A DNA stretch of 64,000 nt from an uncultured Caulobacterales bacterium (GTDB taxonomy: Bacteria; Pseudomonadota; Alphaproteobacteria; Caulobacterales; Maricaulaceae). The notes beneath the pieces were generated by a model. That model was not told the origin of the DNA, did not search any database, and saw nothing but the letters and a program-made list of their open reading frames with translations. The position numbers and the translations under genes were made by a program. Below are positions 1-64,000 of the stretch, one piece after another (within the stretch, counting starts at the first letter, position 1; every line of letters begins with the position of its first letter). The stretch spans positions 1 to 64,000 of the forward strand of contig CALKXY010000014.1 in NCBI GenBank assembly GCA_938003545.1, written 5' to 3'.

Positions 1-1
1 C

Positions 2-604
2 GCGCCTGACACATCGCCGCGCGGCGATGGCGTCGCCAATGACGACGCCTATGATATGGGGCAGGGCGCGGGTTTTTATGTCGATGCAACGCAGACGCCT
101 TGGGCTGAGCATTTTCAGATGAAAACCTATATCGAAGATGAATTACCGCATCTTATCGCCAAAGCATTTCCTGCTGCCGATATGTCTCGCCAAGGCATTA
201 CAGGTCACAGCATGGGCGGGCACGGCGCGTTGACCATCGGGTTGCGTAATCCCGATACATTCAAATCCATCTCCGCCTTTTCGCCCATCGTTAGTCCAAT
301 GAACTGCCCTTGGGGCGAGAAAGCCCTGTCGGGATATTTGGGCGATGACCGCACGTCTTGGGCGCAATATGATGCGTGTGAGTTGATCAAAAACGGCGCG
401 GGGCCAACGGCATTGCTGATTGAACAAGGTCTCGGTGATGATTTCTTAGCGGAGCAATTAAAGCCAGAGCTCATCGAGGCCGCATGTGAAGGCACGGGTA
501 TCGATTTAACCGTTAATCGCCGCGCGGGATATGATCATAGCTATTATTTTATCTCGACCTACTTAGTAGATCACATTGCTTGGCATGCTGAAAAGCTGAC
601 ATAG
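2..604 (+). CDS. fghA: S-formylglutathione hydrolase (esterase D family), 5' end outside window
   Basis: Hydrolyses S-formylglutathione to formate and glutathione, the last step of glutathione-dependent formaldehyde detoxification in the cytoplasm. The reading frame is open to the left edge, and the residues before the first in-window ATG (position 56) read PDTSPRGDG, a family hallmark, so the true start lies upstream of the window. The nucleophile elbow GHSMGG, an acidic residue in GLGDDF and the histidine in GYDHSYYF form the alpha/beta-hydrolase triad. The C-terminus is complete (stop at 602-604). The usual partner, glutathione-dependent formaldehyde dehydrogenase, would be expected to the left but is not visible. 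Identification is firm; only the length is unknown. Confidence 0.93.
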   Translation, partial: APDTSPRGDGVANDDAYDMGQGAGFYVDATQTPWAEHFQMKTYIEDELPHLIAKAFPAADMSRQGITGHSMGGHGALTIGLRNPDTFKSISAFSPIVSPMNCPWGEKALSGYLGDDRTSWAQYDACELIKNGAGPTALLIEQGLGDDFLAEQLKPELIEAACEGTGIDLTVNRRAGYDHSYYFISTYLVDHIAWHAEKLT

Positions 605-645
605 GCATAAGGCCTCTGAATAATTTTAATGGCCGCAGGGAGTTT

Positions 646-1125
646 ATGGTGGTTAAAAAAACACTCGACCGAATTGACCGAGCTATTTTAAGGGCTTTGC
701 AAGCGGATGGGCGGATGACGAACTCTGACCTTTCTAAACACGTAAATCTGAGTGCTACACCCTGTCTTGAGCGAGTCCGCAGACTTGAACGTGACGGCTA
801 TATTGAAAGTTACCATGCAAAACTCAATGCTGACAAAGTGGATGCAGGATTCCTAGCCTTTATAACGCTCTCACTTGATCAAACGAATGAGAATATTTTT
901 GCAAAATTTAAGGCTAAGATCGCAGAAATTCCCGAAATCATGGAATGCCACATGGTTGGCGGAGGGGTGGATTACATCTTGAAAATTAGGACGGCCTCTA
1001 TGGCTGATTATCGTCGTCTTATGGAAGAGCGTTTTTCTGAAATCCCTGCTATCGCCTCTACAAGCAGCTATTTCGTTATGGAGTCTGCAAAGGATAGTCG
1101 ATTCTACCGCATTCCAAATGATTGA
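646..1125 (+). CDS. Lrp/AsnC family transcriptional regulator, probable PutR-type activator of putA
   Basis: A 159-residue regulator with an N-terminal winged helix-turn-helix (about residues 7-60, beginning LDRIDRAILRALQADGR) and a C-terminal RAM/AsnC ligand-binding domain (about 70-150, with the GGGVDYILKI core). Length is normal for the family. It sits 163 bp upstream of putA in the same orientation. In many alphaproteobacteria an Lrp-family protein (PutR) next to putA activates proline catabolism in response to proline, although it is usually divergent. The assignment to putA control is inferred from position; amino-acid-responsive regulation in general is well supported by the family. 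Confidence 0.85.
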   Translation: MVVKKTLDRIDRAILRALQADGRMTNSDLSKHVNLSATPCLERVRRLERDGYIESYHAKLNADKVDAGFLAFITLSLDQTNENIFAKFKAKIAEIPEIMECHMVGGGVDYILKIRTASMADYRRLMEERFSEIPAIASTSSYFVMESAKDSRFYRIPND

Positions 1126-1288
1126 GCCTTTATGCGATTGTCTGCTTTGATTGTTAATTTCAGCAATAATCACTATAAAGCGGTTAATTTACAGCACTAA
1201 ATATCTATAATTCCCTGTATTTGTTGGGATGTTCTGCTGCCTCTTATCTATGCTTTGGCTAAATTATAGCTTTGAGGGTGGTGAGGCG

Positions 1289-4200
1289 ATGCCGCAAAAA
1301 AAGACAAATGATTCACAGGTCTCTGTGGGTCTCGACTGGGTCAATATGGTTAAGTTTCAAGCCGAAGACTTAGCCGTTGAAAGCCTTCTAAATGACGTGC
1401 GTCCAGATGCTGCTGCGCTTGAAGACATTCAGGCGAAGGCTGCTGCTCTAGTTGAGGCATTTCGGGCGGATCCGAAACTCAAATCCTTGTTGGACGCTTT
1501 TTTACAAGAATACGGCCTATCGAATAATGAGGGCGTCGCGCTCATGTGTCTAGCCGAAGCTCTTTTGCGTGTCCCTGATGCCATGACCCGTGATGATTTG
1601 ATCGCAGACAAGATCGCCCCCGGAGATTGGGCCGCACATATCGGGGAAGGTACGACGCTTTTGGTTAATGCCTCGACATGGGGTTTGTTGATGACCGGTA
1701 AGATCATTTCTGGCGGGCAGTCATGGATGCAAAACCCTGTTACACTCATAAAGCGTTTGACGTCGAAAATGGGTGAGCCTGTTATTCGGATCGCTGTAGG
1801 GCGCGCGATGAAACTTCTTGGCGGTGAATTTGTGCTGGGAGAGACAATTAAAACCGCCATTGCGAGGGGTAAGAAGGCGTTTGGTCCTAATCAAATCTAC
1901 TCATTTGATATGTTGGGTGAGGGCGCGCGTACCGAGGCTGATGCTTTGCGGTATCTCGAGTCTTATTCTTTAGCGATCTCTACCGCGGCAAATATGGATG
2001 AAGCCGGCGATGTTACAGGCCGTTCTGGTGTGTCGGTCAAATTATCGGCGATTTTCTCGCGCTATGAATTTGCAAACCGCGATCAAGTTTTAGATGTGGT
2101 CGTTGCACGTTTGTCCCGTTTGGTTGAAGAGGCTCGTAGTTCAAATGTAAAGCTGACGGTCGACGCTGAGGAAGCGGATCGCTTGGAATTGTCACTTGAA
2201 GTTTTTGAACGCGTTGCTCGACAAACAGACTTATCCAACTGGCATGGATATGGGTTAGCCATTCAGGCCTATGGAAAAAGATCCCGCCGTGTGATTGCGT
2301 GGGTCGCGTCTCTTGCGCGTGAACTGGACTGCCAATTTATGGTGCGTTTGGTGAAAGGGGCCTATTGGGATGCCGAAATCAAACATGCGCAAGAATTAGG
2401 GTTTCGCGATTTTCCTGTCTTCACACGTAAATCGACAACTGATCTATCATATTTGGTTTGCGCACAGGATATGCTCGACAATACCGATGTTCTGTTCTGC
2501 CAATTTGCAACACATAATGCGCATACAGTTGCTGCCGTCATGCATCTAGGCGTAGGCTTCACATCACGCTTTGAATTCCAACGTCTTCACGGAATGGGCG
2601 AGGGCATTTATGAGGTTGCGCGGCGTCAGTATAGTGATTTCCCGACGGTTCGTATTTACGCGCCCGTAGGCGGGCACAAAGACCTACTTGCATATTTGGT
2701 TCGCCGACTTCTTGAGAACGGGGCGAATAGTTCTTTTGTCAATCGCTTCATGGATGCTGATGTGCCTGCAAATGACATCGTACGAGATCCCGTATCCGTA
2801 ACCCGTCGTTATGCCGAAAAGGCGCATCCGCAAATCCTTAAACCAGAAAGTATATTTGGTATGTCACGTTCCAACTCAAAGGGTCTCGACTTGACTGATC
2901 CAGCCCTCATGAAACAGCTAAATCCCGTCATTGAAGCCGTTTACGGCGAGACCTTTGCTGTCCAGTCTGTGACCTCGATTGATATGTTAAATTCAAATGG
3001 TCAGACGAGTATTTTAAACCCATTTGATCCTAATGATGTCTTGGGAACGGTTACATCGGCAGACCCAACGCGTTTGGATGCAGTCTTTACTGTAGCCAAA
3101 GCGGCACAGCCTGACTGGAATAGGCGAGGTGGAGTAGTGCGCGCTACAATCCTAAAGGCCGCTGCTGACCTGTTAGAAGCCCGCACAATGCGGTTCATGG
3201 CTATCCTCATGCGAGAAGCGGGGAAGACACATGGTGATGCTTTAGCTGAAGTCAGGGAGGCTATTGATTTTCTAAGATATTATGCGGCCCAAGCCGCAGC
3301 GGAGTTTGAAACCGGAGAGGCATTACCGGGACCAACGGGGGAGTCTAATACACTCCACCTTTCAGGACGTGGTGTTTTTGTCTGTATTTCACCTTGGAAT
3401 TTTCCACTCGCAATTTTCCTAGGGCAAGTTGCGGCCGCGCTCGCCGCAGGCAATGCGGTTATCGCGAAACCTGCTGAACAAACGCCAATCATTTCGGTTG
3501 AAGCCACGCGTTTGCTTATTGAAGCGGGCGTACCGACCGCAATTTTGAATACTGTGCTAGGCGGCGGCGATGTGGGAGCAGGTTTAACGCGTCACCCAGA
3601 TGTCGCTGGTGTCGCTTTTACGGGCAGTACCGCGACAGCAAAGTTGATAAATTTAACGCTCGCCCAAAAAGATGGCCCAATTGTACCTATGATCGCGGAA
3701 ACGGGCGGTCAGAATGTTATGTTCGTCGATAGTACCGCGCTTTTGGAGCAAGTGGCTGATGATGTGGTAAACTCTGCATTTGGCTCTGCGGGGCAAAGAT
3801 GTTCAGCTTTGCGCGTTCTATATCTTCAAACTGATATAGCGGACACAGCATTGGAGATGATCCGAGGCGCGATGGATATGCTTGCAGTTGGTAACCCAAG
3901 GCTTCTCGCATCGGATGTTGGTCCCATTATTGATGCGCCTGCTGCAGATGCTTTGAGAAGCCACATTGCAAATTTTAGGGCGAAGGGGTTTAAGTCACAT
4001 CATACAAAGATGGGTGAAGAGACCAAACAAGGGTATTTCGTGGCGCCGCACCTGTTCGAAATAAATGCGATCGCGGATTTGGAAAAAGAAAACTTTGGGC
4101 CAATACTCCATGTCATTCGATATGAAGCCTCTGCACTGGACGCAACATTGAGCGAAGCCTTCTCTACAGGGTTTGGTCTAACCTTGGGTGTCCATACGCG

Positions 4201-4435
4201 CATGGATCAACGATGGGAGAAAATTTTCCAACGTGCGCCTGTCGGGAATACTTACGTTAATCGGAATATGACAGGCGCGGTTGTTGGGTCGCAACCTTTT
4301 GGCGGACAGGGCTTGTCAGGGACAGGCTTTAAAGCGGGAGGTCCGCGCTATATTTATCGTTTTGCGACTGAAAAAACATTGACGATAAATACAATGGCAT
4401 CAGGCGGAAACACAGAGTTGCTTACGTTGGATTAA
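1289..4435 (+). CDS. putA: Bifunctional proline dehydrogenase / L-glutamate gamma-semialdehyde dehydrogenase
   Basis: Oxidises proline to glutamate in two steps. The N-terminal half is an FAD-dependent proline dehydrogenase barrel (motifs DAEEADRLELS and RLVKGAYWDAEI) and the C-terminal half an NAD-dependent aldehyde dehydrogenase with the active-site loop GQRCSALR and glutamate motif AETGGQN. At about 1048 residues it matches short PutA proteins that lack the ribbon-helix-helix DNA-binding domain of E. coli PutA; a separate Lrp-type regulator lies just upstream. An ATG at 1229 is also in frame, but 1289 is chosen because GAGG precedes it and the 20 extra residues are hydrophobic and unlike the family. 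The stop overlaps the convergent DsbA-like gene by 4 bp. Confidence 0.95.
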   Translation: MPQKKTNDSQVSVGLDWVNMVKFQAEDLAVESLLNDVRPDAAALEDIQAKAAALVEAFRADPKLKSLLDAFLQEYGLSNNEGVALMCLAEALLRVPDAMTRDDLIADKIAPGDWAAHIGEGTTLLVNASTWGLLMTGKIISGGQSWMQNPVTLIKRLTSKMGEPVIRIAVGRAMKLLGGEFVLGETIKTAIARGKKAFGPNQIYSFDMLGEGARTEADALRYLESYSLAISTAANMDEAGDVTGRSGVSVKLSAIFSRYEFANRDQVLDVVVARLSRLVEEARSSNVKLTVDAEEADRLELSLEVFERVARQTDLSNWHGYGLAIQAYGKRSRRVIAWVASLARELDCQFMVRLVKGAYWDAEIKHAQELGFRDFPVFTRKSTTDLSYLVCAQDMLDNTDVLFCQFATHNAHTVAAVMHLGVGFTSRFEFQRLHGMGEGIYEVARRQYSDFPTVRIYAPVGGHKDLLAYLVRRLLENGANSSFVNRFMDADVPANDIVRDPVSVTRRYAEKAHPQILKPESIFGMSRSNSKGLDLTDPALMKQLNPVIEAVYGETFAVQSVTSIDMLNSNGQTSILNPFDPNDVLGTVTSADPTRLDAVFTVAKAAQPDWNRRGGVVRATILKAAADLLEARTMRFMAILMREAGKTHGDALAEVREAIDFLRYYAAQAAAEFETGEALPGPTGESNTLHLSGRGVFVCISPWNFPLAIFLGQVAAALAAGNAVIAKPAEQTPIISVEATRLLIEAGVPTAILNTVLGGGDVGAGLTRHPDVAGVAFTGSTATAKLINLTLAQKDGPIVPMIAETGGQNVMFVDSTALLEQVADDVVNSAFGSAGQRCSALRVLYLQTDIADTALEMIRGAMDMLAVGNPRLLASDVGPIIDAPAADALRSHIANFRAKGFKSHHTKMGEETKQGYFVAPHLFEINAIADLEKENFGPILHVIRYEASALDATLSEAFSTGFGLTLGVHTRMDQRWEKIFQRAPVGNTYVNRNMTGAVVGSQPFGGQGLSGTGFKAGGPRYIYRFATEKTLTINTMASGGNTELLTLD

Positions 4436-5079
4436 GCGGGTGGCGCGTCTTGGAGTTGTTTCAGGATGTTTGTGAAGTTATCGACTCCTTGTGCCCCTGT
4501 CACAAGGTGCTTGCGGTCAAAGATGACGGCGGGAACACCGCTGATACCTTGCTGAATCCAGAAACTTTGTTCCTGTCGAACACTGTCTGCGAATCTTTGG
4601 TCGGCCAATACAGAATGTGCCTCGGCGTGATCGAGGCCAATGCTGCTCGCGATATCTGCTAAAACAGTATCATCCGAGAGATTGCGTCCGTCTGTAAAAT
4701 GTGCGGAAAACATTGCCAGTTTCAGGTCAGACTTACGGCCATGCTCTCCAGCCCAATGTAGTAATTGATGCGTATTGAACGTGTTGTGCATATGAGAGTC
4801 GTCTGTGAAGTTAAAATCGAACTCTAAATCAGAGCCAATCTTGGTCATGTTGGTACGGTTTTGAGCAGATTGTTCAGGGGTGGAGCCGTATTTTTCAGCT
4901 AAATGCTCACGCACATTTTGTCCTTCGGGCGGCATTTTTGGGTTCAGTTCAAAGGGATGCCAGTGGACCTCGTGCTCGGTTTTCGTGTTCTCTAAGGCTT
5001 TTAACAATTGACGATATCCAATGATGCACCACGGGCACATCACGTCAGAGACAATATCGATACGGAGGGGTTCGGTCAT
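4432..5079 (-). CDS. DsbA family oxidoreductase (FrnE-like)
   Basis: A 215-residue thioredoxin-fold protein with a CPWC redox motif at residues 15-18 (DVMCPWCIIGYRQ) and the alpha-helical insertion of the FrnE/HCCA-isomerase branch of the DsbA family. There is no signal peptide, so it is probably cytoplasmic, as FrnE proteins are. It lies 24 bp downstream of the flavin oxidoreductase gene and could be the last gene of the FAH-hpaR-LLM transcript. Related proteins include 2-hydroxychromene-2-carboxylate isomerases, but the intact CPWC pair favours a thiol oxidoreductase. The substrate is unknown. Confidence 0.88.
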   Translation of the reverse strand: MTEPLRIDIVSDVMCPWCIIGYRQLLKALENTKTEHEVHWHPFELNPKMPPEGQNVREHLAEKYGSTPEQSAQNRTNMTKIGSDLEFDFNFTDDSHMHNTFNTHQLLHWAGEHGRKSDLKLAMFSAHFTDGRNLSDDTVLADIASSIGLDHAEAHSVLADQRFADSVRQEQSFWIQQGISGVPAVIFDRKHLVTGAQGVDNFTNILKQLQDAPPA

Positions 5080-5103
5080 GGCATGCCCTTTAGTGTTGAG
5101 CCT

Positions 5104-6117
5104 TTAGGCCGCTTTTAGCGTTTTTCTGAGCACATCTCGAGCATCCATTGTCAACTCTAATGAGCGTAATCGAGCGGCGTGATCATGGAAGTTCTTCGCA
5201 ATGATGATCTCGTCGGGTTGTAGCTTTTCATAAAAGAACGATAGGCGCTCCGCGACAGTCTCAACTGTACCAACGGCGCTGACTTGCAACATGGATTCGA
5301 CATGCGAAGCGATGTGCTGTGGTACCTTAAACCCGCGAACAGGGCGTGGTGTGAGGCCGCGTTGATTTGTTATAATTCCAACGAAAGCCTGAACCAAAGT
5401 TGAGAAGTGGTAATAGGCGTCTTCTTCCGTATCGGCGGCAAACACGTTACAGGCCATCATGAAATAGGGTTTGTCCAAATGCGAAGAGGGAATGAAATTG
5501 TTCCTGTAAACCTCTGCAGCTTGAAACAAATGGCTGGGCGCAAAATGAGAGGCAAAAGCATAGGGCAGCCCAAGGCGCGCCGCGAGTTGTGCGCCAAATA
5601 AACTTGACCCTAAAATCCAGACGGGAACATTTGTGCCTTCTCCCGGAATGGCCCGTACGGAGGTGGTGGCCCCATTCTGGGGTGCCGCGAGATATTGAAT
5701 GAGTTCTTGAACATCTGTTGGAAAATTATTCGCAGCCTGCTCATAGTCCTTTCTTAGTGCATTTATGACGCCCATATCGCCGCCCGGTGCACGGCCTAAC
5801 CCAAGGTCAATGCGCCCAGGGTGTAGAGTTTCTAAAGTCCCAAATTGTTCTGCGATGAGTAAGGGGGCGTGATTGGGCAGCATGATGCCGCCAGACCCCA
5901 AACGGATGTGTTTTGTCTGCGCGGCAACATGCGCAATTAGAACAGAGGTCGCAGAGCTGGCGACGCTTTTTATGTTGTGATGTTCTGCATACCAGACGCG
6001 ATTATACCCGAGCGTTTCGGCGTGTTGCGCGAGGGCGACGCTGTCAGAGAAACTTTTTGATATACTTCCGCCTTCGATGACTTGGGCGAGGTCCAGAATT
6101 GAAAACGGAAGGGTCAT
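5104..6117 (-). CDS. LLM class flavin-dependent oxidoreductase (bacterial luciferase-like)
   Basis: A 337-residue single-domain TIM barrel of the luciferase-like monooxygenase family. It shows the typical start (a short FSILDLAQ segment), the YAEHHN motif near residue 45, [13 protein letters not shown] for flavin binding, and [10 protein letters not shown]. This pattern matches the YhbW-type subfamily annotated as MsnO8-like or alkanal monooxygenase-like proteins, which use FMNH2 or F420-type cofactors; the true substrate is unknown. It follows hpaR after 89 bp on the same strand and precedes the DsbA-like gene, so it may be cotranscribed with the aromatic-degradation genes, but a role in that pathway is only a guess. 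Confidence 0.87.
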
Positions 6118-6206
6118 TGTTAGGTGCCTCTAGGGAGGTCTTCACCGAAGAGGCCTTTCTGTAATAAATCAAGGCCAAGCCTCAGCTTTACCCTATGATT
6201 CAAAGC

Positions 6207-6635
6207 TCACAGATTTCCGATATTGTCGAGCAGTACGTAGAGCTCAGCGAGTTTTTTCTTACCAATTTGCGACTCAATTGCTTTATATTCAGCCTCGCTC
6301 AAAGGCGACATTCCATCATAAAGATTGCGGCCTTTCTCGGCGAGGCGGATTCGTTTTCTGCGATTGTCACCTTCAACTGCGAATCGTTTGACTAGCTCTT
6401 GCTCTTCCAAAGATTTCAGAATGCGCGTCAAACTTGGCATTAAAAGCATTGTTTTTTCAGCCAAAGCCGTCGCCTCGATACCATCCGAACCATATAGCGC
6501 GCGTACGACGCGCCATTGTTGTTCGGTGATATTGTGATCACGCAGGATAGGACGAAAGTGCGACATCACACTTTCACGCGCTCTCAAAAGCGCCATGGGC
6601 AGGTTCTTTTGAAAGTCGCGCAATTCATTGGTCAT
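6207..6635 (-). CDS. hpaR: MarR-family regulator of homoprotocatechuate degradation
   Basis: A 142-residue MarR-type winged-helix protein. The N-terminus (LPMALLRARESVMSHFRP) and the ITEQQWRVVRAL helix are characteristic of HpaR, the repressor of the homoprotocatechuate meta-cleavage operon that is released by pathway aromatics. It lies 3 bp downstream of the FAH-family gene, so the two are surely cotranscribed, and next to hpaF and hpaE on the opposite strand. The perfect palindrome at 7534-7549 in the divergent promoter region is the obvious candidate operator. The family call is strong; the ligand and operator are inferred. Confidence 0.9.
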   Translation of the reverse strand: MTNELRDFQKNLPMALLRARESVMSHFRPILRDHNITEQQWRVVRALYGSDGIEATALAEKTMLLMPSLTRILKSLEEQELVKRFAVEGDNRRKRIRLAEKGRNLYDGMSPLSEAEYKAIESQIGKKKLAELYVLLDNIGNL

Positions 6636-6638
6636 GGA

Positions 6639-7499
6639 CTAGACTATTTCGTCTTTGACTTCATTACGCAAGGTGCCGACTGCTGGGCAAGTTACCTCTA
6701 CCACGTCACCTGGAACCAAATATTTCGGTGGATCGAAACGCGCACCCGCGCCATTTGGCGTGCCTGTTGCGATAATGTCGCCGGCTTTTAGTCGTGCAAA
6801 TTTTGACAAATATTCAATCTGGAACTCAATCGGGAACATCATGTTCGATGTGTGGTCATCCTGACGTAGCTCTCCGTTGACGCGGGTTTGAATCTGCAAG
6901 TCTGTCAAGTCAATATCGTCAGTCAAAGGCACCATCCAAGGCCCAAGCCCGCCAGACTTTTCAAAGTTTTTGCCTTGTGTGACATTGAATTTCGCATGGC
7001 GAACCCAATCGCGAAGTGTGCCTTCATTCATAACGCAAAGCCCTGCGATATGATCACGGGCATTCTCGCGTTTAATACGACGGCCTTCTTTACCGATGAT
7101 GACGACGATTTCGCCTTCATAGTCGAGCTGATGTGATTCCGGTGGACGTTCGATGTTTTGTCCGTGGCCAACAAAGCTTTCGCGAGAGCGCATAAAGACT
7201 GACGGATTTTTTGGGGCTTCAGAGCCGTCTTTATATTCTGCGTTCCGATTGGCGTAGTTTACACCGATGCAGAAATATTTTTCTGCTGTCGTAATAGGCG
7301 GCAATAAAGTGACATCGTCTATATTAAGTGTGGCTGTGCCCGCTTCAACAGCGGCTTGCGCTTCAGCTAATTTATCTGCTTTTAAAACGCTGTGGAGATC
7401 ACTGAAGTTATCCGTGATGTCGACGATCTTGGTGGTGTCTGAATCCTTCAGTCCACCGAGTCTTTGTTCATCGTTATATAAGAATGTGACAAATTTCAT
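6639..7499 (-). CDS. Fumarylacetoacetate hydrolase family protein, probable HpaG-type isomerase/decarboxylase
   Basis: A 286-residue protein with an N-terminal beta domain and a C-terminal FAH catalytic domain (about residues 75-285). The metal-binding acidic cluster is visible in DYEGEIVVIIGKEGR, with FMRSRESFVGHG and a GTPNGAG loop. The family includes 2-hydroxyhepta-2,4-diene-1,7-dioate isomerase/5-oxopent-3-ene-1,2,5-tricarboxylate decarboxylase (HpaG). E. coli HpaG is a two-domain fusion, while many bacteria have single-domain versions of this size. Its place beside hpaR, hpaF and hpaE supports the HpaG role. FAH enzymes are versatile, so another acylpyruvate-like substrate is possible. 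Confidence 0.82.
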   Translation of the reverse strand: MKFVTFLYNDEQRLGGLKDSDTTKIVDITDNFSDLHSVLKADKLAEAQAAVEAGTATLNIDDVTLLPPITTAEKYFCIGVNYANRNAEYKDGSEAPKNPSVFMRSRESFVGHGQNIERPPESHQLDYEGEIVVIIGKEGRRIKRENARDHIAGLCVMNEGTLRDWVRHAKFNVTQGKNFEKSGGLGPWMVPLTDDIDLTDLQIQTRVNGELRQDDHTSNMMFPIEFQIEYLSKFARLKAGDIIATGTPNGAGARFDPPKYLVPGDVVEVTCPAVGTLRNEVKDEIV

Positions 7500-7533
7500 T
7501 TTTCTATTCCTTGACTTCTTGGTCTGAGAAGAT

Positions 7534-7549
7534 ACTTAACATGTTAAGT
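7534..7549. promoter_or_regulatory. Perfect 16-bp palindrome, candidate HpaR operator
   Basis: ACTTAACATGTTAAGT is an exact inverted repeat in the 70-bp gap between the leftward FAH-hpaR genes and the rightward hpaF-hpaE genes. A TTGACT at 7511-7516 could serve as a -35 element, which would place the palindrome over the -10 of the rightward promoter. MarR-family repressors bind palindromes of this size, so HpaR is the likely ligand. The palindrome is seen directly; the binding is inferred. Confidence 0.6.
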
Positions 7550-7569
7550 TTATTGGTCAAGGAGATTCC

Positions 7570-7962
7570 GTGCCGCATATTATCGTTGAGCATTCCAAAG
7601 GTATCGCAAAGACTCTCTATATACAGAGATTGCTGGGCAATCTGCATGAGGCGGCAATGAAAATGCCTGCGCTGCCAACGGGCGGTATTCGTACCCGCGC
7701 GCAGTCGTTTGAGCGTTACCGAGTCGGTGACGGCGCTCTTGGCAGAGAGTTTATTTATATCATCATACGGATCGGTCAGGGTCGGACGGATGAGATTAAG
7801 CGTGAAATCGGAGATACCTTATTTGAGGTTCTGACGGCATTCACAAAGGCGCATTTCGACGCCGGAAACCCACTCTCTCTCGGTCTTGAAATTCAAGAGA
7901 TCGAAAAAGACTGGACCTGGAAAAAGAACAATATCCACGACATCATAAAGGGTAAGAACTAA
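7570..7962 (+). CDS. hpaF: 5-carboxymethyl-2-hydroxymuconate delta-isomerase
   Basis: A 130-residue member of the CHMI branch of the tautomerase superfamily. It isomerises 5-carboxymethyl-2-hydroxymuconate during homoprotocatechuate (3,4-dihydroxyphenylacetate) meta-cleavage. The start is a GTG at 7570, preceded by a strong AAGGAG at 7559-7564, and it encodes Met-Pro-His. After removal of Met the exposed Pro is the catalytic base of this superfamily, which fixes the start. Length fits the family (about 126 residues). The stop overlaps the hpaE start by one base (TAATG), implying translational coupling. Confidence 0.9.
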   Translation: MPHIIVEHSKGIAKTLYIQRLLGNLHEAAMKMPALPTGGIRTRAQSFERYRVGDGALGREFIYIIIRIGQGRTDEIKREIGDTLFEVLTAFTKAHFDAGNPLSLGLEIQEIEKDWTWKKNNIHDIIKGKN

Positions 7963-9497
7963 TGGCTAAAGTAACATTGAAAAAAAGCGATTTGGATAAA
8001 CGGATTGCTAAAGCACGTAAACATATGGCGCGGTTTCGTAAGGAACCTTTAGGCCATTTCATCAATGGTCGTCTTGTCAAAGGTAAATCAAAAGAGACTT
8101 TTGAAAATATTACGCCCGTTGATAATTCTCGTCTTGGCGATATCTGGTCTGGCACTGCCGCAGATATAGATGCAGCCTCTAATGCAGCGCATAAAGCGTT
8201 TCTTGATGGCTGGCGGGATATGGATGGCGCCAAACGCCGCGAGATTATGTATGCGATTGCGGACGGTATTGAGGCTCGCGCGGATGAAATCGCAATGGTC
8301 GAATCTATGGACACCGGACAACCAATTCGGTTTATGCAAAAAGCGGCCATTCGCGGCGCGGCAAACTTTCGCTTCTTTGGTGATAAAGCCGTCGAAGCGG
8401 GCAAAGGCCTAAGCCTTCCGGCAGCGCATCATCACAACTTCACAACGCGTCATCCTTTGGGTGCAGTGGGCGTTATTACGCCGTGGAACACACCGTTCAT
8501 GCTGTCGACATGGAAGATTGCGCCGGCTCTTGCTAGCGGCTGTACTGTTGTTCAGAAGCCTGCCGAGTTTTCGCCATATACGGCGATGTTGCTTTGCGAA
8601 ATTGCCTATGACGCAGGCTTGCCGAAAGGTGTCTTCAACGTCGTAAACGGTCTCGGCGAAAGTGCAGGTAAAGCCCTGACGGAACATCCACATATCAAAG
8701 CGGTTGCTTTTGTTGGCGAGAGCGTAACGGGGTCGCATATTCAAAGGCAGGCTGCGCCAACGCTGAAGCGTTTGCATCTCGAATTAGGCGGAAAAAACCC
8801 ATGTATCGTTTTTGACGATGCAGACATGGACCGCGCCTTGGATGCAGCTGTGTTTATGCAGTTCTCTCTGAATGGCGAACGTTGCACATCCTCTACCCGC
8901 CTTCTGGTGCAAGACAGTGTTTATGATGCGTTTACGGCAAAGGTCGCAGCGCGAATCAATAAAATCAAAGTTGGCCACCCGCTGGATTCGAACACTGAAA
9001 TCGGACCGCTTATTCATCCAACACATCATGAAAAAGTCATGAGCTATTTCGATATTGCCAAAGAAGATGGCGCGACAATTGCTGCTGGCGGCGCACGTAA
9101 GGGCAAAGAAGGTTGTTATGTCAAACCGACATTATTCACGGGCGCAACGAATGACATGCGCATTGCTCAAGAAGAGATTTTTGGTCCTGTTTTAACGGCG
9201 ATCCCGTTCAAAGATGAAGCTGAAGCCATCAGAATCGCGAATGATACGGAATACGGATTGACGGGTTATGTCTGGACTGAAAATTCCTCCAAAGGGATGC
9301 GAGTTGCAAAGCAACTTGAAGCAGGAATGATCTGGATTAACTCAGAAAATAACCGCCACTTACCCGCCCCATTCGGCGGTATGAAATCATCGGGTATTGG
9401 CCGTGATGGCGGTGACTGGTCGTTTGATTTTTATATGGAAACAAAAAACACCTGTGTCGCATATGGCACGCATAGTATTCCGAAATTAGGCGCGTAA
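7962..9497 (+). CDS. hpaE: 5-carboxymethyl-2-hydroxymuconate semialdehyde dehydrogenase
   Basis: A 511-residue NAD-dependent aldehyde dehydrogenase oxidising the ring-cleavage product of homoprotocatechuate. The catalytic cysteine lies in NGERCTSSTR, the general base in LELGGKNP, and the Rossmann segment in GVITPWNTPFML. The charged leader before HFINGRLV, the GERCTSSTR active site and the C-terminal ETKNTCVAYG-type end match HpaE over other dehydrogenases. It is coupled to hpaF and followed 13 bp later by a second aldehyde dehydrogenase gene. The dioxygenase (HpaD), hydratase (HpaH) and aldolase (HpaI) of the pathway are not in this window. Confidence 0.9.
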   Translation: MAKVTLKKSDLDKRIAKARKHMARFRKEPLGHFINGRLVKGKSKETFENITPVDNSRLGDIWSGTAADIDAASNAAHKAFLDGWRDMDGAKRREIMYAIADGIEARADEIAMVESMDTGQPIRFMQKAAIRGAANFRFFGDKAVEAGKGLSLPAAHHHNFTTRHPLGAVGVITPWNTPFMLSTWKIAPALASGCTVVQKPAEFSPYTAMLLCEIAYDAGLPKGVFNVVNGLGESAGKALTEHPHIKAVAFVGESVTGSHIQRQAAPTLKRLHLELGGKNPCIVFDDADMDRALDAAVFMQFSLNGERCTSSTRLLVQDSVYDAFTAKVAARINKIKVGHPLDSNTEIGPLIHPTHHEKVMSYFDIAKEDGATIAAGGARKGKEGCYVKPTLFTGATNDMRIAQEEIFGPVLTAIPFKDEAEAIRIANDTEYGLTGYVWTENSSKGMRVAKQLEAGMIWINSENNRHLPAPFGGMKSSGIGRDGGDWSFDFYMETKNTCVAYGTHSIPKLGA

Positions 9498-9510
9498 GCA
9501 GGAGGCCATT

Positions 9511-10875
9511 ATGGCATTTGCATCAATGAATCCCGCAACAGGCGAAACTGTTGCGACATTTGAAAACATCAACAAAGCTCAGATTGAGGATGCACTCGCG
9601 TCTTCATGGGCGGCGCATCAAACGCTGAAGTCGTGGTCGATGGAAGACCGCAGAGCCGCCATGCATCGTGTTGCTGATATTTTGGACGCCGAAGCCGAAG
9701 AGCTTGGCGCTATTGTTACGTTGGAAATGGGTAAGACGTTGAAGTCGGCCATTGCCGAAGTGAAAAAATGCGCAGTTGGCTGTCGCTATTATGCAGATAA
9801 TGCAGCGGATATGATGGCAGATGAGTTTATAAATGCGACGTCCGCGACGACATATAAACGCTATCTCCCAATGGGGCCAATCATGGTTGTCATGCCGTGG
9901 AATTATCCAATGTGGCAGGTCTATCGTTTTGTAGGCCCTGCGCTTATGGCTGGGAATACGGGCTTGCTCAAGCATGCCTCGAATGTCCCGCAGTGTTCGC
10001 AATCCGTCGAAGATGTTGTCCGCCGCGCAGGTTTCCCTGAGGGGGCGTTGCAAAGCCTTTACATTACCACTGGCGAAGTTGGTGATATGTTGCGCGATGA
10101 TCGTGTGCGTGGTGCGACTCTGACCGGCTCCGAACGGGCAGGGGCGTCTGTTGCTTCGATTTGTGGGCAAGAAATCAAGCCGACTGTTTTGGAATTGGGC
10201 GGGTCTGACGCCTTTATCGTGATGCCAAGTGCAGATTTAGATAAAGCTGTTAATATTGCTGTGACAGCGCGGACTCAAAATTGTGGGCAGTCATGTATCG
10301 CAGGGAAACGATTTATCGTCCATGCAGACGTTTACGATGCGTTCAAGGCTAAGTTTAAAGCGGGTATCGAATCGCTCGTCATTGGTGATCCAAATGATCC
10401 AGAAACGGACATAGGACCGCTTGTCTCAGAAGGGTCTCGTGATGAGATTGCCAAGCAAGTTGAGGCTGCACTTAAAGATGGAGCTGTGCGGGTTACAGGC
10501 GGGGAAGTCATCGAGGGGCCTGGATTCTTCTATCGACCAGGTATTTTGGAAAATATTCAAAAATCATCTAATGCCTATTATGAAGAAATCTTCGGTCCTG
10601 TTGCACTCCTGTTCAAAGTGAACTCGATTGAGGAAGCCATTGACCTCGCGAATGATAGCCCGTTTGGTCTGGGGTCTTCAATCTTCACGCAAAATAAGGT
10701 CGAGCAAGATCTTGCTATTGATGAAATTGAAGCCGGCGCGACATTCGTCAATTCCATGACATCATCCCATCCTGCGCTGCCTTTTGGCGGTGTTAAACGA
10801 TCTGGATATGGGCGTGAATTGGCAGCAGAGGGCCTGAGAGCCTTCTGCAATGTGAAGACAGTGTCGATCTCTTAA
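9511..10875 (+). CDS. NAD(P)-dependent aldehyde dehydrogenase, probable succinate-semialdehyde dehydrogenase
   Basis: A 454-residue aldehyde dehydrogenase of the short GabD1/Sad type, without the N-terminal extension of longer forms. The active-site cysteine is in QNCGQSCIAGKRF, the glutamate in LELGGSDAF and the cofactor segment in MPWNYPMWQ. Homoprotocatechuate breakdown ends in pyruvate and succinic semialdehyde, so an SSADH here would feed the latter into the TCA cycle. That role also occurs in E. coli (Sad). It has a good AGGAGG ribosome-binding site at 9501-9506 and ends the rightward transcript. The substrate is inferred from subfamily resemblance and context. Confidence 0.83.
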   Translation: MAFASMNPATGETVATFENINKAQIEDALASSWAAHQTLKSWSMEDRRAAMHRVADILDAEAEELGAIVTLEMGKTLKSAIAEVKKCAVGCRYYADNAADMMADEFINATSATTYKRYLPMGPIMVVMPWNYPMWQVYRFVGPALMAGNTGLLKHASNVPQCSQSVEDVVRRAGFPEGALQSLYITTGEVGDMLRDDRVRGATLTGSERAGASVASICGQEIKPTVLELGGSDAFIVMPSADLDKAVNIAVTARTQNCGQSCIAGKRFIVHADVYDAFKAKFKAGIESLVIGDPNDPETDIGPLVSEGSRDEIAKQVEAALKDGAVRVTGGEVIEGPGFFYRPGILENIQKSSNAYYEEIFGPVALLFKVNSIEEAIDLANDSPFGLGSSIFTQNKVEQDLAIDEIEAGATFVNSMTSSHPALPFGGVKRSGYGRELAAEGLRAFCNVKTVSIS

Positions 10876-10894
10876 GCGGTTGAACATTACTGTT

Positions 10895-10964
10895 GAGGGT
10901 GACGAATAAAGAGACATAATAGGTGTCTCTATCTCGTCATAGGTGTCTCTATCTCGTCATCCTC
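10895..10964. repeat. 20-bp tandem direct repeat inside a long imperfect inverted repeat
   Basis: The 20-mer AGGTGTCTCTATCTCGTCAT occurs twice with no gap at 10921-10940 and 10941-10960. Upstream, 10895-10916 (GAGGGTGACGA...AGAGACA) is an imperfect reverse complement of 10944-10964, giving a stem of about 21 bp, and the 3' part of the same arm also matches the first copy of the repeat. So one left arm can pair with either of two right arms. It lies 20 bp after the last hpa-linked gene and may act as a terminator or processing hairpin, although no T-tract follows. Confidence 0.7.
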
Positions 10965-11132
10965 GGTTCTATGTCTCGGGCGTTTAGCTTGATTCATTAT
11001 AAATCCTCACGACAAAATCGGTGGTGATGAATTTTTAATCCTCATGTCTTAAAAATAATAATCGTTTAAGTTCATAGACTTACAATAAGTTTCGACAGAA
11101 TTATCCTCGGCCTGAAAACCTATGTCATGATA

Positions 11133-11427
11133 CACAGGTTCTTTCGAACATGGGACAGGTAGGACGTCACCTTACTGGTTCGAAAGGCTGTGTGTGAAAT
11201 AGGACTGGTTTGACAGCTTCGCCTATTATCTTACGCATTGGAGCCTGACCGCATGAGCTGCCGCGCTCGACATGCTAAAAACATGACGACGTAAGCGGTG
11301 TAGCGGGAGTATTTAAGAGGCCTTTGCGTAAAACGTCACAGCCGCAGGGTTATCACTTGCGTAAAACACATTTTTTATCCTCGGTACTCCGTCGTGAGTA
11401 CTAACCCTGCGGGCCGTCCCGCTTTTA
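11133..11427 (+). ncRNA. Candidate structured RNA of about 295 nt ending in a terminator
   Basis: A run of consecutive stems reads best on the plus strand: CTTTCGAAC (11141-11149) with GTTCGAAAG (11178-11186), flanked by ACACAG/CTGTGT; AATAGG (11198-11203) with CCTATT (11222-11227); CTTACG (11230-11235) with CGTAAG (11290-11295); CCGCAGGGTTA (11342-11352) with TAACCCTGCGG (11402-11412), enclosing GTACTC/GAGTAC (11384-11389, 11396-11401). A GC-rich hairpin with TTTT follows at 11409-11426. Strand and ends are guesses. It does not show the landmarks of tmRNA, RNase P, SRP or 6S RNA that I know. It could be a stand-alone RNA or a leader of the murA block. Confidence 0.4.
11409..11427 (+). terminator. 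Probable rho-independent terminator overlapping an alternative stem
   Basis: GCGGG at 11409-11413 pairs with CCCGC at 11418-11422 around a CCGT loop, followed at once by TTTTATC. The left arm is shared with TAACCCTGCGG, which can instead pair with the upstream CCGCAGGGTTA at 11342-11352. Only one of the two stems can form at a time. Confidence 0.5.
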
Positions 11428-11520
11428 TCTCAATCACGCCGAACCCTTTGATGGTCGGCTGCACCGTTCGCCTGCGCCATTGCTGCTTGAAAACTCTTTC
11501 GCAGGGCGTAGTCTGGTTTC

Positions 11521-11682
11521 ATGTCAGATACAGGCCACACTGCTAAAAAAGCTCCAAAGAAAACGCGGGACGAACGCTTAGCTGAACAGCTGCGTGCGAA
11601 CCTAAAACGGCGAAAACAAGCTGTACGAAAATCAAAAGCGGCCACAGCTGATACGACCTCTGACCAACTGCCCAAAGACTGA
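11521..11682 (+). CDS. Small basic conserved-type protein upstream of murA (53 residues)
   Basis: ATG at 11521 opens a 53-codon frame ending with TGA at 11680-11682. The product is highly charged: a lysine-rich start (AKKAPKKTRDERLAEQ), then LRANLKRRKQAVRKSK, and a polar acidic tail ending QLPKD. Proteins of this size with an ERLAxxLRxNLxRRK core are found next to murA in Caulobacterales-type genomes as unnamed hypotheticals. The helical basic centre could bind nucleic acid, but no function is known. It sits 125 bp upstream of murA in the same orientation. An overlapping 112-codon frame on the other strand looks like a shadow. The call rests on composition, position and resemblance. Confidence 0.6.
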   Translation: MSDTGHTAKKAPKKTRDERLAEQLRANLKRRKQAVRKSKAATADTTSDQLPKD

Positions 11683-11768
11683 TCGGGTCCTAATCTTGAC
11701 CTGACACATTCCGAACAATGCGATGCCTTGAAATCGCCTGCAGGCCCGCATAACACCCGACATAACAA

Positions 11769-11785
11769 GGCCCTGTATCAGGGCC
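11769..11785 (+). promoter_or_regulatory. Perfect 7-bp hairpin just upstream of murA
   Basis: GGCCCTG and CAGGGCC pair around a three-base TAT loop, ending 22 bp before the murA start codon. No T-run follows on the plus strand, so it is not an obvious terminator. It would lie in the murA leader, where it could affect ribosome access, or mark the end of the preceding small-gene transcript. Confidence 0.4.
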
Positions 11786-11807
11786 TAAAAACGGCGTGGA
11801 AAACGGC

Positions 11808-13073
11808 ATGGACAAAATTGTCATAGAAGGCGGATTCCCGCTCAACGGTGAAATCAGCATTAGCGGTGCGAAAAATTCCGCGATTAAACTGATGGCTGTC
11901 TGCTTGCTGACGGATGAGCCTGTCACCCTCACGAACATGCCGCGTTTGCGCGACACGCGCTCCATGGCTGGACTGCTTCGTCATCTCGGTGTTGAGGTGG
12001 ATGAGGGCGAGGGCGATGTGATGAAACTTCACGCGCCAAAGCTCTCGGAACTGACTGCGCCATATGATCTTGTGCGAAAAATGCGCGCGAGTTTCAATGT
12101 GTTGGGGCCACTTCTTGCACGAGAACGAAAAGCCAAAGTCTCGCTTCCGGGCGGCTGCGCTATTGGTGCGCGCCCTGTTGATCTACATTTGAAAGCTCTC
12201 GAAGCTCTGGGAGCGGACATCAAATTAGATGCAGGATATGTGATTGCATCTGCGAAAGATGGCCTAAAAGGCGGGGAGATTACCTTCCCATTCGTAAGTG
12301 TCGGTGCGACAGAGCACGCCATGCTGGCGGCTGTATTGGCTGATGGTGAGACGGTTCTAAACAACGCCGCACGCGAGCCTGAAATTGCTGATCTTGCGAA
12401 TTGCTTGAATGCGATGGGCGCAAAAATCATGGGAGCTGGTCGCTCAGAGATTCGCATTCAAGGCGTCGAACGACTATCGGGTGTGAAATATGCCGTTGTC
12501 CCTGACCGGATCGAGGCAGGAACATATGCATTGGCCGCGGCGACGGCAGGTGGTTCAGTTCGTCTGACCAACATCCGTTCTGATCATCTGGGCTCCCTCT
12601 GGCCGTTGATCGCGCAAGCGGGCGCGAAAGTGTCTCTGGATGAAACTAGCGTGTTAATTGAACGTGGGGGCGGGCGTCCAAAGCCTGTGGATGTTGATAC
12701 GATGGCCTATCCGGGTTTCCCAACTGACCTGCAGGCCCAGTTCATGTCATTCATGTGTTTAGCGGACGGCGTCTCGATTATCCGCGAAAATATATTTGAA
12801 AACCGATTCATGCATTGCCCTGAATTGATCCGTATGGGCGCAGACATTACTGTGACGGGCCGCGAAGCTATTGTGCGGGGCGTCAAAGAGTTTCGAGCCG
12901 CGCCCGTTATGGCGACAGATTTACGGGCCTCGGCTTGTTTAATAAACGCAGGATTGGCAGCACGCGGTGAAACGCATATTAGCCGTGTCTACCATCTGGA
13001 TCGCGGCTTTGAACAAATTGAAGTCAAACTCCAGCAATGTGGCGCACGGATTTCGAGGCAAAAAGATGACTAA
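11808..13073 (+). CDS. murA: UDP-N-acetylglucosamine 1-carboxyvinyltransferase
   Basis: Transfers enolpyruvate from PEP to UDP-GlcNAc, the first committed step of peptidoglycan synthesis in the cytoplasm. Residues K22-N23 in GAKNSA and the PEP-binding, fosfomycin-sensitive Cys117 in [10 protein letters not shown] are present, as are the FPTDLQAQ and [10 protein letters not shown] motifs. Length (about 421 residues) is normal. ATG at 11808 (MDKIVIEGG) matches the family N-terminus; a GTG four codons earlier (11796) is possible but less likely. It heads the conserved alphaproteobacterial block and overlaps the DUF2948 gene by 8 bp. Confidence 0.97.
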
Positions 13074-13482
13074 GTTAAAACTACGCGCCACCGAAGTTTC
13101 AGACCTCGAGGTCATTGCGAGTGCCGTTCAAGACGGCATTTTTCAGATCGGACAATCTCGCTTTGATTCAACCGCCCGCAGCTTTACCTTGCGTCTTTCG
13201 CGGTACATGCATGAAGTCGCAGCTCCACACAGGATTGAATCTGGTCTAAGGTTTGATGGTGTATTGAACGTTCGAAGTCAGGGCGTTGCGCATGATAAAT
13301 CAGAGGCTTACGCCGTTGTCTTAGGCGTAACATTTGAGGAGACTGATCTACCTGCTGGTTATCTCAATCTGACTTTGGCAGGCGGCGGCATTATTCAAAT
13401 TGAAGTCGAGGCTGTCGATATTACGCTCGCGGATATCGGCGAACCCCGCATAACAAAAAAAATTCCAACCCATGACGGATAG
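13066..13482 (+). CDS. DUF2948 family protein
   Basis: A 138-residue protein of unknown function with the family-typical start (MTKLKLRA, then [17 protein letters not shown]) and the [19 protein letters not shown] segment. The ATG at 13066 lies inside the end of murA (8-bp overlap) with GAGG upstream; a longer in-frame start at 12967 lies deep within murA and is rejected. DUF2948 genes almost always follow murA in Alphaproteobacteria. Normally hisD comes next; here the stop overlaps the UPF0262 gene by 11 bp and hisD is absent. Confidence 0.88.
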
Positions 13483-13960
13483 TGAAAACCACTACATTGC
13501 CGAGCTTCATATTGATGAGGATAGTCTGCCTGTCACATCAATAGAAATGCAGCATGAGCGGCGTGTGGCGATTTTTGATTTACTGGAAGAGAACATGTTC
13601 CGTCCACTCGACAGTGAACGCGGGCCGTATTCACTTCGCTTGAGCCTACAAGACGGTCGCAGGCTAGTGATGGATGTCACGCGAACAAATGGATCGCCGC
13701 GCGGAATTTATAATATCTCACTCGTTCCATTTCGGCGAGTCATCAAAGATTACTTCATGATCTGCGAGAGTTACCATAACGCGATCCGTACCGCGACATC
13801 GGCACAAATTGAAGCCATCGATATGGGGCGACGTGGACTTCATAATGAAGGGTCGCGCATGCTAACGGATTCATTGCGCAATCAGGCCGAAGTTGAATTT
13901 AACACCTCGCGGCGACTGTTTACGCTCATCTGCGCGCTTCACCGACGGACGGTTCAATGA
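13472..13960 (+). CDS. UPF0262 family protein
   Basis: A 162-residue protein of the UPF0262 family, conserved in Alphaproteobacteria between hisD or DUF2948 and infA. Family features visible are the RRVAIFDLLEENMF segment, the GPYSLRLSLQDGRRLVMDV strand pair, FRRVIKDYFMICESY, and a basic C-terminus. It has no signal peptide or membrane segment, and its function is unknown. It overlaps the upstream DUF2948 gene by 11 bp and the downstream phosphatase gene by 4 bp, so the block is translated as one tightly coupled message. Confidence 0.9.
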   Translation: MTDSENHYIAELHIDEDSLPVTSIEMQHERRVAIFDLLEENMFRPLDSERGPYSLRLSLQDGRRLVMDVTRTNGSPRGIYNISLVPFRRVIKDYFMICESYHNAIRTATSAQIEAIDMGRRGLHNEGSRMLTDSLRNQAEVEFNTSRRLFTLICALHRRTVQ

Positions 13961-14373
13961 GAATACTCTTCATATGCCAGCTGAATTCCGTGCGCTCGCC
14001 GATGGCAGAGGGCCTGCTACGTCAACGCCTCGGGGATCACGTGGATGTCCAGAGTTGCGGCCTGACGCCCATAGAGCCAAATGATTTCATGCTTAGCGTG
14101 ATGCGGGAAATCGGTATTGATATGTCAGAGCATGAGCCCTTAGCTCTTGCCGATTTGCAAGATGACACATTTGACCGCGTCATTGCTTTCACATCGGCGG
14201 CGCAGGCCGCAGCTCAAGCTGCGTTTGAGGGTACGGATGTGAAAATCGAGCTGTGGGCCGTACCTGATCCAGGTGAGGGATCGCTGGACGTACGAGCCTT
14301 GCTCAACAATTATCGCGCTATTCGGACAAATATTGCGACCCGTCTGGAGCGAGAGTTCCGTAAAACCGCATAA
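13957..14373 (+). CDS. Low-molecular-weight protein-tyrosine-phosphatase family protein
   Basis: A 138-residue protein with the P-loop signature at the very N-terminus, C7-QLNSV-R13-S, matching CX5RS of low-molecular-weight phosphatases and thioredoxin-type arsenate reductases. The general acid aspartate is in the VPDPGEGS loop near the C-terminus. It lacks the extra cysteine pair expected of a true arsenate reductase, so a phosphatase is more likely. In alphaproteobacteria this gene sits between UPF0262 and infA, as here. The substrate is unknown. The start overlaps the preceding stop (ATGA). Confidence 0.88.
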   Translation: MRILFICQLNSVRSPMAEGLLRQRLGDHVDVQSCGLTPIEPNDFMLSVMREIGIDMSEHEPLALADLQDDTFDRVIAFTSAAQAAAQAAFEGTDVKIELWAVPDPGEGSLDVRALLNNYRAIRTNIATRLEREFRKTA

Positions 14374-14440
14374 AACCCTTTAAACCCGTTGCAATCTACT
14401 TATATAGCGGCGGTATTAAACGCCGAGAAAAGGAATTAGT

Positions 14441-14659
14441 TTGGCTAAAGAAGAACTTTTGGAATTCGAGGGTGAAGTTGTAGAGCTTTTACCTAATGCG
14501 ACATTCCGCGTGAAACTCGTGAACGATCACGAGATCATTGCCCATACTGCTGGCCGCATGCGTAAGAACCGTATTCGTGTGCTTGCTGGTGACCGTGTCA
14601 CTGTTGAAATGACACCTTATGATTTGACCAAAGGTCGGATCACGTACCGATTCAAATAG
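14441..14659 (+). CDS. infA: Translation initiation factor IF-1, TTG start
   Basis: A 72-residue OB-fold protein that binds the A site of the 30S subunit during initiation. The sequence [13 protein letters not shown], the [10 protein letters not shown] loop and the [13 protein letters not shown] end are diagnostic. The start codon is TTG at 14441, with AAAAGGA just upstream; no ATG or GTG nearby gives the invariant MAKEE start, so the TTG is real. A short promoter-like region at 14374-14440 precedes it, although it also lies within the murA-yacG block. It is followed 10 bp later by maf. Confidence 0.96.
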
Positions 14660-14669
14660 TAATGCCGGG

Positions 14670-15236
14670 ATGAAACCCTTCATCCTGGCCAGTGCCAGTC
14701 CACGCCGTCGTGATCTTTTAGGTCAAATCGGTATGGTTCCAGCACAAATTATTCCAGCTGACATCAATGAAGATCCGATAGACGGCGAACTTCCACGTCT
14801 TCACGCCTTGCGTTTGGCATGTGAGAAGGCGCAAAAAGTTTCGGGCGAACATTCGGGAAAAATCGTTCTGGCGTCGGATACGGTTGTTGGTGTCGGACGA
14901 CGTATTTTGCCTAAATCCGAAGATCGGAAGACAGCTGAAGAATGTTTGCGCTTACTGTCTGGCCGCAGTCATCGTGTTTTTACTGGCGTTGCTGTTATTG
15001 ACGAAGCGGGCGAAATGCGCTCTCGCGTGTCCGAAACGCGATTGAAAATGAAACGGCTAAACGAAACCGAAATCACTGACTATTTGGATAGCGAAGAATG
15101 GGATGGAAAAGCAGGCGGTTATGGCATTCAAGGCCGCGCAGGCGCATTCATTCATCACCTCTCTGGCTCCTACACAGGCGTCATGGGACTTCCAGTCTAT
15201 GAAACCCGAAACCTTTTATTGGCGGCATGCACATGA
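14670..15236 (+). CDS. Maf family nucleotide pyrophosphatase
   Basis: A 188-residue Maf protein. It contains the N-terminal SASPRRRDLL loop, the catalytic D70 in LASDTVV, the GRSHRVFTGV motif and the C-terminal KAGGYGIQGRAG segment. Family members hydrolyse non-canonical nucleoside triphosphates such as dTTP/UTP or modified bases, and are linked to septum formation in some bacteria. It lies between infA and the RNase gene, the usual alphaproteobacterial place, and its stop overlaps the next start (ATGA). Which Maf subclass it belongs to cannot be settled by eye. Confidence 0.93.
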   Translation: MKPFILASASPRRRDLLGQIGMVPAQIIPADINEDPIDGELPRLHALRLACEKAQKVSGEHSGKIVLASDTVVGVGRRILPKSEDRKTAEECLRLLSGRSHRVFTGVAVIDEAGEMRSRVSETRLKMKRLNETEITDYLDSEEWDGKAGGYGIQGRAGAFIHHLSGSYTGVMGLPVYETRNLLLAACT

Positions 15237-16246
15237 AACGTAGAGCCGTAATTGAAGAGGCCGTCGGTGAACATCGCGCTATTCTCTATGAAGGCCGCCG
15301 CATGGTTGAAATCCATGTGGATCGCCCGTGGCAAAATATTCCGCGCACGGGCGATAGATATGTCGCACGTGTGACATCTGTTGATGCATCTGTTGCAGGC
15401 GCTTGGGTGGAATTGACAAAAGACACATCTCCTGCCTTGCTGCCATTTGCTGCGCAGCGCGATATGCCTCGATTAGCAGAAGGCCAGAGCGTAGAAGTTT
15501 CTGTCTTGCGTTCACAAATCGGGTCGAAAGGCGCGACAGTCCGCTATATAAGTGAGACTGATAAGGCTGTTGGGTTGCTTCAACGCCTTACATTACGTGA
15601 ACGTCTGACTGAACGTTTTCCCGACATTACATTTGATGAGGCAGCCGTGAATGCGGTTGATGATGCGTGCGATACATCGCTTGCCTTGCCCGGCGGTGGC
15701 TCCATCACGATAGAGCAAACGCAAGCCTTGCTGGCGATTGATGTCGACAAAGGCGCAGCGATTTCTGCCGCTAGTGCCGCGAATGAGGCTGCAAAATTGA
15801 TTGCGTCACAGCTAAGATTGAGGGCGCTTGGTGGATTGGTGATTATTGATTTTCCGAATTTGCGTCAGCCAAAGCAGCGCAAGACATTAGAACGGACACT
15901 GGAAGCTGCTTTTGAGGCAGATCCGAATATCGCAAAGTTCAATGGCTTGTCGCGTTTTGGCGTGATTGAAATGACGCGTGCGAAACCAGATTTATCTTTG
16001 GATGAGCTTTTGAATGATAAATACGGGGAGCCAACAATTCAAACGCAAGCTCTACGGGCGCTGCGCCGGTTGACGCGAGAAGGGGCTACCTCTCCTGGTG
16101 CGAAGTTAGAGTTATTTGTGCCTGCAGCGGTTCTGAAATGGCTGGAGTCTGCGCCATTCGATTGGCGAGCTGAAGTGACGGACAAAATGGGCGCGCGCTA
16201 TAGCGTTGTCGAAGGGCCAGCCATGGATGTGAAGGCCGACAGATGA
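15233..16246 (+). CDS. Ribonuclease E/G family protein, short form
   Basis: A roughly 337-residue member of the RNase E/G family. The catalytic aspartates are present: D170 in LLAIDVDKG and D206 in LGGLVIIDFPN. The usual Zn-link (CPxC) region and the dimerisation part of full-length RNase E/G are missing, so the protein ends soon after the DNase-I-like domain. Short versions like this are the normal product at this locus between maf and yacG in many alphaproteobacteria; a full-length RNase E is expected elsewhere. ATG at 15233 overlaps the maf stop; an ATG two codons earlier (15227) is equally possible. Confidence 0.87.
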   Translation: MKRRAVIEEAVGEHRAILYEGRRMVEIHVDRPWQNIPRTGDRYVARVTSVDASVAGAWVELTKDTSPALLPFAAQRDMPRLAEGQSVEVSVLRSQIGSKGATVRYISETDKAVGLLQRLTLRERLTERFPDITFDEAAVNAVDDACDTSLALPGGGSITIEQTQALLAIDVDKGAAISAASAANEAAKLIASQLRLRALGGLVIIDFPNLRQPKQRKTLERTLEAAFEADPNIAKFNGLSRFGVIEMTRAKPDLSLDELLNDKYGEPTIQTQALRALRRLTREGATSPGAKLELFVPAAVLKWLESAPFDWRAEVTDKMGARYSVVEGPAMDVKADR

Positions 16247-16434
16247 CACGTTGCACATATTGCAAGCGCCAAGCTGTTGTGGAGAACTTCAAGCCGTTTT
16301 GTTCCAAACGCTGTGCCGATTTGGATTTAGGGCAATGGTTGACAGGTGGTTATGCCATTCCAACGCAAGACTCTGGGCCTAGTCACCACAATGATCCGGA
16401 AGAGTCTGACCCTTATACTCCGGCGAATGATTAG
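16243..16434 (+). CDS. yacG: DNA gyrase inhibitor YacG, zinc protein
   Basis: A 63-residue protein with a four-cysteine zinc site, C4-x2-C7 and C20-x3-C24, followed by DLGQWLTGGYAIP, the YacG signature. In E. coli YacG binds GyrB and inhibits gyrase. It overlaps the RNase gene by 4 bp and closes the murA-infA block. It also overlaps the convergent glycerophosphodiesterase-family gene by 4 bp. Confidence 0.94.
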   Translation: MTRCTYCKRQAVVENFKPFCSKRCADLDLGQWLTGGYAIPTQDSGPSHHNDPEESDPYTPAND

Positions 16435-17234
16435 GTGTAAGTGTCGAACACTGCCTTTGCGTCAATGAAATAATCATCAAAGCCTAGGGCTTTGCTTGCC
16501 GCTTCGACGCTATCGCGGGTGACATATGAAAAAGCCGAGACGCCGATATTCGCGCGCTTATAATTCTCCACTAATTCGCGCGTGACCATATTTGCGGGGA
16601 CGCAAACATTATTGACCAAGGCCCGTATTTCACCAGTGAGCGTACCATCAACAAACCAACCTGACCGTTCGCCGTGAACCCTGCGCCGAGTTGGTCGGAT
16701 GATGTCACCGTCAATGGCTTCGTAAACAGTATGAAGAGACCGAATGGCGGCGGTGGGGTTTTGACACCAATGCGACAGCGTTAGCTCTGCATTTGGCAAT
16801 AGGTCGCGAATAGCGTAAAGTGTTTCTGGCAGCCAACTGACCCAAACAATACGATCTGCAATTCCATGCGCATGGGCGAGGGCAACCAGCATGTCCTCAA
16901 ACCCCGCATCTTTCATATCAACAAGAAGTCGGGCTTTGTTTGGATGTTCTGACGCTGCTTTGAAAAGTGCATCCGCTGTCGGCATATATGCAAACGTACC
17001 GCCGATTTCAGATCGATCCATAGCCATAATTTCGCAAATTTTACGCAACTGACCAGCATGATCTAAAGCGGCTTCGTCGTGGTAGATCAACGGTGTTCCA
17101 CAACGGGAAACACGTATATCAAATTCAACCTGTGCAACGCCAAAATCAAGAGCGGCTATCAGCCCCTCGATTGTATTTTCACGTGGTGAGAACCCACGAA
17201 ACCGATGAGAAATAAGTTGTGTAAGATCGACCAT
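16431..17234 (-). CDS. Glycerophosphodiester phosphodiesterase family protein
   Basis: A 267-residue TIM-barrel GDPD protein. The N-terminal catalytic pattern is present: H10-R in SHRFRG, E19 in PRENT, E37 and D39 in VEFDIRVS, and H52 in YHDE. There is no signal peptide, so it is likely cytoplasmic. Family members cleave glycerophosphodiesters or lysophospholipids to glycerol-3-phosphate. The stop overlaps the convergent yacG stop region by 4 bp and it lies 23 bp downstream of the DM13 gene on the same strand. The substrate is not predictable from sequence. Confidence 0.88.
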   Translation of the reverse strand: MVDLTQLISHRFRGFSPRENTIEGLIAALDFGVAQVEFDIRVSRCGTPLIYHDEAALDHAGQLRKICEIMAMDRSEIGGTFAYMPTADALFKAASEHPNKARLLVDMKDAGFEDMLVALAHAHGIADRIVWVSWLPETLYAIRDLLPNAELTLSHWCQNPTAAIRSLHTVYEAIDGDIIRPTRRRVHGERSGWFVDGTLTGEIRALVNNVCVPANMVTRELVENYKRANIGVSAFSYVTRDSVEAASKALGFDDYFIDAKAVFDTYT

Positions 17235-17257
17235 GCTGTCGGCTTAGCCAAAAAAGA

Positions 17258-17650
17258 CTAGAGGTCAAATCCGCCCCATAGAACGGTGTAGGCTTCACAT
17301 TGGATGACGACGCTTTGGTATTCTGACAGATCAATTGAGGCTGGAATAGTATAGCTTTGCTTACCTTGGTGGGATTTCAAAACAGAGAGGCGAACGGCGC
17401 TTTCATCTACTTCTTGCGCGGAGAGAGTGGAGAGGGATTCCTTGCTCAAATACACTTTAAGGTCAGGGCCGTTTTTTGTCTTGAAATCTTCAGAAAAAAC
17501 GAGCTTCGTTTCTCCAGAAATTTTCTCAATACTTGCTGTGCCATTTATAGCATAGCGTTTCTTTACGAACGATTTCTCAACCTGATCTTGTCCAAAACAA
17601 GGGGTGGAAAAAGCCAGACATGCTGTAATCAGTGCGATGTGTTTAATCAT
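17258..17650 (-). CDS. Exported DM13 domain protein
   Basis: A 130-residue protein with an N-terminal export signal (about residues 1-20, ending CFG-Q). A lipobox-like ITAC also occurs at residues 8-11, but the hydrophobic stretch before it is short. The rest is a DM13 domain: FSEDFKTKNGPDLKVYLSK, then the C-terminal YQSVVIQCEAYTVLWGG with its conserved cysteine. DM13 is thought to be a periplasmic redox or heme-linked module, a role proposed by others and not proven. It is probably transcribed with the downstream GDPD-family gene. Confidence 0.8.
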   Translation of the reverse strand: MIKHIALITACLAFSTPCFGQDQVEKSFVKKRYAINGTASIEKISGETKLVFSEDFKTKNGPDLKVYLSKESLSTLSAQEVDESAVRLSVLKSHQGKQSYTIPASIDLSEYQSVVIQCEAYTVLWGGFDL

Positions 17651-18401
17651 GATACAAGGCTAAGTTATTCTGCTCTACCTGCAAGTCACACTGCTGTGAG
17701 GTATGTTTTCATATGAATGTTTATACATATCAGGTTTTGTGAAATCTAACGGTACATTTTTAAGATATTCTAAATCCGAAGATTTTCGTGATGCGTTGTA
17801 CGGCTAAGTTACTGAATTTCATGGTTAAGAAAATATTAAATAATTGCTTGCGTTCGAAATATTTATAAAATAGCTAAAAGGCAGGTTTAAGCGGTGGGCT
17901 GAAATGCTCCCCTTAAACGTGTGGGTAAAATGGGGCTGAGGGGCGCAATCTCTCTAAACTCTGCGGTATTTCGACAAAGGGGTCGGTGTATGCGCAAGAC
18001 CATCTGAACCGTGTAATGCGGTAATCTCATGCCGGTCAGGGCAATGCACGATGCTGCGCGCCTGATGCGTAATGTGGCCCGTAAAGGTTGCAGGGGAGCG
18101 GATGTTTTATGCATGAATGTGCATTAAAGCAAAAATATTGGATTCAATCAGGACGGTCGCACGATCCTCGTCGTGGACCTAATGCTGTGTGCGGTTATCT
18201 CCTCCTGCAACTGACTTTCACACCTACAGTTTTGGTCTCTTTTGCCAAAGGTAGGCGGTTAATCTCTCTCGAACGTGCTGGTGCATTGGCACCTGAATGG
18301 TTTCGATCATCCTCCATAAAACTCAAGCAATCACTCAAGTCCCGGGCATCGTCTGGGATTTCTCACACACCTCATAATAACGAACTTCTGGAGAATATCT
18401 C
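17651..18401. other. 751-bp non-coding interval upstream of the giant adhesin
   Basis: The first 230 bp are AT-rich and contain the CtrA-box-like site and a possible promoter listed separately. The remainder (17880-18400) is richer in GC and has no convincing gene on either strand. A 107-codon frame at 18088-18411 runs into the adhesin start and a 75-codon antisense frame lies at 17887-18114; both look like chance frames. A GGAG at about 18390-18393 is the probable ribosome-binding site of the adhesin. If transcription starts near 17878, the adhesin mRNA has a leader of more than 500 nt. Confidence 0.55.
17825..17871 (+). promoter_or_regulatory. CtrA-box-like site followed by a possible sigma-70-type promoter
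   Basis: TTAA at 17825-17828 and TTAA at 17836-17839 are separated by 7 bases, the spacing of the CtrA half-sites known from Caulobacter and relatives. Just downstream are TTGCTT (17844-17849) and TAAAAT (17866-17871), separated by 16 bases. The region is AT-rich, so the match may be chance. Confidence 0.3.
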
Positions 18402-21400
18402 ATGGTATTAGGCGCATCCATAAATGTAATCGAAGGCAACAATATTGTTAACACAAATGAGGACAGCGATGGCATCCTCATTACAGGCACATTTGGAGTC
18501 TCTCCTGGCGAGACGCCCACTACAATAACTGTTACTGTGAACGGCACCCCGCACATTGTACCTCTGGCTGACATCATTTTTGATGCTGTGTCAGAAACAG
18601 GCACATGGTCACTTACCTTGGCTGCAGGAACAACGCCCTCTGCAGGCAATCCATATTTAACTAGTGTCACAATTTTTGACAGCTCTGCCGCTTCATCCAC
18701 TTCTAATGGGCCTGTATTTAACGTCGACCTTGATGCACCTGCCGCGCCTATTGTTCAGCTAAACAATGACACTGGCACAAACGGAACTGACTTCATTACA
18801 TCTGATGGAACTTTATCCGTCACAGCCGCTGAAACTGGCGGCGTCATTGAATATTCTACGGATATGGGGACGACTTGGAGCGATACAGTTCCAACAGCAA
18901 CGGAAGGCCCAAATACGATCTTTGTCCGCCAAGTTGATGATGCGGGTAATGAAGGCGCGTCTACACCAATAACTTTCACGCTGGATACGATGGGACCTGT
19001 TTTAACGATCACTGATGGTCAAATGAACGCCGTTCATGCTGATGCTGATGGCGACATTACATTTACATTTACGTTTGATACGCCAGTATCTGATTTTGAT
19101 GGGACTGATATTTCAGTCGCAAATGCCACGGCAGGCGTTTTTACTGCGGTTAGCGCGACAGAATATACACTGACAGTAACCCCAAATGCAGATTTAGAAG
19201 GTGATGTAACCGTTAGCGTTGCAGCCAATGCCGCCACAGATGCCGCTGGAAATGGTATTGCAGCCACATCAGCTTCGCAAACCGTCGATAATAAAGCTCC
19301 CATTTTAACGATCACTGATGGTCAAATGAACGCCGTTCATGCTGATGCGGATGGCGACATTACATTTACATTTACGTTTGATACGCCAGTATCTGATTTT
19401 GATGGGACTGATATTTCAATCGCAAATGGCACGGCAGGCGTTTTCACTGCGGTTAGCGCGACAGAATATACACTGACAGTAACCCCAAATGCAGATTTAG
19501 AAGGTGATGTAACCGTTAGCGTTGCAGCCAATGCCGCCACAGATGCCGCTGGAAATGGTATTGCCGCCACATCAGCTTCGCAAACCGTTGATAATACAGC
19601 AGATGTGGATGGAAACCTTGCGGTTGCCTTCATTGGCGGCGGTGGTGACATGATCTATAATGCTGGAGAACCAATTCAGGTTGAGTTCAGCGGTATTGAT
19701 ACTGATATTGCTACAGCCTCAATTACTGTTGTCTCTGATAATGGTGGTTCGGTCTCAAGAACTGTTGCGGTTGATGGTACGATTACGCTCACACCTGCAG
19801 AGCGTATGCTTCTTACTGACGGCAATCTTACAGTTACATTCGATGTTGAAGATAACGAAGGCAACACGGCTCAAGAAAGCAGCAATAGTTTCTCGCAAGA
19901 CACGATGAACCCGACGTTGATCAGTGCGGTCTTTGATGATGTTGAGTTAAGCGATGCGGATGACGGTAATACTGTGTCTCTGGTGCTTACTTTTTCAGAA
20001 GATATGGACACGACCGATGCAAATGCACTGACAGTTGGTGTTAATACAACGGCGTTCACAGGTGAGACTAGATCATGGAATGGAACGACAGATACTCTTA
20101 CTGTTACTTACACCTTCAATGATACAAATATAGATATCGACAATCTGACAGTCGACGTAGATGACGCGGCAGATGTCGCGGGCAATGCTATCTTAGCTGT
20201 GGTTGGTTTCGGCACTAATTCTTCAATTGATACACTGAATCCAACATCTGCGACCGATGTCACGTCGAGCATCACCATTGATGAATATGCTGAACCGTCA
20301 GATATTGCGCTTTCAGGTCAAGGTCTCCTGACAGGTTTACCGGACAGCGATGCGGGCGGACCACTGTCTTACAGTTTTGGCTCCAGCGGAAACCCTGGAA
20401 TGGCGTTTGGTTTCGTTACAGGGGCCACAGTCGGAACAGTTGATCTCATTGTAACCGATCCGAATTATTTCGACTTCGAAGACCGCGCTTCTATTCCTGT
20501 TGATATTATTGTTACGGATGCCGCTGGAAACACGACGGAGAGTACATTTACGGTCAATCTAAATGACATAAACGACAATCCAGAATTTGATCTCGGAACC
20601 TCTTCCGTTGCGGAGACGGTTATTGAACGTGCAGATACGAATGATGCTGCAGAGAACGACCCAGATGGGTTTGGCGCCGAAGGTAGCTTGTTCTTCACGG
20701 ATGATGAAATCACAGATACGCATTCCGTGTCTGTTACCAATTTAACCTCCTCAAACGGAGATTTCCTTGGCCTGTTTATCGCGGGTTTGGCTGATCCATC
20801 TGCGGGTGATGGCAATGGCCGTATTGATTGGAACTTCAATAATGTCACCGCATCCCAGATGGATATTGTGGACGCTTTGGCAGTCGGAGAAACGATTACG
20901 CAGACATATGATATCACGGTCACGGACAATAATGGCGGTGTTGGTTCGCAAACCGTTACAATTACGATTCAAGGCACGAATGATGCTCCGCTGATTACGG
21001 CGGCCAGCACAGACGGATCAGCTGAAATCAAAGAAATTAGTGAAACAAACATGGCGCCAGACCCAGTCGAAGGCGACACACTTTCTGACACGGGAACACT
21101 CACATTCTCCGATATTGATACGAGTGATATGCACACGGCTGGTATTGACGTTATCGTAAATGATGGAACAGGTGCGCCGATTGCAACGCCTCTCGGTGCA
21201 TTGACTTTAGGGCCGTTAGATCAAACCAGTGACACTGTGGAATGGACATTCACTGTCTCCGATGCGGCCATCGACTATCTCGGTGAAGGCGATACAGTCG
21301 TTCAAGTCTACACCGTTACTATCGACGACATGAATGGCGGCACCGCTGAACAGGAAGTTTCCGTTACGATTACAGGAACAAATGACCTTCCGGTTATTAA

Positions 21401-24400
21401 CACCGTCACGAACCCTGCTGGCGTAACAGAAAATACGGATGCATCGACTCAGGCGCTATCCATCGCAGGTAATTTTACCGTTGATGATGTTGATGTTGGC
21501 GATGTGTTAACAGGTGCTGTTTCAGGGGCTGCGACAGCAGAATTAGCCGGAAATGATATTTCTGGTGACATGCGTGTCGCTGACTTTATTGTGGCCGGAA
21601 ACCTGACGTTCCCTGCGACAGCAACCAATGACGGCACAACGCAGACTTTGAACTTTGACTTTGCTGCCAACGGCAATCTTGACTTCCTACGTGACGGAGA
21701 AATTCTGACACTGACTTATGCTGTCACAGTTGGTGATGGCACGGGCGTATCTACGCCCGAAGACGTCGTGATTACGATTACGGGCACGAATGATGTGCCA
21801 ACAATTACAGCGGCAACAGTGAACACGACCAATCTTGTTGAAGATGGAACGGATGTCACATCTGTGTCGTCTGTGATGGGCGATGTTTCGTCTGAATGGG
21901 GTGATCTAGACGCAACTGAACAAGCTATGCTGGCCGTTACCGAAGGTTCAGCGGGCGCAGATGCACAAACAGCTCTAACATTTGACGGATCTGGCTTGGG
22001 TGCTTCGGCTGGCGAAGCCACAATTTCCGGCACATACGGTTCGCTCTATATCGCGGCAGATGGTTCCTATCGTTATGTTTTGGATGATAACGATGGCGAT
22101 ACGGAAGCTCTGAATGCGGGTGACTCTGCGACGGACACGTTTAATTACACAATTGCAAATGGTGCGACGGCCGCAGATATGGCGACGTCCACGATCACTG
22201 TAAATATTGACGGCTCGAATGATCAACCCACGATTTCTGGTGCAGAAGTTAATGCAACAGGCCTCGTTGAGGCAGGCCTAACATTAGGCGCAATTGACAG
22301 CACTAGCGGTGATGTTTCGACGTTGTGGAATGATGTTGATGACGGAGAGACTGTCAATTTAGCTGTGACTGAAGGCTCTGCAGGTGCCAACGCACAAGCG
22401 GCTCTTATCTTCAACGCTATGACGGGCGAAGCCGCTATTCTTGGGACATATGGCACGCTCTATCTCTCGGAAGATGGAACTTACCGTTATGAACTTGATG
22501 ATACAGATGTTGATACGCAAGGTTTGAATGAAGGCGATATGGTCAGCGAGGTGTTTAACTACACAATCGCAAATGGCGCGACTGCGTCTAATATGGCGTC
22601 CTCAACAATTACTGTCGACATCACGGGTACGAATGACGCACCGGATATTACCTTCGCCGTTGGCGATGACGTAGGCAGTGTAACCGAAGCCGGAATCGAC
22701 GCCATGAATATGGCCATTGTCGACACACCGACGGCGACAGGAACTCTGGATCGTAGTGATGTAGATTCTGCGGATGATGCGACAAATGACACATGGTCCA
22801 TCGATGGGTCTGCGACAGGCACATATGGAACGCTCGCAATCGACCAAAATGGCGTTTGGACATATACTTTAGACAATACAACTGCAGGCGCAGCAGACAT
22901 GCTCGCGGCTGGAGAGTCGGATACAGAAACATTCACTGTTCGTTTGTCCGATAATGATGCGACCAATGAAGGTACGGATACGCAGGTCGTCACCATTACC
23001 GTAAATGGAACGAATGACGCGCCGATTATTACGGCGTCTGGCAGTGACGTCGCGGTCACACTCAATGATGTTGCAGAAACTGCAGCTATGGATCCGACTT
23101 TGGACGCGGGCCCTCTTACGAGCACGGGTAATCTTGCCTTTGATGATGTGGATGCGTCTAACACGTTCACGGCAGCCATTGATGGACTTGCGACAACGGG
23201 CATTACGGCTGGTATTGACGGCGCAGTTGACCTTTCCGCTCTCATGACACTCAGTAGCTCCACTGTAACAGAGGGTGGGGGTGTAACTTGGAACTTCAAC
23301 GGTGCTGAGACGATCTTTGACTATCTAGCTGACGGTGAAAACCTTGTTCTGACATACACAATTTCTGTGACGGACAATAATGGCGGCGTAGATACACAAG
23401 AGGTCGCGGTTACTATCCAAGGCAGCAATGATGAGCCAATCATAGTTGCAACGGATATTTCCGATGACGCTGAAGGTAATTCTTTGATCACGGTCAATGG
23501 TGGCGGGAATGCAATTCCGCCCATGGATGCCGGTGACGACATCGTCACGATTGACCTTCTCAATGACGCAGTTGACAGCTCAATGGGGGCGGCCATGATC
23601 ACGTCAATTTTAGAAGTCGACGCTTCGGATACGCAATGGATTGACACAGTGAGCGTTGCCGCAGCGACGGATGCGGCGACAACGGCTGCTTTGACAGCAA
23701 CTGGATTCTCGACAGGCGATCTAGTTGCCTTATTCGATGTTTCTTCAGACGATGGTGTCTTCACTTATGACAGAAACGCATTGTTGCTTGATCGCATGGA
23801 TAGTGGAGAGTCTGTCACTGTCGAGCTTACATATTCTGTCAACTCAGGCACTGTGGGTGGTGTCGCAGATACAGAAATACAGACTATATCTCTGACAATC
23901 ACAGGTGCAAATGACGCACCATATTTCCTAAGCGCGCCAACGTCTCTGGTTGGGTCTGTGAATGAGGAAGATGACGGATCAGCAGGTGAAAACGCAATCA
24001 CTCATACAGAATCCGGCACAATTAGGTTTGATGATTTAGAGTTAAATGACGGCCATACAGTCACTATTCTTCCGGTTTCGGAAGCTGACACTCCGGCCTT
24101 GTCAGATTACATAGGGAATTTGTCTTCCGGATTCACTGGCTCCGCAATGGGGGCAAATGAAGGGGAAATCATTTGGAGCTATAGCGTTGCTGACAGCGTT
24201 ATAGATAATCTGACCGAAGGCGAAACGATCACACAACGTTACCGCGTCAGCATTGACGACGGCGACGATTCTGTCAGCGAAGATATCGTTATTACGATCA
24301 CTGGCACGAATGACGCGCCTGATGTTACGGGTGTCTTGAATAATGCGAACGCAGTCGCAGCCCCTGCTGATTTCTCATTAGTAGAAGACGGCGGCGTAGT

Positions 24401-27400
24401 CGATACTGAAGCCGCAAGCGTGCAAAATATTCTAGGTACAATCGTATTTGATGATATCGATGTGAATAGCCTCGATGCCGTAACAACGGCAGCCGATATG
24501 CATTCTGCAACAGCAACAGTTTCGGAGGTCACACTCGGTGGTGTCGTTCAGATGGGATACGCTGGTCCGACTGGAACTTTGGATCTAGATTTAACGGCGG
24601 CAAATGCGTCGAATTCTATAAGTAATAATGCCGCGTTTGATTTTGAAATTGCGGATAGCGATTTTGACTTCCTAACGGATGGTGAAGTGCTTGAAGTTAC
24701 TTTTACCGTCACGATTGACGACGGGCGCGACGCAAATAACACGACGACGCAAGATCTGACTTTCGTGATCACAGGTACAAATGATGCGCCGATGATTGCA
24801 AATGCGACGGTGAATGGAACGACGCTTGTTGAGGATGGTTTGAATGCAACGACAGTCGCATCTGTTACGGGATCTGTTGCGGGCGAATGGTCCGACGCTG
24901 ATGCTGGCGAACTTGCGATGCTTGAAGTTACGGAAGGCTCTGCTGGCCTAGCGGCTCAAGCGGGGCTCTCTTTTAATATCATGACTGGCGAAGCTGAAAT
25001 CGTTGGCACATACGGATCGCTTTATATCGAAGCCGATGGCTCTTATCGCTACGAATTGAATGACGCTGATGCGGATACCCAAGGCCTAAATGAGGGCGAA
25101 ATGGTTACGGATGTGTTCAATTACACAACGGCCAACGGCTCTAATGCGGATGACATGGCGTCCTCTACAATTACTGTGAACATCATGGGCACAAATGATG
25201 CGCCTGATATTACAGCAACAGCAGGTGCAGAGGCTGGGTCAGTTACAGAAACTGGCATTAATCCAGTGGGTGCGGCCGTTGCAGGACCAGCGTCCGCAAC
25301 AGGAACGCTGACGCCAAGCGATGTTGATACGGGCGATAATGCGTCAAATGATGCGTGGTCAATTACGGCTGCATCTGGCCAAACACAGATGGGCACGACG
25401 ATTGTTATTGGGACCTATGGCACACTGTCCATCGATCAAGCTGGCGTATGGACATATACGTTAAACAACGCGTCTGCGGACTCACTTGATGCGGGCGATG
25501 TTGAGATGGAAGCCTTCACAGTTCAGCTCTCTGACAATGACGCTGCTAATGAAGGCACAGATACGCAAACCATTACAATTACGGTAAATGGAACAAATGA
25601 TGCGCCTGTCGTCGCGGGGGCCTTGACTGAATCTGTAAATGAAGATGCAATCGCTTCGATTGATATGCTTGCTGGAGCAACAGATATTGACGCAGATGAT
25701 ACGGATTTAACTGTTGCAAATCTCTCGTCGCCTTTGCCCGATGGCGTTACATTTGACGGAACATCGACGCTTACACTCGACGCAGGTAATGCTGCTTATC
25801 AAAGCCTAACAGCAGGCGTCATCACGACGGCTATCGTTAGTTTTGATGTCATTGACGGTAATGGCGGCATTGTCTCGCAAACCGCTACGTTCACCATTAC
25901 AGGTACAAATGATCAGCCAACAATCTCTGCGGCGGAAGTGAATGCCACAGGTTTGGTTGAAAATGGCCTCTTAACTGGCGGTGTTGCAAATGTTGCGGGC
26001 AATGTGTCTTCGCTTTGGGCTGATGCTGATATGGGCGAAACGGCTGACCTGATGGTCGTTGATGGTTCTGCTGGTGCAGATGCGCAGGCCTCACTGACCT
26101 TTGATGGATCAGGCCTTGGGGCCTCTGCAGGTGAAGCGACGATTATAGGTACTTACGGTTCTCTCTATATCGCGGCGGATGGGGCCTATCGTTACGTTCT
26201 TGATGATACTGATACGGACACGGAAGGTCTGAACGAAGGTGAAATGGCAAGTGAGCTATTTAACTACACGATAAGCAACACGGGTTCGGATGCGTCTATG
26301 GATGCGGGTGATATGGCAACGTCATCTATTACGGTGAATATCACAGGCACAAATGACGCTCCGGATATTACGGTGACGGGTACGAATGATGCGGGCAGTG
26401 TGACTGAAGCCGGCGTTGATGCGACAAATGTTGCAGCACCTGGCACGGCCACTGCGACTGGTACGCTGAATGCGAGTGATGTCGACTCTGGTGATGATGC
26501 GTCGACTGACACATGGTCAATCGTTACCCCTGCGACAGCCACATATGGCACATTGTCAATCGATCAAGACGGTGCATGGACATACACGCTTGATAATACG
26601 GATGGCAGCGCGGCAGATATGCTCGCGGTTGGTGACGTGCAAACTGACACGTTCACAGTTCAACTGTCTGATAATAACGTGACGAACCCAGGCACAGATA
26701 CGCAGGTCATTACGATCACAGTAACAGGCACAAATGATGCGCCTGTCGTTGCAGCTGCGTTAAGTGCGTCAGCAATAGAAGACGGTGCCAGCGTCTTCAT
26801 CAATATGTTGGACGGCGCGTCAGACATTGATACAGGCTCATTGATTTCTGTTGACGCAGCCAGCGTGAGTACGCTCCCAGCGGGCGTTACATTTGACAAT
26901 GTCGCGGGGCTAACTCTCGATCCAACAGATGCGGCGTATCAATCATTGGCAGTTGGTGAATCCACAACGGTGACAGTGAACTATAATATCGTTGATGGTC
27001 TCGGCGGCGTTGTCGCGCAGGCCGCTAGCTTCGTAATCACTGGCACGAATGACATACCGACGGTGGCTGCCGCTCTTTCCGATACGGTTACAGAAGATGA
27101 CGGAGCTCTAACGTTTGATTTGCTATCAGGTGCGAATGATGTCGATGCTTCGGATGTTCTTACTATTCAAAGCTTGTCAACAGCGGTCACAAGTACAGGT
27201 GATCTGGCTCTAACGCTAGTCGAGGGCGTAGACTACACATTGACAGGTTCGACCTTGAACCTGCTCGACACAACGGTTTTCGATGCATTGGATGATGGTG
27301 AAAGCGCGGCTCTTGTTTTCAATTACAACGTTGATGACGACAATGGCGGCGTTATTGCCAATACGCAGACAGTGTCGATTACTGGCGTGAACGATGCACC

Positions 27401-30400
27401 TGAAGCCAATGATGATGCGGCTAGTGTTAACGAAGGCGCGTTTGCTTTGTTTAACGTTGTCTTCGGCGGCTCTACAGGAATGGTTATCGATACGGACGTC
27501 GAAGGGGATGCCCTTACACTTGTATCTGGTACAGATGTTCTCGATGCGGCTAGTGGAGAGATGATTGCAGGCGGCAGTGCGTCTGTCTCGTCTGCCGTGC
27601 CAGGGTCTTTCTTCACAGAGTGGGGCGCGGAAGTGACGCTCCAGTCCAATGGCCTGATCAATTATAACGTCACATCTTCCAGCGCGTTATTTAACACTCT
27701 TGCGGCGGGTCAAACGGCTGTAGACACATTCATCTATACGATTTCTGATGGGGATGATGTTGATACGGCAACGGTTAGTGTCACGATCACAGGTACGAAT
27801 GATCCAATCACGGCCAACGCAGACAGCATTACCTTCACAGAAGGCGATGCCCCTGCAATGGCTAACCTTACGGACAATGATACGGATGTAGATGTTGGAC
27901 CGACGGCGACCAAGACTGTCACGGGCGTGACGGCGGGACCCGGTATTGTTTCTGTGACACCTGTCACGGGCGGGTTTGAGGTTTCTCTCAATTCTGGTGT
28001 TTTGATCATGGTCAATAATGACGGCACATATGACGTGACGGCACCAGATAGCCTTAACCAAGGTGAGTTGGTTTCAGGTCAATTTACATATACAGTTCAA
28101 GATGACGGCGGTTCGCTTTCCTCGGCCTCTGTAAATGTGAATATCACTGGCACGAATGACACACCGACTGTTGCTGCGGCTCTTGTCGCTGGAAACGTCG
28201 AGGACTCGGCCTCGCTCTTGGTGGATCTCCTCGATGGCGCGGATGATTTGGACAGTGCGGCTGTTCTCTCCGTGACCAATGTTTCGCTTCTACCTGATGG
28301 GTTCAGCCTGAGCGGATCAACATTGACGGTTGATGCCGCTGATATAGCTTACCAATCATTGGCGGCGGGCCAGACCCTCGTTCAGACAGTTACATATGAC
28401 GTCGTCGACGTGGAAGGTGCTTCTGTTTCACAAAGCGTAACGGTTACGATCACGGGTACCAATGATGCACCAGTCGTCGCGGCAGCCTTGAGCGAGCCAG
28501 CGACTGAGGACGGTGTGTCTGTTACAATCGACATGCTGGATGGTGCATCTGATGTAGATACAGGTGCAATCCTTTTGATTGATAATGTTGATGCCGTGCT
28601 TCCGGCAGGCGTTACATTTGATGGAACATCAAGTCTCATACTCGACCCAGCTGATGCTGCTTATCAGTCATTGGCACAGGGCGAGACGACGACTGTTACC
28701 GTTGCTTATGATGTTATCGATGGCGTGGGCGGAGTTACGCCGCAAACAGCCAGCTTCGTTGTTACAGGCACAAATGATGCACCAGTTGTCACGGTCTCCG
28801 ACCTAGTTTCTGTGACTGAATCTGATGTCTCTGATAACGTCACGATTATCATATCCGATCAGGTCGAAATTTCTGATGTCGATACATTAGACACGATTGT
28901 TGATTACGAAGCGGGTTCGCTCGCCTTTGATAGTGCAACGGGTCCAGTGCAAATCGATAGCAATATCGAGGACCTGTTTACGCTAGATATTGTGTCCGGA
29001 GAGATCACATATGATCGCGCCGCATTTAATTACCTAGCCGCCTCAGACAGTGTCGTGGCGACCTTTACCTTCACATCGGCATCTGGTCCTGATGTCGGAT
29101 TGGCGCAAAGTTTGACAGTTACTGTTACGGGTGAAAATGATGCGCCTGTCGTTGCTGCCGCTCTAAGCGAGACTGTGGCAGAGGATACCGCATCCGTTAC
29201 AATCGATATGTTGGATGGTGCATCTGACGTAGATACTGGCGCAGTTATCTCGGTTGATAATGTTGATGAAGTTCTTCCGGCAGGTGTCATATTTGATGGA
29301 ACATCTAACTTAACCTTTGATCCGACGGATGAAGCGTATCAGTCTTTGGCTGTCGGCGAGACGGTGACTGTTACCGTGTCATATGACGTCATTGACGGTG
29401 AGGGTCCGAGCGGCGTCACGCCGCAGACGGCCAGCTTTGTCATAACGGGTACAAATGATGTGCCTGTTGTGGAAGCAGAATTAGTTGATAGCGCAGAAGA
29501 AAATTTTGGCATTGTTACCATTGATTTGTTGGAGGGTGCGTCGGACATTGATGCATCAGACGAGCTTTCAATTTCAAATCTCAGCGTTCTACCTGCGGGC
29601 GTTTCTGTCTCTGGTTCGACGCTCACTGTTGATACGAACCATGTTGATTTTGAATCTCTATCCGTTGGGGCTTCAGAGCTGATTTCTATTAGTTTTGATA
29701 TAATTGACGGCAATGGCGGCGTGGTTCCACAAACCTTAGAGTTCACCGTGACGGGCACGAATGATGCGCCTGTTGTGAATGGTCCACTTACGGCTAGTGC
29801 CACTGAAGACGGGACATCTGTTTCAATTGATATGTTTACAGGCGCGTCCGACATAGACTCGCAAGATATTTTGAGTTTCACGAACCTTTCCGATTTGCCA
29901 GATGGTGTAAGCCAGATCGGGCAATCATTGATACTTGATCCTTCTGATGACGCCTTCCAGTCTTTAGCTGTTGATGACGTCGTTGAATTAACGATCACCT
30001 ATAATATCTCGGACGGAATTGTTTCTGTGCCTCAAACTGTGACCTTCACAGTAACCGGGACAAATGACGCACCCGTCGTTGCTGCGGCCCTTGTGGATAC
30101 GGCCGCCGAAGGCAGTGGCAGTGTCGTCGTCGATCTTCTAGCCGGTGCGACTGATGTTGACGATGGCGATATGCTCTCCATCACGAATGTCAGCGCATTG
30201 CCAGCGGGAGTAACGCTATCGGGCACTAGCTTGACAGTAGACACCGACCATCCTGATTATGACACGCTATCTGTTGGATTCTCATCCTTAATCTCAATCA
30301 GCTTTGACATCGTAGATGGTAATGGCGGTGTAACACCTCAAACACTCGACTTCACAGTCACAGGTACAAATGATGCGCCAGTTGTAAGTGGTCCGCTTGG

Positions 30401-33400
30401 ACGATCAATTGACGAGGATATTGCACCAGATTCGGTCGACATGTTTGCCGGGGCGTCTGATGTTGACGAGTTTGACACGCTATCAATTACGAATGTTTCG
30501 ACATTGCCTGACGGCGTAACGCGTTCTGGTGATACGCTTATGATCGACCCATCAAATACCGTCTTCCAATCTTTGGCTATCGGCGAAGAGGCCGAGGTTA
30601 GCGTTACTTATGATATTAGTGACGGGATCGCATCTGTCGGTCAGACAGTGACATTTGTTGTCGTCGGCACAAATGATGCACCAGTTGTCGCGGCCGCTCT
30701 GACAGCTGATGTCACCGAAGATGGCGCAGATGTTTCAGTCGATCTTCTTGATGGGGCCAGTGATGTTGATAATGGCGCGGTTCTATCCGTTACTAATGTG
30801 TCAACATTACCACCTGGCGTAACATTAGATGGGTCAACATTGAGCGTTGATGCCGCTGACCCAGCTTATCAAGCTCTGGCTGATGGTGTTTCGATCGATT
30901 TGGTTATCACATATAATGTTATTGATGAAGACGGCGGTTCCGTTGCACAAATGGTGACGATCACAGTCACAGGTACAAATGATGCGCCTGTTATTGCGGC
31001 AGCTTTAAGCTCAGCTGCGACTGAAGACGGTGCATCTGTCACGATCAATATGTTGGACGGCGCTTCAGATGTGGACGCGGGTGCGGTTATCTTTGTCGAC
31101 AATGTCGATACAGAACTTCCTGCAGGCGTTACATTTGATGGCGCGTCGAGTTTGACGCTTGATCCGAGTGATGCGGCTTATCAGTCTCTAGCCTTAGGCG
31201 AGACTGTAACAGTAACCGTTTCCTATGACGTTATTGACGGTGAGGGTCCAAGTGGTGTCACACCGCAGACGGCTAGCTTCGTCATCACAGGTACAAATGA
31301 TGTGCCAATGGTTGAGGCTCCGATATTAGCACCGATTATGAATGAAGATGACGCAGCAACGACTGTGGATCTTCTTTCTAGTGCGAGTGACGCGGATAAT
31401 GATGCTGTTCTCAATGTTGCAAACCTTAGCGTCTCCGCTGGAGATGATAGTGGTGTGACAATCAACGGTAATCTTCTTGAGATTGACCCAAGCGCCTATA
31501 ACGGATTGGCAGGCGGTGAGATCGTAGTCCTCACATACACATATGATATCGTGGATGAATTGGGCGCAAGTACATCACAATCTGCAATGATTGAAATCAC
31601 GGGGAGTAATGACCTACCAATCGTCAATGCCGTCCTTGCGGATGCATCCGAAGATGGATCGTCTGTCCTGATTACAGGTGATTTCAGTGATGTTGATGTG
31701 ACCGATGAGCTAGTTGTTTCAATCGATATTACCGAAACTCTCGGTGATGTTGTCGACAATATGGACGGTACGTTCACTTACTCTGCGAATGGTGCCTTCG
31801 AAAACCTGGATCAGGGAGCGACGACTGTCGATACATTCACCTATACAGTTGATGATGGAAATGGCGGAGTTGTAACTAACACCGTTAGCGTAACCATCAC
31901 AGGTGTTGATGATGCGCCAGTAATCACAGGGACATTCACTGCCGTTATTTCCGAAGGGAATATTGGTGATAGTGTGAATAGTGTTCTTGGCGGTGCAATT
32001 GAAATTTCGGATGTTGACGACGGTGACACACCAGAATTTGCAGACATACAAGGCGTCGGTGAAAGCGAGTTTGGTACGTTTGAGCTCACTGCTGGCGTAT
32101 GGAGCTATACCTTAAATGAAACCACGGTTCAGGATTTGGATGCGGGGGATATTGTCTCTGATAGTTTCGTCTTTATTGCGACGGATGGAACAGAGCAGAG
32201 CGTTTCAGTTGAAATCACAGGCACGGATGACGCGTCAGTAGTAACCGTTGTTGATACTGGAACTGTAACAGAGGGCGATGCAGGTGATATTGTCACTGTA
32301 AGCGGTGTCTTGTCGATTGATGATGCCGACGCAGATGACATGCCTGAATTTATCAGTGTGGCGACAGAGCCAAGTGATAATGGCTTCGGCGCATTTGATC
32401 TAAACGGTGAAGAGTGGACGTATATCCTTGATCAAGATGCAGTTCAGTTCCTTAATGAAGGCGAGAATGCTATGGATAGCATTACCTTTACTGCAACGGA
32501 TGGAACAGAGCAGACGATTACTGTAACTATTCTTGGATCTGATGAAGTCCTGGTCGGCGATGCTGATAACAATATTCTTATTGGCACTGACTTTGTCGAT
32601 GTGATCTCAGGATTAGCGGGTGATGATATTATTGACGGTCAGTTTGGCCTCGATACGCTTTCAGGCGGTGAAGGCGACGACACTTTCATTCTCAATGCGA
32701 GTGATGTCGATACTGTAGATGGCGGTGACGGATCAGATACGATCACGTTCGAGAACGGGCCGATTGCAGTGAACGTTGATCTAGCGGCGGGAACTGTCGA
32801 TGGTTCGGCAGTCCTAACGAGTGTTGAAAATGTCGATGGATCTGTCGAAGATGATATGATTGTTGGTTCAGCCGATGATAATATCATTCAAGGTTTTGGC
32901 GGTGCAGATACGTTGGACGGCGGTTTGGGTGATGACACTGTGTCATATGCACAATCCAGCACGGGCGTGTCGGTTGAACTCGGATCAGGCTTCACTTCAG
33001 GCGGTGATGCCGAAGGGGATACGATCACAGGGTTCGAAAATCTCACAGGTTCTGCTTTTGATGACACGCTTTTCGGTTCCAGTTTCAATAACGTCCTAAT
33101 GGGCGGAGCGGGTGCAGATATCATCAATGGCGGCGGCGGCGGTGTGAATACTGCGAGTTATGCTGATGCAGGCGAAGGCGTGACTGTCGATATGACGAAT
33201 AGTGGACTTGGAACAGGTGACGCGGCTGGAGACACGCTCACAAATATCCAAATTGTTAGTGGCTCTGATTTTGACGATGTCTTCATCAGAGGTAATGATG
33301 CGCTGTCTTACAATGGACGGACAGGGACCAATGCGGTGTCATACCAGGCCGTAATGATAGGCGTTGTGGCTGACCTGCAATTAGGCACAACATCTGGCGG

Positions 33401-34442
33401 AGCTTCAGGTGATACATTCGAGAACATCCAAGATATTACAGGGTCTTCGTCAGAAGATCGCCTTCTCGGCAACGCGGATAATAACGCCTTAGATGGCGGA
33501 GCTGGTGATGATGCCGTGTTCGGCCGCTCTGGTGATGATGTCCTAAACGGTGGCTCGGGTGCCGATCGCCTTGATGGTGGTACGGGTAATGATACGCTTC
33601 TCGGCGGATCTTTCGCTGACGTTCTTATCGGTGGTGCCGGTGATGATATTATCGACGGTGGATCAAACTTCGATACGGCGCTTTACACGGGTCTAAGCTC
33701 AGGTGTCACAGTTGATCTGTCGGTTACGGTTGCACAGGATACTGGCGGCGGCGGTGTAGATACGCTTACACGCATTGAGAACCTGACAGGCTCAGGCTTT
33801 GACGATGTGCTGACAGGTTCATCCAACCGTAACCGCTTGGAAGGCGGAAGCGGTGATGATGTCCTCTTTGGTCTTGGAAATAATGATACCTTGATCGGCG
33901 GGTCCGGCGAAGATGTCTTATGGGGCGGTACAGGCGCAGATCGTTTGGTTGGCGGTACTGGAAATGATGATCTATACGGCGAGGGCCAAAGAGATCGTCT
34001 GGAAGGTGGCTCTGGCGATGACAACCTCTTCGGTGGGGATGACGTTGATAGACTCCTCGGGGGATCAGGAGATGACACGCTCGATGGTGGTAACGGCACG
34101 GACTTCCTATTTGGTGGGGCTGGCAACGATAGTTTTGTCTTCAATAGCGTTTCAGACTCAGGAGTCGGGCCTTTTAACCGAGACGAAATCCGAGATTGGA
34201 ATGATGGGGATTTAGTCGATATTTCTGCGATTGATGCGGATATCACGTCTGAGGGCGATCAGGCTTTCTCCCTTGTCGCGGGCGGCTTCACAGGTTCTGC
34301 AGGTGAATTGATGATCCAAAACCTTGTGCGGAATGGTCAAGATGTTCAATTGATTAGTTTGGATGTGGATGGTGACTCTGTTGCTGACATGCAAATCATG
34401 ATCTTCACGTCGATGCTCGATGCAGATGACTTTATGCTTTAA
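18402..34442 (+). CDS. Giant VCBS/RTX repeat adhesin with type I secretion signal (5346 residues)
   Basis: A secreted or surface protein of roughly half a megadalton. There is no Sec signal peptide. Residues 1-200 are Ig-like. Residues 200-401 are two near-identical 101-residue modules. Further Ig-like domains follow to about 700. Then come about 32 VCBS/cadherin-like repeats (about 700-4710), each ending in variants of ITGTNDAP. From about 4717 to 5220 there are some 20 RTX nonapeptides (GGxGxDxL) that bind calcium. The last 100 residues (DQAFSLVAGGFTG, AGEL, DxDGDxxAD, ending DFML) match type I secretion C-termini. The protein is very acidic, I saw no cysteine and only a handful of lysines. 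Start ATG 18402 has GGAG upstream. No ABC exporter, membrane-fusion protein or TolC homologue is nearby. Likely role: biofilm or surface attachment. Confidence 0.93.
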   Translation: MVLGASINVIEGNNIVNTNEDSDGILITGTFGVSPGETPTTITVTVNGTPHIVPLADIIFDAVSETGTWSLTLAAGTTPSAGNPYLTSVTIFDSSAASSTSNGPVFNVDLDAPAAPIVQLNNDTGTNGTDFITSDGTLSVTAAETGGVIEYSTDMGTTWSDTVPTATEGPNTIFVRQVDDAGNEGASTPITFTLDTMGPVLTITDGQMNAVHADADGDITFTFTFDTPVSDFDGTDISVANATAGVFTAVSATEYTLTVTPNADLEGDVTVSVAANAATDAAGNGIAATSASQTVDNKAPILTITDGQMNAVHADADGDITFTFTFDTPVSDFDGTDISIANGTAGVFTAVSATEYTLTVTPNADLEGDVTVSVAANAATDAAGNGIAATSASQTVDNTADVDGNLAVAFIGGGGDMIYNAGEPIQVEFSGIDTDIATASITVVSDNGGSVSRTVAVDGTITLTPAERMLLTDGNLTVTFDVEDNEGNTAQESSNSFSQDTMNPTLISAVFDDVELSDADDGNTVSLVLTFSEDMDTTDANALTVGVNTTAFTGETRSWNGTTDTLTVTYTFNDTNIDIDNLTVDVDDAADVAGNAILAVVGFGTNSSIDTLNPTSATDVTSSITIDEYAEPSDIALSGQGLLTGLPDSDAGGPLSYSFGSSGNPGMAFGFVTGATVGTVDLIVTDPNYFDFEDRASIPVDIIVTDAAGNTTESTFTVNLNDINDNPEFDLGTSSVAETVIERADTNDAAENDPDGFGAEGSLFFTDDEITDTHSVSVTNLTSSNGDFLGLFIAGLADPSAGDGNGRIDWNFNNVTASQMDIVDALAVGETITQTYDITVTDNNGGVGSQTVTITIQGTNDAPLITAASTDGSAEIKEISETNMAPDPVEGDTLSDTGTLTFSDIDTSDMHTAGIDVIVNDGTGAPIATPLGALTLGPLDQTSDTVEWTFTVSDAAIDYLGEGDTVVQVYTVTIDDMNGGTAEQEVSVTITGTNDLPVINTVTNPAGVTENTDASTQALSIAGNFTVDDVDVGDVLTGAVSGAATAELAGNDISGDMRVADFIVAGNLTFPATATNDGTTQTLNFDFAANGNLDFLRDGEILTLTYAVTVGDGTGVSTPEDVVITITGTNDVPTITAATVNTTNLVEDGTDVTSVSSVMGDVSSEWGDLDATEQAMLAVTEGSAGADAQTALTFDGSGLGASAGEATISGTYGSLYIAADGSYRYVLDDNDGDTEALNAGDSATDTFNYTIANGATAADMATSTITVNIDGSNDQPTISGAEVNATGLVEAGLTLGAIDSTSGDVSTLWNDVDDGETVNLAVTEGSAGANAQAALIFNAMTGEAAILGTYGTLYLSEDGTYRYELDDTDVDTQGLNEGDMVSEVFNYTIANGATASNMASSTITVDITGTNDAPDITFAVGDDVGSVTEAGIDAMNMAIVDTPTATGTLDRSDVDSADDATNDTWSIDGSATGTYGTLAIDQNGVWTYTLDNTTAGAADMLAAGESDTETFTVRLSDNDATNEGTDTQVVTITVNGTNDAPIITASGSDVAVTLNDVAETAAMDPTLDAGPLTSTGNLAFDDVDASNTFTAAIDGLATTGITAGIDGAVDLSALMTLSSSTVTEGGGVTWNFNGAETIFDYLADGENLVLTYTISVTDNNGGVDTQEVAVTIQGSNDEPIIVATDISDDAEGNSLITVNGGGNAIPPMDAGDDIVTIDLLNDAVDSSMGAAMITSILEVDASDTQWIDTVSVAAATDAATTAALTATGFSTGDLVALFDVSSDDGVFTYDRNALLLDRMDSGESVTVELTYSVNSGTVGGVADTEIQTISLTITGANDAPYFLSAPTSLVGSVNEEDDGSAGENAITHTESGTIRFDDLELNDGHTVTILPVSEADTPALSDYIGNLSSGFTGSAMGANEGEIIWSYSVADSVIDNLTEGETITQRYRVSIDDGDDSVSEDIVITITGTNDAPDVTGVLNNANAVAAPADFSLVEDGGVVDTEAASVQNILGTIVFDDIDVNSLDAVTTAADMHSATATVSEVTLGGVVQMGYAGPTGTLDLDLTAANASNSISNNAAFDFEIADSDFDFLTDGEVLEVTFTVTIDDGRDANNTTTQDLTFVITGTNDAPMIANATVNGTTLVEDGLNATTVASVTGSVAGEWSDADAGELAMLEVTEGSAGLAAQAGLSFNIMTGEAEIVGTYGSLYIEADGSYRYELNDADADTQGLNEGEMVTDVFNYTTANGSNADDMASSTITVNIMGTNDAPDITATAGAEAGSVTETGINPVGAAVAGPASATGTLTPSDVDTGDNASNDAWSITAASGQTQMGTTIVIGTYGTLSIDQAGVWTYTLNNASADSLDAGDVEMEAFTVQLSDNDAANEGTDTQTITITVNGTNDAPVVAGALTESVNEDAIASIDMLAGATDIDADDTDLTVANLSSPLPDGVTFDGTSTLTLDAGNAAYQSLTAGVITTAIVSFDVIDGNGGIVSQTATFTITGTNDQPTISAAEVNATGLVENGLLTGGVANVAGNVSSLWADADMGETADLMVVDGSAGADAQASLTFDGSGLGASAGEATIIGTYGSLYIAADGAYRYVLDDTDTDTEGLNEGEMASELFNYTISNTGSDASMDAGDMATSSITVNITGTNDAPDITVTGTNDAGSVTEAGVDATNVAAPGTATATGTLNASDVDSGDDASTDTWSIVTPATATYGTLSIDQDGAWTYTLDNTDGSAADMLAVGDVQTDTFTVQLSDNNVTNPGTDTQVITITVTGTNDAPVVAAALSASAIEDGASVFINMLDGASDIDTGSLISVDAASVSTLPAGVTFDNVAGLTLDPTDAAYQSLAVGESTTVTVNYNIVDGLGGVVAQAASFVITGTNDIPTVAAALSDTVTEDDGALTFDLLSGANDVDASDVLTIQSLSTAVTSTGDLALTLVEGVDYTLTGSTLNLLDTTVFDALDDGESAALVFNYNVDDDNGGVIANTQTVSITGVNDAPEANDDAASVNEGAFALFNVVFGGSTGMVIDTDVEGDALTLVSGTDVLDAASGEMIAGGSASVSSAVPGSFFTEWGAEVTLQSNGLINYNVTSSSALFNTLAAGQTAVDTFIYTISDGDDVDTATVSVTITGTNDPITANADSITFTEGDAPAMANLTDNDTDVDVGPTATKTVTGVTAGPGIVSVTPVTGGFEVSLNSGVLIMVNNDGTYDVTAPDSLNQGELVSGQFTYTVQDDGGSLSSASVNVNITGTNDTPTVAAALVAGNVEDSASLLVDLLDGADDLDSAAVLSVTNVSLLPDGFSLSGSTLTVDAADIAYQSLAAGQTLVQTVTYDVVDVEGASVSQSVTVTITGTNDAPVVAAALSEPATEDGVSVTIDMLDGASDVDTGAILLIDNVDAVLPAGVTFDGTSSLILDPADAAYQSLAQGETTTVTVAYDVIDGVGGVTPQTASFVVTGTNDAPVVTVSDLVSVTESDVSDNVTIIISDQVEISDVDTLDTIVDYEAGSLAFDSATGPVQIDSNIEDLFTLDIVSGEITYDRAAFNYLAASDSVVATFTFTSASGPDVGLAQSLTVTVTGENDAPVVAAALSETVAEDTASVTIDMLDGASDVDTGAVISVDNVDEVLPAGVIFDGTSNLTFDPTDEAYQSLAVGETVTVTVSYDVIDGEGPSGVTPQTASFVITGTNDVPVVEAELVDSAEENFGIVTIDLLEGASDIDASDELSISNLSVLPAGVSVSGSTLTVDTNHVDFESLSVGASELISISFDIIDGNGGVVPQTLEFTVTGTNDAPVVNGPLTASATEDGTSVSIDMFTGASDIDSQDILSFTNLSDLPDGVSQIGQSLILDPSDDAFQSLAVDDVVELTITYNISDGIVSVPQTVTFTVTGTNDAPVVAAALVDTAAEGSGSVVVDLLAGATDVDDGDMLSITNVSALPAGVTLSGTSLTVDTDHPDYDTLSVGFSSLISISFDIVDGNGGVTPQTLDFTVTGTNDAPVVSGPLGRSIDEDIAPDSVDMFAGASDVDEFDTLSITNVSTLPDGVTRSGDTLMIDPSNTVFQSLAIGEEAEVSVTYDISDGIASVGQTVTFVVVGTNDAPVVAAALTADVTEDGADVSVDLLDGASDVDNGAVLSVTNVSTLPPGVTLDGSTLSVDAADPAYQALADGVSIDLVITYNVIDEDGGSVAQMVTITVTGTNDAPVIAAALSSAATEDGASVTINMLDGASDVDAGAVIFVDNVDTELPAGVTFDGASSLTLDPSDAAYQSLALGETVTVTVSYDVIDGEGPSGVTPQTASFVITGTNDVPMVEAPILAPIMNEDDAATTVDLLSSASDADNDAVLNVANLSVSAGDDSGVTINGNLLEIDPSAYNGLAGGEIVVLTYTYDIVDELGASTSQSAMIEITGSNDLPIVNAVLADASEDGSSVLITGDFSDVDVTDELVVSIDITETLGDVVDNMDGTFTYSANGAFENLDQGATTVDTFTYTVDDGNGGVVTNTVSVTITGVDDAPVITGTFTAVISEGNIGDSVNSVLGGAIEISDVDDGDTPEFADIQGVGESEFGTFELTAGVWSYTLNETTVQDLDAGDIVSDSFVFIATDGTEQSVSVEITGTDDASVVTVVDTGTVTEGDAGDIVTVSGVLSIDDADADDMPEFISVATEPSDNGFGAFDLNGEEWTYILDQDAVQFLNEGENAMDSITFTATDGTEQTITVTILGSDEVLVGDADNNILIGTDFVDVISGLAGDDIIDGQFGLDTLSGGEGDDTFILNASDVDTVDGGDGSDTITFENGPIAVNVDLAAGTVDGSAVLTSVENVDGSVEDDMIVGSADDNIIQGFGGADTLDGGLGDDTVSYAQSSTGVSVELGSGFTSGGDAEGDTITGFENLTGSAFDDTLFGSSFNNVLMGGAGADIINGGGGGVNTASYADAGEGVTVDMTNSGLGTGDAAGDTLTNIQIVSGSDFDDVFIRGNDALSYNGRTGTNAVSYQAVMIGVVADLQLGTTSGGASGDTFENIQDITGSSSEDRLLGNADNNALDGGAGDDAVFGRSGDDVLNGGSGADRLDGGTGNDTLLGGSFADVLIGGAGDDIIDGGSNFDTALYTGLSSGVTVDLSVTVAQDTGGGGVDTLTRIENLTGSGFDDVLTGSSNRNRLEGGSGDDVLFGLGNNDTLIGGSGEDVLWGGTGADRLVGGTGNDDLYGEGQRDRLEGGSGDDNLFGGDDVDRLLGGSGDDTLDGGNGTDFLFGGAGNDSFVFNSVSDSGVGPFNRDEIRDWNDGDLVDISAIDADITSEGDQAFSLVAGGFTGSAGELMIQNLVRNGQDVQLISLDVDGDSVADMQIMIFTSMLDADDFML
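19001..19606 (+). repeat. Two near-identical 303-bp tandem units within the adhesin gene
   Basis: Copy 1 spans 19001-19303 and copy 2 spans 19304-19606. Each encodes 101 residues beginning LTITDGQMNAVHADADGD. By eye only a few bases differ in the body (for example gctgatgctgat/gctgatgcggat, tcagtc/tcaatc, gccacg/ggcacg), with more change at the last codons. Such identity at DNA level contrasts with the diverged VCBS repeats and points to recent duplication or gene conversion. Confidence 0.9.
21799..26735 (+). repeat. Higher-order A-B repeat units within the adhesin gene
   Basis: Two VCBS subtypes alternate. Type A (motifs EGSAGA, then GTYGSLYI and SYRY) occurs at about 21799-22210, 22228-22630, 24788-25190 and 25918-26350. 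Type B (motifs GSVTEAG, ATGTL, YGTLSIDQ and WTYTLDN) occurs at about 22645-23015, 25205-25600 and 26365-26735. The last three A copies are each followed directly by a B copy, so an A-B pair of about 800 bp has been copied as one unit. Boundaries are approximate. Confidence 0.75.
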
Positions 34443-34471
34443 GTCTAAGATTTTGATATAATTGAAAAAGT

Positions 34472-34498
34472 GCGCGATTTATATCGCGCTCTTTTTTG
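34472..34498 (+). terminator. Rho-independent terminator after the adhesin gene
   Basis: GCGCGAT (34472-34478) pairs with ATCGCGC (34483-34489) around a TTAT loop and is followed by TCTTTTTTG. It lies 30 bp after the adhesin stop codon, between two convergent genes. Confidence 0.9.
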
Positions 34499-34541
34499 TT
34501 CTTGGGTTAGTTGAAAATAGTAATTTGATGGCCTCAAATCT

Positions 34542-35528
34542 TTAAGGACCACGTTTCGATAGACCTTCGATTAATGCATCTGCCATTCTCTGCTGCGCTT
34601 TGATTTGCGTCTTAAGGTTCAAGCAGAGAACTGGCATGCATGTCTTATTGACATCTACGATATAAATTTTGCCGTCATGCTTGTCTCGCATCACATCGAC
34701 GGCTCCAAAATCAAGTCCCATTTTTCCGCAAAAAGTTACAATAAGCTCTATCTCTTCTTTCGTGAAAACATCTTCAGGCGCTTTTATCTCAACGCTGAGG
34801 TAATAGGTGCCAAAGCGGTCATCTAGCGGTTTGTATTTGTGATAAACAAGCGCAATTTCACCAAGCACATACGCAACACGAAGATCTTCACTCATGCCTT
34901 CATTGAATGTGCTGTCGACAAGGCGTTGATAGCAATCTGATTCAGAAACGTCCGAGGCTTCAATCGGAAATTCTACGACTACACCGTCATGCGTGCCATT
35001 ATCGTTTGATTTGCGAATAGCTAACCCTTTGTAAGTTGTCGGGTCGATACGCAATGCGTAGCCAAAAACGTCTTCAAATATATCGGCGACATGCTCTTTG
35101 GATATGTCATCGACACGGTGATTCAATTGAATGACACCCGTGTCTTTCGCGAAGTTTTTGTCATATTCAGAATATGTTTTATCTTCAAAAACAAAGGCAT
35201 AGTCTGCTGTCGAGATATCTGATTGCACTTTTAAACCGGCCAATCGCACAACCTGCCAAATATTATACCAGGGACCGGGGGTTTGAGGATAAAAGGCTAT
35301 GGTGCCATTCATACTAGGGCGAGCGAAAATCTGCTTAGTCTTCCTAACAGCAAAGTGAACATAGATTTTGAGAACGGCAGCGGCGCCATTCCAAAACGAC
35401 TTATCGAGTTCAATTACAGCACCTGTAGACGCTATATGCAGACTCTTATCCTTGAATCTAATCCCTCGGAAATATTCGAAAAAGCGAAGCATTCTAGACG
35501 TTTCTAAATTGAAGCATTTTGGGTCCAA
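34542..35528 (-). CDS. ATP-grasp-like protein of unknown function
   Basis: A 328-residue protein with no signal peptide. The C-terminal half resembles an ATP-grasp fold: a KGLAIRKSNDNGTHDG segment like a lysine-bearing ATP-binding strand, YYLSVEIKAPED, then GLDFGAVDVMRDKHDGKIYIVDVN, the acidic/asparagine metal-site pattern, followed by KTCMP. Members of this fold ligate a carboxylate to an amine or thiol. The N-terminal 100 residues are basic and match nothing I know. It is convergent with the adhesin gene and followed upstream by the AGCS symporter gene on the same strand. A role in modifying a surface polymer or a peptide would be speculative. Confidence 0.6.
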   Translation of the reverse strand: MDPKCFNLETSRMLRFFEYFRGIRFKDKSLHIASTGAVIELDKSFWNGAAAVLKIYVHFAVRKTKQIFARPSMNGTIAFYPQTPGPWYNIWQVVRLAGLKVQSDISTADYAFVFEDKTYSEYDKNFAKDTGVIQLNHRVDDISKEHVADIFEDVFGYALRIDPTTYKGLAIRKSNDNGTHDGVVVEFPIEASDVSESDCYQRLVDSTFNEGMSEDLRVAYVLGEIALVYHKYKPLDDRFGTYYLSVEIKAPEDVFTKEEIELIVTFCGKMGLDFGAVDVMRDKHDGKIYIVDVNKTCMPVLCLNLKTQIKAQQRMADALIEGLSKRGP

Positions 35529-35633
35529 AAATCAGGAAGGATTGGGATTTAGTTGGCGCTCCTTATGTCTAATCTTATTCTCGACCTATTCAAGTTTTCG
35601 ACATATCTCCGTGACTTGGCTGGCGACTGTCAA

Positions 35634-37181
35634 TCATTCTGTTTCAAGTGCCATATCCTTCTTTGCCCAATATGTTTTCAAATCCTGTTTGACCTCTGGT
35701 GCCATAATATAGAGCCCAATGAGATTGGGAATAGCCATGACGAAAATCAGAGCGTCGGCAAAGTCTAATATGGCTTCGAGTTTGATCGCAGCACCGATGA
35801 CGATGAAGATACAGAAAATCAGGCTGAAAAGACGTTCTTTGTTTTTGCTTTCCCCGAAAATATAGGTCCAAGCTTTTGTCCCATAATATGCCCATGCGAG
35901 CATCGTAGAAAATGCAAACATGATTGCAGCAAAGGACAAAGGAACAGGTGACCAAGAGATGGATTTCTCAAAGGCAGAAGAGGTGAGCTCAATACCCGCA
36001 ACGCCGCCGGCCATAAGATACTCTGTCGGAAAGGCCGTCAAAAGTACAAGCCCCGTTAAAGTGCATATGACAACTGTATCAATAAATGGCTCCAGCAGCG
36101 CCACAAAACCTTCTGTCAGTGGTTCATCTGTTTTAACTGCAGAATGCGCAATGGCAGCGGAACCGATGCCAGCTTCGTTGGAAAATGCGGCGCGTTGAAA
36201 TCCAATGATCATTATGCCCAAGACACCGCCTGTGACGCCTTTCATTGTGAAAGCTCCAACAAAAATAGCGATTATAGCTGCGGGTAATCTTTCGCCATTC
36301 ATCGCAATAACGATAAGCGCACCGACGATATAGAGCAGGATCATGAAGGGGACGAGCCGAACCGTAACATTTGCGATAGATTTGATTCCTCCGATAACGA
36401 TTGCCCCCACAAGAACAGCCAATATGATTCCAATGAGCCAGCCTTTCCCGGCCAGCATGCCTGCTTCTCCGCCAGTTACCTGTAATAATTGGACATAAGC
36501 CTGATTGGACTGGAACATGTTGCCAATTCCTAGGCAGCCGATAACGATACTGATCGCGTAAAACATCCCAAGAAATTTCCCGAAGCCAGCCATACCGCGT
36601 TTTTCCAAACCGTATTTCAGGTAATACATGGGACCACCTGACACGGTTCCGTCTGGATTGGTTTGTCTGTATTTAACGCCAAGTGTGCATTCTACAAACT
36701 TTGTCGTCATTCCTATTAGACCAGCGACAATCAGCCAGAATATCGCTCCTGGGCCGCCGATAGAGACAGTAATGGCTACACCAGCAATATTCCCGATTCC
36801 AACAGTTCCAGAAACTGCGGCGGTTAAAGCTTGAAAGTGAGAGATTTCGCCATCGTGTTTGGGGTCAGAAAATTTCCCGCTAACGATATCAATCGCATGT
36901 TTGAAGCCTCGAACATTTATAAAGCCGAGATAGCCCGTAAAAAAAACAGCTCCAAAAATAAGCCAACATACGATGAGAGGGACGTCAGCACTCCCTATGG
37001 GTACAGAATAGAAGATAAACGCGGAGAGCTTATCAGTAATAGGTTGAACAGCCGTGTTGATAGCGTCATCAATCCCTGCGGCATAGGACGAAGCAGGCAT
37101 CAATATCATACTGAGTAAGAAGACAGCTCTAAAGTAAATTAAGTTGTAGTCATTTGATTTTACTGACTTCATATTATTCAC
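35634..37181 (-). CDS. Alanine/sodium symporter family (AGCS) amino-acid transporter
   Basis: A 515-residue integral inner-membrane protein with about ten hydrophobic segments and an N-terminal signal-like segment (ending SSYAAG). Family motifs present include GTVGIGNIAGVA (substrate and sodium site), GGPMYYL, GIGNMFQSNQ and NEAGIGSAAIAHSA. AGCS members import alanine, glycine or related amino acids with sodium, and sodium coupling fits a marine lifestyle. The start is a GTG at 37181, preceded by AGGA at suitable spacing; an ATG three codons on (37172) is the alternative. The substrate is not determinable here. Confidence 0.93.
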   Translation of the reverse strand: MNNMKSVKSNDYNLIYFRAVFLLSMILMPASSYAAGIDDAINTAVQPITDKLSAFIFYSVPIGSADVPLIVCWLIFGAVFFTGYLGFINVRGFKHAIDIVSGKFSDPKHDGEISHFQALTAAVSGTVGIGNIAGVAITVSIGGPGAIFWLIVAGLIGMTTKFVECTLGVKYRQTNPDGTVSGGPMYYLKYGLEKRGMAGFGKFLGMFYAISIVIGCLGIGNMFQSNQAYVQLLQVTGGEAGMLAGKGWLIGIILAVLVGAIVIGGIKSIANVTVRLVPFMILLYIVGALIVIAMNGERLPAAIIAIFVGAFTMKGVTGGVLGIMIIGFQRAAFSNEAGIGSAAIAHSAVKTDEPLTEGFVALLEPFIDTVVICTLTGLVLLTAFPTEYLMAGGVAGIELTSSAFEKSISWSPVPLSFAAIMFAFSTMLAWAYYGTKAWTYIFGESKNKERLFSLIFCIFIVIGAAIKLEAILDFADALIFVMAIPNLIGLYIMAPEVKQDLKTYWAKKDMALETE

Positions 37182-37415
37182 GCTTTTTCCTGACTTATCA
37201 ATTTTAAATCACGAGTCGGCGATGTTGTTCGTATAACAAATGGACGCCACTCAAAATTTTTGAGTTTAAGCCCTAACGCTTATTTAAAGAAGGTTCTCAC
37301 GTGAATGGAAAGGGTATGATCAACCGCTACATCTTTCAAGTGCGTGGTAGGCAAGAAATACAACTTTCGCGCAGAAAGGTAATTCGAAACAATTGGAAAA
37401 TGTTTTAAAAGAGGA

Positions 37416-37491
37416 TGGTGCCCGAACCTGGATTTGAACCAGGGACACACGGATTTTCAATCCGTTGCTCTACCAACTGAGCTATTCGGGC
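37416..37491 (-). tRNA. tRNA-Phe (anticodon GAA)
   Basis: The minus strand reads GCCCGAA (acceptor), AGCTCAGTTGGTAGAGC (D arm), CGGATTGAAAATCCG (anticodon arm with GAA), a variable loop, the TTCAAAT T-loop, then TTCGGGC, discriminator A and an encoded CCA. All four stems pair, giving 76 nt. Confidence 0.97.
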
Positions 37492-37591
37492 TTCCTTAGT
37501 GGCGCGGTGTATAGGCGGGCGATTTCGTCGTGTCCACACAGTTTCTTCTCTAATTTACATATGTTTATTGTGATGTCATTTTCTTTGATTT

Positions 37592-37606
37592 TGAGAATTA
37601 TTCGCA
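37592..37606. promoter_or_regulatory. Fur-box-like palindrome upstream of feoA
   Basis: TGAGAATTATTCGCA fits the 7-1-7 Fur pattern (TGATAAT-N-ATTATCA) at 11 of 14 positions and is itself a nearly perfect inverted repeat. It ends 13 bp before the feoA start codon, a position where a bound repressor would block expression. Iron control through Fur is inferred. Confidence 0.5.
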
Positions 37607-37619
37607 CTAAAGGCGAGCT

Positions 37620-37874
37620 ATGACAAAACGGCTGACCGACCTTGATAGAAACGAAACAGGTATCATCATGGATTTTGATGAGAGCGATCAAGATCTAAGT
37701 ACCCGCTTGCGCGAAATTGGCTTTGCCGAAGGGGATAATGTCACGCCGCTCCATTTTGGGTTATTTGGTAAAAACCCTATTTCTGTACGTGTGAACGGTG
37801 CTTTAATCGCGCTTCGACGTCAGGATGCCAGAGCTATCCTTCTGAAACCATTCGAGAGTGAGGCATCCTCATGA
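37620..37874 (+). CDS. feoA: Ferrous iron transport protein A
   Basis: An 84-residue cytoplasmic SH3-like protein needed for FeoB-dependent ferrous iron uptake. The sequence has the family pattern: LTDLDRNETGII near the start, LSTRLREIGFAEGDNV, then NPISVRVNGALIALRRQDA. A short linker at 37492-37619 separates it from the tRNA-Phe gene and carries the Fur-box-like palindrome. The stop overlaps the feoB start by 4 bp (ATGA), so the two proteins are coupled. No feoC is present. Confidence 0.93.
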   Translation: MTKRLTDLDRNETGIIMDFDESDQDLSTRLREIGFAEGDNVTPLHFGLFGKNPISVRVNGALIALRRQDARAILLKPFESEASS

Positions 37875-39715
37875 GCGATGTACCAACACTTCGTCTGGCG
37901 CTATTGGGCGCACCGAACTGTGGGAAATCTTCACTTTTTAACGCCTTAACGGGTGGTAAGGCCAAGGTTGCAAATTATCCTGGCGTGACAGTTGAATACC
38001 GCAAAGGTGAATTTGCGTTGCCTAGTGGCCAAGAGATTGAATTATTGGACCTTCCGGGTGTGTATGGTGATTGCGGTCACAGTATGGATGAACGTGTGGC
38101 TTTGGACGCTGTGCGAGGCAATCTTGAGGGCGAACGCGCACCTGATGCTATTGTCTTCATGATGGACGCCAGCCACATCAACACGCATCTACACAATGTC
38201 CTCCAAGCCAAGAATCACGGACTACCAATCATTCTCGTGTTGAACATGATGGATATGGCTGCACGTGATGGCATAACGATTGATCTGCACGCGCTTGAGC
38301 GTGAACTCGGTATTCCTGTTATTTCCTGTGTAGCTGTCCGCGGGGCAGGACGGTCAATGCTTTTGGATCATTTGGAAGAATGGGGCGGAGATGTCACATT
38401 CGGCTCTGCGGCTACGCCAGATGCGGAAGAGGGTGACCTCAAAGCCTTACAGGCCAAAGCTCGTTCCATAACGAGCAGTGCCGTGAGCCGTGTTCAAAAG
38501 GCCGAGACCGCATCGCAACGTATTGATAATTGGGTTCTTCATCCGGTTTTTGGAATCGTGATTCTTTTCGTTATTTTATTTGTTATGTTCCAAGCGGTCT
38601 ACTCGTGGTCCGGTCCCGCGATGGACTTGATTGAAATAGGTATTAGCGGACTGCAACGTGGTGCTGCGGCCATACTTCCCGATGGTCTCATCACGTCCCT
38701 TGTCGTCGATGGTATGATTGCGGGGGTGGGGGCTGTGCTCGTATTTCTACCGCAGATCATTATTCTTTTTGCCTTTATCCTCTTGCTAGAGGCTTCAGGA
38801 TATATGGCGCGCGCGGCGTTCTTGGTGGATACACTCATGGCTAAAATCGGCTTGAATGGTCGAGCTTTTATCCCGCTTCTGTCTAGTTTTGCCTGTGCCA
38901 TTCCTGGGATCATGTCGGCGCGGACGATCGAGCAAGAACGCGATCGCATCACGACAATCCTAATTGCACCTCTCATGACATGTGCGGCACGTTGGCCTGT
39001 CTATTTTTTGATAATTGGGGCCTTTGTTCCCGCGAAAAAAGTTGGCCCGTTTTCGCAACAGGGCTTGGTTGCATTCGGTCTTATATTGGTCGGGATTTTA
39101 TTTGCGCTTATCATGGCTGCGATTTTCAAACGCACATTGACGCGCGGTGAATCATCTGGACTGTTGATAGAGTTACCCAGTTACAAAACACCTGTCTTTA
39201 AGGACTATATTATCGGTTTGTGGGATCGTGGCATGATCTTTGTAAATCGGGCAGGTCGCATTATTTTACCTGCTTCCGTCTTGATTTGGGGGCTCGTAAG
39301 TTTCCCAACTCACGCCACGACAACCGCTCAAACATGGGCAGGCAAAGTAGGTGGAGTGATTGAACCTCTGCTGCGTCCGATTGGATTTAACCTTGAAATC
39401 GCAATATCCCTTATTCCGGCAATGGCGGCTCGCGAAGTAGCGGTTAGCTCATTGGCGACGATCTATTCGATTGGCGATGATGATGTTGATACGAAGTTAT
39501 CAGCGATTATCTCGTCGAATTGGACGTTGCCGACGGCACTGGCATTTTTAGCTTGGTTTGTCTTTGCCCCGCAATGCTTGTCGACATTTGCGATTATTCG
39601 TAAGGAGACAAATAGCTGGAAATGGCCATTATTTGCATTCGGATATTTGTTTGTTCTTGCTTACATCGCTGCGGGGATCACTTATCATACTGCGCTTGCA
39701 ATGGGGCTGTCTTAA
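37871..39715 (+). CDS. feoB: Ferrous iron transporter B
   Basis: A 614-residue inner-membrane ferrous iron transporter. The N-terminal G domain carries G1 GAPNCGKSS (13-21), G3 DLPG (60-63) and G4 NMMD (125-128). A helical linker follows (about 190-215), then two gate domains with membrane segments from about residue 225 onward; the motif SFACAIPGIMSARTI marks the first gate and AAREVAVSSLATIYS the second. At 614 residues it is a short FeoB, without the long C-terminal extension of the 770-residue E. coli form. Expression is probably iron-repressed through the site upstream of feoA. Confidence 0.95.
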   Translation: MSDVPTLRLALLGAPNCGKSSLFNALTGGKAKVANYPGVTVEYRKGEFALPSGQEIELLDLPGVYGDCGHSMDERVALDAVRGNLEGERAPDAIVFMMDASHINTHLHNVLQAKNHGLPIILVLNMMDMAARDGITIDLHALERELGIPVISCVAVRGAGRSMLLDHLEEWGGDVTFGSAATPDAEEGDLKALQAKARSITSSAVSRVQKAETASQRIDNWVLHPVFGIVILFVILFVMFQAVYSWSGPAMDLIEIGISGLQRGAAAILPDGLITSLVVDGMIAGVGAVLVFLPQIIILFAFILLLEASGYMARAAFLVDTLMAKIGLNGRAFIPLLSSFACAIPGIMSARTIEQERDRITTILIAPLMTCAARWPVYFLIIGAFVPAKKVGPFSQQGLVAFGLILVGILFALIMAAIFKRTLTRGESSGLLIELPSYKTPVFKDYIIGLWDRGMIFVNRAGRIILPASVLIWGLVSFPTHATTTAQTWAGKVGGVIEPLLRPIGFNLEIAISLIPAMAAREVAVSSLATIYSIGDDDVDTKLSAIISSNWTLPTALAFLAWFVFAPQCLSTFAIIRKETNSWKWPLFAFGYLFVLAYIAAGITYHTALAMGLS

Positions 39716-39724
39716 AGTCTTAAT

Positions 39725-40924
39725 TTACTCGGTTTCTGGGAGTGTAACAGGGGAATCCTGAACTTCCTCAACCTCGAAATCATCCAAGAGCGCACCCGCA
39801 CGTTCAGGTAATATATTCGCCATCAGCAATGTCTCGACTCGGCGTTTTGCGTCTTGTTTCAAGTCTTCATAAAACAAGTTTGATGGAAGTGTTCTGAATT
39901 TTGCGCCTACTGCACGTGGGCGACGTAAGGATTTGCTGCGAGGCGTATCAACATAGAGCAATCCATCTTGGCATTGTGCACCTGTCTGTTTACGTAGCGG
40001 TGCAGGTTTCATGTCAGGGTCCAAACCTTCCGCCGCGACACCGCCTAGGTGCAACCGTGCCGGGGCGTAATCCTCCGATTGTGTCCAAAGTAATGGATTA
40101 ATGCAAAGTGTCGATCGGTTTGCAATGGCTTCATATGTCAGGCCATCATGCACAAGCGATTTTTCAGCAAACCGTTTCGCTATCACTTTGTCCTTTGGGG
40201 TGAAGCTACCAAAGGCCACAACACATTGTACGGTCTGCATTGAAGAGCATGGCGATAACCTACTGAGTGAGCCGTTAAACGCCTCCAAGGGTAAAGGGTG
40301 GTCAATGACATAGGCTACAGCGAGACGCTCTCGGAGTTCGCCTTGAAAGAAATCCGCAAGCAGGCGCTGAACATGGCTCGCGCCTTGATTATGCCCAACT
40401 AAGACAATCGGGCGTTCAGGTGGCGATTGTTTCAGGAAGTATTGAAAAGCGCGTTTCACATCCTGATAAGCAAAATCTTGTGCTTGTTGAGCATCTTCTC
40501 GATTTGTCATGAACGCATAAAGAGACGCTTGCCTATAATACGGCGCGAATAAACGGCCAGAATCGCCATAAGGTGCCACGTAATTAGGCCTGACAATACG
40601 TTGTAGCTTGTTTTTCCGCTTTAGGTCTTCGGAGGGTAAATTCCAATGTTCACCGCCGCGATAGACGCTGGGCACAACAACAAAGACGTCGCCTTTTGCA
40701 GTTGCCGTGAAGGGGTCAATATTCAAGTCTGGTTGTGCCAACCAGCTATCGACAGAGCTATAATCTGGCGGCGCAGGTGGGTCATAGGTTTGAAACGGCT
40801 GCCCTGGGTCTTGAATGGTTTGAAATATGTCATCTCGATAGACATAAACTAGCGCCAAGATCACTGAAATCATGCCAAGTAGCATCGCGATGAAGGTTTT
40901 GTATTTGGCGAAGTCTAATTTCAT
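39725..40924 (-). CDS. DUF3089 family alpha/beta-hydrolase-fold protein with an altered nucleophile
   Basis: A 399-residue protein with one N-terminal membrane segment (about 10-29) and an outward-facing DUF3089 domain. Family features are DVFVVVPSVYRGG, FAPYYRQASLYAF, AYQDVKRAFQYFL and the elbow VLVGHNQGASH. In the family the elbow is GHSQG, with serine as nucleophile; here residue 179 is asparagine (codon AAT at 40390-40388), one base away from serine AGT. The protein is otherwise intact, so it may have lost hydrolase activity or work differently. It converges on feoB with a 9-bp gap and is divergent from the DUF502 gene. Confidence 0.85.
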   Translation of the reverse strand: MKLDFAKYKTFIAMLLGMISVILALVYVYRDDIFQTIQDPGQPFQTYDPPAPPDYSSVDSWLAQPDLNIDPFTATAKGDVFVVVPSVYRGGEHWNLPSEDLKRKNKLQRIVRPNYVAPYGDSGRLFAPYYRQASLYAFMTNREDAQQAQDFAYQDVKRAFQYFLKQSPPERPIVLVGHNQGASHVQRLLADFFQGELRERLAVAYVIDHPLPLEAFNGSLSRLSPCSSMQTVQCVVAFGSFTPKDKVIAKRFAEKSLVHDGLTYEAIANRSTLCINPLLWTQSEDYAPARLHLGGVAAEGLDPDMKPAPLRKQTGAQCQDGLLYVDTPRSKSLRRPRAVGAKFRTLPSNLFYEDLKQDAKRRVETLLMANILPERAGALLDDFEVEEVQDSPVTLPETE

Positions 40925-41074
40925 AATTACAGATATCTCTTTTTAGTCATATGATGGTCTAACGGATTGCAAGTCCAAGCGGTAGCGCCCATGAGGCATC
41001 GAACCAAAATTTAAGAAATTGGCATGGCCCGCCTATCAAAGTGGGTGAAACAGAGATGAGAGCGTTCAGTAGTC

Positions 41075-41761
41075 ATGGGAAATAAAGATTCTCGACCGAA
41101 ATTCAGCCTTTTTAAATGGGCGAGAAATAGGTTTTTTACGGGTGTTGTCGTCGCTATTCCTATTGTGGCGACACTTCTAGCCGTGAGTTGGGTCGTTCAA
41201 AAAATTGACCAGAATGTTTTTCGTATTGTTCCTAATCGGCTGAACCCCGAAACCTATTTGGGTTTCGCTATCCCTGGCTTGGGCTTAATCATCTCAATCG
41301 TTTTGCTGTTTCTATTGGGAATCGTCGCGTCCAATTTCATTGGTAAATCCATGATAAAATCTGGCGAGAAGTTATTGGACCGTGTTCCTGTCGTCAGTCC
41401 CGTTTATAACTCACTGAAGCAAATCGTGCAAACTGTTGCAGCGCAAAAGGATCGCGCCTTTCGCGATGTTTGCTTGATTGAATATCCTAAAAAGGATGTT
41501 TGGGCGATTGGCTTCGTAACGGCAGATTTAGGTGGTCAACCAAAAGAAGCTCTGGGTGAAGACATGGTCTGCGTATTCGTGCCAACAACGCCCAATCCGA
41601 CGTCAGGCTTTCTTTTATTCTTGCACAAAGACAATATTCGTATTTTAGACATGACACCAGAAGAGGGCGCGAAGATGATCATTTCTGGCGGCATGGTTTC
41701 TGGCGAACAGAATGATGTTCTAAATGCAGGCGGTGGGCTTGAACTTAACACGAAGCGTTAA
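41075..41761 (+). CDS. DUF502 domain membrane protein
   Basis: A 228-residue inner-membrane protein with two transmembrane helices (about residues 20-42 and 67-90) and a cytoplasmic C-terminal domain. The segments FFTGVVVAIPIVATL, GLIISIVLLFLLGIVASNFIG and DRVPVVSPVYNSLKQIVQT, then FVPTTPNPTSGFLLFL, are the DUF502 signature. The family is widespread and its function is unknown. It is divergent from the DUF3089 gene (150-bp gap) and convergent with recG. In other alphaproteobacteria a DUF502 gene also sits near recG, sdhE and mfd, so the placement is conserved. Confidence 0.92.
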   Translation: MGNKDSRPKFSLFKWARNRFFTGVVVAIPIVATLLAVSWVVQKIDQNVFRIVPNRLNPETYLGFAIPGLGLIISIVLLFLLGIVASNFIGKSMIKSGEKLLDRVPVVSPVYNSLKQIVQTVAAQKDRAFRDVCLIEYPKKDVWAIGFVTADLGGQPKEALGEDMVCVFVPTTPNPTSGFLLFLHKDNIRILDMTPEEGAKMIISGGMVSGEQNDVLNAGGGLELNTKR

Positions 41762-41795
41762 ACACCCCCAACGCCGTCGCTATAATCAACCTTAC

Positions 41796-43913
41796 TTATC
41801 CAGCTCTCATCATAGCGATGCCGTAGTCTTGTTCGAATAAATATAAAAGGTTTCTCGCCGCCATGCCGCGCGGCGTTGTTAACCCTGGGTCCATTTGAAC
41901 TAGCAGCCGCGCGTCTTGTGTCGCCGTTTCCAATAGGTCTTTATGCTTATCTAAATTCGCGAGCGTGAAGCGCGGTACGCCCGATTGCGCAGCACCCAGA
42001 AGGTCGCCTGTCCCGCGTAATTCCCAATCTTTTTCTGCAATGAGAAATCCATCTTCAGACTGCCTCATGATTTCCAATCGTGCTTTTCCATTTACGGAAA
42101 GCGGGGCTTGATAGAGTAACAAACAAGACGATTTTTTGTCCGACCGCCCCACACGCCCGCGTAATTGATGTAACTGCGCAAGACCGAACCGCTCCGCATG
42201 CTCAATAACAATAATCGTGGCATTTGGGGCGTCGACGCCGACTTCGATGACTGTTGTCGCAACTAATATATCGAACTCACCAGCTTTGAACCGCTGGCTC
42301 ATCGATTCCTTTTCAACGGCTGACAGCCGCCCGTGTAAAAGCCCGACACGATTTCCAAACATCGCGGTAAGCTGTCTATGTCTATCTTCAACAGAAGAGA
42401 GGTTTAAGACTTCGCTGTCTTCCACCAATGGGCAAACCCAGTAAACTTGATTGCCTTCTTTTACGGCGCGGCCAACGCCGTCGATGACATTGTCCAAACG
42501 GGCAAGGGGAAGGATAGCCGTTTCAATGGGAACGCGCCCTGCAGGTTTTTCATCCAATATAGAGATGTCCAAATCGCCATAGCTTGTAAGCGCCAGAGTC
42601 CGAGGAATCGGTGTCGCGGTCATCACGAGCAGGTCTGTAGCCGCGCCTTTTTCTGTCAGACGTAATCTATCCCGCACACCAAACCGATGTTGCTCATCAA
42701 TAATAACGAGGCCTAAATTTTTGAACTCTGCTTTGTCTTGAAACAGAGCATGTGTGCCGACGATGACATCAATATAACCCTCAACCATGCCTGTAGCCAA
42801 AGCTACGCGGGCTTTACCTTTGTCGCGCCCTGTAACGGCTTCAACGGTGAGTCCCGCAGGCTCTAAAAAAGTGCGCAATGTGTCGACATGTTGCCGCGCT
42901 AGGATTTCTGTTGGCGCCATGAGCGCAACTTGCACGCCAGCTTCCGCAGCATAGGCGCAGGCTAAAGCCGCAACGAAAGTTTTACCGGCCCCAACATCGC
43001 CCTGCAGTAAGCGAGACATTCGATCTGGAGAGGCCATATCGGTTTTAATCTCCTCAAATGATCTCGCTTGAGCGCCTGTTGGGGGGAAGGGTGCGCCTTT
43101 CAATACGTCTTGAACGTAGTCGCCTTTTGCTGACAGCGCCCGCCCGCCTTGTCCGCGATTACGCTCTCGCACCAAAGCCATAGCCAGTTGTTTGGCGAAA
43201 AGTTCGTCATAGGCGAGACGGCGGCGGGGCGGACTGTCATCCTTAATGTCGACGGGGTGATCGGGACGATGCAGCAATGTGAGTGCGTCGCGGTAATCTG
43301 GCCAATCCTGCCTCGTTTGAAATGTAGGGTCGAGCCAATTGCCAAGGTCTGGGCCCTCAAGGACTTTCGTTAAAGCCCCGCTCACCGCTTTGCGCGCCAT
43401 CTTCTGACCTAAACCCGCCGTTAGCGGATAAAGCGTTTCTAATTCGGGCAGCTCATTTGCCTTTTCAGGCTCCACCACATAATCAGGATGCGTCATTTGA
43501 AGCTCAGCGTTAAAGACTTCGCACTTTCCTGAAATAATCCGACGCGAGCCTTCAGGCATCATTTTCAGCATGCTCTGCGGATAGGCCTTAAACCACGTGA
43601 GTGTCATATCGCCCGTCTCATCGAAGACGCGAATACGATAAGGCCGATTTTTAGCGGTCGGTGCGATGTGGCTACCGACTGTCACCTCAAATGTAGCTAT
43701 CTCTCCATCACGGGCGCCCGCAATAGTCGGGCGATGGGTTCTGTCGATCAGGTTTGTCGGCGGCGTAAGCACTAAATCCCGTAAACGTGGTCCCATTGCA
43801 CGGGTGAGGGCGTCGCCTACTTTCTCTCCAACGCCTTTGAGGGTTGTTACGTCTGAGAAGTAAGTGTTGAGATCGGCGGGACGGGCCATGATGGGTTTTG
43901 ATTGACGAGACAT
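41796..43913 (-). CDS. recG: ATP-dependent DNA helicase RecG
   Basis: A 705-residue superfamily 2 helicase that remodels stalled forks and Holliday junctions. It has an N-terminal wedge/OB domain (about 50-160), Walker A GDVGAGKT, the DEQH Walker B box (family-typical), TATPIPRT (motif III) and the C-terminal ATTVIEVGVDAPNA and QLRGRVGRS motifs (V and VI). ATG at 43913 has AGGG just upstream; an in-frame ATG at 43889 is also possible. It is divergent from sdhE, with a 71-bp gap, an arrangement common in alphaproteobacteria. Confidence 0.96.
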   Translation of the reverse strand: MSRQSKPIMARPADLNTYFSDVTTLKGVGEKVGDALTRAMGPRLRDLVLTPPTNLIDRTHRPTIAGARDGEIATFEVTVGSHIAPTAKNRPYRIRVFDETGDMTLTWFKAYPQSMLKMMPEGSRRIISGKCEVFNAELQMTHPDYVVEPEKANELPELETLYPLTAGLGQKMARKAVSGALTKVLEGPDLGNWLDPTFQTRQDWPDYRDALTLLHRPDHPVDIKDDSPPRRRLAYDELFAKQLAMALVRERNRGQGGRALSAKGDYVQDVLKGAPFPPTGAQARSFEEIKTDMASPDRMSRLLQGDVGAGKTFVAALACAYAAEAGVQVALMAPTEILARQHVDTLRTFLEPAGLTVEAVTGRDKGKARVALATGMVEGYIDVIVGTHALFQDKAEFKNLGLVIIDEQHRFGVRDRLRLTEKGAATDLLVMTATPIPRTLALTSYGDLDISILDEKPAGRVPIETAILPLARLDNVIDGVGRAVKEGNQVYWVCPLVEDSEVLNLSSVEDRHRQLTAMFGNRVGLLHGRLSAVEKESMSQRFKAGEFDILVATTVIEVGVDAPNATIIVIEHAERFGLAQLHQLRGRVGRSDKKSSCLLLYQAPLSVNGKARLEIMRQSEDGFLIAEKDWELRGTGDLLGAAQSGVPRFTLANLDKHKDLLETATQDARLLVQMDPGLTTPRGMAARNLLYLFEQDYGIAMMRAG

Positions 43914-43984
43914 ATTGCCCTATCTGAAACTTTGACAGCGTCTGCACAAGTGACACGGACAAATGAAACCGTTATGGCGCACCC

Positions 43985-44263
43985 ATGATTGACCTGAATG
44001 ACACCCCTGACATGGCTTCGCGCCGGAAGCGCCTTTTATATCGCTCGAATTACCGTGGTTTCAAAGAAGCTGATATGATTCTGGGCGGCTTTGCTAAAGC
44101 CAATATTGATACATTAACTGACCAAGAGGTATTCATGTTCGAAGACCTTCTGGGCGCGAAAGATCACGATATTTATGCGTGGGTCAACGGAACGCTGCCT
44201 GTCCCTGCAAATTACGATACACCACTTTTAAAACGCCTACGTGCGTTCAAACCTTTTACCTAG
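43985..44263 (+). CDS. sdhE: FAD assembly factor SdhE (succinate dehydrogenase assembly)
   Basis: A 92-residue protein of the SdhE/Sdh5/YgfY family, which promotes covalent flavinylation of succinate dehydrogenase subunit A. The invariant RGFKE motif lies at residues 24-28 (SNYRGFKEADMILGGF), followed by the acidic EVFMFEDLLGAKDHDIYAWV segment. Size is typical. It sits 6 bp upstream of mfd, so the two are cotranscribed, and diverges from recG. Confidence 0.94.
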   Translation: MIDLNDTPDMASRRKRLLYRSNYRGFKEADMILGGFAKANIDTLTDQEVFMFEDLLGAKDHDIYAWVNGTLPVPANYDTPLLKRLRAFKPFT

Positions 44264-44269
44264 ACCGCT

Positions 44270-47200
44270 ATGCAAATCCAACTCTCCCGATATATCGGGC
44301 CTGAGCAAAAACTGACCGCTTCGGGGCTCCCCGAAGGTGCAGATGCTCTGGCCTTTACGAAAGCTGTTCGCAGAGAAAAAAAGCCAACGCTCTTTTTGGC
44401 GCGTGACGATACGCGTGCAGCCGCGTTCCAATCAGCATGTCGATTTTTTGCACCTGATATTCCTGTCTTGGCTTTGCCTGCCTGGGATTGCTTGCCTTAT
44501 GATCGCGTGTCCCCCAGCCGCACATTAGCGGCGCGCCGGGCAGGGGTGCTCTTCTTCCTGACAACCCTAAATCCGTCTCAACCCTATATCATCGTGAGTA
44601 CAATCGGTGCGGCAATGCAACAGGTTCCGCCGCGTGCTATTATTTCTGACGCAGGATTATCTGCCAAAGTCGGCGAAAACATGGAACGTGAACGCATTGA
44701 GCGTTATCTTACAAATAACGGTTATTCCCGCGCCAGCACAGTTGTAGAAGCTGGCGATTTTGCAGTTCGCGGCGGGCTAATCGATATTTACCCACCTACC
44801 GAGAGGAACCCTTTACGTCTCGACTTCTTTGGCGATGAAATTGAGTCCATTCGTGAGTTTGATGTGGATAGTCAACGCACAACGGCATCGCGATCTGAAC
44901 TGACGCTCGCGCCTGTGTCCGAAGTCTTCATGACCGAGGAGTCTATCAGTAATTTCCGCCGAAATTACATCGCTGCTTTTGGCGGCGGGGTTAGTCGTGA
45001 TCCGATTTATGCGGCTGTCGTCGAAGGCATTCGTCCGCAAGGTATCGAACATTATATGCCGCTCTTTTATGAGCATGTTGAAACAATTTTCGACTATATT
45101 GGGCCGCACACTCTCATTGGGATGGATGGGCTCCTTCAAGAAGCCAAGCGTGAGCGTATTGATCTGATTGAAGATTTCTACACCTCGCGGCGTGAGCATG
45201 CAGAGGCCCGTGATACGGGAAGCGGTGACCCATCCAAGACTGCGGGCCTATATCGTCCTCTAGAAATTGAACGGCTGTATCTGACCGATACACAATGGAA
45301 GACGCAACTAGCAACGCAGCGCACTCGTCAACACACGCCTTTCGAAAGTCCAATTGAAGGCACGATTGATTTTGGTGGACGTCCAGCGCGTAATTTTTCC
45401 GTCGAACGTCGAACGGAAGGTGTAAACGTTTTTGACGCCGTTGTGGAGCACGTCACAGAGCTGAGGAGCAGTGGGCAGCGCATTTGGGTTGGTTGTTGGA
45501 CGGATGGGTCACGCGAACGTCTCGTCGGTGTCTTTGAAGATCAAGATTTGATTGTTCCGAAGGTGAACTCTCAGGCGGCCTTGGACAGTAAGCCAGGTGA
45601 TGTCCGCGCCGTGCTTTTGCCTATAGAAAATGGCTTCACACTTGGGAAACTTACTGTTCTGTCTGAACAAGACATTCTCGGTGATCGGTTGATCAATCGA
45701 GGCCGAAAACGCAAAGCTAAAAACTTCATCGCCGAGGCCGCATCTCTGACGCCCGGCAACCTCATTGTTCATATTGATCACGGTTTAGGCCGATATTTAG
45801 GCCTGAAGACGCTTCAGGTTTCGAATGCACCACATGATTGTTTGGAATTAGAATATGCGGGCGAGGCAAAACTTTATCTGCCTGTTGAGAATATTGAACT
45901 CCTATCTCGTTACGGCAGTGGAGGGGACGGTGCCGTTCTTGACCGTTTGGGCAGCGCAGCCTGGCAAGCCCGTAAATCAAAAGCCAAAGGCCGTTTGCGC
46001 GATTTAGCCGCAGGGTTGATTAAGATTGCAGCCAAGCGTGCGCTTCGCAAAACAGAACCGATCACACCTGATGAGTCGACTTATAATGAGTTCGCAGCGC
46101 GCTTCCCTTATGCTGAAACAGATGATCAACTGAATTCAATTGATGATGTTTATAAAGACCTCGCGAGTGGTCGGCCAATGGATCGATTGATCTGCGGTGA
46201 TGTAGGGTTTGGGAAAACAGAAGTCGCGCTACGCGCCGCATTTGCAGTGGCCATGGCGGGCCAACAGGTCGCCATAGTGGCACCAACGACGATCCTATCG
46301 CGACAGCATTTCAAGACGTTCAAAGCTCGTTTCAGAGGATGGCCAATCGAGGTAAGGCAGTTATCGCGTTTGGTTTCCGCGAAAGATATGAAACAAAATA
46401 AAGAAGATCTCGCGAGCGGACGATGTGAAATCATTATCGGAACGCATGCTCTATTAGCGAAAACAGTAAAATTTTCTGATCTAGGCTTGGTCATTGTGGA
46501 TGAAGAACAACGTTTTGGTGTTCAACATAAAGAACGTCTCAAATCGCTTGGTGCAGATGTCCATGTGCTAACGCTGACGGCAACGCCCATTCCGCGTACT
46601 TTGCAAATGGCATTATCAGGTATTCGTGAGCTTTCGCTGATCGCAACACCACCCGTCGACCGTTTAGCGATCCGTACTTATGTGACACCATGGGACGAGG
46701 TTTCAATTCGCAAAGCCTTGCTGCGTGAGAAATACCGTGGCGGTCAATCCTATTTTATCTGCCCGCGAATTGCCGACATTCCGCGTATTGAAGAGTTTAT
46801 GCGGAACGCCGTGCCAGAGGTGAGATATGTCATCGCCCATGGGCAGATGGGTGCAGGGGCCTTGGAAGACATCATGACCGCGTTTTATGACGGCGAATAT
46901 GACGTCCTAATTTCAACCTCAATCATTGAAAGCGGGATTGATATTCCATCTGCAAATACGATGATTATTTATCGTGCAGACCGGTTTGGATTGGCGCAGC
47001 TCTACCAAATGCGTGGCCGTGTCGGGCGCTCAAAAGTGCGGGCCTATGCTTATCTCACAATGCCAGAGGCACAAATCGCAACGCAAGGTGCCCTTAAGCG
47101 TCTGAAAATTCTACAGTCTCTCGATAATCTGGGTGCTGGTTTTACACTTGCCAGTCATGACTTGGACATGCGCGGTGGGGGTAATCCACTGGGGGAGGAG

Positions 47201-47755
47201 CAATCTGGACATATTAAAGATTTAGGGGTCGAACTTTACCAACACATGCTGGAAGAGGCGGTTGCAGAGTTGAAAGACGATGAAGATGCTGTGCGGGACG
47301 AAACATGGACGCCTCAGGTTAATGTTGGTGTCGCAATCCTTATCCCTGAAGCCTATATTCCTGACCTTAATTTGCGCCTAGCTACGTATCGCCGAATATC
47401 AGAGATTGCTGATGATACTGAAGCGAATGCTTTGGCTGCTGAGTTAATAGATCGATTTGGCCCTATCCCGCAGGAGGTTGACCACCTTCTTAAAGTAATG
47501 AAAATCAAACGTTTGTGCCGTAAGGCTCACGTCGCAAAAGTTGATGCTGGACCGAAAGGTGTCGTCATGCATATGCGTCACAATGACATTAAAGACCCAT
47601 CTATTATCATGAATGCAATCACAAAAAATCATGGATGGCGTCTGCGGCCTGATCAGACGATTTTAGTTATGGGTAATTTTAGTGAACCAAAGTTTCGTTT
47701 ACGTGGGAGTGAGAAAGCTGTTGCGGCGTTAGTCGCTGACCCTGCTACCCATTAG
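44270..47755 (+). CDS. mfd: Transcription-repair coupling factor
   Basis: An 1161-residue translocase that removes stalled RNA polymerase and recruits UvrA. Domains in order: UvrB-homology region (about 1-330), the RNA polymerase interaction domain near residue 500 (beginning VHIDHGLGRYLGLKTL), the RecG-like motor with GDVGFGKTE, DEEQRFG, TATPIPRT, STSIIESGIDIPSAN and QMRGRVGRS, a TRG motif region, and the C-terminal D7 domain. Full length matches E. coli Mfd. It is probably cotranscribed with sdhE. Confidence 0.97.
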   Translation: MQIQLSRYIGPEQKLTASGLPEGADALAFTKAVRREKKPTLFLARDDTRAAAFQSACRFFAPDIPVLALPAWDCLPYDRVSPSRTLAARRAGVLFFLTTLNPSQPYIIVSTIGAAMQQVPPRAIISDAGLSAKVGENMERERIERYLTNNGYSRASTVVEAGDFAVRGGLIDIYPPTERNPLRLDFFGDEIESIREFDVDSQRTTASRSELTLAPVSEVFMTEESISNFRRNYIAAFGGGVSRDPIYAAVVEGIRPQGIEHYMPLFYEHVETIFDYIGPHTLIGMDGLLQEAKRERIDLIEDFYTSRREHAEARDTGSGDPSKTAGLYRPLEIERLYLTDTQWKTQLATQRTRQHTPFESPIEGTIDFGGRPARNFSVERRTEGVNVFDAVVEHVTELRSSGQRIWVGCWTDGSRERLVGVFEDQDLIVPKVNSQAALDSKPGDVRAVLLPIENGFTLGKLTVLSEQDILGDRLINRGRKRKAKNFIAEAASLTPGNLIVHIDHGLGRYLGLKTLQVSNAPHDCLELEYAGEAKLYLPVENIELLSRYGSGGDGAVLDRLGSAAWQARKSKAKGRLRDLAAGLIKIAAKRALRKTEPITPDESTYNEFAARFPYAETDDQLNSIDDVYKDLASGRPMDRLICGDVGFGKTEVALRAAFAVAMAGQQVAIVAPTTILSRQHFKTFKARFRGWPIEVRQLSRLVSAKDMKQNKEDLASGRCEIIIGTHALLAKTVKFSDLGLVIVDEEQRFGVQHKERLKSLGADVHVLTLTATPIPRTLQMALSGIRELSLIATPPVDRLAIRTYVTPWDEVSIRKALLREKYRGGQSYFICPRIADIPRIEEFMRNAVPEVRYVIAHGQMGAGALEDIMTAFYDGEYDVLISTSIIESGIDIPSANTMIIYRADRFGLAQLYQMRGRVGRSKVRAYAYLTMPEAQIATQGALKRLKILQSLDNLGAGFTLASHDLDMRGGGNPLGEEQSGHIKDLGVELYQHMLEEAVAELKDDEDAVRDETWTPQVNVGVAILIPEAYIPDLNLRLATYRRISEIADDTEANALAAELIDRFGPIPQEVDHLLKVMKIKRLCRKAHVAKVDAGPKGVVMHMRHNDIKDPSIIMNAITKNHGWRLRPDQTILVMGNFSEPKFRLRGSEKAVAALVADPATH

Positions 47756-47759
47756 GGTG

Positions 47760-49148
47760 CTACGCAGACGATCCATTTTCTCGTAAATCTGCGATTAAAT
47801 CTGATAAGTGCACCTCTGCAGACCGTATATCTGTACTTATTTCAAGGATCGAACTTTGAGCGGTGAAGGTCAGCGCACTTGTGCTTCCCGCACTGTTTTC
47901 ATAGGCGGAGCAATCTATCAGAGCTTTGATTCTGGTGAGAATGCGCTCAGCTTGGCTTTGGTCTGTATCGTAAAAGGCTAAGACGAACGTTTCATCGTCC
48001 CAGCGACAGACGACATCTTGCATACGGACAAGGTTTCCGATGAGGGATGCAATCTGCGCGTAAGCCGCTGCAATTGTTTTTGGCTCCACCGGATCTGTCG
48101 ACACTGGTGTTAAAGTCAGCCCAATGAGGGCAAGTGGAAGGTTGGCTGCTTTTGCATCGTCCAAAAGGCGCGGCAGGTGAGCCGTCATGAAGGCTTGAGA
48201 GAAAGCACTACCTGATCGATCTCGAGTGGAGTCTGAGGTCAGTGCGAATATGTCAGACTTTAGCTGCTCATGAACACGATGGTAATTTGCGAGCTCTAAA
48301 ATACGCCCACTTATCTCTTCAGGTTCTGCATCGACTGTAATGATATCCCGTGCGCCACGATCATAGGCAGCATCATGATCTTGGAAGACATCTTTGTCGA
48401 TTAAGAAAAGTGTAGGCGTGTGGAAAAGTTTTGAGTTTCTTCGCATAGCTTCTGAAATGCTAAAAGCAGGCTCTGTCTGCTCCAATGCATTCATCACAAC
48501 CGCATCAAATGGGTCCCCGTGTAGATAATCGAAGGCTGAGAAACTGGTAAAGGCAGCAACCACATCTACGCCTTTATCTTGTAATGCGTTGATGATGACC
48601 ATGAAAGCCGGAGAGGCTTTGCCGATAAAGAGAACACGAAAGCGTCGATCTGGCGTCATGTCACCAATCTGCGGGTGCTCGTCAAAGCTCTCAGCAAGCG
48701 TTTCTAGCCGACGCGTGATTTCGTTCTCCATGACTCCTAAACGGATCATGGCATTTACGCGATTTGCGATTTGCGATGCATGCATTGGGGCAAACAGAGT
48801 TGAGTCAAATTCGTTTGATGCATCGGGTGAAGGTCTGGACATCGCGCCAATAATTGGAAGGGCGCGTGAGCAGAAATGTGAGCGGATTACTTTAGCCAGA
48901 TGCGAGCCTCGTTCGGCATAATCCGTTAAATGACACAGGACCGCATCTGGAGCCTGCTTAGGGATCGCGCTCAATGTTTTACCATCGAAAAGGGCGAGTT
49001 GTACGTCCAACTCTAAACGCCGCAGATTGCTTGCGACGTCACGGCTTTCCGTTGGGTGATCAGATACAATCAAGACACGAGTCTGGCGAAGGCGTGGTTT
49101 AGCCTTCGCAAATTTATCTGTCGGAATGTTGGCTGCAGGAATCGGCAT
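47760..49148 (-). CDS. Degenerate response-regulator/GGDEF protein (PleD-like architecture)
   Basis: A 462-residue cytoplasmic protein with two receiver-like domains (about 24-135 and 170-285) and a C-terminal GGDEF-like domain (about 315-455), the layout of PleD. All three appear inactive by motif. The phospho-acceptor aspartate position is His73 in the first receiver (VLCHLTDY) and Asn220 in the second (AVVMNALE). The GG(D/E)EF loop is replaced by WDDETF at 383-388. It therefore probably works as a binding or scaffold protein and not as a phosphate-switched diguanylate cyclase. It converges on mfd with a 4-bp gap. Its partners are unknown. Confidence 0.7.
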   Translation of the reverse strand: MPIPAANIPTDKFAKAKPRLRQTRVLIVSDHPTESRDVASNLRRLELDVQLALFDGKTLSAIPKQAPDAVLCHLTDYAERGSHLAKVIRSHFCSRALPIIGAMSRPSPDASNEFDSTLFAPMHASQIANRVNAMIRLGVMENEITRRLETLAESFDEHPQIGDMTPDRRFRVLFIGKASPAFMVIINALQDKGVDVVAAFTSFSAFDYLHGDPFDAVVMNALEQTEPAFSISEAMRRNSKLFHTPTLFLIDKDVFQDHDAAYDRGARDIITVDAEPEEISGRILELANYHRVHEQLKSDIFALTSDSTRDRSGSAFSQAFMTAHLPRLLDDAKAANLPLALIGLTLTPVSTDPVEPKTIAAAYAQIASLIGNLVRMQDVVCRWDDETFVLAFYDTDQSQAERILTRIKALIDCSAYENSAGSTSALTFTAQSSILEISTDIRSAEVHLSDLIADLRENGSSA

Positions 49149-49209
49149 ATTTAATGCCTAAGGCCGAAGTCCTACCAGCCTGTTAACCACATTAAATGTA
49201 CCGAAAAGT

Positions 49210-51213
49210 TTACCAGCCGCAGGTTCGGTCTTTATTCTCTTCTTGAAGATAGGTCATGACGGGGTCGAAATACTCCAGGATTGCGGAACCATCCATTTCG
49301 CGTGTACCCGTGAAAGCTTCCAACGCATCTGGCCATGGCTTGCTCGCCCCCATTTCCATCATCGCGTTGAACTTCTCGCCAACCTCTTTGTTGCCATATA
49401 CGGAGCATCTGTGAAGCGGGCCTTCAAAACCGGCTTGCTCGCAAGCGGCTTTGTGGAACTGGAACTGCAGGATGTGTGCAAGGAAATAGCGCATATAGGG
49501 CGTGTTGCCTGGAATATGATATTTTGCACCAGGGTCAAACGCATCAGATGGACGGTCTGATGGAGCTTTGAGGCCTTGATACTCTTCGCGCAATTCCCAC
49601 CAGCCTGAGTTATATTCGGACGGTGAATATGTACCGTTGAAAACGTTCCAACGCCATTTATCAACCATAAGACCGAAAGGTAAAAAGGCGACTTTATCCA
49701 TTGCTTGGCGCATCAAGAGTGCGAGGTCTGCATCATCACCGGGAACCGCATCCGCATCGAGCAGGCCAATTTCAACAAGATATTCAGGTGTGATAGATAG
49801 TGCGATCATATCACCAATAGCTTCATGGAAGCCGTCATTCGCGCCATTTTTGAAGAATATTGATTGATCCTTATATGCGCGTTGATAGAAATTATGACCG
49901 AGTTCATGATGAACGGTTGAGAAGTCCTCACCATTGACCTTGGTGCACATCTTGATTCGAATGTCTTCTTGGTTATCCAAGTTCCAAGCCGAAGCATGAC
50001 AGACAACATCACGGTCCTTTGGTTTCGTGATCAAGGAGCGTTCCCAGAAGGTGTCAGGTAGAGGATCAAAGCCAAGAGAGGTGAAGAAGTCTTCGCCCGT
50101 TTTGACCATTTTCTTCGCATCATACCCTTTTGCTAAGAGGAGTTCCGTTACGTCTACACCCTTACCACCACTTTTCGGTGCAACGTCGTCATAGATGTTG
50201 CCCCAACTTTGACCCCACATATTCCCCATGAGGTCGGCGCGCATTGGTCCCTCTAACGGCACGACATCATCACCATATTTGCCATTTAGCTCTGCGCGAA
50301 CATAGCAATGTAATTCGTCATAAAGCGGCTTAACTTGTCCCCAAAGGCGATCTGCTTCTTCGGAGAACTCTTCCGCATCCATGTCATAGCCTGCGCGCCA
50401 GAGGTCGCCTGCATCCTTGAAGCCTAATTCATCTGCGCCTTCATTGATGATTTTGACCATTTTGGAATAGTCGCCTTTCATCTTTGGAGAGACTGTGCGC
50501 CAGCCTTCCCAGACCGTCTTGAGGAGTTCTGGGTTATCTGATTTGGCGATGATGTCAGAGGCTTGTCCCAGATGGATTTTGCCGTCTGGTACTTCGTCTT
50601 CTAGAGACCCATCGCCATTTTGATCAAGAATGGCGATCACACCTTTATTGTTCACATCGATGGCGAATTCACCTGTGCCATACGCACTGTCTAGGCGCGT
50701 CATAATCTCAGCAAGTTCTTTGGCAGCAGCAGGACTGTCTGGCGCAGGAAAATTGGACCCGCGTAAGAGCCCATCCATCTTGCGACGCATATCAGCAGGT
50801 AGGGACAGGCTGTTATAACGTTTGGCTTGGTTGGATAAACGGGTCGACATATTTGCGCCTGCTTCCGACATACGCGCTTCTAGGGCATTCGTATCTTGCG
50901 TAATGAAGTTTGCTTTTACCCATGCGGTTTGCGCCGCATATTTTCCAAAAGCTTCTAATTCAATTTCCGCGGCTTCTAAAAACTCTTTGGCGCCTTGAAC
51001 TGTAACGGCTTCATCAGATGTGCCTTGCCGCGATGCTGCCATGAGTTCCGAGCCAGGACGTGTCGTGGCTTCTGTTACTAATGTCTCAACGGCCCCAGCC
51101 TCTTGCTCAGCGACTGCTTCAACAGGTGTAGTTTCTTCAGCGCCTGAACAGGACACCAAGAACAAAGTGGCTACCGTTAGAGCCGTTGCGCCTAAGAGTT
51201 TTGTCTTCGTCAT
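49210..51213 (-). CDS. M2 family (ACE-like) peptidyl-dipeptidase lipoprotein
   Basis: A 667-residue zinc metallopeptidase related to angiotensin-converting enzyme, expected to cut dipeptides from peptide C-termini. The zinc motif HHELGH (codons near 49896-49913) and the downstream GFHEAIGD glutamate are present. The N-terminus is a lipoprotein signal with lipobox LVSC and Cys22, so the enzyme is membrane-anchored outside the cytoplasm. A DQNGDGSLEDE segment, resembling an EF-hand loop, lies where other M2 enzymes have a cysteine-containing loop. It is divergent from hemH and probably helps use peptides as nutrients. Confidence 0.9.
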   Translation of the reverse strand: MTKTKLLGATALTVATLFLVSCSGAEETTPVEAVAEQEAGAVETLVTEATTRPGSELMAASRQGTSDEAVTVQGAKEFLEAAEIELEAFGKYAAQTAWVKANFITQDTNALEARMSEAGANMSTRLSNQAKRYNSLSLPADMRRKMDGLLRGSNFPAPDSPAAAKELAEIMTRLDSAYGTGEFAIDVNNKGVIAILDQNGDGSLEDEVPDGKIHLGQASDIIAKSDNPELLKTVWEGWRTVSPKMKGDYSKMVKIINEGADELGFKDAGDLWRAGYDMDAEEFSEEADRLWGQVKPLYDELHCYVRAELNGKYGDDVVPLEGPMRADLMGNMWGQSWGNIYDDVAPKSGGKGVDVTELLLAKGYDAKKMVKTGEDFFTSLGFDPLPDTFWERSLITKPKDRDVVCHASAWNLDNQEDIRIKMCTKVNGEDFSTVHHELGHNFYQRAYKDQSIFFKNGANDGFHEAIGDMIALSITPEYLVEIGLLDADAVPGDDADLALLMRQAMDKVAFLPFGLMVDKWRWNVFNGTYSPSEYNSGWWELREEYQGLKAPSDRPSDAFDPGAKYHIPGNTPYMRYFLAHILQFQFHKAACEQAGFEGPLHRCSVYGNKEVGEKFNAMMEMGASKPWPDALEAFTGTREMDGSAILEYFDPVMTYLQEENKDRTCGW

Positions 51214-51409
51214 AATTACGTCCTCGTGCTATCTGTAGTAATTGACAGTTAAATTGGCGCCTACCAACATTTTACTGCAATCCCCTTTTGTTGGGTTTGT
51301 CGTAGACATAGGGCAGGAACGGTTCAACACTTCAGCTGAAATACTCTGCTGCCCACGGCCTGATTCCGTTATTTTTCCGTGTGGTGCGACAGAAAGGACA
51401 CAATTATTC

Positions 51410-52405
51410 ATGTCGAAGCCCGGCTTGCTACTCGTCAACCTCGGTTCGCCCGATTCGCCAACTGCAAAGGATACGCGTAAATATCTTGCAGAATTTCTTC
51501 ATGATTATCGCGTCATTGATACATCACGTTGGATATGGTGTCCTATTTTACACGGTATCATATTGCGTGTGCGTCCACGTAAATCGGCCGCTCTATATGA
51601 GTCGATTTGGCATGAGCCTGAAGAATTCCCGGGGGATGAGGCTCCTTTAATCCGTATTACGCGCGCCCAAGCCGAGGGTATTCAATCACGTTTGGGCGAG
51701 GGTGTGCATGTCGAAATCGCCATGCGATACGGTAACCCCTCAATAGGTGACAGTTTGGATGCCTTAAAGGCGAAAGGGTGCACCAAGATCGCTATTTTGC
51801 CTCTCTATCCACAATTTGCGGGGGCCACGACCGCGTCCGTTTATGATGGTGTCGCAATGGCTTTGGAAAAACGTATGGACGTTCCAGAGCTTCGGTTCCT
51901 GCGCCATTATTACGATGATTCACGCTATATTTCGGCTTTGGCGAACAGCGTAGATCAACACCTCAGCACCCTAGATTGGACACCTGATACGATCTTAACA
52001 TCTTATCACGGACTCCCGCAAAGTTATGTAGACAAGGGAGATCCTTACCAAACTGAATGTTTGGAAACGACGGAACTATTGCGCCAACACATGGGTAAAA
52101 CCAATGCGGAGCTTTATGCGACTTTCCAGTCGCGATTTGGACCGAAGGCTTGGCTTCAGCCTTATACGGATAAGACATTGGAGGCCTTACCCGAAACAGG
52201 TGTAAAAAAAGTCGCTGTGATGATGCCGGGGTTTTCTGCAGATTGTTTGGAAACGCTCGAAGAAATCGCGGAAGAAGCCAAAGAGAGTTTTATTGAAAAT
52301 GGTGGGACGCATTTCACCGCAATTCCTTGCTTGAATGCAGACGCTCTGCATCTGGACCTACTAGCAGGCCTTGCAAAGGAACGGCTTTTAAACGGTTGGC
52401 TTTAG
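51410..52405 (+). CDS. hemH: Ferrochelatase
   Basis: A 331-residue enzyme inserting ferrous iron into protoporphyrin IX (or coproporphyrin III), the last step of heme synthesis. Motifs are LLLVNLGSPDSP at the start, the catalytic histidine in TSYHGLP, and the GFSADCLETLEEI segment with its conserved glutamate. ATG at 51410, with AAGGA upstream, is chosen because it begins the conserved region; an in-frame ATG at 51242 would add 56 residues with no family similarity. The 3' end overlaps the convergent P-loop gene by 18 bp. Confidence 0.95.
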   Translation: MSKPGLLLVNLGSPDSPTAKDTRKYLAEFLHDYRVIDTSRWIWCPILHGIILRVRPRKSAALYESIWHEPEEFPGDEAPLIRITRAQAEGIQSRLGEGVHVEIAMRYGNPSIGDSLDALKAKGCTKIAILPLYPQFAGATTASVYDGVAMALEKRMDVPELRFLRHYYDDSRYISALANSVDQHLSTLDWTPDTILTSYHGLPQSYVDKGDPYQTECLETTELLRQHMGKTNAELYATFQSRFGPKAWLQPYTDKTLEALPETGVKKVAVMMPGFSADCLETLEEIAEEAKESFIENGGTHFTAIPCLNADALHLDLLAGLAKERLLNGWL

Positions 52406-53032
52406 CCGCTCAAATATGTCTTCAATTGTTAGTTTCGTGTCCAATATAACATCGGAACTAATAGTTGTGTCAGCTAACTCAGTATAGGCTTTCGCGCGAG
52501 ATGCCAGCAAAATTGGATAACTCGTCAAGATGGCTTCATCTGGCGTTTGATTTGATTTGCGCTGGTAATGTCCATTCCAAACTAGAGGTTTGGGATGCTT
52601 AAAATATTGATCTTTCAAACGCTCGACAGCCGCGTCAGAAGCTGAAATATGTATTATAAACCAGCCGTTTATAAGTAAGTCTAGAATGTCCTTATTCGTA
52701 TAGATTACGCTGCCAGTCGTGTCTAAAACAACATTTCCACCCTCGTATTTCACGGCCTCTGACGTTGCGCGTGTCTCTAGGGCGATAGATTCTATTTCGC
52801 GATCACGATAACCATCGGAATAGGGTTGACCCTGCCAAGCAGCAAAATCTTCCATGCTCCCGTGGCCCAGTATGTCTCTGATGATTTTATCAACTTCGAT
52901 CAGTTCAAAACCATAGGCTTTGGCTAAGCGTATCCCAGTGTAACTCTTGCCAATATTGGACATGCCAACGAGCGCAATCCGAAGTCGGTTCTCTGCATAT
53001 AAAGTTTCAAACGCTGTGCGGGTTAGCTTCAT
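52388..53032 (-). CDS. P-loop kinase-like protein (shikimate-kinase-like fold), function unknown
   Basis: A 214-residue protein with a Walker A loop at residues 21-30 (LVGMSNIGKSYTG), a DxxR/D element in the VDKIIRDILG region, a strand GNVVLDTTGSV, and a lid-like basic stretch (RLKDQYFKHPKPL). This is the layout of the shikimate or gluconate kinase group. The start overlaps the thrC stop by one base (TGATG), so both are made from one message, and the stop overlaps hemH by 18 bp. The thrC substrate is O-phosphohomoserine, so a link to homoserine phosphorylation is conceivable but unproven. I cannot assign a named family. Confidence 0.7.
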   Translation of the reverse strand: MKLTRTAFETLYAENRLRIALVGMSNIGKSYTGIRLAKAYGFELIEVDKIIRDILGHGSMEDFAAWQGQPYSDGYRDREIESIALETRATSEAVKYEGGNVVLDTTGSVIYTNKDILDLLINGWFIIHISASDAAVERLKDQYFKHPKPLVWNGHYQRKSNQTPDEAILTSYPILLASRAKAYTELADTTISSDVILDTKLTIEDIFERLKPTV

Positions 53033-54384
53033 CAGGCGTGTATCGAGAGATAATCTGACAAAGCGTCCAATGTTGGCGCCATTACATGTACACGCTTTTT
53101 CTTTTTCATCGCTTTCGCCAAAGGTGTTGGCAAGGGGATTTCCGTGTGAAGAATGCGCTCAACACTATCTGCAAATTTGGCCGGGTGGGCCGTACCAACC
53201 GTTATACGCGTAAAGGGTTCAGGGACATCAGCTGCAAATTTTTCCATAGCAAGGTGCCCAACAGCCGTGTGCGGACACATGACATATCCAGTTTCCGTAT
53301 GAATGCGGCGAATATGGCGTTCAGTTTCGTCATCTGTAAACGATGCGCCCCAACAGACATCACGAATGGCGGCGTAATTATTATCATGAAGGGCCACGAT
53401 ACGAGGAAAATTATTCGGACGGCCAATGTCCATGGCATTTGATAGTGTCGGCACGCTTGGGCGAGGGGTGTAAACGCCTGTGCTCAGATAATCGACGAAT
53501 GGGTCATTCGCATTGTTACCGATTACAAACCGATCAATGGGGGCGCCCATCTTTTTTGCGATTAAGCCGCCCGTAAGATTGCCGAGGTTGCCCGACGGGA
53601 TTGAATAGACAAGCGGACGGTTAGGGTAGGCGGCCTTGGCTTGGAGTGACGTCCAGAAATAGTAGAAACTCTGCGGAATGACGCGACCTACATTGATTGA
53701 GTTTGCACTCATTAGATCATGTTTTTCTGTCAGTTCACTGTTTCCAAAGGCTTGTTTGACCAGTTGTTGGCAATCATCAAACGTGCCGTCAACAGAGATG
53801 GCTTTTACGTTTGAGCGTGCAGTGCCCATCGTTGTGAGTTGTTGTTCTTGGACCTTACTCACGCCGCCTTTGGGAAACAGGATGAAGACCTTTATGCCTT
53901 TTTGGTCCAAAAATGCATCACCAATAGCGCCGCCCGTATCACCAGACGTCGCAACAAGAATCGTGCGTTTCTGTTTCGTTGTGCCCATCAGGTGACTTGC
54001 GGCACGCCCCATGAAGCGAGCTGCGAAATCTTTGAAGGCTAGCGTTGGTCCATGAAAAAGTTCCAGAACAAAATCTTCAGCATCGGGCGCGAGGGCGGGA
54101 TCTAAGGCTTCGCCAGACAGTGTGCGTATCGGAACTGGGTAATTATAGGCGTCATCACAGATTTCATCTAGATCAGCTTTTGAGAATCGCTCATCGGTGA
54201 AATGTGTCGCGAGTTCCGCTGCGCAATCCGCAAATGACATAGCTCCCAGTCGCGCGGTTTCGTGTGGCGAGAAGAAAGGGAGCGCATCGGGCATCCATAA
54301 ACCTCCACCAGGCGCAAGGCTTGCTAGGAGAGCATCACCGAAACTTGCTTTGATTTCGGAATCTTTATGAGAGTGATAATTCAT
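53032..54384 (-). CDS. thrC: Threonine synthase
   Basis: A 450-residue PLP enzyme converting O-phosphohomoserine to threonine. The PLP lysine is K118 in GPTLAFKDFAARF, the phosphate-binding loop is near TSGDTGGA, and the glycine-rich motif near IPSGNLGN. The N-terminal YHSHKDSEIKASFGDALL segment and length match the long proteobacterial class. It overlaps the downstream P-loop gene by one base and lies 39 bp downstream of the XRE-cupin regulator gene on the same strand. The M16 peptidase gene that follows thrC in many alphaproteobacteria is absent. Confidence 0.95.
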   Translation of the reverse strand: MNYHSHKDSEIKASFGDALLASLAPGGGLWMPDALPFFSPHETARLGAMSFADCAAELATHFTDERFSKADLDEICDDAYNYPVPIRTLSGEALDPALAPDAEDFVLELFHGPTLAFKDFAARFMGRAASHLMGTTKQKRTILVATSGDTGGAIGDAFLDQKGIKVFILFPKGGVSKVQEQQLTTMGTARSNVKAISVDGTFDDCQQLVKQAFGNSELTEKHDLMSANSINVGRVIPQSFYYFWTSLQAKAAYPNRPLVYSIPSGNLGNLTGGLIAKKMGAPIDRFVIGNNANDPFVDYLSTGVYTPRPSVPTLSNAMDIGRPNNFPRIVALHDNNYAAIRDVCWGASFTDDETERHIRRIHTETGYVMCPHTAVGHLAMEKFAADVPEPFTRITVGTAHPAKFADSVERILHTEIPLPTPLAKAMKKKKRVHVMAPTLDALSDYLSIHA

Positions 54385-54423
54385 GCGCGCTCCCTTAACG
54401 TAGACAGAATTTTGCGCAAGGTT

Positions 54424-55035
54424 TTACCGCGAACGAACATTGTGTGCGAGGATATTCACCATGGTTGCATGTGCAGGCGTATCGCCGATATTACGTATTT
54501 GATGCGGACGATCCGCTCTATATCGCAGGGTTTCACCGGCAGGCGCTGACCATGTTTCGCTTCCGACAGACACTTCTAGTGTCCCCGCGAGCACAGTTAG
54601 GTTTTCAATTGAACCTATTGGGTGGGGAGAGCTTTCCAAGACCCCTTCTGGCTGTGCTTTAAAGTCATACCACTGCACAAATTGGACCGTATCCAGTGAT
54701 CCAATGATACGAAGTTCGCAAAGCCCGTCTTTTGATTGAAGCCTAGGAATGTCTTGAGGTTTGGCATGTTGAACCAATGCGCTTTCATTTGGTGCATTAG
54801 ACATCATGGCCTCAACACTCGTGCCTAGAGCTTGTGACAGTCGCGATAACGTTGCCAATGTCGGGTTGGTTTCATTCTTCTCTATCTGTGAGATCATAGA
54901 CTTTGCGACACCTGATAGATCCGAAAGATCGCCAAGCGACATCTTATCCACTTTGCGAAGTCTCAGTATCGTTTGGCCAAGTTTTTCAGACAAAGCTTCG
55001 GTTTCTGGACAGGGAACACGTTTTTGACGGGCCAT
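54424..55035 (-). CDS. XRE-family regulator with cupin domain, probable sulfur-assimilation regulator
   Basis: A 203-residue protein with an N-terminal helix-turn-helix (about 18-75; MSLGDLSDLSGVAKSMISQIEKNETNPTL is the recognition region, quoted in part) and a C-terminal cupin (about 125-195; PHPIGSIENLTVLAGTLEVSV). It is divergent from cysG with 102 bp between. E. coli SutR (YdcN), which has the same architecture, regulates sulfur-utilisation genes. Position next to a sulfate-assimilation operon suggests a comparable role here. The palindromes at 55063-55108 are candidate binding sites. The architecture is clear; the regulon is inferred. Confidence 0.85.
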   Translation of the reverse strand: MARQKRVPCPETEALSEKLGQTILRLRKVDKMSLGDLSDLSGVAKSMISQIEKNETNPTLATLSRLSQALGTSVEAMMSNAPNESALVQHAKPQDIPRLQSKDGLCELRIIGSLDTVQFVQWYDFKAQPEGVLESSPHPIGSIENLTVLAGTLEVSVGSETWSAPAGETLRYRADRPHQIRNIGDTPAHATMVNILAHNVRSR

Positions 55036-55062
55036 AAACTTTTCGTGGGGTGCTAGATTTCT

Positions 55063-55108
55063 ATTTGTTCGTTCTATATATAGAACAAATTGGTTCGATC
55101 AAGAGAAC
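55063..55108. promoter_or_regulatory. Nested palindromes in the regulator-cysG divergent region, candidate operator
   Basis: GTTCTATATATAGAAC at 55071-55086 is a perfect 16-bp palindrome. It is nested within ATTTGTTC (55063-55070) and GAACAAAT (55083-55090), a second inverted pair. A further GTTC/GAAC pair lies at 55093-55096 and 55105-55108. The centre is TATA-rich and could contain the promoter -10 elements. The XRE-cupin regulator is the likely ligand. Confidence 0.6.
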
Positions 55109-55137
55109 GACTCTAAGAATGAAAGTCTGAGATTCTA

Positions 55138-56514
55138 ATGCAGTATCTTCCTATACACTTTGATACGCGTGGTGCAAAAATCCTCGTTGTAGGTGGTGGT
55201 CCAGCTGCTGAGGCCAAGCTACGCACTTTACTGAAAACCGAAGCAAATATTATTGTGGTCGATACAAGCGTTGGCCCCGAAGTCGCGCGTTGGGCTGAAC
55301 ATGGGAAGCTAGAGTGGATTAAGCGTGACTATAAAGATTCGGATTTAGAGGGTGCGTCGCTTGTTTATGCTGCGACTGAGGACGACGCCATAAATGCAGT
55401 TATTGCAGAGGCGGCGAGCGCGCGCCAAATTCCTGTTAACGCTGCTGATCAAAAAGAGGCCTGCCGCTTCATTACACCTGCGCTCGTTGACCGCGCGCCG
55501 GTCCTTGTGTCGATTGGTACAGAAGGAACCAGCCCAGCATTGGCGCGAGCTCTAAAGGCGGATTTAGAAACAAAGCTTCCACCTGAAACTGGAGAATTTG
55601 CACTCAAAACCAAACAGCTAAGAGATAAAGTTAAGGTAATAATGCCAGATCTAGCTGACAGGCAAAGATTCTGGGCCCGTATTTTTGGTGGTAAAGACTT
55701 AAGCGCGATGTTGCGTGTTCCACGTGAAACATTGGAAGCAGAAGTTGAAGCTGAACTCGCTGGGCGTGATGAGAGCGCAGGCAAAGTTATTCTTGTCGGC
55801 GCGGGGCCAGGTAATCCTGACATGCTCACAACCGCCGCCCGCCGCGCCTTACACGCCGCAGATGTTATTGTTTATGATCGCCTCGTCAGCGATGGCGTTT
55901 TGGAATTAGGTCGCCGCGAAGCAGAGTATGTTTACGTTGGGAAAACGCCAGGCGAGCCGTCGATTGGGCAAACTGCGATCAACGAGATATTGGTAGAAAA
56001 AGCACGCGAAGGACTTGCTGTCGTGCGGTTGAAATCAGGCGACCCATTGATATTTGGCCGCGCGGATGAGGAAATTGATGCCCTCCAAGCTGTCGATATC
56101 CCCGTCGAAATTATACCCGGAATCACGTCTGCCGCCGCCGCAGCTGCAGCTATAAATGCGTCACTGACGACTCGCGGCACAAATAAAGCGATATCTTTTC
56201 TGACAGGCCATGATGCCAAAGGCTTTGCTGAGCAGGATTGGGTATCTCTTGCGCGCCCTGGCGGGCGAGCCGCGGTCTATATGGGTGTTGGTGCAGCGCG
56301 CTTTATTCAAGGACGCTTGATGTTACACGGCGCTGAATCAGACAGGCCTGTTACCGTTGTAGAAAACGCCTCACGCCCTAATCAAATCATCACCTACACA
56401 ACTTTACGAAATCTCCCCGAGGACTTGGTGGCGGCAGGTATAAAAGGCCCAGCTATTTTGTTGATCGGATATGCAGAGCGTCGAAGTCTAACTGAGAAGA
56501 GGCTCGCCGTATGA
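55138..56514 (+). CDS. cysG: Siroheme synthase (uroporphyrinogen methyltransferase, precorrin-2 dehydrogenase and ferrochelatase)
   Basis: A 458-residue multifunctional enzyme making siroheme for sulfite reductase. The N-terminal half is the Met8-like dehydrogenase/chelatase (NAD loop VVGGGPAAEAK at 17-27). The C-terminal half from about 215 is a SAM-dependent methyltransferase (VGAGPGNPDMLT, then VVRLKSGDPLIFGR and IPGITSAAAAAA). Length matches E. coli CysG. It is the first gene of the sulfate operon, divergent from the XRE-cupin regulator, and overlaps the DUF2849 gene by 4 bp. Confidence 0.96.
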   Translation: MQYLPIHFDTRGAKILVVGGGPAAEAKLRTLLKTEANIIVVDTSVGPEVARWAEHGKLEWIKRDYKDSDLEGASLVYAATEDDAINAVIAEAASARQIPVNAADQKEACRFITPALVDRAPVLVSIGTEGTSPALARALKADLETKLPPETGEFALKTKQLRDKVKVIMPDLADRQRFWARIFGGKDLSAMLRVPRETLEAEVEAELAGRDESAGKVILVGAGPGNPDMLTTAARRALHAADVIVYDRLVSDGVLELGRREAEYVYVGKTPGEPSIGQTAINEILVEKAREGLAVVRLKSGDPLIFGRADEEIDALQAVDIPVEIIPGITSAAAAAAAINASLTTRGTNKAISFLTGHDAKGFAEQDWVSLARPGGRAAVYMGVGAARFIQGRLMLHGAESDRPVTVVENASRPNQIITYTTLRNLPEDLVAAGIKGPAILLIGYAERRSLTEKRLAV

Positions 56515-56822
56515 GCACGTTGAAACATAAGGGCAAAGGCCCGCAATCCATGACCGCCAATGAATTACGGGATGGATATAGCGTTTGGTTGGATGAAAAC
56601 TTAGATTGGACACGCGATTTCAAGCGCGCGTTGCGGACGGAAGATCAAGACTTGATAGATCGTATGCAACTGAAAGCTGATACGGATGAGAAGGCTAATT
56701 TTGTTGTTGGTGTCTATTTCATCGACATTGAACCTGACACAGGATTACCCGTTCGCTACCGCGAGAAATTTCGCGTGAACGGCCCATCTTACGACACAGC
56801 AGACTTGCTGGAGACCACATAA
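56511..56822 (+). CDS. DUF2849 domain protein in the sulfate-assimilation operon
   Basis: A 103-residue protein of the DUF2849 family, found in alphaproteobacterial cys operons between cysG and cysI. Visible features are the MTANELRDGYSVWLDENLDW segment and the VVGVYFIDIEPDTGLPVRYREKFR hairpin. It overlaps cysG by 4 bp and cysI by 1 bp, so it is tightly coupled to both. The function is unknown; a role in sulfite reductase assembly or electron supply is suggested only by context. Confidence 0.9.
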   Translation: MSTLKHKGKGPQSMTANELRDGYSVWLDENLDWTRDFKRALRTEDQDLIDRMQLKADTDEKANFVVGVYFIDIEPDTGLPVRYREKFRVNGPSYDTADLLETT

Positions 56823-58471
56823 TGTACCGCTATGATGAATTTGATGCGCAGCTTGTCGCTGACCGCACACGCCAATTTCGAGGACAGGTTGAACGCCGTC
56901 TTGCTGGACGTTTAAGCGAAGCTGAGTTCCGCCCACTGCGGTTGATGAACGGCCTGTATCTGCAATTACATGCGTATATGCTTCGCGTTGCTGTTCCTTA
57001 TGGCACTCTGAATAGTGAGCAATTTCGGATGCTTGCGCATTTGGCCGAGAAATATGACCGCGGATATGGCCATATCACGACGCGTCAAAACATGCAGTTT
57101 AATTGGCCGAAATTACCAGATGTCCCTGATATGTTGGATGATCTAGCAAGCGTTCAAATGCATGCGATCCAGACATCAGGTAATTGTATCCGAAATGTCA
57201 CCTGTGACCCATATGCTGGCGCGACGGCGGAAGAAGTCGAAGATCCGCGCCCTATGGCGGAGTTAATTCGTCAGTGGTCAACATTGCATCCTGAATTCAC
57301 ATTCTTGCCGCGCAAATTCAAAATTGCTGTCACGGCAGCAGAGAAGGACCGCGCACTCATCAAAGCACATGATATTGGCATTCAGATTGTCCGAAATACT
57401 AACGGTGATGTTGGATATAAGATATATGTCGGCGGCGGCTTGGGCCGAACGCCAATTATTGGACAAATCTTACGTGAATTCCTGACAAAGGGCGAATTGC
57501 TAGCCTACCTCACGGCTGCGCTGAGGGTTTACAACCGCTATGGTCGTCGTGATAATAAGTACAAAGCTCGTATTAAGATATTGGTGCAAGAGACTGGAAT
57601 TGAAACGTTCCGTGATCAAGTTGAAGCTGAATATGCGTCTATCGACATTAGCGATATTGCCGTATCTGAAGAAGAACGCAATCGCATCACTGCCTATTTT
57701 GCACCGCCAGAATTTGAAACTTTGGACAACGATCCAGCAGAGCTACAGAAAGCTCTGGAGGCAAACAAAGCCTTTTCACTTTGGGCGAAAAACAATGTTG
57801 CGGCTCATAAGGCCTCTGGCTATGCGATCGTCAACATCTCTTTGAAGCCGAAAGACTTGGCACCTGGAGATATTACAGCGGCCCAAATGCGGGCTGTCTC
57901 CGATATAGCGGACAAATATTCATTCGGTGAGTTGCGCTCGACGCATCAACAGAACCTTGTTTTGCCGCATGTTAAACAATCCGATCTTCTAGCTCTCTTC
58001 GCAGAGTTGGAAACAGCAGGTCTAGCGGCAGATAATATCAACCTCATCACTGATATCATTTGCTGCCCAGGTATGGATTTCTGCGCACTTGCCACGGCGA
58101 GGTCCATTCCCATCAGCCAAGCGATTGCTGAACGCTTCGCAGATCCAGAACGCCAGCGCACTATTGGTGAAATGCAGATCAAAATTTCTGGCTGCATCAA
58201 TGCCTGTGGGCATCATCATGTCGGTCACATTGGTATTCTCGGCTTGGAAAAAGCGGGTGTCGAATTCTACCAAGTCAAACTTGGCGGTGATGCCTCCGAA
58301 CATGCCGAAATCGGTAAAGTGACGGGACCAGGCTTCTCGCAGGAAGAACTGGTCGACGGCATTGAGCGTATGGTCGACTTTTATTTGGAAACACGTGAGG
58401 ACAGCGAACGCTTCCTCGACACATATCGACGTATCGGCATCGCGCCGTTCAAAGAGGTGCTTTATGCCTAG
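56822..58471 (+). CDS. cysI: Nitrite/sulfite reductase hemoprotein (assimilatory sulfite reductase)
   Basis: A 549-residue siroheme-[4Fe-4S] enzyme reducing sulfite to sulfide. It carries the TRQNMQFNWP and SGNCIRNVTCDPYAG motifs of the substrate site and, near the C-terminus, the cluster ligands CCPGMDFC and SGCINACGHHHVGHIG. Nitrite reductases share these motifs, but the location between cysG and cysH supports sulfite. The stop overlaps the DUF934-CysH start by 8 bp. No cysJ flavoprotein is present, so electrons probably come from ferredoxin or a separate reductase. Confidence 0.94.
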   Translation: MYRYDEFDAQLVADRTRQFRGQVERRLAGRLSEAEFRPLRLMNGLYLQLHAYMLRVAVPYGTLNSEQFRMLAHLAEKYDRGYGHITTRQNMQFNWPKLPDVPDMLDDLASVQMHAIQTSGNCIRNVTCDPYAGATAEEVEDPRPMAELIRQWSTLHPEFTFLPRKFKIAVTAAEKDRALIKAHDIGIQIVRNTNGDVGYKIYVGGGLGRTPIIGQILREFLTKGELLAYLTAALRVYNRYGRRDNKYKARIKILVQETGIETFRDQVEAEYASIDISDIAVSEEERNRITAYFAPPEFETLDNDPAELQKALEANKAFSLWAKNNVAAHKASGYAIVNISLKPKDLAPGDITAAQMRAVSDIADKYSFGELRSTHQQNLVLPHVKQSDLLALFAELETAGLAADNINLITDIICCPGMDFCALATARSIPISQAIAERFADPERQRTIGEMQIKISGCINACGHHHVGHIGILGLEKAGVEFYQVKLGGDASEHAEIGKVTGPGFSQEELVDGIERMVDFYLETREDSERFLDTYRRIGIAPFKEVLYA

Positions 58472-59660
58472 TCACACACTCATCCAAGATGGCCGTGCGC
58501 GAGATGCTGCACGGTTTGCGGATCCTGCCGCATTGGAGGCTCTAGACAGTAATGAAACCATTGATGTTCTACATATTCCCAATGATGCTGACCTTGACAT
58601 TTTAGCCCCTGCGCTAGGCCGTATTGAAACGATCTTGATTGATTTTCCCGCTTACACAGATGGGCGCGGGTTCTCTCTCGCGCGTCAATTGCGTAAGAAA
58701 TTTGGCTATGAGGGATTGCTGGTTGCAGACGGTCCCTTAATTCCAGATCAGCATGCTTTCGCATTACAGTGCGGGTTTGATGCGGTGCGTCTGGATGATG
58801 CAACGCTATCGCGGCATACGATTGCTGATTGGCATGCTGCGCTTGATGAATTTGATATGACCTATCAGCGGGGATATGCCGTGAAGGCTGGACCTGCGAC
58901 CTCTGTTTTTGATGCGCGAATGACGGCCATAGATGCCCGAAAGGCGGACGACCCTTTTTTCGGTCACTCGGCGGAGTTGACGCTACGTAAGGCGATTGAA
59001 AAATTCGATGGGGACATCGTGCTGGCCACATCTATGGGCGTCGACTCAGCTGTCCTCTTGCACATGGTCTCGCGGATTAATCCGAACTTGCCAGTAATTT
59101 TCCTTGATACTGGAAAGCATTTTAGGGAAACTTTAGCCTATCGTGATGATCTGGTGAGCCGCTTTGGTTTGACAGGTTTCCGAAACATCACACCAAACCA
59201 AGCTCAAGTTCTGTCAGAAGATCCTGACGGAACGCTCAATCAATCCGAACCAGACTCCTGTTGTGACCTGCGCAAGGTGCGTCCGCTTGATGGTGTCATC
59301 AATGGGTTTGCTGCGCGAATTACGGGCCGCAAACGGTATCAAACACCGGAACGGGCAAATATGTCTATTTTGGAAGAGGCCGCCGCAACGGGCAGTCCGC
59401 AATCCAAAGTTAATCCGCTCGCTTATTGGACGGCAAAAGACGTCACTGCATATATGCGCCAACACGACCTTCCGCCACATCCACTTCTCGCAATTGGGTA
59501 TCTCTCAATCGGGTGTCAGCCCTGCACAACACGCGTTGCAGCAGGTGAAGATCCGCGCGCAGGTCGTTGGAGAAACAGTGATAAAACCGAATGTGGTATT
59601 CACATGGTTGACGGTAAATGGGTGTCTATTGAGACGAAAGCGACGTTTGAAGCGTTTTAA
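58464..59660 (+). CDS. cysH: DUF934 - phosphoadenylyl/adenylyl-sulfate reductase fusion
   Basis: A 398-residue fusion. Residues 1-138 are a DUF934 domain (TILIDFPAYTDGRGFSLARQLR, then GYEGLLVADGPLIPDQ), normally a separate gene beside cysI or cysH. Residues about 150-395 are CysH: the PP-loop ATSMGVDSAVLL at 188-199, paired cysteines C266-C267 and C351/C354, and the catalytic Cys377 in KTECGIH. The CC plus CxxC set indicates an iron-sulfur APS reductase type, not the cluster-free PAPS reductase of E. coli. ATG at 58464, with AGAGG upstream, overlaps the cysI stop by 8 bp; an earlier start at 58362 inside cysI is rejected. Confidence 0.93.
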   Translation: MPSHTLIQDGRARDAARFADPAALEALDSNETIDVLHIPNDADLDILAPALGRIETILIDFPAYTDGRGFSLARQLRKKFGYEGLLVADGPLIPDQHAFALQCGFDAVRLDDATLSRHTIADWHAALDEFDMTYQRGYAVKAGPATSVFDARMTAIDARKADDPFFGHSAELTLRKAIEKFDGDIVLATSMGVDSAVLLHMVSRINPNLPVIFLDTGKHFRETLAYRDDLVSRFGLTGFRNITPNQAQVLSEDPDGTLNQSEPDSCCDLRKVRPLDGVINGFAARITGRKRYQTPERANMSILEEAAATGSPQSKVNPLAYWTAKDVTAYMRQHDLPPHPLLAIGYLSIGCQPCTTRVAAGEDPRAGRWRNSDKTECGIHMVDGKWVSIETKATFEAF

Positions 59661-59713
59661 GTCTAAGGGAATTACACCGACGCAGCTTAGTTGTTTCGGT
59701 ATAATCTTGGCAT

Positions 59714-60304
59714 TTAATGACGACTCTGAAGCTCTTTAATCACACGCTCAAACTTCATATCTTTGGCCGCCAATAAAACGAGTGTGTGGTAGATCAAATC
59801 TGCCGCCTCGCTCACTAATTTATCATCGGTTTCAGCAACAGCGGCGAGGGCGGTTTCTACGCCTTCTTCGCCGACTTTCTGCGCGGCACGGCGAAGCGGT
59901 CCTTGCAAGAGTTGCGCGGTATATGAGCTTTCTGGATCGGCAGTCTTACGGCCTTCGATAAGTTGTTCCAAATATGATAAGAAGCCGACGCCGTCCGCGC
60001 CTTCATCGCCAAAGCATGAAACTGTACCCTCATGGCAGGTTGGCCCAGTCGGACGGGCTTTGACGAGGAGTGTGTCATTGTCACAATCAATCGTCATGTC
60101 TACAAGCGCGAGCGTATTGCCGCTCGTCTCGCCCTTGGTCCAAAGCATTTGACGAGAGCGGCTATAGAATGTGACGAGGCGTGTCTCATTGGTTTTTGCA
60201 ACAGCGTCAGCGTTCATGTAACCCAGCATCAAAACCTGCAACGTATCTGCATCTTGGATAATAGCAGGGACAAGGCCTCCGCTTTTTTCAAAATCTATTT
60301 TCAC
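59714..60304 (-). CDS. hisIE: Bifunctional phosphoribosyl-AMP cyclohydrolase / phosphoribosyl-ATP pyrophosphatase
   Basis: A 196-residue fusion catalysing steps 2 and 3 of histidine synthesis. The N-terminal HisI domain (about 1-105) has the zinc-site motif CDNDTLL and GPTCHEG, and the C-terminal HisE domain (about 108-196) has [17 protein letters not shown] HisIE fusion is usual in gammaproteobacteria and Bacteroidetes, while alphaproteobacteria normally carry separate hisI and hisE genes. It is the last gene of the operon, overlaps hisF by 4 bp, and converges with cysH across a 53-bp gap. Confidence 0.95.
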
Positions 60305-61068
60305 GATCTGACCTCTATACCTGCACGTCGTAAATCTGATTTCAAATCAGGGATGGCAATCACTGATTTGTGAAAAACAGAAGCGGCGAGGGCCCCGTCT
60401 ACATTGGCTTGTTTGAATACATCTTCAAAATGTTCAGTTGCGCCGGCACCGCCAGACGCAATTAAGGGGACGCTGCATATAGCGCGAACAGCTTTAAGCT
60501 GCTCAAGGTCATATCCTTTACGTACGCCGTCTCTGTTCATACAGTTTAGAACGATTTCCCCTGCACCGCGTTTAATCACATCTTGGACCCAATCGAGTGT
60601 CAGTCGGCCTGTCTCTCGTGTCTTGTCGGGATCGCCTGTGTGGGATTTAACGCGGTAAGTTTCACCATCGGCAAATGTATCAATTCCGACAACAATACAT
60701 TGAACGCCATATGCTTCGCTGAGTTCATTCACGAGGTCGGGCCGCATGAGAGCGGGAGAGTTGACGCTGATTTTATCTGCACCCGCCGCCAAGCGCGCGC
60801 CTGCGGCTTCGACGGTTTTTATTCCACCTGCGACGCAAAATGGGATATCCAAGGCGCGGCTAACCTTCCCGACCCAATCGGGGCTGACCGTACGGTCATC
60901 GACCGAAGCAGTGATGTCGTAAAAAACGAGTTCATCTGCACCTTCATCGCGATAACGCAGTGCGAGATCAATGATGTCGCCGACGTCTTCGTGATTACGA
61001 AACTGCACACCTTTGACAACACGCCCATCACGTACATCCAAACATGGGATAATTCGGCGGGTTAGCAT
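60301..61068 (-). CDS. hisF: Imidazole glycerol phosphate synthase cyclase subunit
   Basis: A 255-residue TIM-barrel lyase that works with HisH to form imidazole glycerol phosphate and AICAR. Catalytic aspartates are D11 (PCLDVRDG) and the one in VVGIDTF. The wording of several conserved segments, such as [32 protein letters not shown] and [10 protein letters not shown], resembles gammaproteobacterial HisF as I recall it much more than typical alphaproteobacterial HisF. It overlaps hisA by 7 bp and hisIE by 4 bp. Confidence 0.96.
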
Positions 61069-61787
61069 GTGATGGCTTCGGGCAGGGTGAAAGCACCTTC
61101 ATAAAGGGCTTTGCCAATGATAATACCGTAGGGGGCAATCGCTTTGAGGTCGCGGACGTGGTCCAATGTTCCGACCCCGCCTGAACTGATTAAGTCCAGA
61201 GTCGGAAATTCGGTTTGAATGCGTTTGTAGAGATCAATATTGCCGCCCGTTTGCATACCGTCTCGGCCAATGTCCGTTACCAAAATTGTTTTTAAGCCAG
61301 AGCCAAGAAAGTCTCCTAGCACATCCCAGAGTGTTTTCTTAGAGGCCTCTGTCCAGCCTTTTGTCGCAGGACGAAATTCACCATCTTCGCCTTGGTTCAC
61401 ATCGAGAGCGAGGCAAATCGCATCCGCTCCAACCTCGCGGAGCCAATGTTTGACCATCTGTGGATTTGTAACCGCAAGGGATCCAATCACAACGCGCTCC
61501 ACACCGCCATCTAGCAACCGTTTTATTTGAGAGAGGTCACGTAAGCCCCCACCTGTTTGTACTTTAATGTCTGCGGAATTTGCAATTTTCAGGATAAGAT
61601 CAGATTGTTCCGCATGCCCATTTTTTGCACCGTCCAAATCAACGATATGCATCCATTCCGCACCTGCGGCGGCATAGCCTTGCGCGACCTCAACTGGATC
61701 GGCTGCATAGTTAGTGCGGGCGTTAAAATTACCTTTTAGAAGGCGAACACATCCGCCATCCATGAGATCCATTGCCGGGAAAATCAT
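61062..61787 (-). CDS. hisA: Phosphoribosylformimino-5-aminoimidazole carboxamide ribotide isomerase
   Basis: A 241-residue TIM-barrel isomerase, step 4 of histidine synthesis. Catalytic D7 lies in [10 protein letters not shown] and the second aspartate in LVTDIGRDG; phosphate loops GGGLR and ISSGGVGT are present. The N-terminus reads [10 protein letters not shown] instead of the common IIPAIDL. Sizes and motifs are normal otherwise. It overlaps hisH by 4 bp upstream and hisF by 7 bp downstream. Confidence 0.95.
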
Positions 61788-62383
61788 AGCTTTATGTCCA
61801 GAAAATTCTTGAGGATTTGGGCGCCGGTTTTAGAACTCCGCTCGGGGTGAAATTGACAACCCCAAACATTGTCTTTGCGCGTCATGGCAGTGAAGGGCGT
61901 TCCGTACTCGGCTTGAGCTAATGTGTTTTCGGAAACATCAGCTGCGAAAGAATGAACGAAATAAGCGTAATCACCTGCCGTAACACCCTTTAACAGAGGG
62001 TCTTTTTTTAGGGGGGTAATTTTATTCCAACCCATATGAGGGGAAGGCAAATTTCCTGTTTCCAAAGCGCGTATAGCGCCAGGGACGAGGCCTAAACCTT
62101 CAACAGTATCGCCGCCTTCTTCTAGTGTTTCGTAGAGGAGTTGCATGCCTAGACATATTCCGATCACGGGTTGATCCAAGGTTTTCAAAACAGGCTTCAG
62201 ATTTTTGGCATTTATGCTTCGCATGGCAAAGGGCGCAGAGCCTACGCCGGGCAAGACGACACGATTGGCCGTCTTAATGACGTTTGCATCATCACTAATG
62301 ATCGGCGTGACACCTAGGCGTTCAAAGGCGTATTGAACTGACGCCAAATTTGCGCAGCCCGTATCAACGATGACAAGGCTCAC
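61784..62383 (-). CDS. hisH: Imidazole glycerol phosphate synthase glutamine amidotransferase subunit
   Basis: A 199-residue class I glutaminase that supplies ammonia to HisF. The catalytic triad is C77 (GICLGMQLLYE), H179 and E181 (FHPERSSKTG). The N-terminal VIVDTGCANLASVQYAFERLG segment and the PHMGWN motif are typical. It overlaps hisA and the hisC-hisB gene by 4 bp each, so the operon is translationally coupled throughout. Confidence 0.96.
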   Translation of the reverse strand: MSLVIVDTGCANLASVQYAFERLGVTPIISDDANVIKTANRVVLPGVGSAPFAMRSINAKNLKPVLKTLDQPVIGICLGMQLLYETLEEGGDTVEGLGLVPGAIRALETGNLPSPHMGWNKITPLKKDPLLKGVTAGDYAYFVHSFAADVSENTLAQAEYGTPFTAMTRKDNVWGCQFHPERSSKTGAQILKNFLDIKL

Positions 62384-64000
62384 AACGTACCTTTAGTAGA
62401 TGGAATTTCACTGCCTGACACAGCAAAGGCTGGGCGTAATGCGCGGCCAACGCCTTTGAAACAGGCTTCAATCATGTGGTGCGAATTATCGCCCTTAACG
62501 TCGACATGGATTGCCGCACCGAGCGTTTGCGCGAGGCTTTCGAAAAAGTGCGGGCACATCTCGACAGGGAAGTCTCCAACGTGATCTGTGGGGAAGTCTC
62601 CGTTGAAAACAGCTGCAGGGCGACCAGACAGGTCAATTGCGACCTGTGCCTGTGTTTCGTCCATTGGAATGACATAGCCATACCGACCGATACCTGCTTT
62701 ATTTCCGAGGGCTTGCTTCAAGGCTTCGCCAAACGCCAAGGCTGTATCTTCAACTGTGTGATGGGCATCGATGTGTAAATCGCCTTCGCAGGCCATAGTT
62801 AGGCCGAATCCGCCATGTTTGGAAATTTGTTCCAACATGTGATCGTAAAACCCAATGCCCGTTTCGATTTTAGTTTGCGAGGCATCGTCCAAATTCACGC
62901 GCACAGAAATGTCTGTTTCATTCGTCTTACGGAACGTTTCGCCAATGCGGTCAATGCGTTTGTCTGTATCAACAACGCCAAAGGCCTGTAGCGCAATTGT
63001 GTTTTCTTCTGGTGAGCCAATAGATACTCTCATGCGACCTGTGGTGGAGCGGTAGTCGCGTATTTTGACATTGAACTGACGGAGTTGAGACAGAAGTGCA
63101 GCTTCGTCTTTGACCTCAAGCAGGAGGAAGTTTGCGTCAGACGGATAAACGGTTTCAACATATTTGGATTGCGAAAGCCCTTCTGCCAATCGCGCGCGCT
63201 CAGTTAATGTTTCCGCTAAACGTTGCGCATGGACAGACATAGCAGAGGGAGCGAGCGCATTCAGGATAGTCGTCTCAACAGGACGCGCAATCGGGTAGGG
63301 CGGAAGGACTTTAAGCAGTAGATTAATCACGCGGGCGTCGGCCAATAAAGCGCCGCCCCTTACGCCTGCAAGGGCATAGGCTTTCGACAACGTGCGTAAG
63401 ACAACAAGGTTTTGCACATGCCCGATTTGATCAACAAGGCTCTCTTGTTTGGCAAATTCTATATAGGCCTCATCTACAACAATCAGCGTTTCGGGGAGTT
63501 CCGCGCAGACCTGCAATATTGCATCACGTGTCAGGCTGTTTCCCGTTGGATTATTTGGCGAGCAAAGAAAGATCATCTTCACGGATTGATTCCTGCCCGC
63601 TGCAATCACACCAGGAATATCCCATTCATATGACGCGCTGAGTGGAACTTCGACAATGCCTGCACCCTGAATATCTGCGCAAGTCTTGTAATATCCAAAT
63701 GTTGGTGGACAGGTCAGAATGCTGTCCTGTCCGGCTTCGCAAAATGCACGCAACAGACATTCGATGCCTTCATCCGCACCGCGGCCAACCATAAGTTGGT
63801 CAACTTCAACGCCATATAATCCAGCTAAACGATTGACGAGTTTTATAGGCTGTTGTGATGGATAACGATTGAATCCTTCTGCACCAATAACGGGCGGCGG
63901 TGCATATGGGTTCTCATTTGCATCCAGATGCAGCGCATCTGTCGCGCCGCCGCGCGCAGAATATATCGACATCGCGACCACAGATTTACGGGCTATACTA
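62380..64000 (-). CDS. HisC-HisB fusion: histidinol-phosphate aminotransferase + imidazoleglycerol-phosphate dehydratase, 5' end beyond window
   Basis: One frame encodes HisC then HisB. Counting from the GTG at 63981, residues 1-340 are HisC (DANENPYAPPP, SPNNPTG, VVDEAYIEF, PLP lysine K200 in TLSKAYAL) and about 346-533 are HisB dehydratase (TGIGFYDHMLEQ, metal-site HIDAHHTVED at 403-412, DNSHHMIEA). The link (GVVDTDKRIDRIGE) has no stop, Met or GTG, so the join is real. Upstream the frame stays open to the edge as SIARKSVVA, matching the usual HisC N-terminus (LARENVRNL in E. coli), so the true start probably lies past 64000. HisC and HisB are normally separate; E. coli HisB is fused to a phosphatase instead. 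Confidence 0.92.
   Translation of the reverse strand, partial: SIARKSVVAMSIYSARGGATDALHLDANENPYAPPPVIGAEGFNRYPSQQPIKLVNRLAGLYGVEVDQLMVGRGADEGIECLLRAFCEAGQDSILTCPPTFGYYKTCADIQGAGIVEVPLSASYEWDIPGVIAAGRNQSVKMIFLCSPNNPTGNSLTRDAILQVCAELPETLIVVDEAYIEFAKQESLVDQIGHVQNLVVLRTLSKAYALAGVRGGALLADARVINLLLKVLPPYPIARPVETTILNALAPSAMSVHAQRLAETLTERARLAEGLSQSKYVETVYPSDANFLLLEVKDEAALLSQLRQFNVKIRDYRSTTGRMRVSIGSPEENTIALQAFGVVDTDKRIDRIGETFRKTNETDISVRVNLDDASQTKIETGIGFYDHMLEQISKHGGFGLTMACEGDLHIDAHHTVEDTALAFGEALKQALGNKAGIGRYGYVIPMDETQAQVAIDLSGRPAAVFNGDFPTDHVGDFPVEMCPHFFESLAQTLGAAIHVDVKGDNSHHMIEACFKGVGRALRPAFAVSGSEIPSTKGTL

Follow-up and report, generated by a model that had tools for sequence, protein, structure and literature searches.

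A fused hisC-hisB gene in a Caulobacterales histidine operon and the differing fates of its aminotransferase half among relatives

The hisCB gene and its operon

The window, which is the whole stretch of 64,000 nucleotides analyzed here, ends inside a gene on the minus strand (hisCB) that encodes histidinol-phosphate aminotransferase (HisC) and imidazole-glycerol phosphate dehydratase (IGPD, HisB) as one polypeptide. The frame is open from the window end at 64000 down to a stop codon at 62380 and contains zero internal stops, which confirms the uninterrupted HisC-to-HisB frame described in an earlier sequence-only reading. A rough estimate from the base composition gives a chance of 7e-12 for 539 open codons. 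The reading had set the limits of the gene at 62380 and 64000. The stop codon was correctly placed, but the 5′ end is corrected here: the start on the contig (locus L090) is an ATG at base 64017, 17 nt beyond the window. The window edge thus cuts the gene, and the window holds its 3′ 1621 nt, corresponding to 539 residues of the full product of 545 amino acids identified by open reading frame and domain searches.

The HisC domain is formed by residues 4–340 of the 539 (62980–63990, minus strand) and belongs to the HisC family, with a TIGR01141 score of 309.4 bits over the curated cut-off of 276.55. The HisB domain, delimited by Pfam and NCBIfam matches, spans residues 348–539 (62383–62958, minus strand), with the PF00475 core at 62437–62862. 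In the Pfam search, Aminotran_1_2 at residues 22–340 is followed by IGPD (PF00475) at residues 380–521, the latter with 203.7 bits against a cut-off of 27, and the NCBIfam HisB models match from about residue 348. The domain limits leave a short linker at about residues 341–350 (62950–62979, minus strand), which has a pLDDT of about 75 in the structure model described below. The linker lacks a start codon, as the earlier reading had stated. The first one after it lies about 17 residues into HisB, which is somewhat sooner than the wording of that reading implied. Within residues 280–400, the only in-frame start codons are ATG323, which is inside HisC, and GTG366, GTG368, TTG370, ATG388, and TTG389. 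Both domains score above their cut-offs, and the proposed fusion of consecutive pathway steps is borne out, with HisB responsible for step 6 and HisC for step 7. The locus contains one gene with a complete HisC and a complete HisB.

The HisC positions N150, D176, Y179, K206, R214, and R324 are all in place in the window protein. K206 (539-residue numbering; codon 63382–63384, minus strand) is located in the motif TLSKAYALAG and is invariant in an alignment of 46 fusions (A1). We take it to be the PLP-binding lysine and the other positions to have their usual active-site roles. Both HHxxE motifs of HisB, presumably the metal motifs of IGPD, are present as H413, H414, E417 and H507, H508, E511. 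The HisNB model NF003937 reaches 279.6 bits against its cut-off of 443, with only profile positions 164–355 aligned, and Pfam finds no phosphatase domain in the window protein. HisNB of E. coli and Salmonella likewise has a pathway enzyme at the N-terminus of IGP dehydratase and is encoded in a compact his operon. However, its partner is a HAD phosphatase catalyzing step 8, which is not consecutive with step 6, whereas the partner here is the PLP-dependent transaminase of step 7.

The AlphaFold model of the fusion, calculated from 46 aligned fusions, has a pLDDT of 89.6 and a pTM of 0.86. Sequence matches connect both halves to solved HisC and IGPD structures. The 50 listed PDB matches of the model are HisC or related PLP enzymes with no IGPD among them, and the fold of the HisB half therefore rests on the sequence matches to solved IGPDs. 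Some of the solved IGPD relatives have 24 chains (7oj5, 6ezm), and HisC is a dimer. It is possible, as a conjecture from these two oligomeric states, that the fusion forms a 24-mer bearing 12 HisC dimers.

The operon has the order hisG-hisD-hisCB-hisH-hisA-hisF-hisIE with tight overlaps between the genes. hisG and hisD were identified by Pfam upstream of hisCB on the contig, and the ATG of hisCB overlaps the hisD stop codon by 4 nt. The remaining genes are on the minus strand of the window: hisH, encoding the glutamine amidotransferase of IGP synthase (61784–62383, GTG start, identified from its frame and domains), hisA (61062–61787, PF00977), hisF (60301–61068, PF00977), and hisIE (59714–60304, PRA-CH and PRA-PH domains), which is itself a known his fusion. 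The hisH start and the hisCB stop share 4 nt, and the overlap is 4 nt between hisH and hisA, 7 nt between hisA and hisF, and 4 nt between hisF and hisIE. hisA and hisF were told apart by N-terminal motifs that we assume to distinguish them. A second enzyme fusion lies near the operon on the plus strand, where DUF934 and a PAPS reductase (CysH) domain share one open reading frame (58362–59660), adjoined by a sulfite/nitrite reductase gene at 56822–58471.

Distribution of the fusion and decay of its HisC half

The sequence-only reading held the fusion to be uncommon and called for a search of the taxa that carry it. In a scan of genome contigs for relatives, the best 80 of 279 related loci were kept, and 57 of these 80 encode both domains in a single frame, including one with a dead HisC (L056) and four that are cut by contig ends yet span the junction. 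Among the remaining 23 loci, 22 have two frames and one is cut by a contig end before HisB. Records with a single frame include Litorimonas, Robiginitomaculum, Algimonas, Micavibrio, and Sphingomonas-type ones; Bacteroidales or Bacteroidetes appears in the title of seven others and Acidobacteriota in that of one. In Sphingomonas deserti GL-C-18, one open reading frame of 996 amino acids (L043, 4654–7644) encodes HisD, HisC, and HisB. Matches of about 2.1 kb in Woeseiaceae and their kin (L065–L081) were considered as HisC-HisN-HisB triple fusions, and this was ruled out by their two frames.

In a survey of the class with the fusion as the query, 9 of 385 genomes, the source genome included, have a full-length match among the matches listed, and in one additional genome (G088) the fusion is divided between two contigs. 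The survey of the phylum yielded matches at E ≤ 1e-80, a threshold that would miss divergent fusions, in 8 of 398 genomes; seven are from the source order, and the eighth (G1105) contains internal stops. The full-length fusion is present in 64 of the 137 genomes of the source family, in one of them (G488) only to residue 505. The other 73 family genomes comprise 7 with pieces of the fusion, mostly at contig ends, 52 with mainly a HisB match, and 14 without a HisB match. The description as uncommon is therefore valid for the class but not for the source family, in which the fusion is common.

In the 52 family genomes with mainly a HisB match, the open frame is much longer than the match. All were examined: 20 have HisD joined to HisB without HisC, and in 32 HisB carries an N-terminal part, with a length of about 190–230 amino acids in the family genomes measured. 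One more such N-terminal part was found in a genome from a different family (G086). The HisD-HisB proteins occur in 19 of 19 genomes of the genus g288, one of which runs across the junction although it is truncated at a contig end, and in one genome of g284 (G414); two were verified by Pfam. The g284 case (L239) has a long branch, and the six other fetched members of its genus have the N-terminal part instead. It is perhaps the product of a second event.

The N-terminal parts are, as judged from profile comparisons, relics of HisC. They have no phmmer match to the HisC of the window, and this, together with the low identity described below, would fit a domain unrelated to HisC. However, hhalign aligned a profile of 21 remnants to one built from 85 HisC sequences, of which 21 are free and 64 come from fused genes, complete or cut by contig ends, with a probability of 87.5 and a score of 48.4. 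The alignment covers about 100 columns at 11% identity. The probabilities of the controls are 0.8 for HisD and 0.3 for HisB, and the best of 40 column shuffles scores 20.7. Searched against 8819 open reading frames, a hidden Markov model of the remnants finds 27 frames beyond the loci used to train it at E ≤ 10, 13 of which reach E ≤ 1e-3, and every one is a HisC-HisB frame. The match in each of the 27 is split into two collinear segments, one near the HisC start and one in the C-terminal part, and the PLP-binding middle is absent. Only 13 of 74 fused frames are matched at E ≤ 1e-3, which indicates that the remnant is far diverged. The remnants also occupy the same position in the operon, and shortened lysine-less intermediates exist, which makes an unrelated origin of this part improbable.

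The start codons of the remnants are positioned −8 to +2 nt from the hisD stop in 21 of 21 cases. The dN/dS ratios of the remnants are 0.20–0.51, compared with 0.04–0.12 for HisB in the same ten pairs, which are not all independent; active HisC has ratios of 0.055–0.127 in six other pairs. The start positions and the ratios together suggest that the remnants are translated and weakly constrained.

In the source order outside the source family, the HisC half of the fusion is mostly retained without its lysine. In a survey of the source order, 107 of 398 genomes match the fusion at E ≤ 1e-80, 66 of them beyond the source family, and 62 of these 66 were examined (all except G619, G659, G717, and G757; G613 and G603 also by Pfam). 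Of these 62 fused genes, four keep the presumed PLP lysine and 58 lack it. Among the 60 fetched loci it is lost in 56; Leu takes its place in 41, and the other 15 have Tyr, Phe, Met, Ala, Ile, Ser, Gln, or a gap. All eight checked IGPD positions are retained in each of the 60. The two other genomes of the 62 (G063 and G278) have Leu at this position, as does L056, a record titled only Alphaproteobacteria. An AlphaFold model of the L056 protein calculated without an alignment has a pLDDT of 39.5 and was not used as evidence. The fused HisC of G603 (L268) is nearly full-length, reaching 298 bits against the HisC profile; Ser replaces its lysine, and it perhaps represents a recent inactivation.

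In the genus g2, which we guess to be Brevundimonas, 41 of 42 matching genomes are lysine-less, and G613 alone keeps the lysine. The former lysine motif is the best-conserved 16-residue window of the pseudo-domain in 39 g2 proteins, ranking 1 of 267 with a mean of 0.98; the same window ranks 8 of 339 in a wider set of 31 active fused HisC. The conservation of a dead motif among these 39 genus mates hints at a non-catalytic role. In the 11 of the 39 proteins that were caught by a start motif, the median dN/dS is 0.25 for the pseudo-domain and 0.13 for HisB. The pseudo-HisC pair L111/L112 has a dN/dS of about 0.49.

HisC copy number and phylogeny

The source assembly contains only one IGPD, and the fused HisC is the sole one of five TIGR01141 matches above the cut-off. 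The assembly is 75.9% complete, consists of 52 contigs, and also lacks rpoB. Because of this incompleteness, a second HisC could be missing from the data. However, the same pattern of a sole fused HisC is found in G429, which is 100% complete, and in G443 and G444. The TIGR01141 search covered 27 genomes with an intact fusion, defined here by retention of the lysine in the fused HisC. Five fusions that are intact in this sense differ at the N150 position, with Ser or Ala in L108, L116, L117, and L119 and Ser in L266. The fused HisC alone is above the cut-off in 20 of the 27, and a second HisC is above it in seven (G510, G388, G496, G308, G526, G551, and G613). Among 80 genomes whose fusion is decayed, 78 contain a free HisC that passes the cut-off, and in the other two the free HisC falls just short of the value of 276.55, with 272.1 bits in G086 and 275.6 in G599.

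A tree of HisC with 89 rows unites the free alphaproteobacterial sequences in a single clade (100/100), and all 17 free copies placed from 16 genomes with a decayed fusion belong to it. The free HisC of these 16 genomes is therefore native and did not arise by duplication of the fused half. The fused HisC sequences form another clade (99/90) together with gammaproteobacterial and Bacteroidales HisC and an odd free copy from G496. The tree contains a chosen set of the fused HisC sequences and was calculated without ten gammaproteobacterial near-copies and the short L076 and L081. G496, which also has a fusion, contains a second, very divergent his cluster (L109, contig C10) with separate hisD, hisC, and hisB genes and long tree branches. 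In eight genomes of f175 (G586, G690, G745, G602, G642, G646, G674, and G658), three of f176 (G603, G599, and G768), and L056, all with lysine-less fusions, the contig that bears the fused gene also has a free HisC about 2.7 kb further downstream. The replacement may therefore sit in or beside the his operon.

The HisB tree was calculated without 21 near-copies (where present), L048, window duplicates, and HisB sequences shorter than 150 amino acids; window duplicates were also omitted from the comparison of catalytic residues. HisB from fused, pseudo-HisC, remnant, and HisD-HisB proteins groups with gammaproteobacterial and Bacteroidales HisB (94/90), and 20 ordinary alphaproteobacterial HisB lie apart from this group. 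Unfused gammaproteobacterial genes fall among the fused ones with weak support. The unfused genes of Woeseiaceae and other Gammaproteobacteria, a free hisC with an adjacent gene for a HisNB-type HisB, have the same gene order as the fusion, and in the trees they are among the unfused sequences most closely related to each half. However, they are two overlapping or adjacent frames (L065–L081), whereas the fusion is one. The Bacteroidales fusions may have a separate origin.

An rpoB tree of 27 rows, from which G000 and G419 (no rpoB match) and G411 (broken rpoB) are absent, unites ten remnant genomes and three HisD-HisB genomes (100/100), and within this clade the HisD-HisB genomes adjoin a remnant genome of g284 (93/90). 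G387, the eleventh remnant genome, is the sister of G388, which has an intact fusion (100/100). The HisB of G388 groups with Sphingomonas-type fusions (99/87) despite this sisterhood, indicating that transfers blur the history. A weakly resolved tree of active and dead fusions, calculated without eleven unfused rows, with the 39 new g2 rows reduced to 15 and with L111 and L112 retained, requires six changes between the active and the dead state by parsimony, a figure that is not claimed as the number of lysine losses. The rpoB gene of G411 is split into eight pieces in several frames (contig C1, about 1256051–1260049) in a genome rated 99% complete, probably because of sequencing errors.

Origin and fates of the fusion

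The observations are best accounted for if HisC-HisB is a bifunctional enzyme in the source organism, and redundancy with a native free HisC was settled in the opposite manner in other lineages; we assign this joint reading a probability of about 0.85. It draws on the fusion itself, the intact residues in the window protein, the loss of the lysine or the domain elsewhere, the HisC copy numbers, and the two HisC clades, all of which were observed in sequence data. The window protein probably catalyzes both steps, because its residues are intact and it contains the sole copies of HisC and HisB. The HisB half would dehydrate imidazole-glycerol phosphate to imidazole-acetol phosphate, and the HisC half would transaminate the latter to histidinol phosphate. 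The fusion would have arisen in a compact hisGDCBHAF(IE) operon, of a type also found in Gammaproteobacteria, in which hisC directly precedes hisB. We infer that this operon was gained by transfer or reflects very old vertical descent. Genomes with the fusion would also have owned the native free HisC and thus had two transaminases, a redundancy that appears to have been resolved both ways. The source organism, like the majority of checked relatives whose fusion is intact, would have lost the native HisC and would rely on the fused one. Other lineages of the order would have kept the native HisC, and their fused half would have lost its PLP lysine, shrunk to a remnant, or vanished with HisD becoming joined to HisB.

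An artefact of assembly or annotation that joined separate genes is conceivable in a genome fragmented into 52 contigs, but the single frame in the relatives described above, which include cultured Litorimonas, Robiginitomaculum, and Algimonas, refutes it almost completely. The fusion may have arisen neutrally by the loss of a stop codon between overlapping operon genes and been kept since both halves work at a 1:1 ratio, with the dead halves as passengers. They would persist because translation of HisB starts at the hisD-coupled ATG and re-initiation is hard. The position of the remnant starts at the hisD stop, the relaxed selection on the remnants and on the L111/L112 pair, and the dropping of the HisC domain throughout g288 speak for this explanation, which we regard as plausible at somewhat less than even odds. 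The best-conserved window of the g2 pseudo-domains, at the former lysine, is not expected of a pure passenger. It is tentatively proposed that pseudo-HisC-HisB is instead a retained pseudoenzyme, in which the dead domain would serve the HisB assembly in a structural or regulatory capacity, both in one genus rich in species and in several lineages related to it. It might, for example, provide an interface ordering the HisB 24-mer, a sensor of a pathway ligand, or a dock for the free HisC.

Known fusions of histidine enzymes include HisIE, HisHF/HIS7, HIS4 (HisI-HisE-HisD), and the seven-activity gene of Acanthamoeba (PMC1963479, PMC8305728, PMC6029752), which, as described in the available text of these papers, are without HisC. 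The his genes stated to have undergone fusion, at least seven in the accessible sections, are hisD, hisB, hisN, hisI, hisE, hisF, and hisH (PMC1963479, PMC10138114), and the word hisC is absent from the main text of both papers. The accessible portions of PMC8305728, PMC3896937, PMC6029752, PMC11237513, and PMC4921024 contain no HisC fusion. Among the papers listed by the literature searches, no reports of HisC-HisB, HisD-HisC-HisB, or HisD-HisB fusions were found in titles, beginnings of abstracts, and term counts, with supplements, subscription papers, and database annotations outside the scope of the search. Mentions of "hisC-hisB" in the Corynebacterium literature and of "hisDCB" or "hisDB" elsewhere were taken for gene or operon names.

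Gene fusion has a model case in histidine biosynthesis. The fused gene described here includes hisC, which is omitted from the lists of two reviews in the text available. Automatic annotation could mistake the N-terminal HisC-like part of many HisB proteins in the order for a functional transaminase. The surveys provide a graded natural experiment on a redundant fused enzyme half, which was kept, killed at its lysine, trimmed, or removed. It becomes testable whether the fusion serves channelling and stoichiometry, or whether the domain was retained for structure after its chemistry was lost. If the dead domain is indeed a retained pseudoenzyme, then active fusion, pseudoenzyme, remnant, and loss would form successive stages of a natural series.
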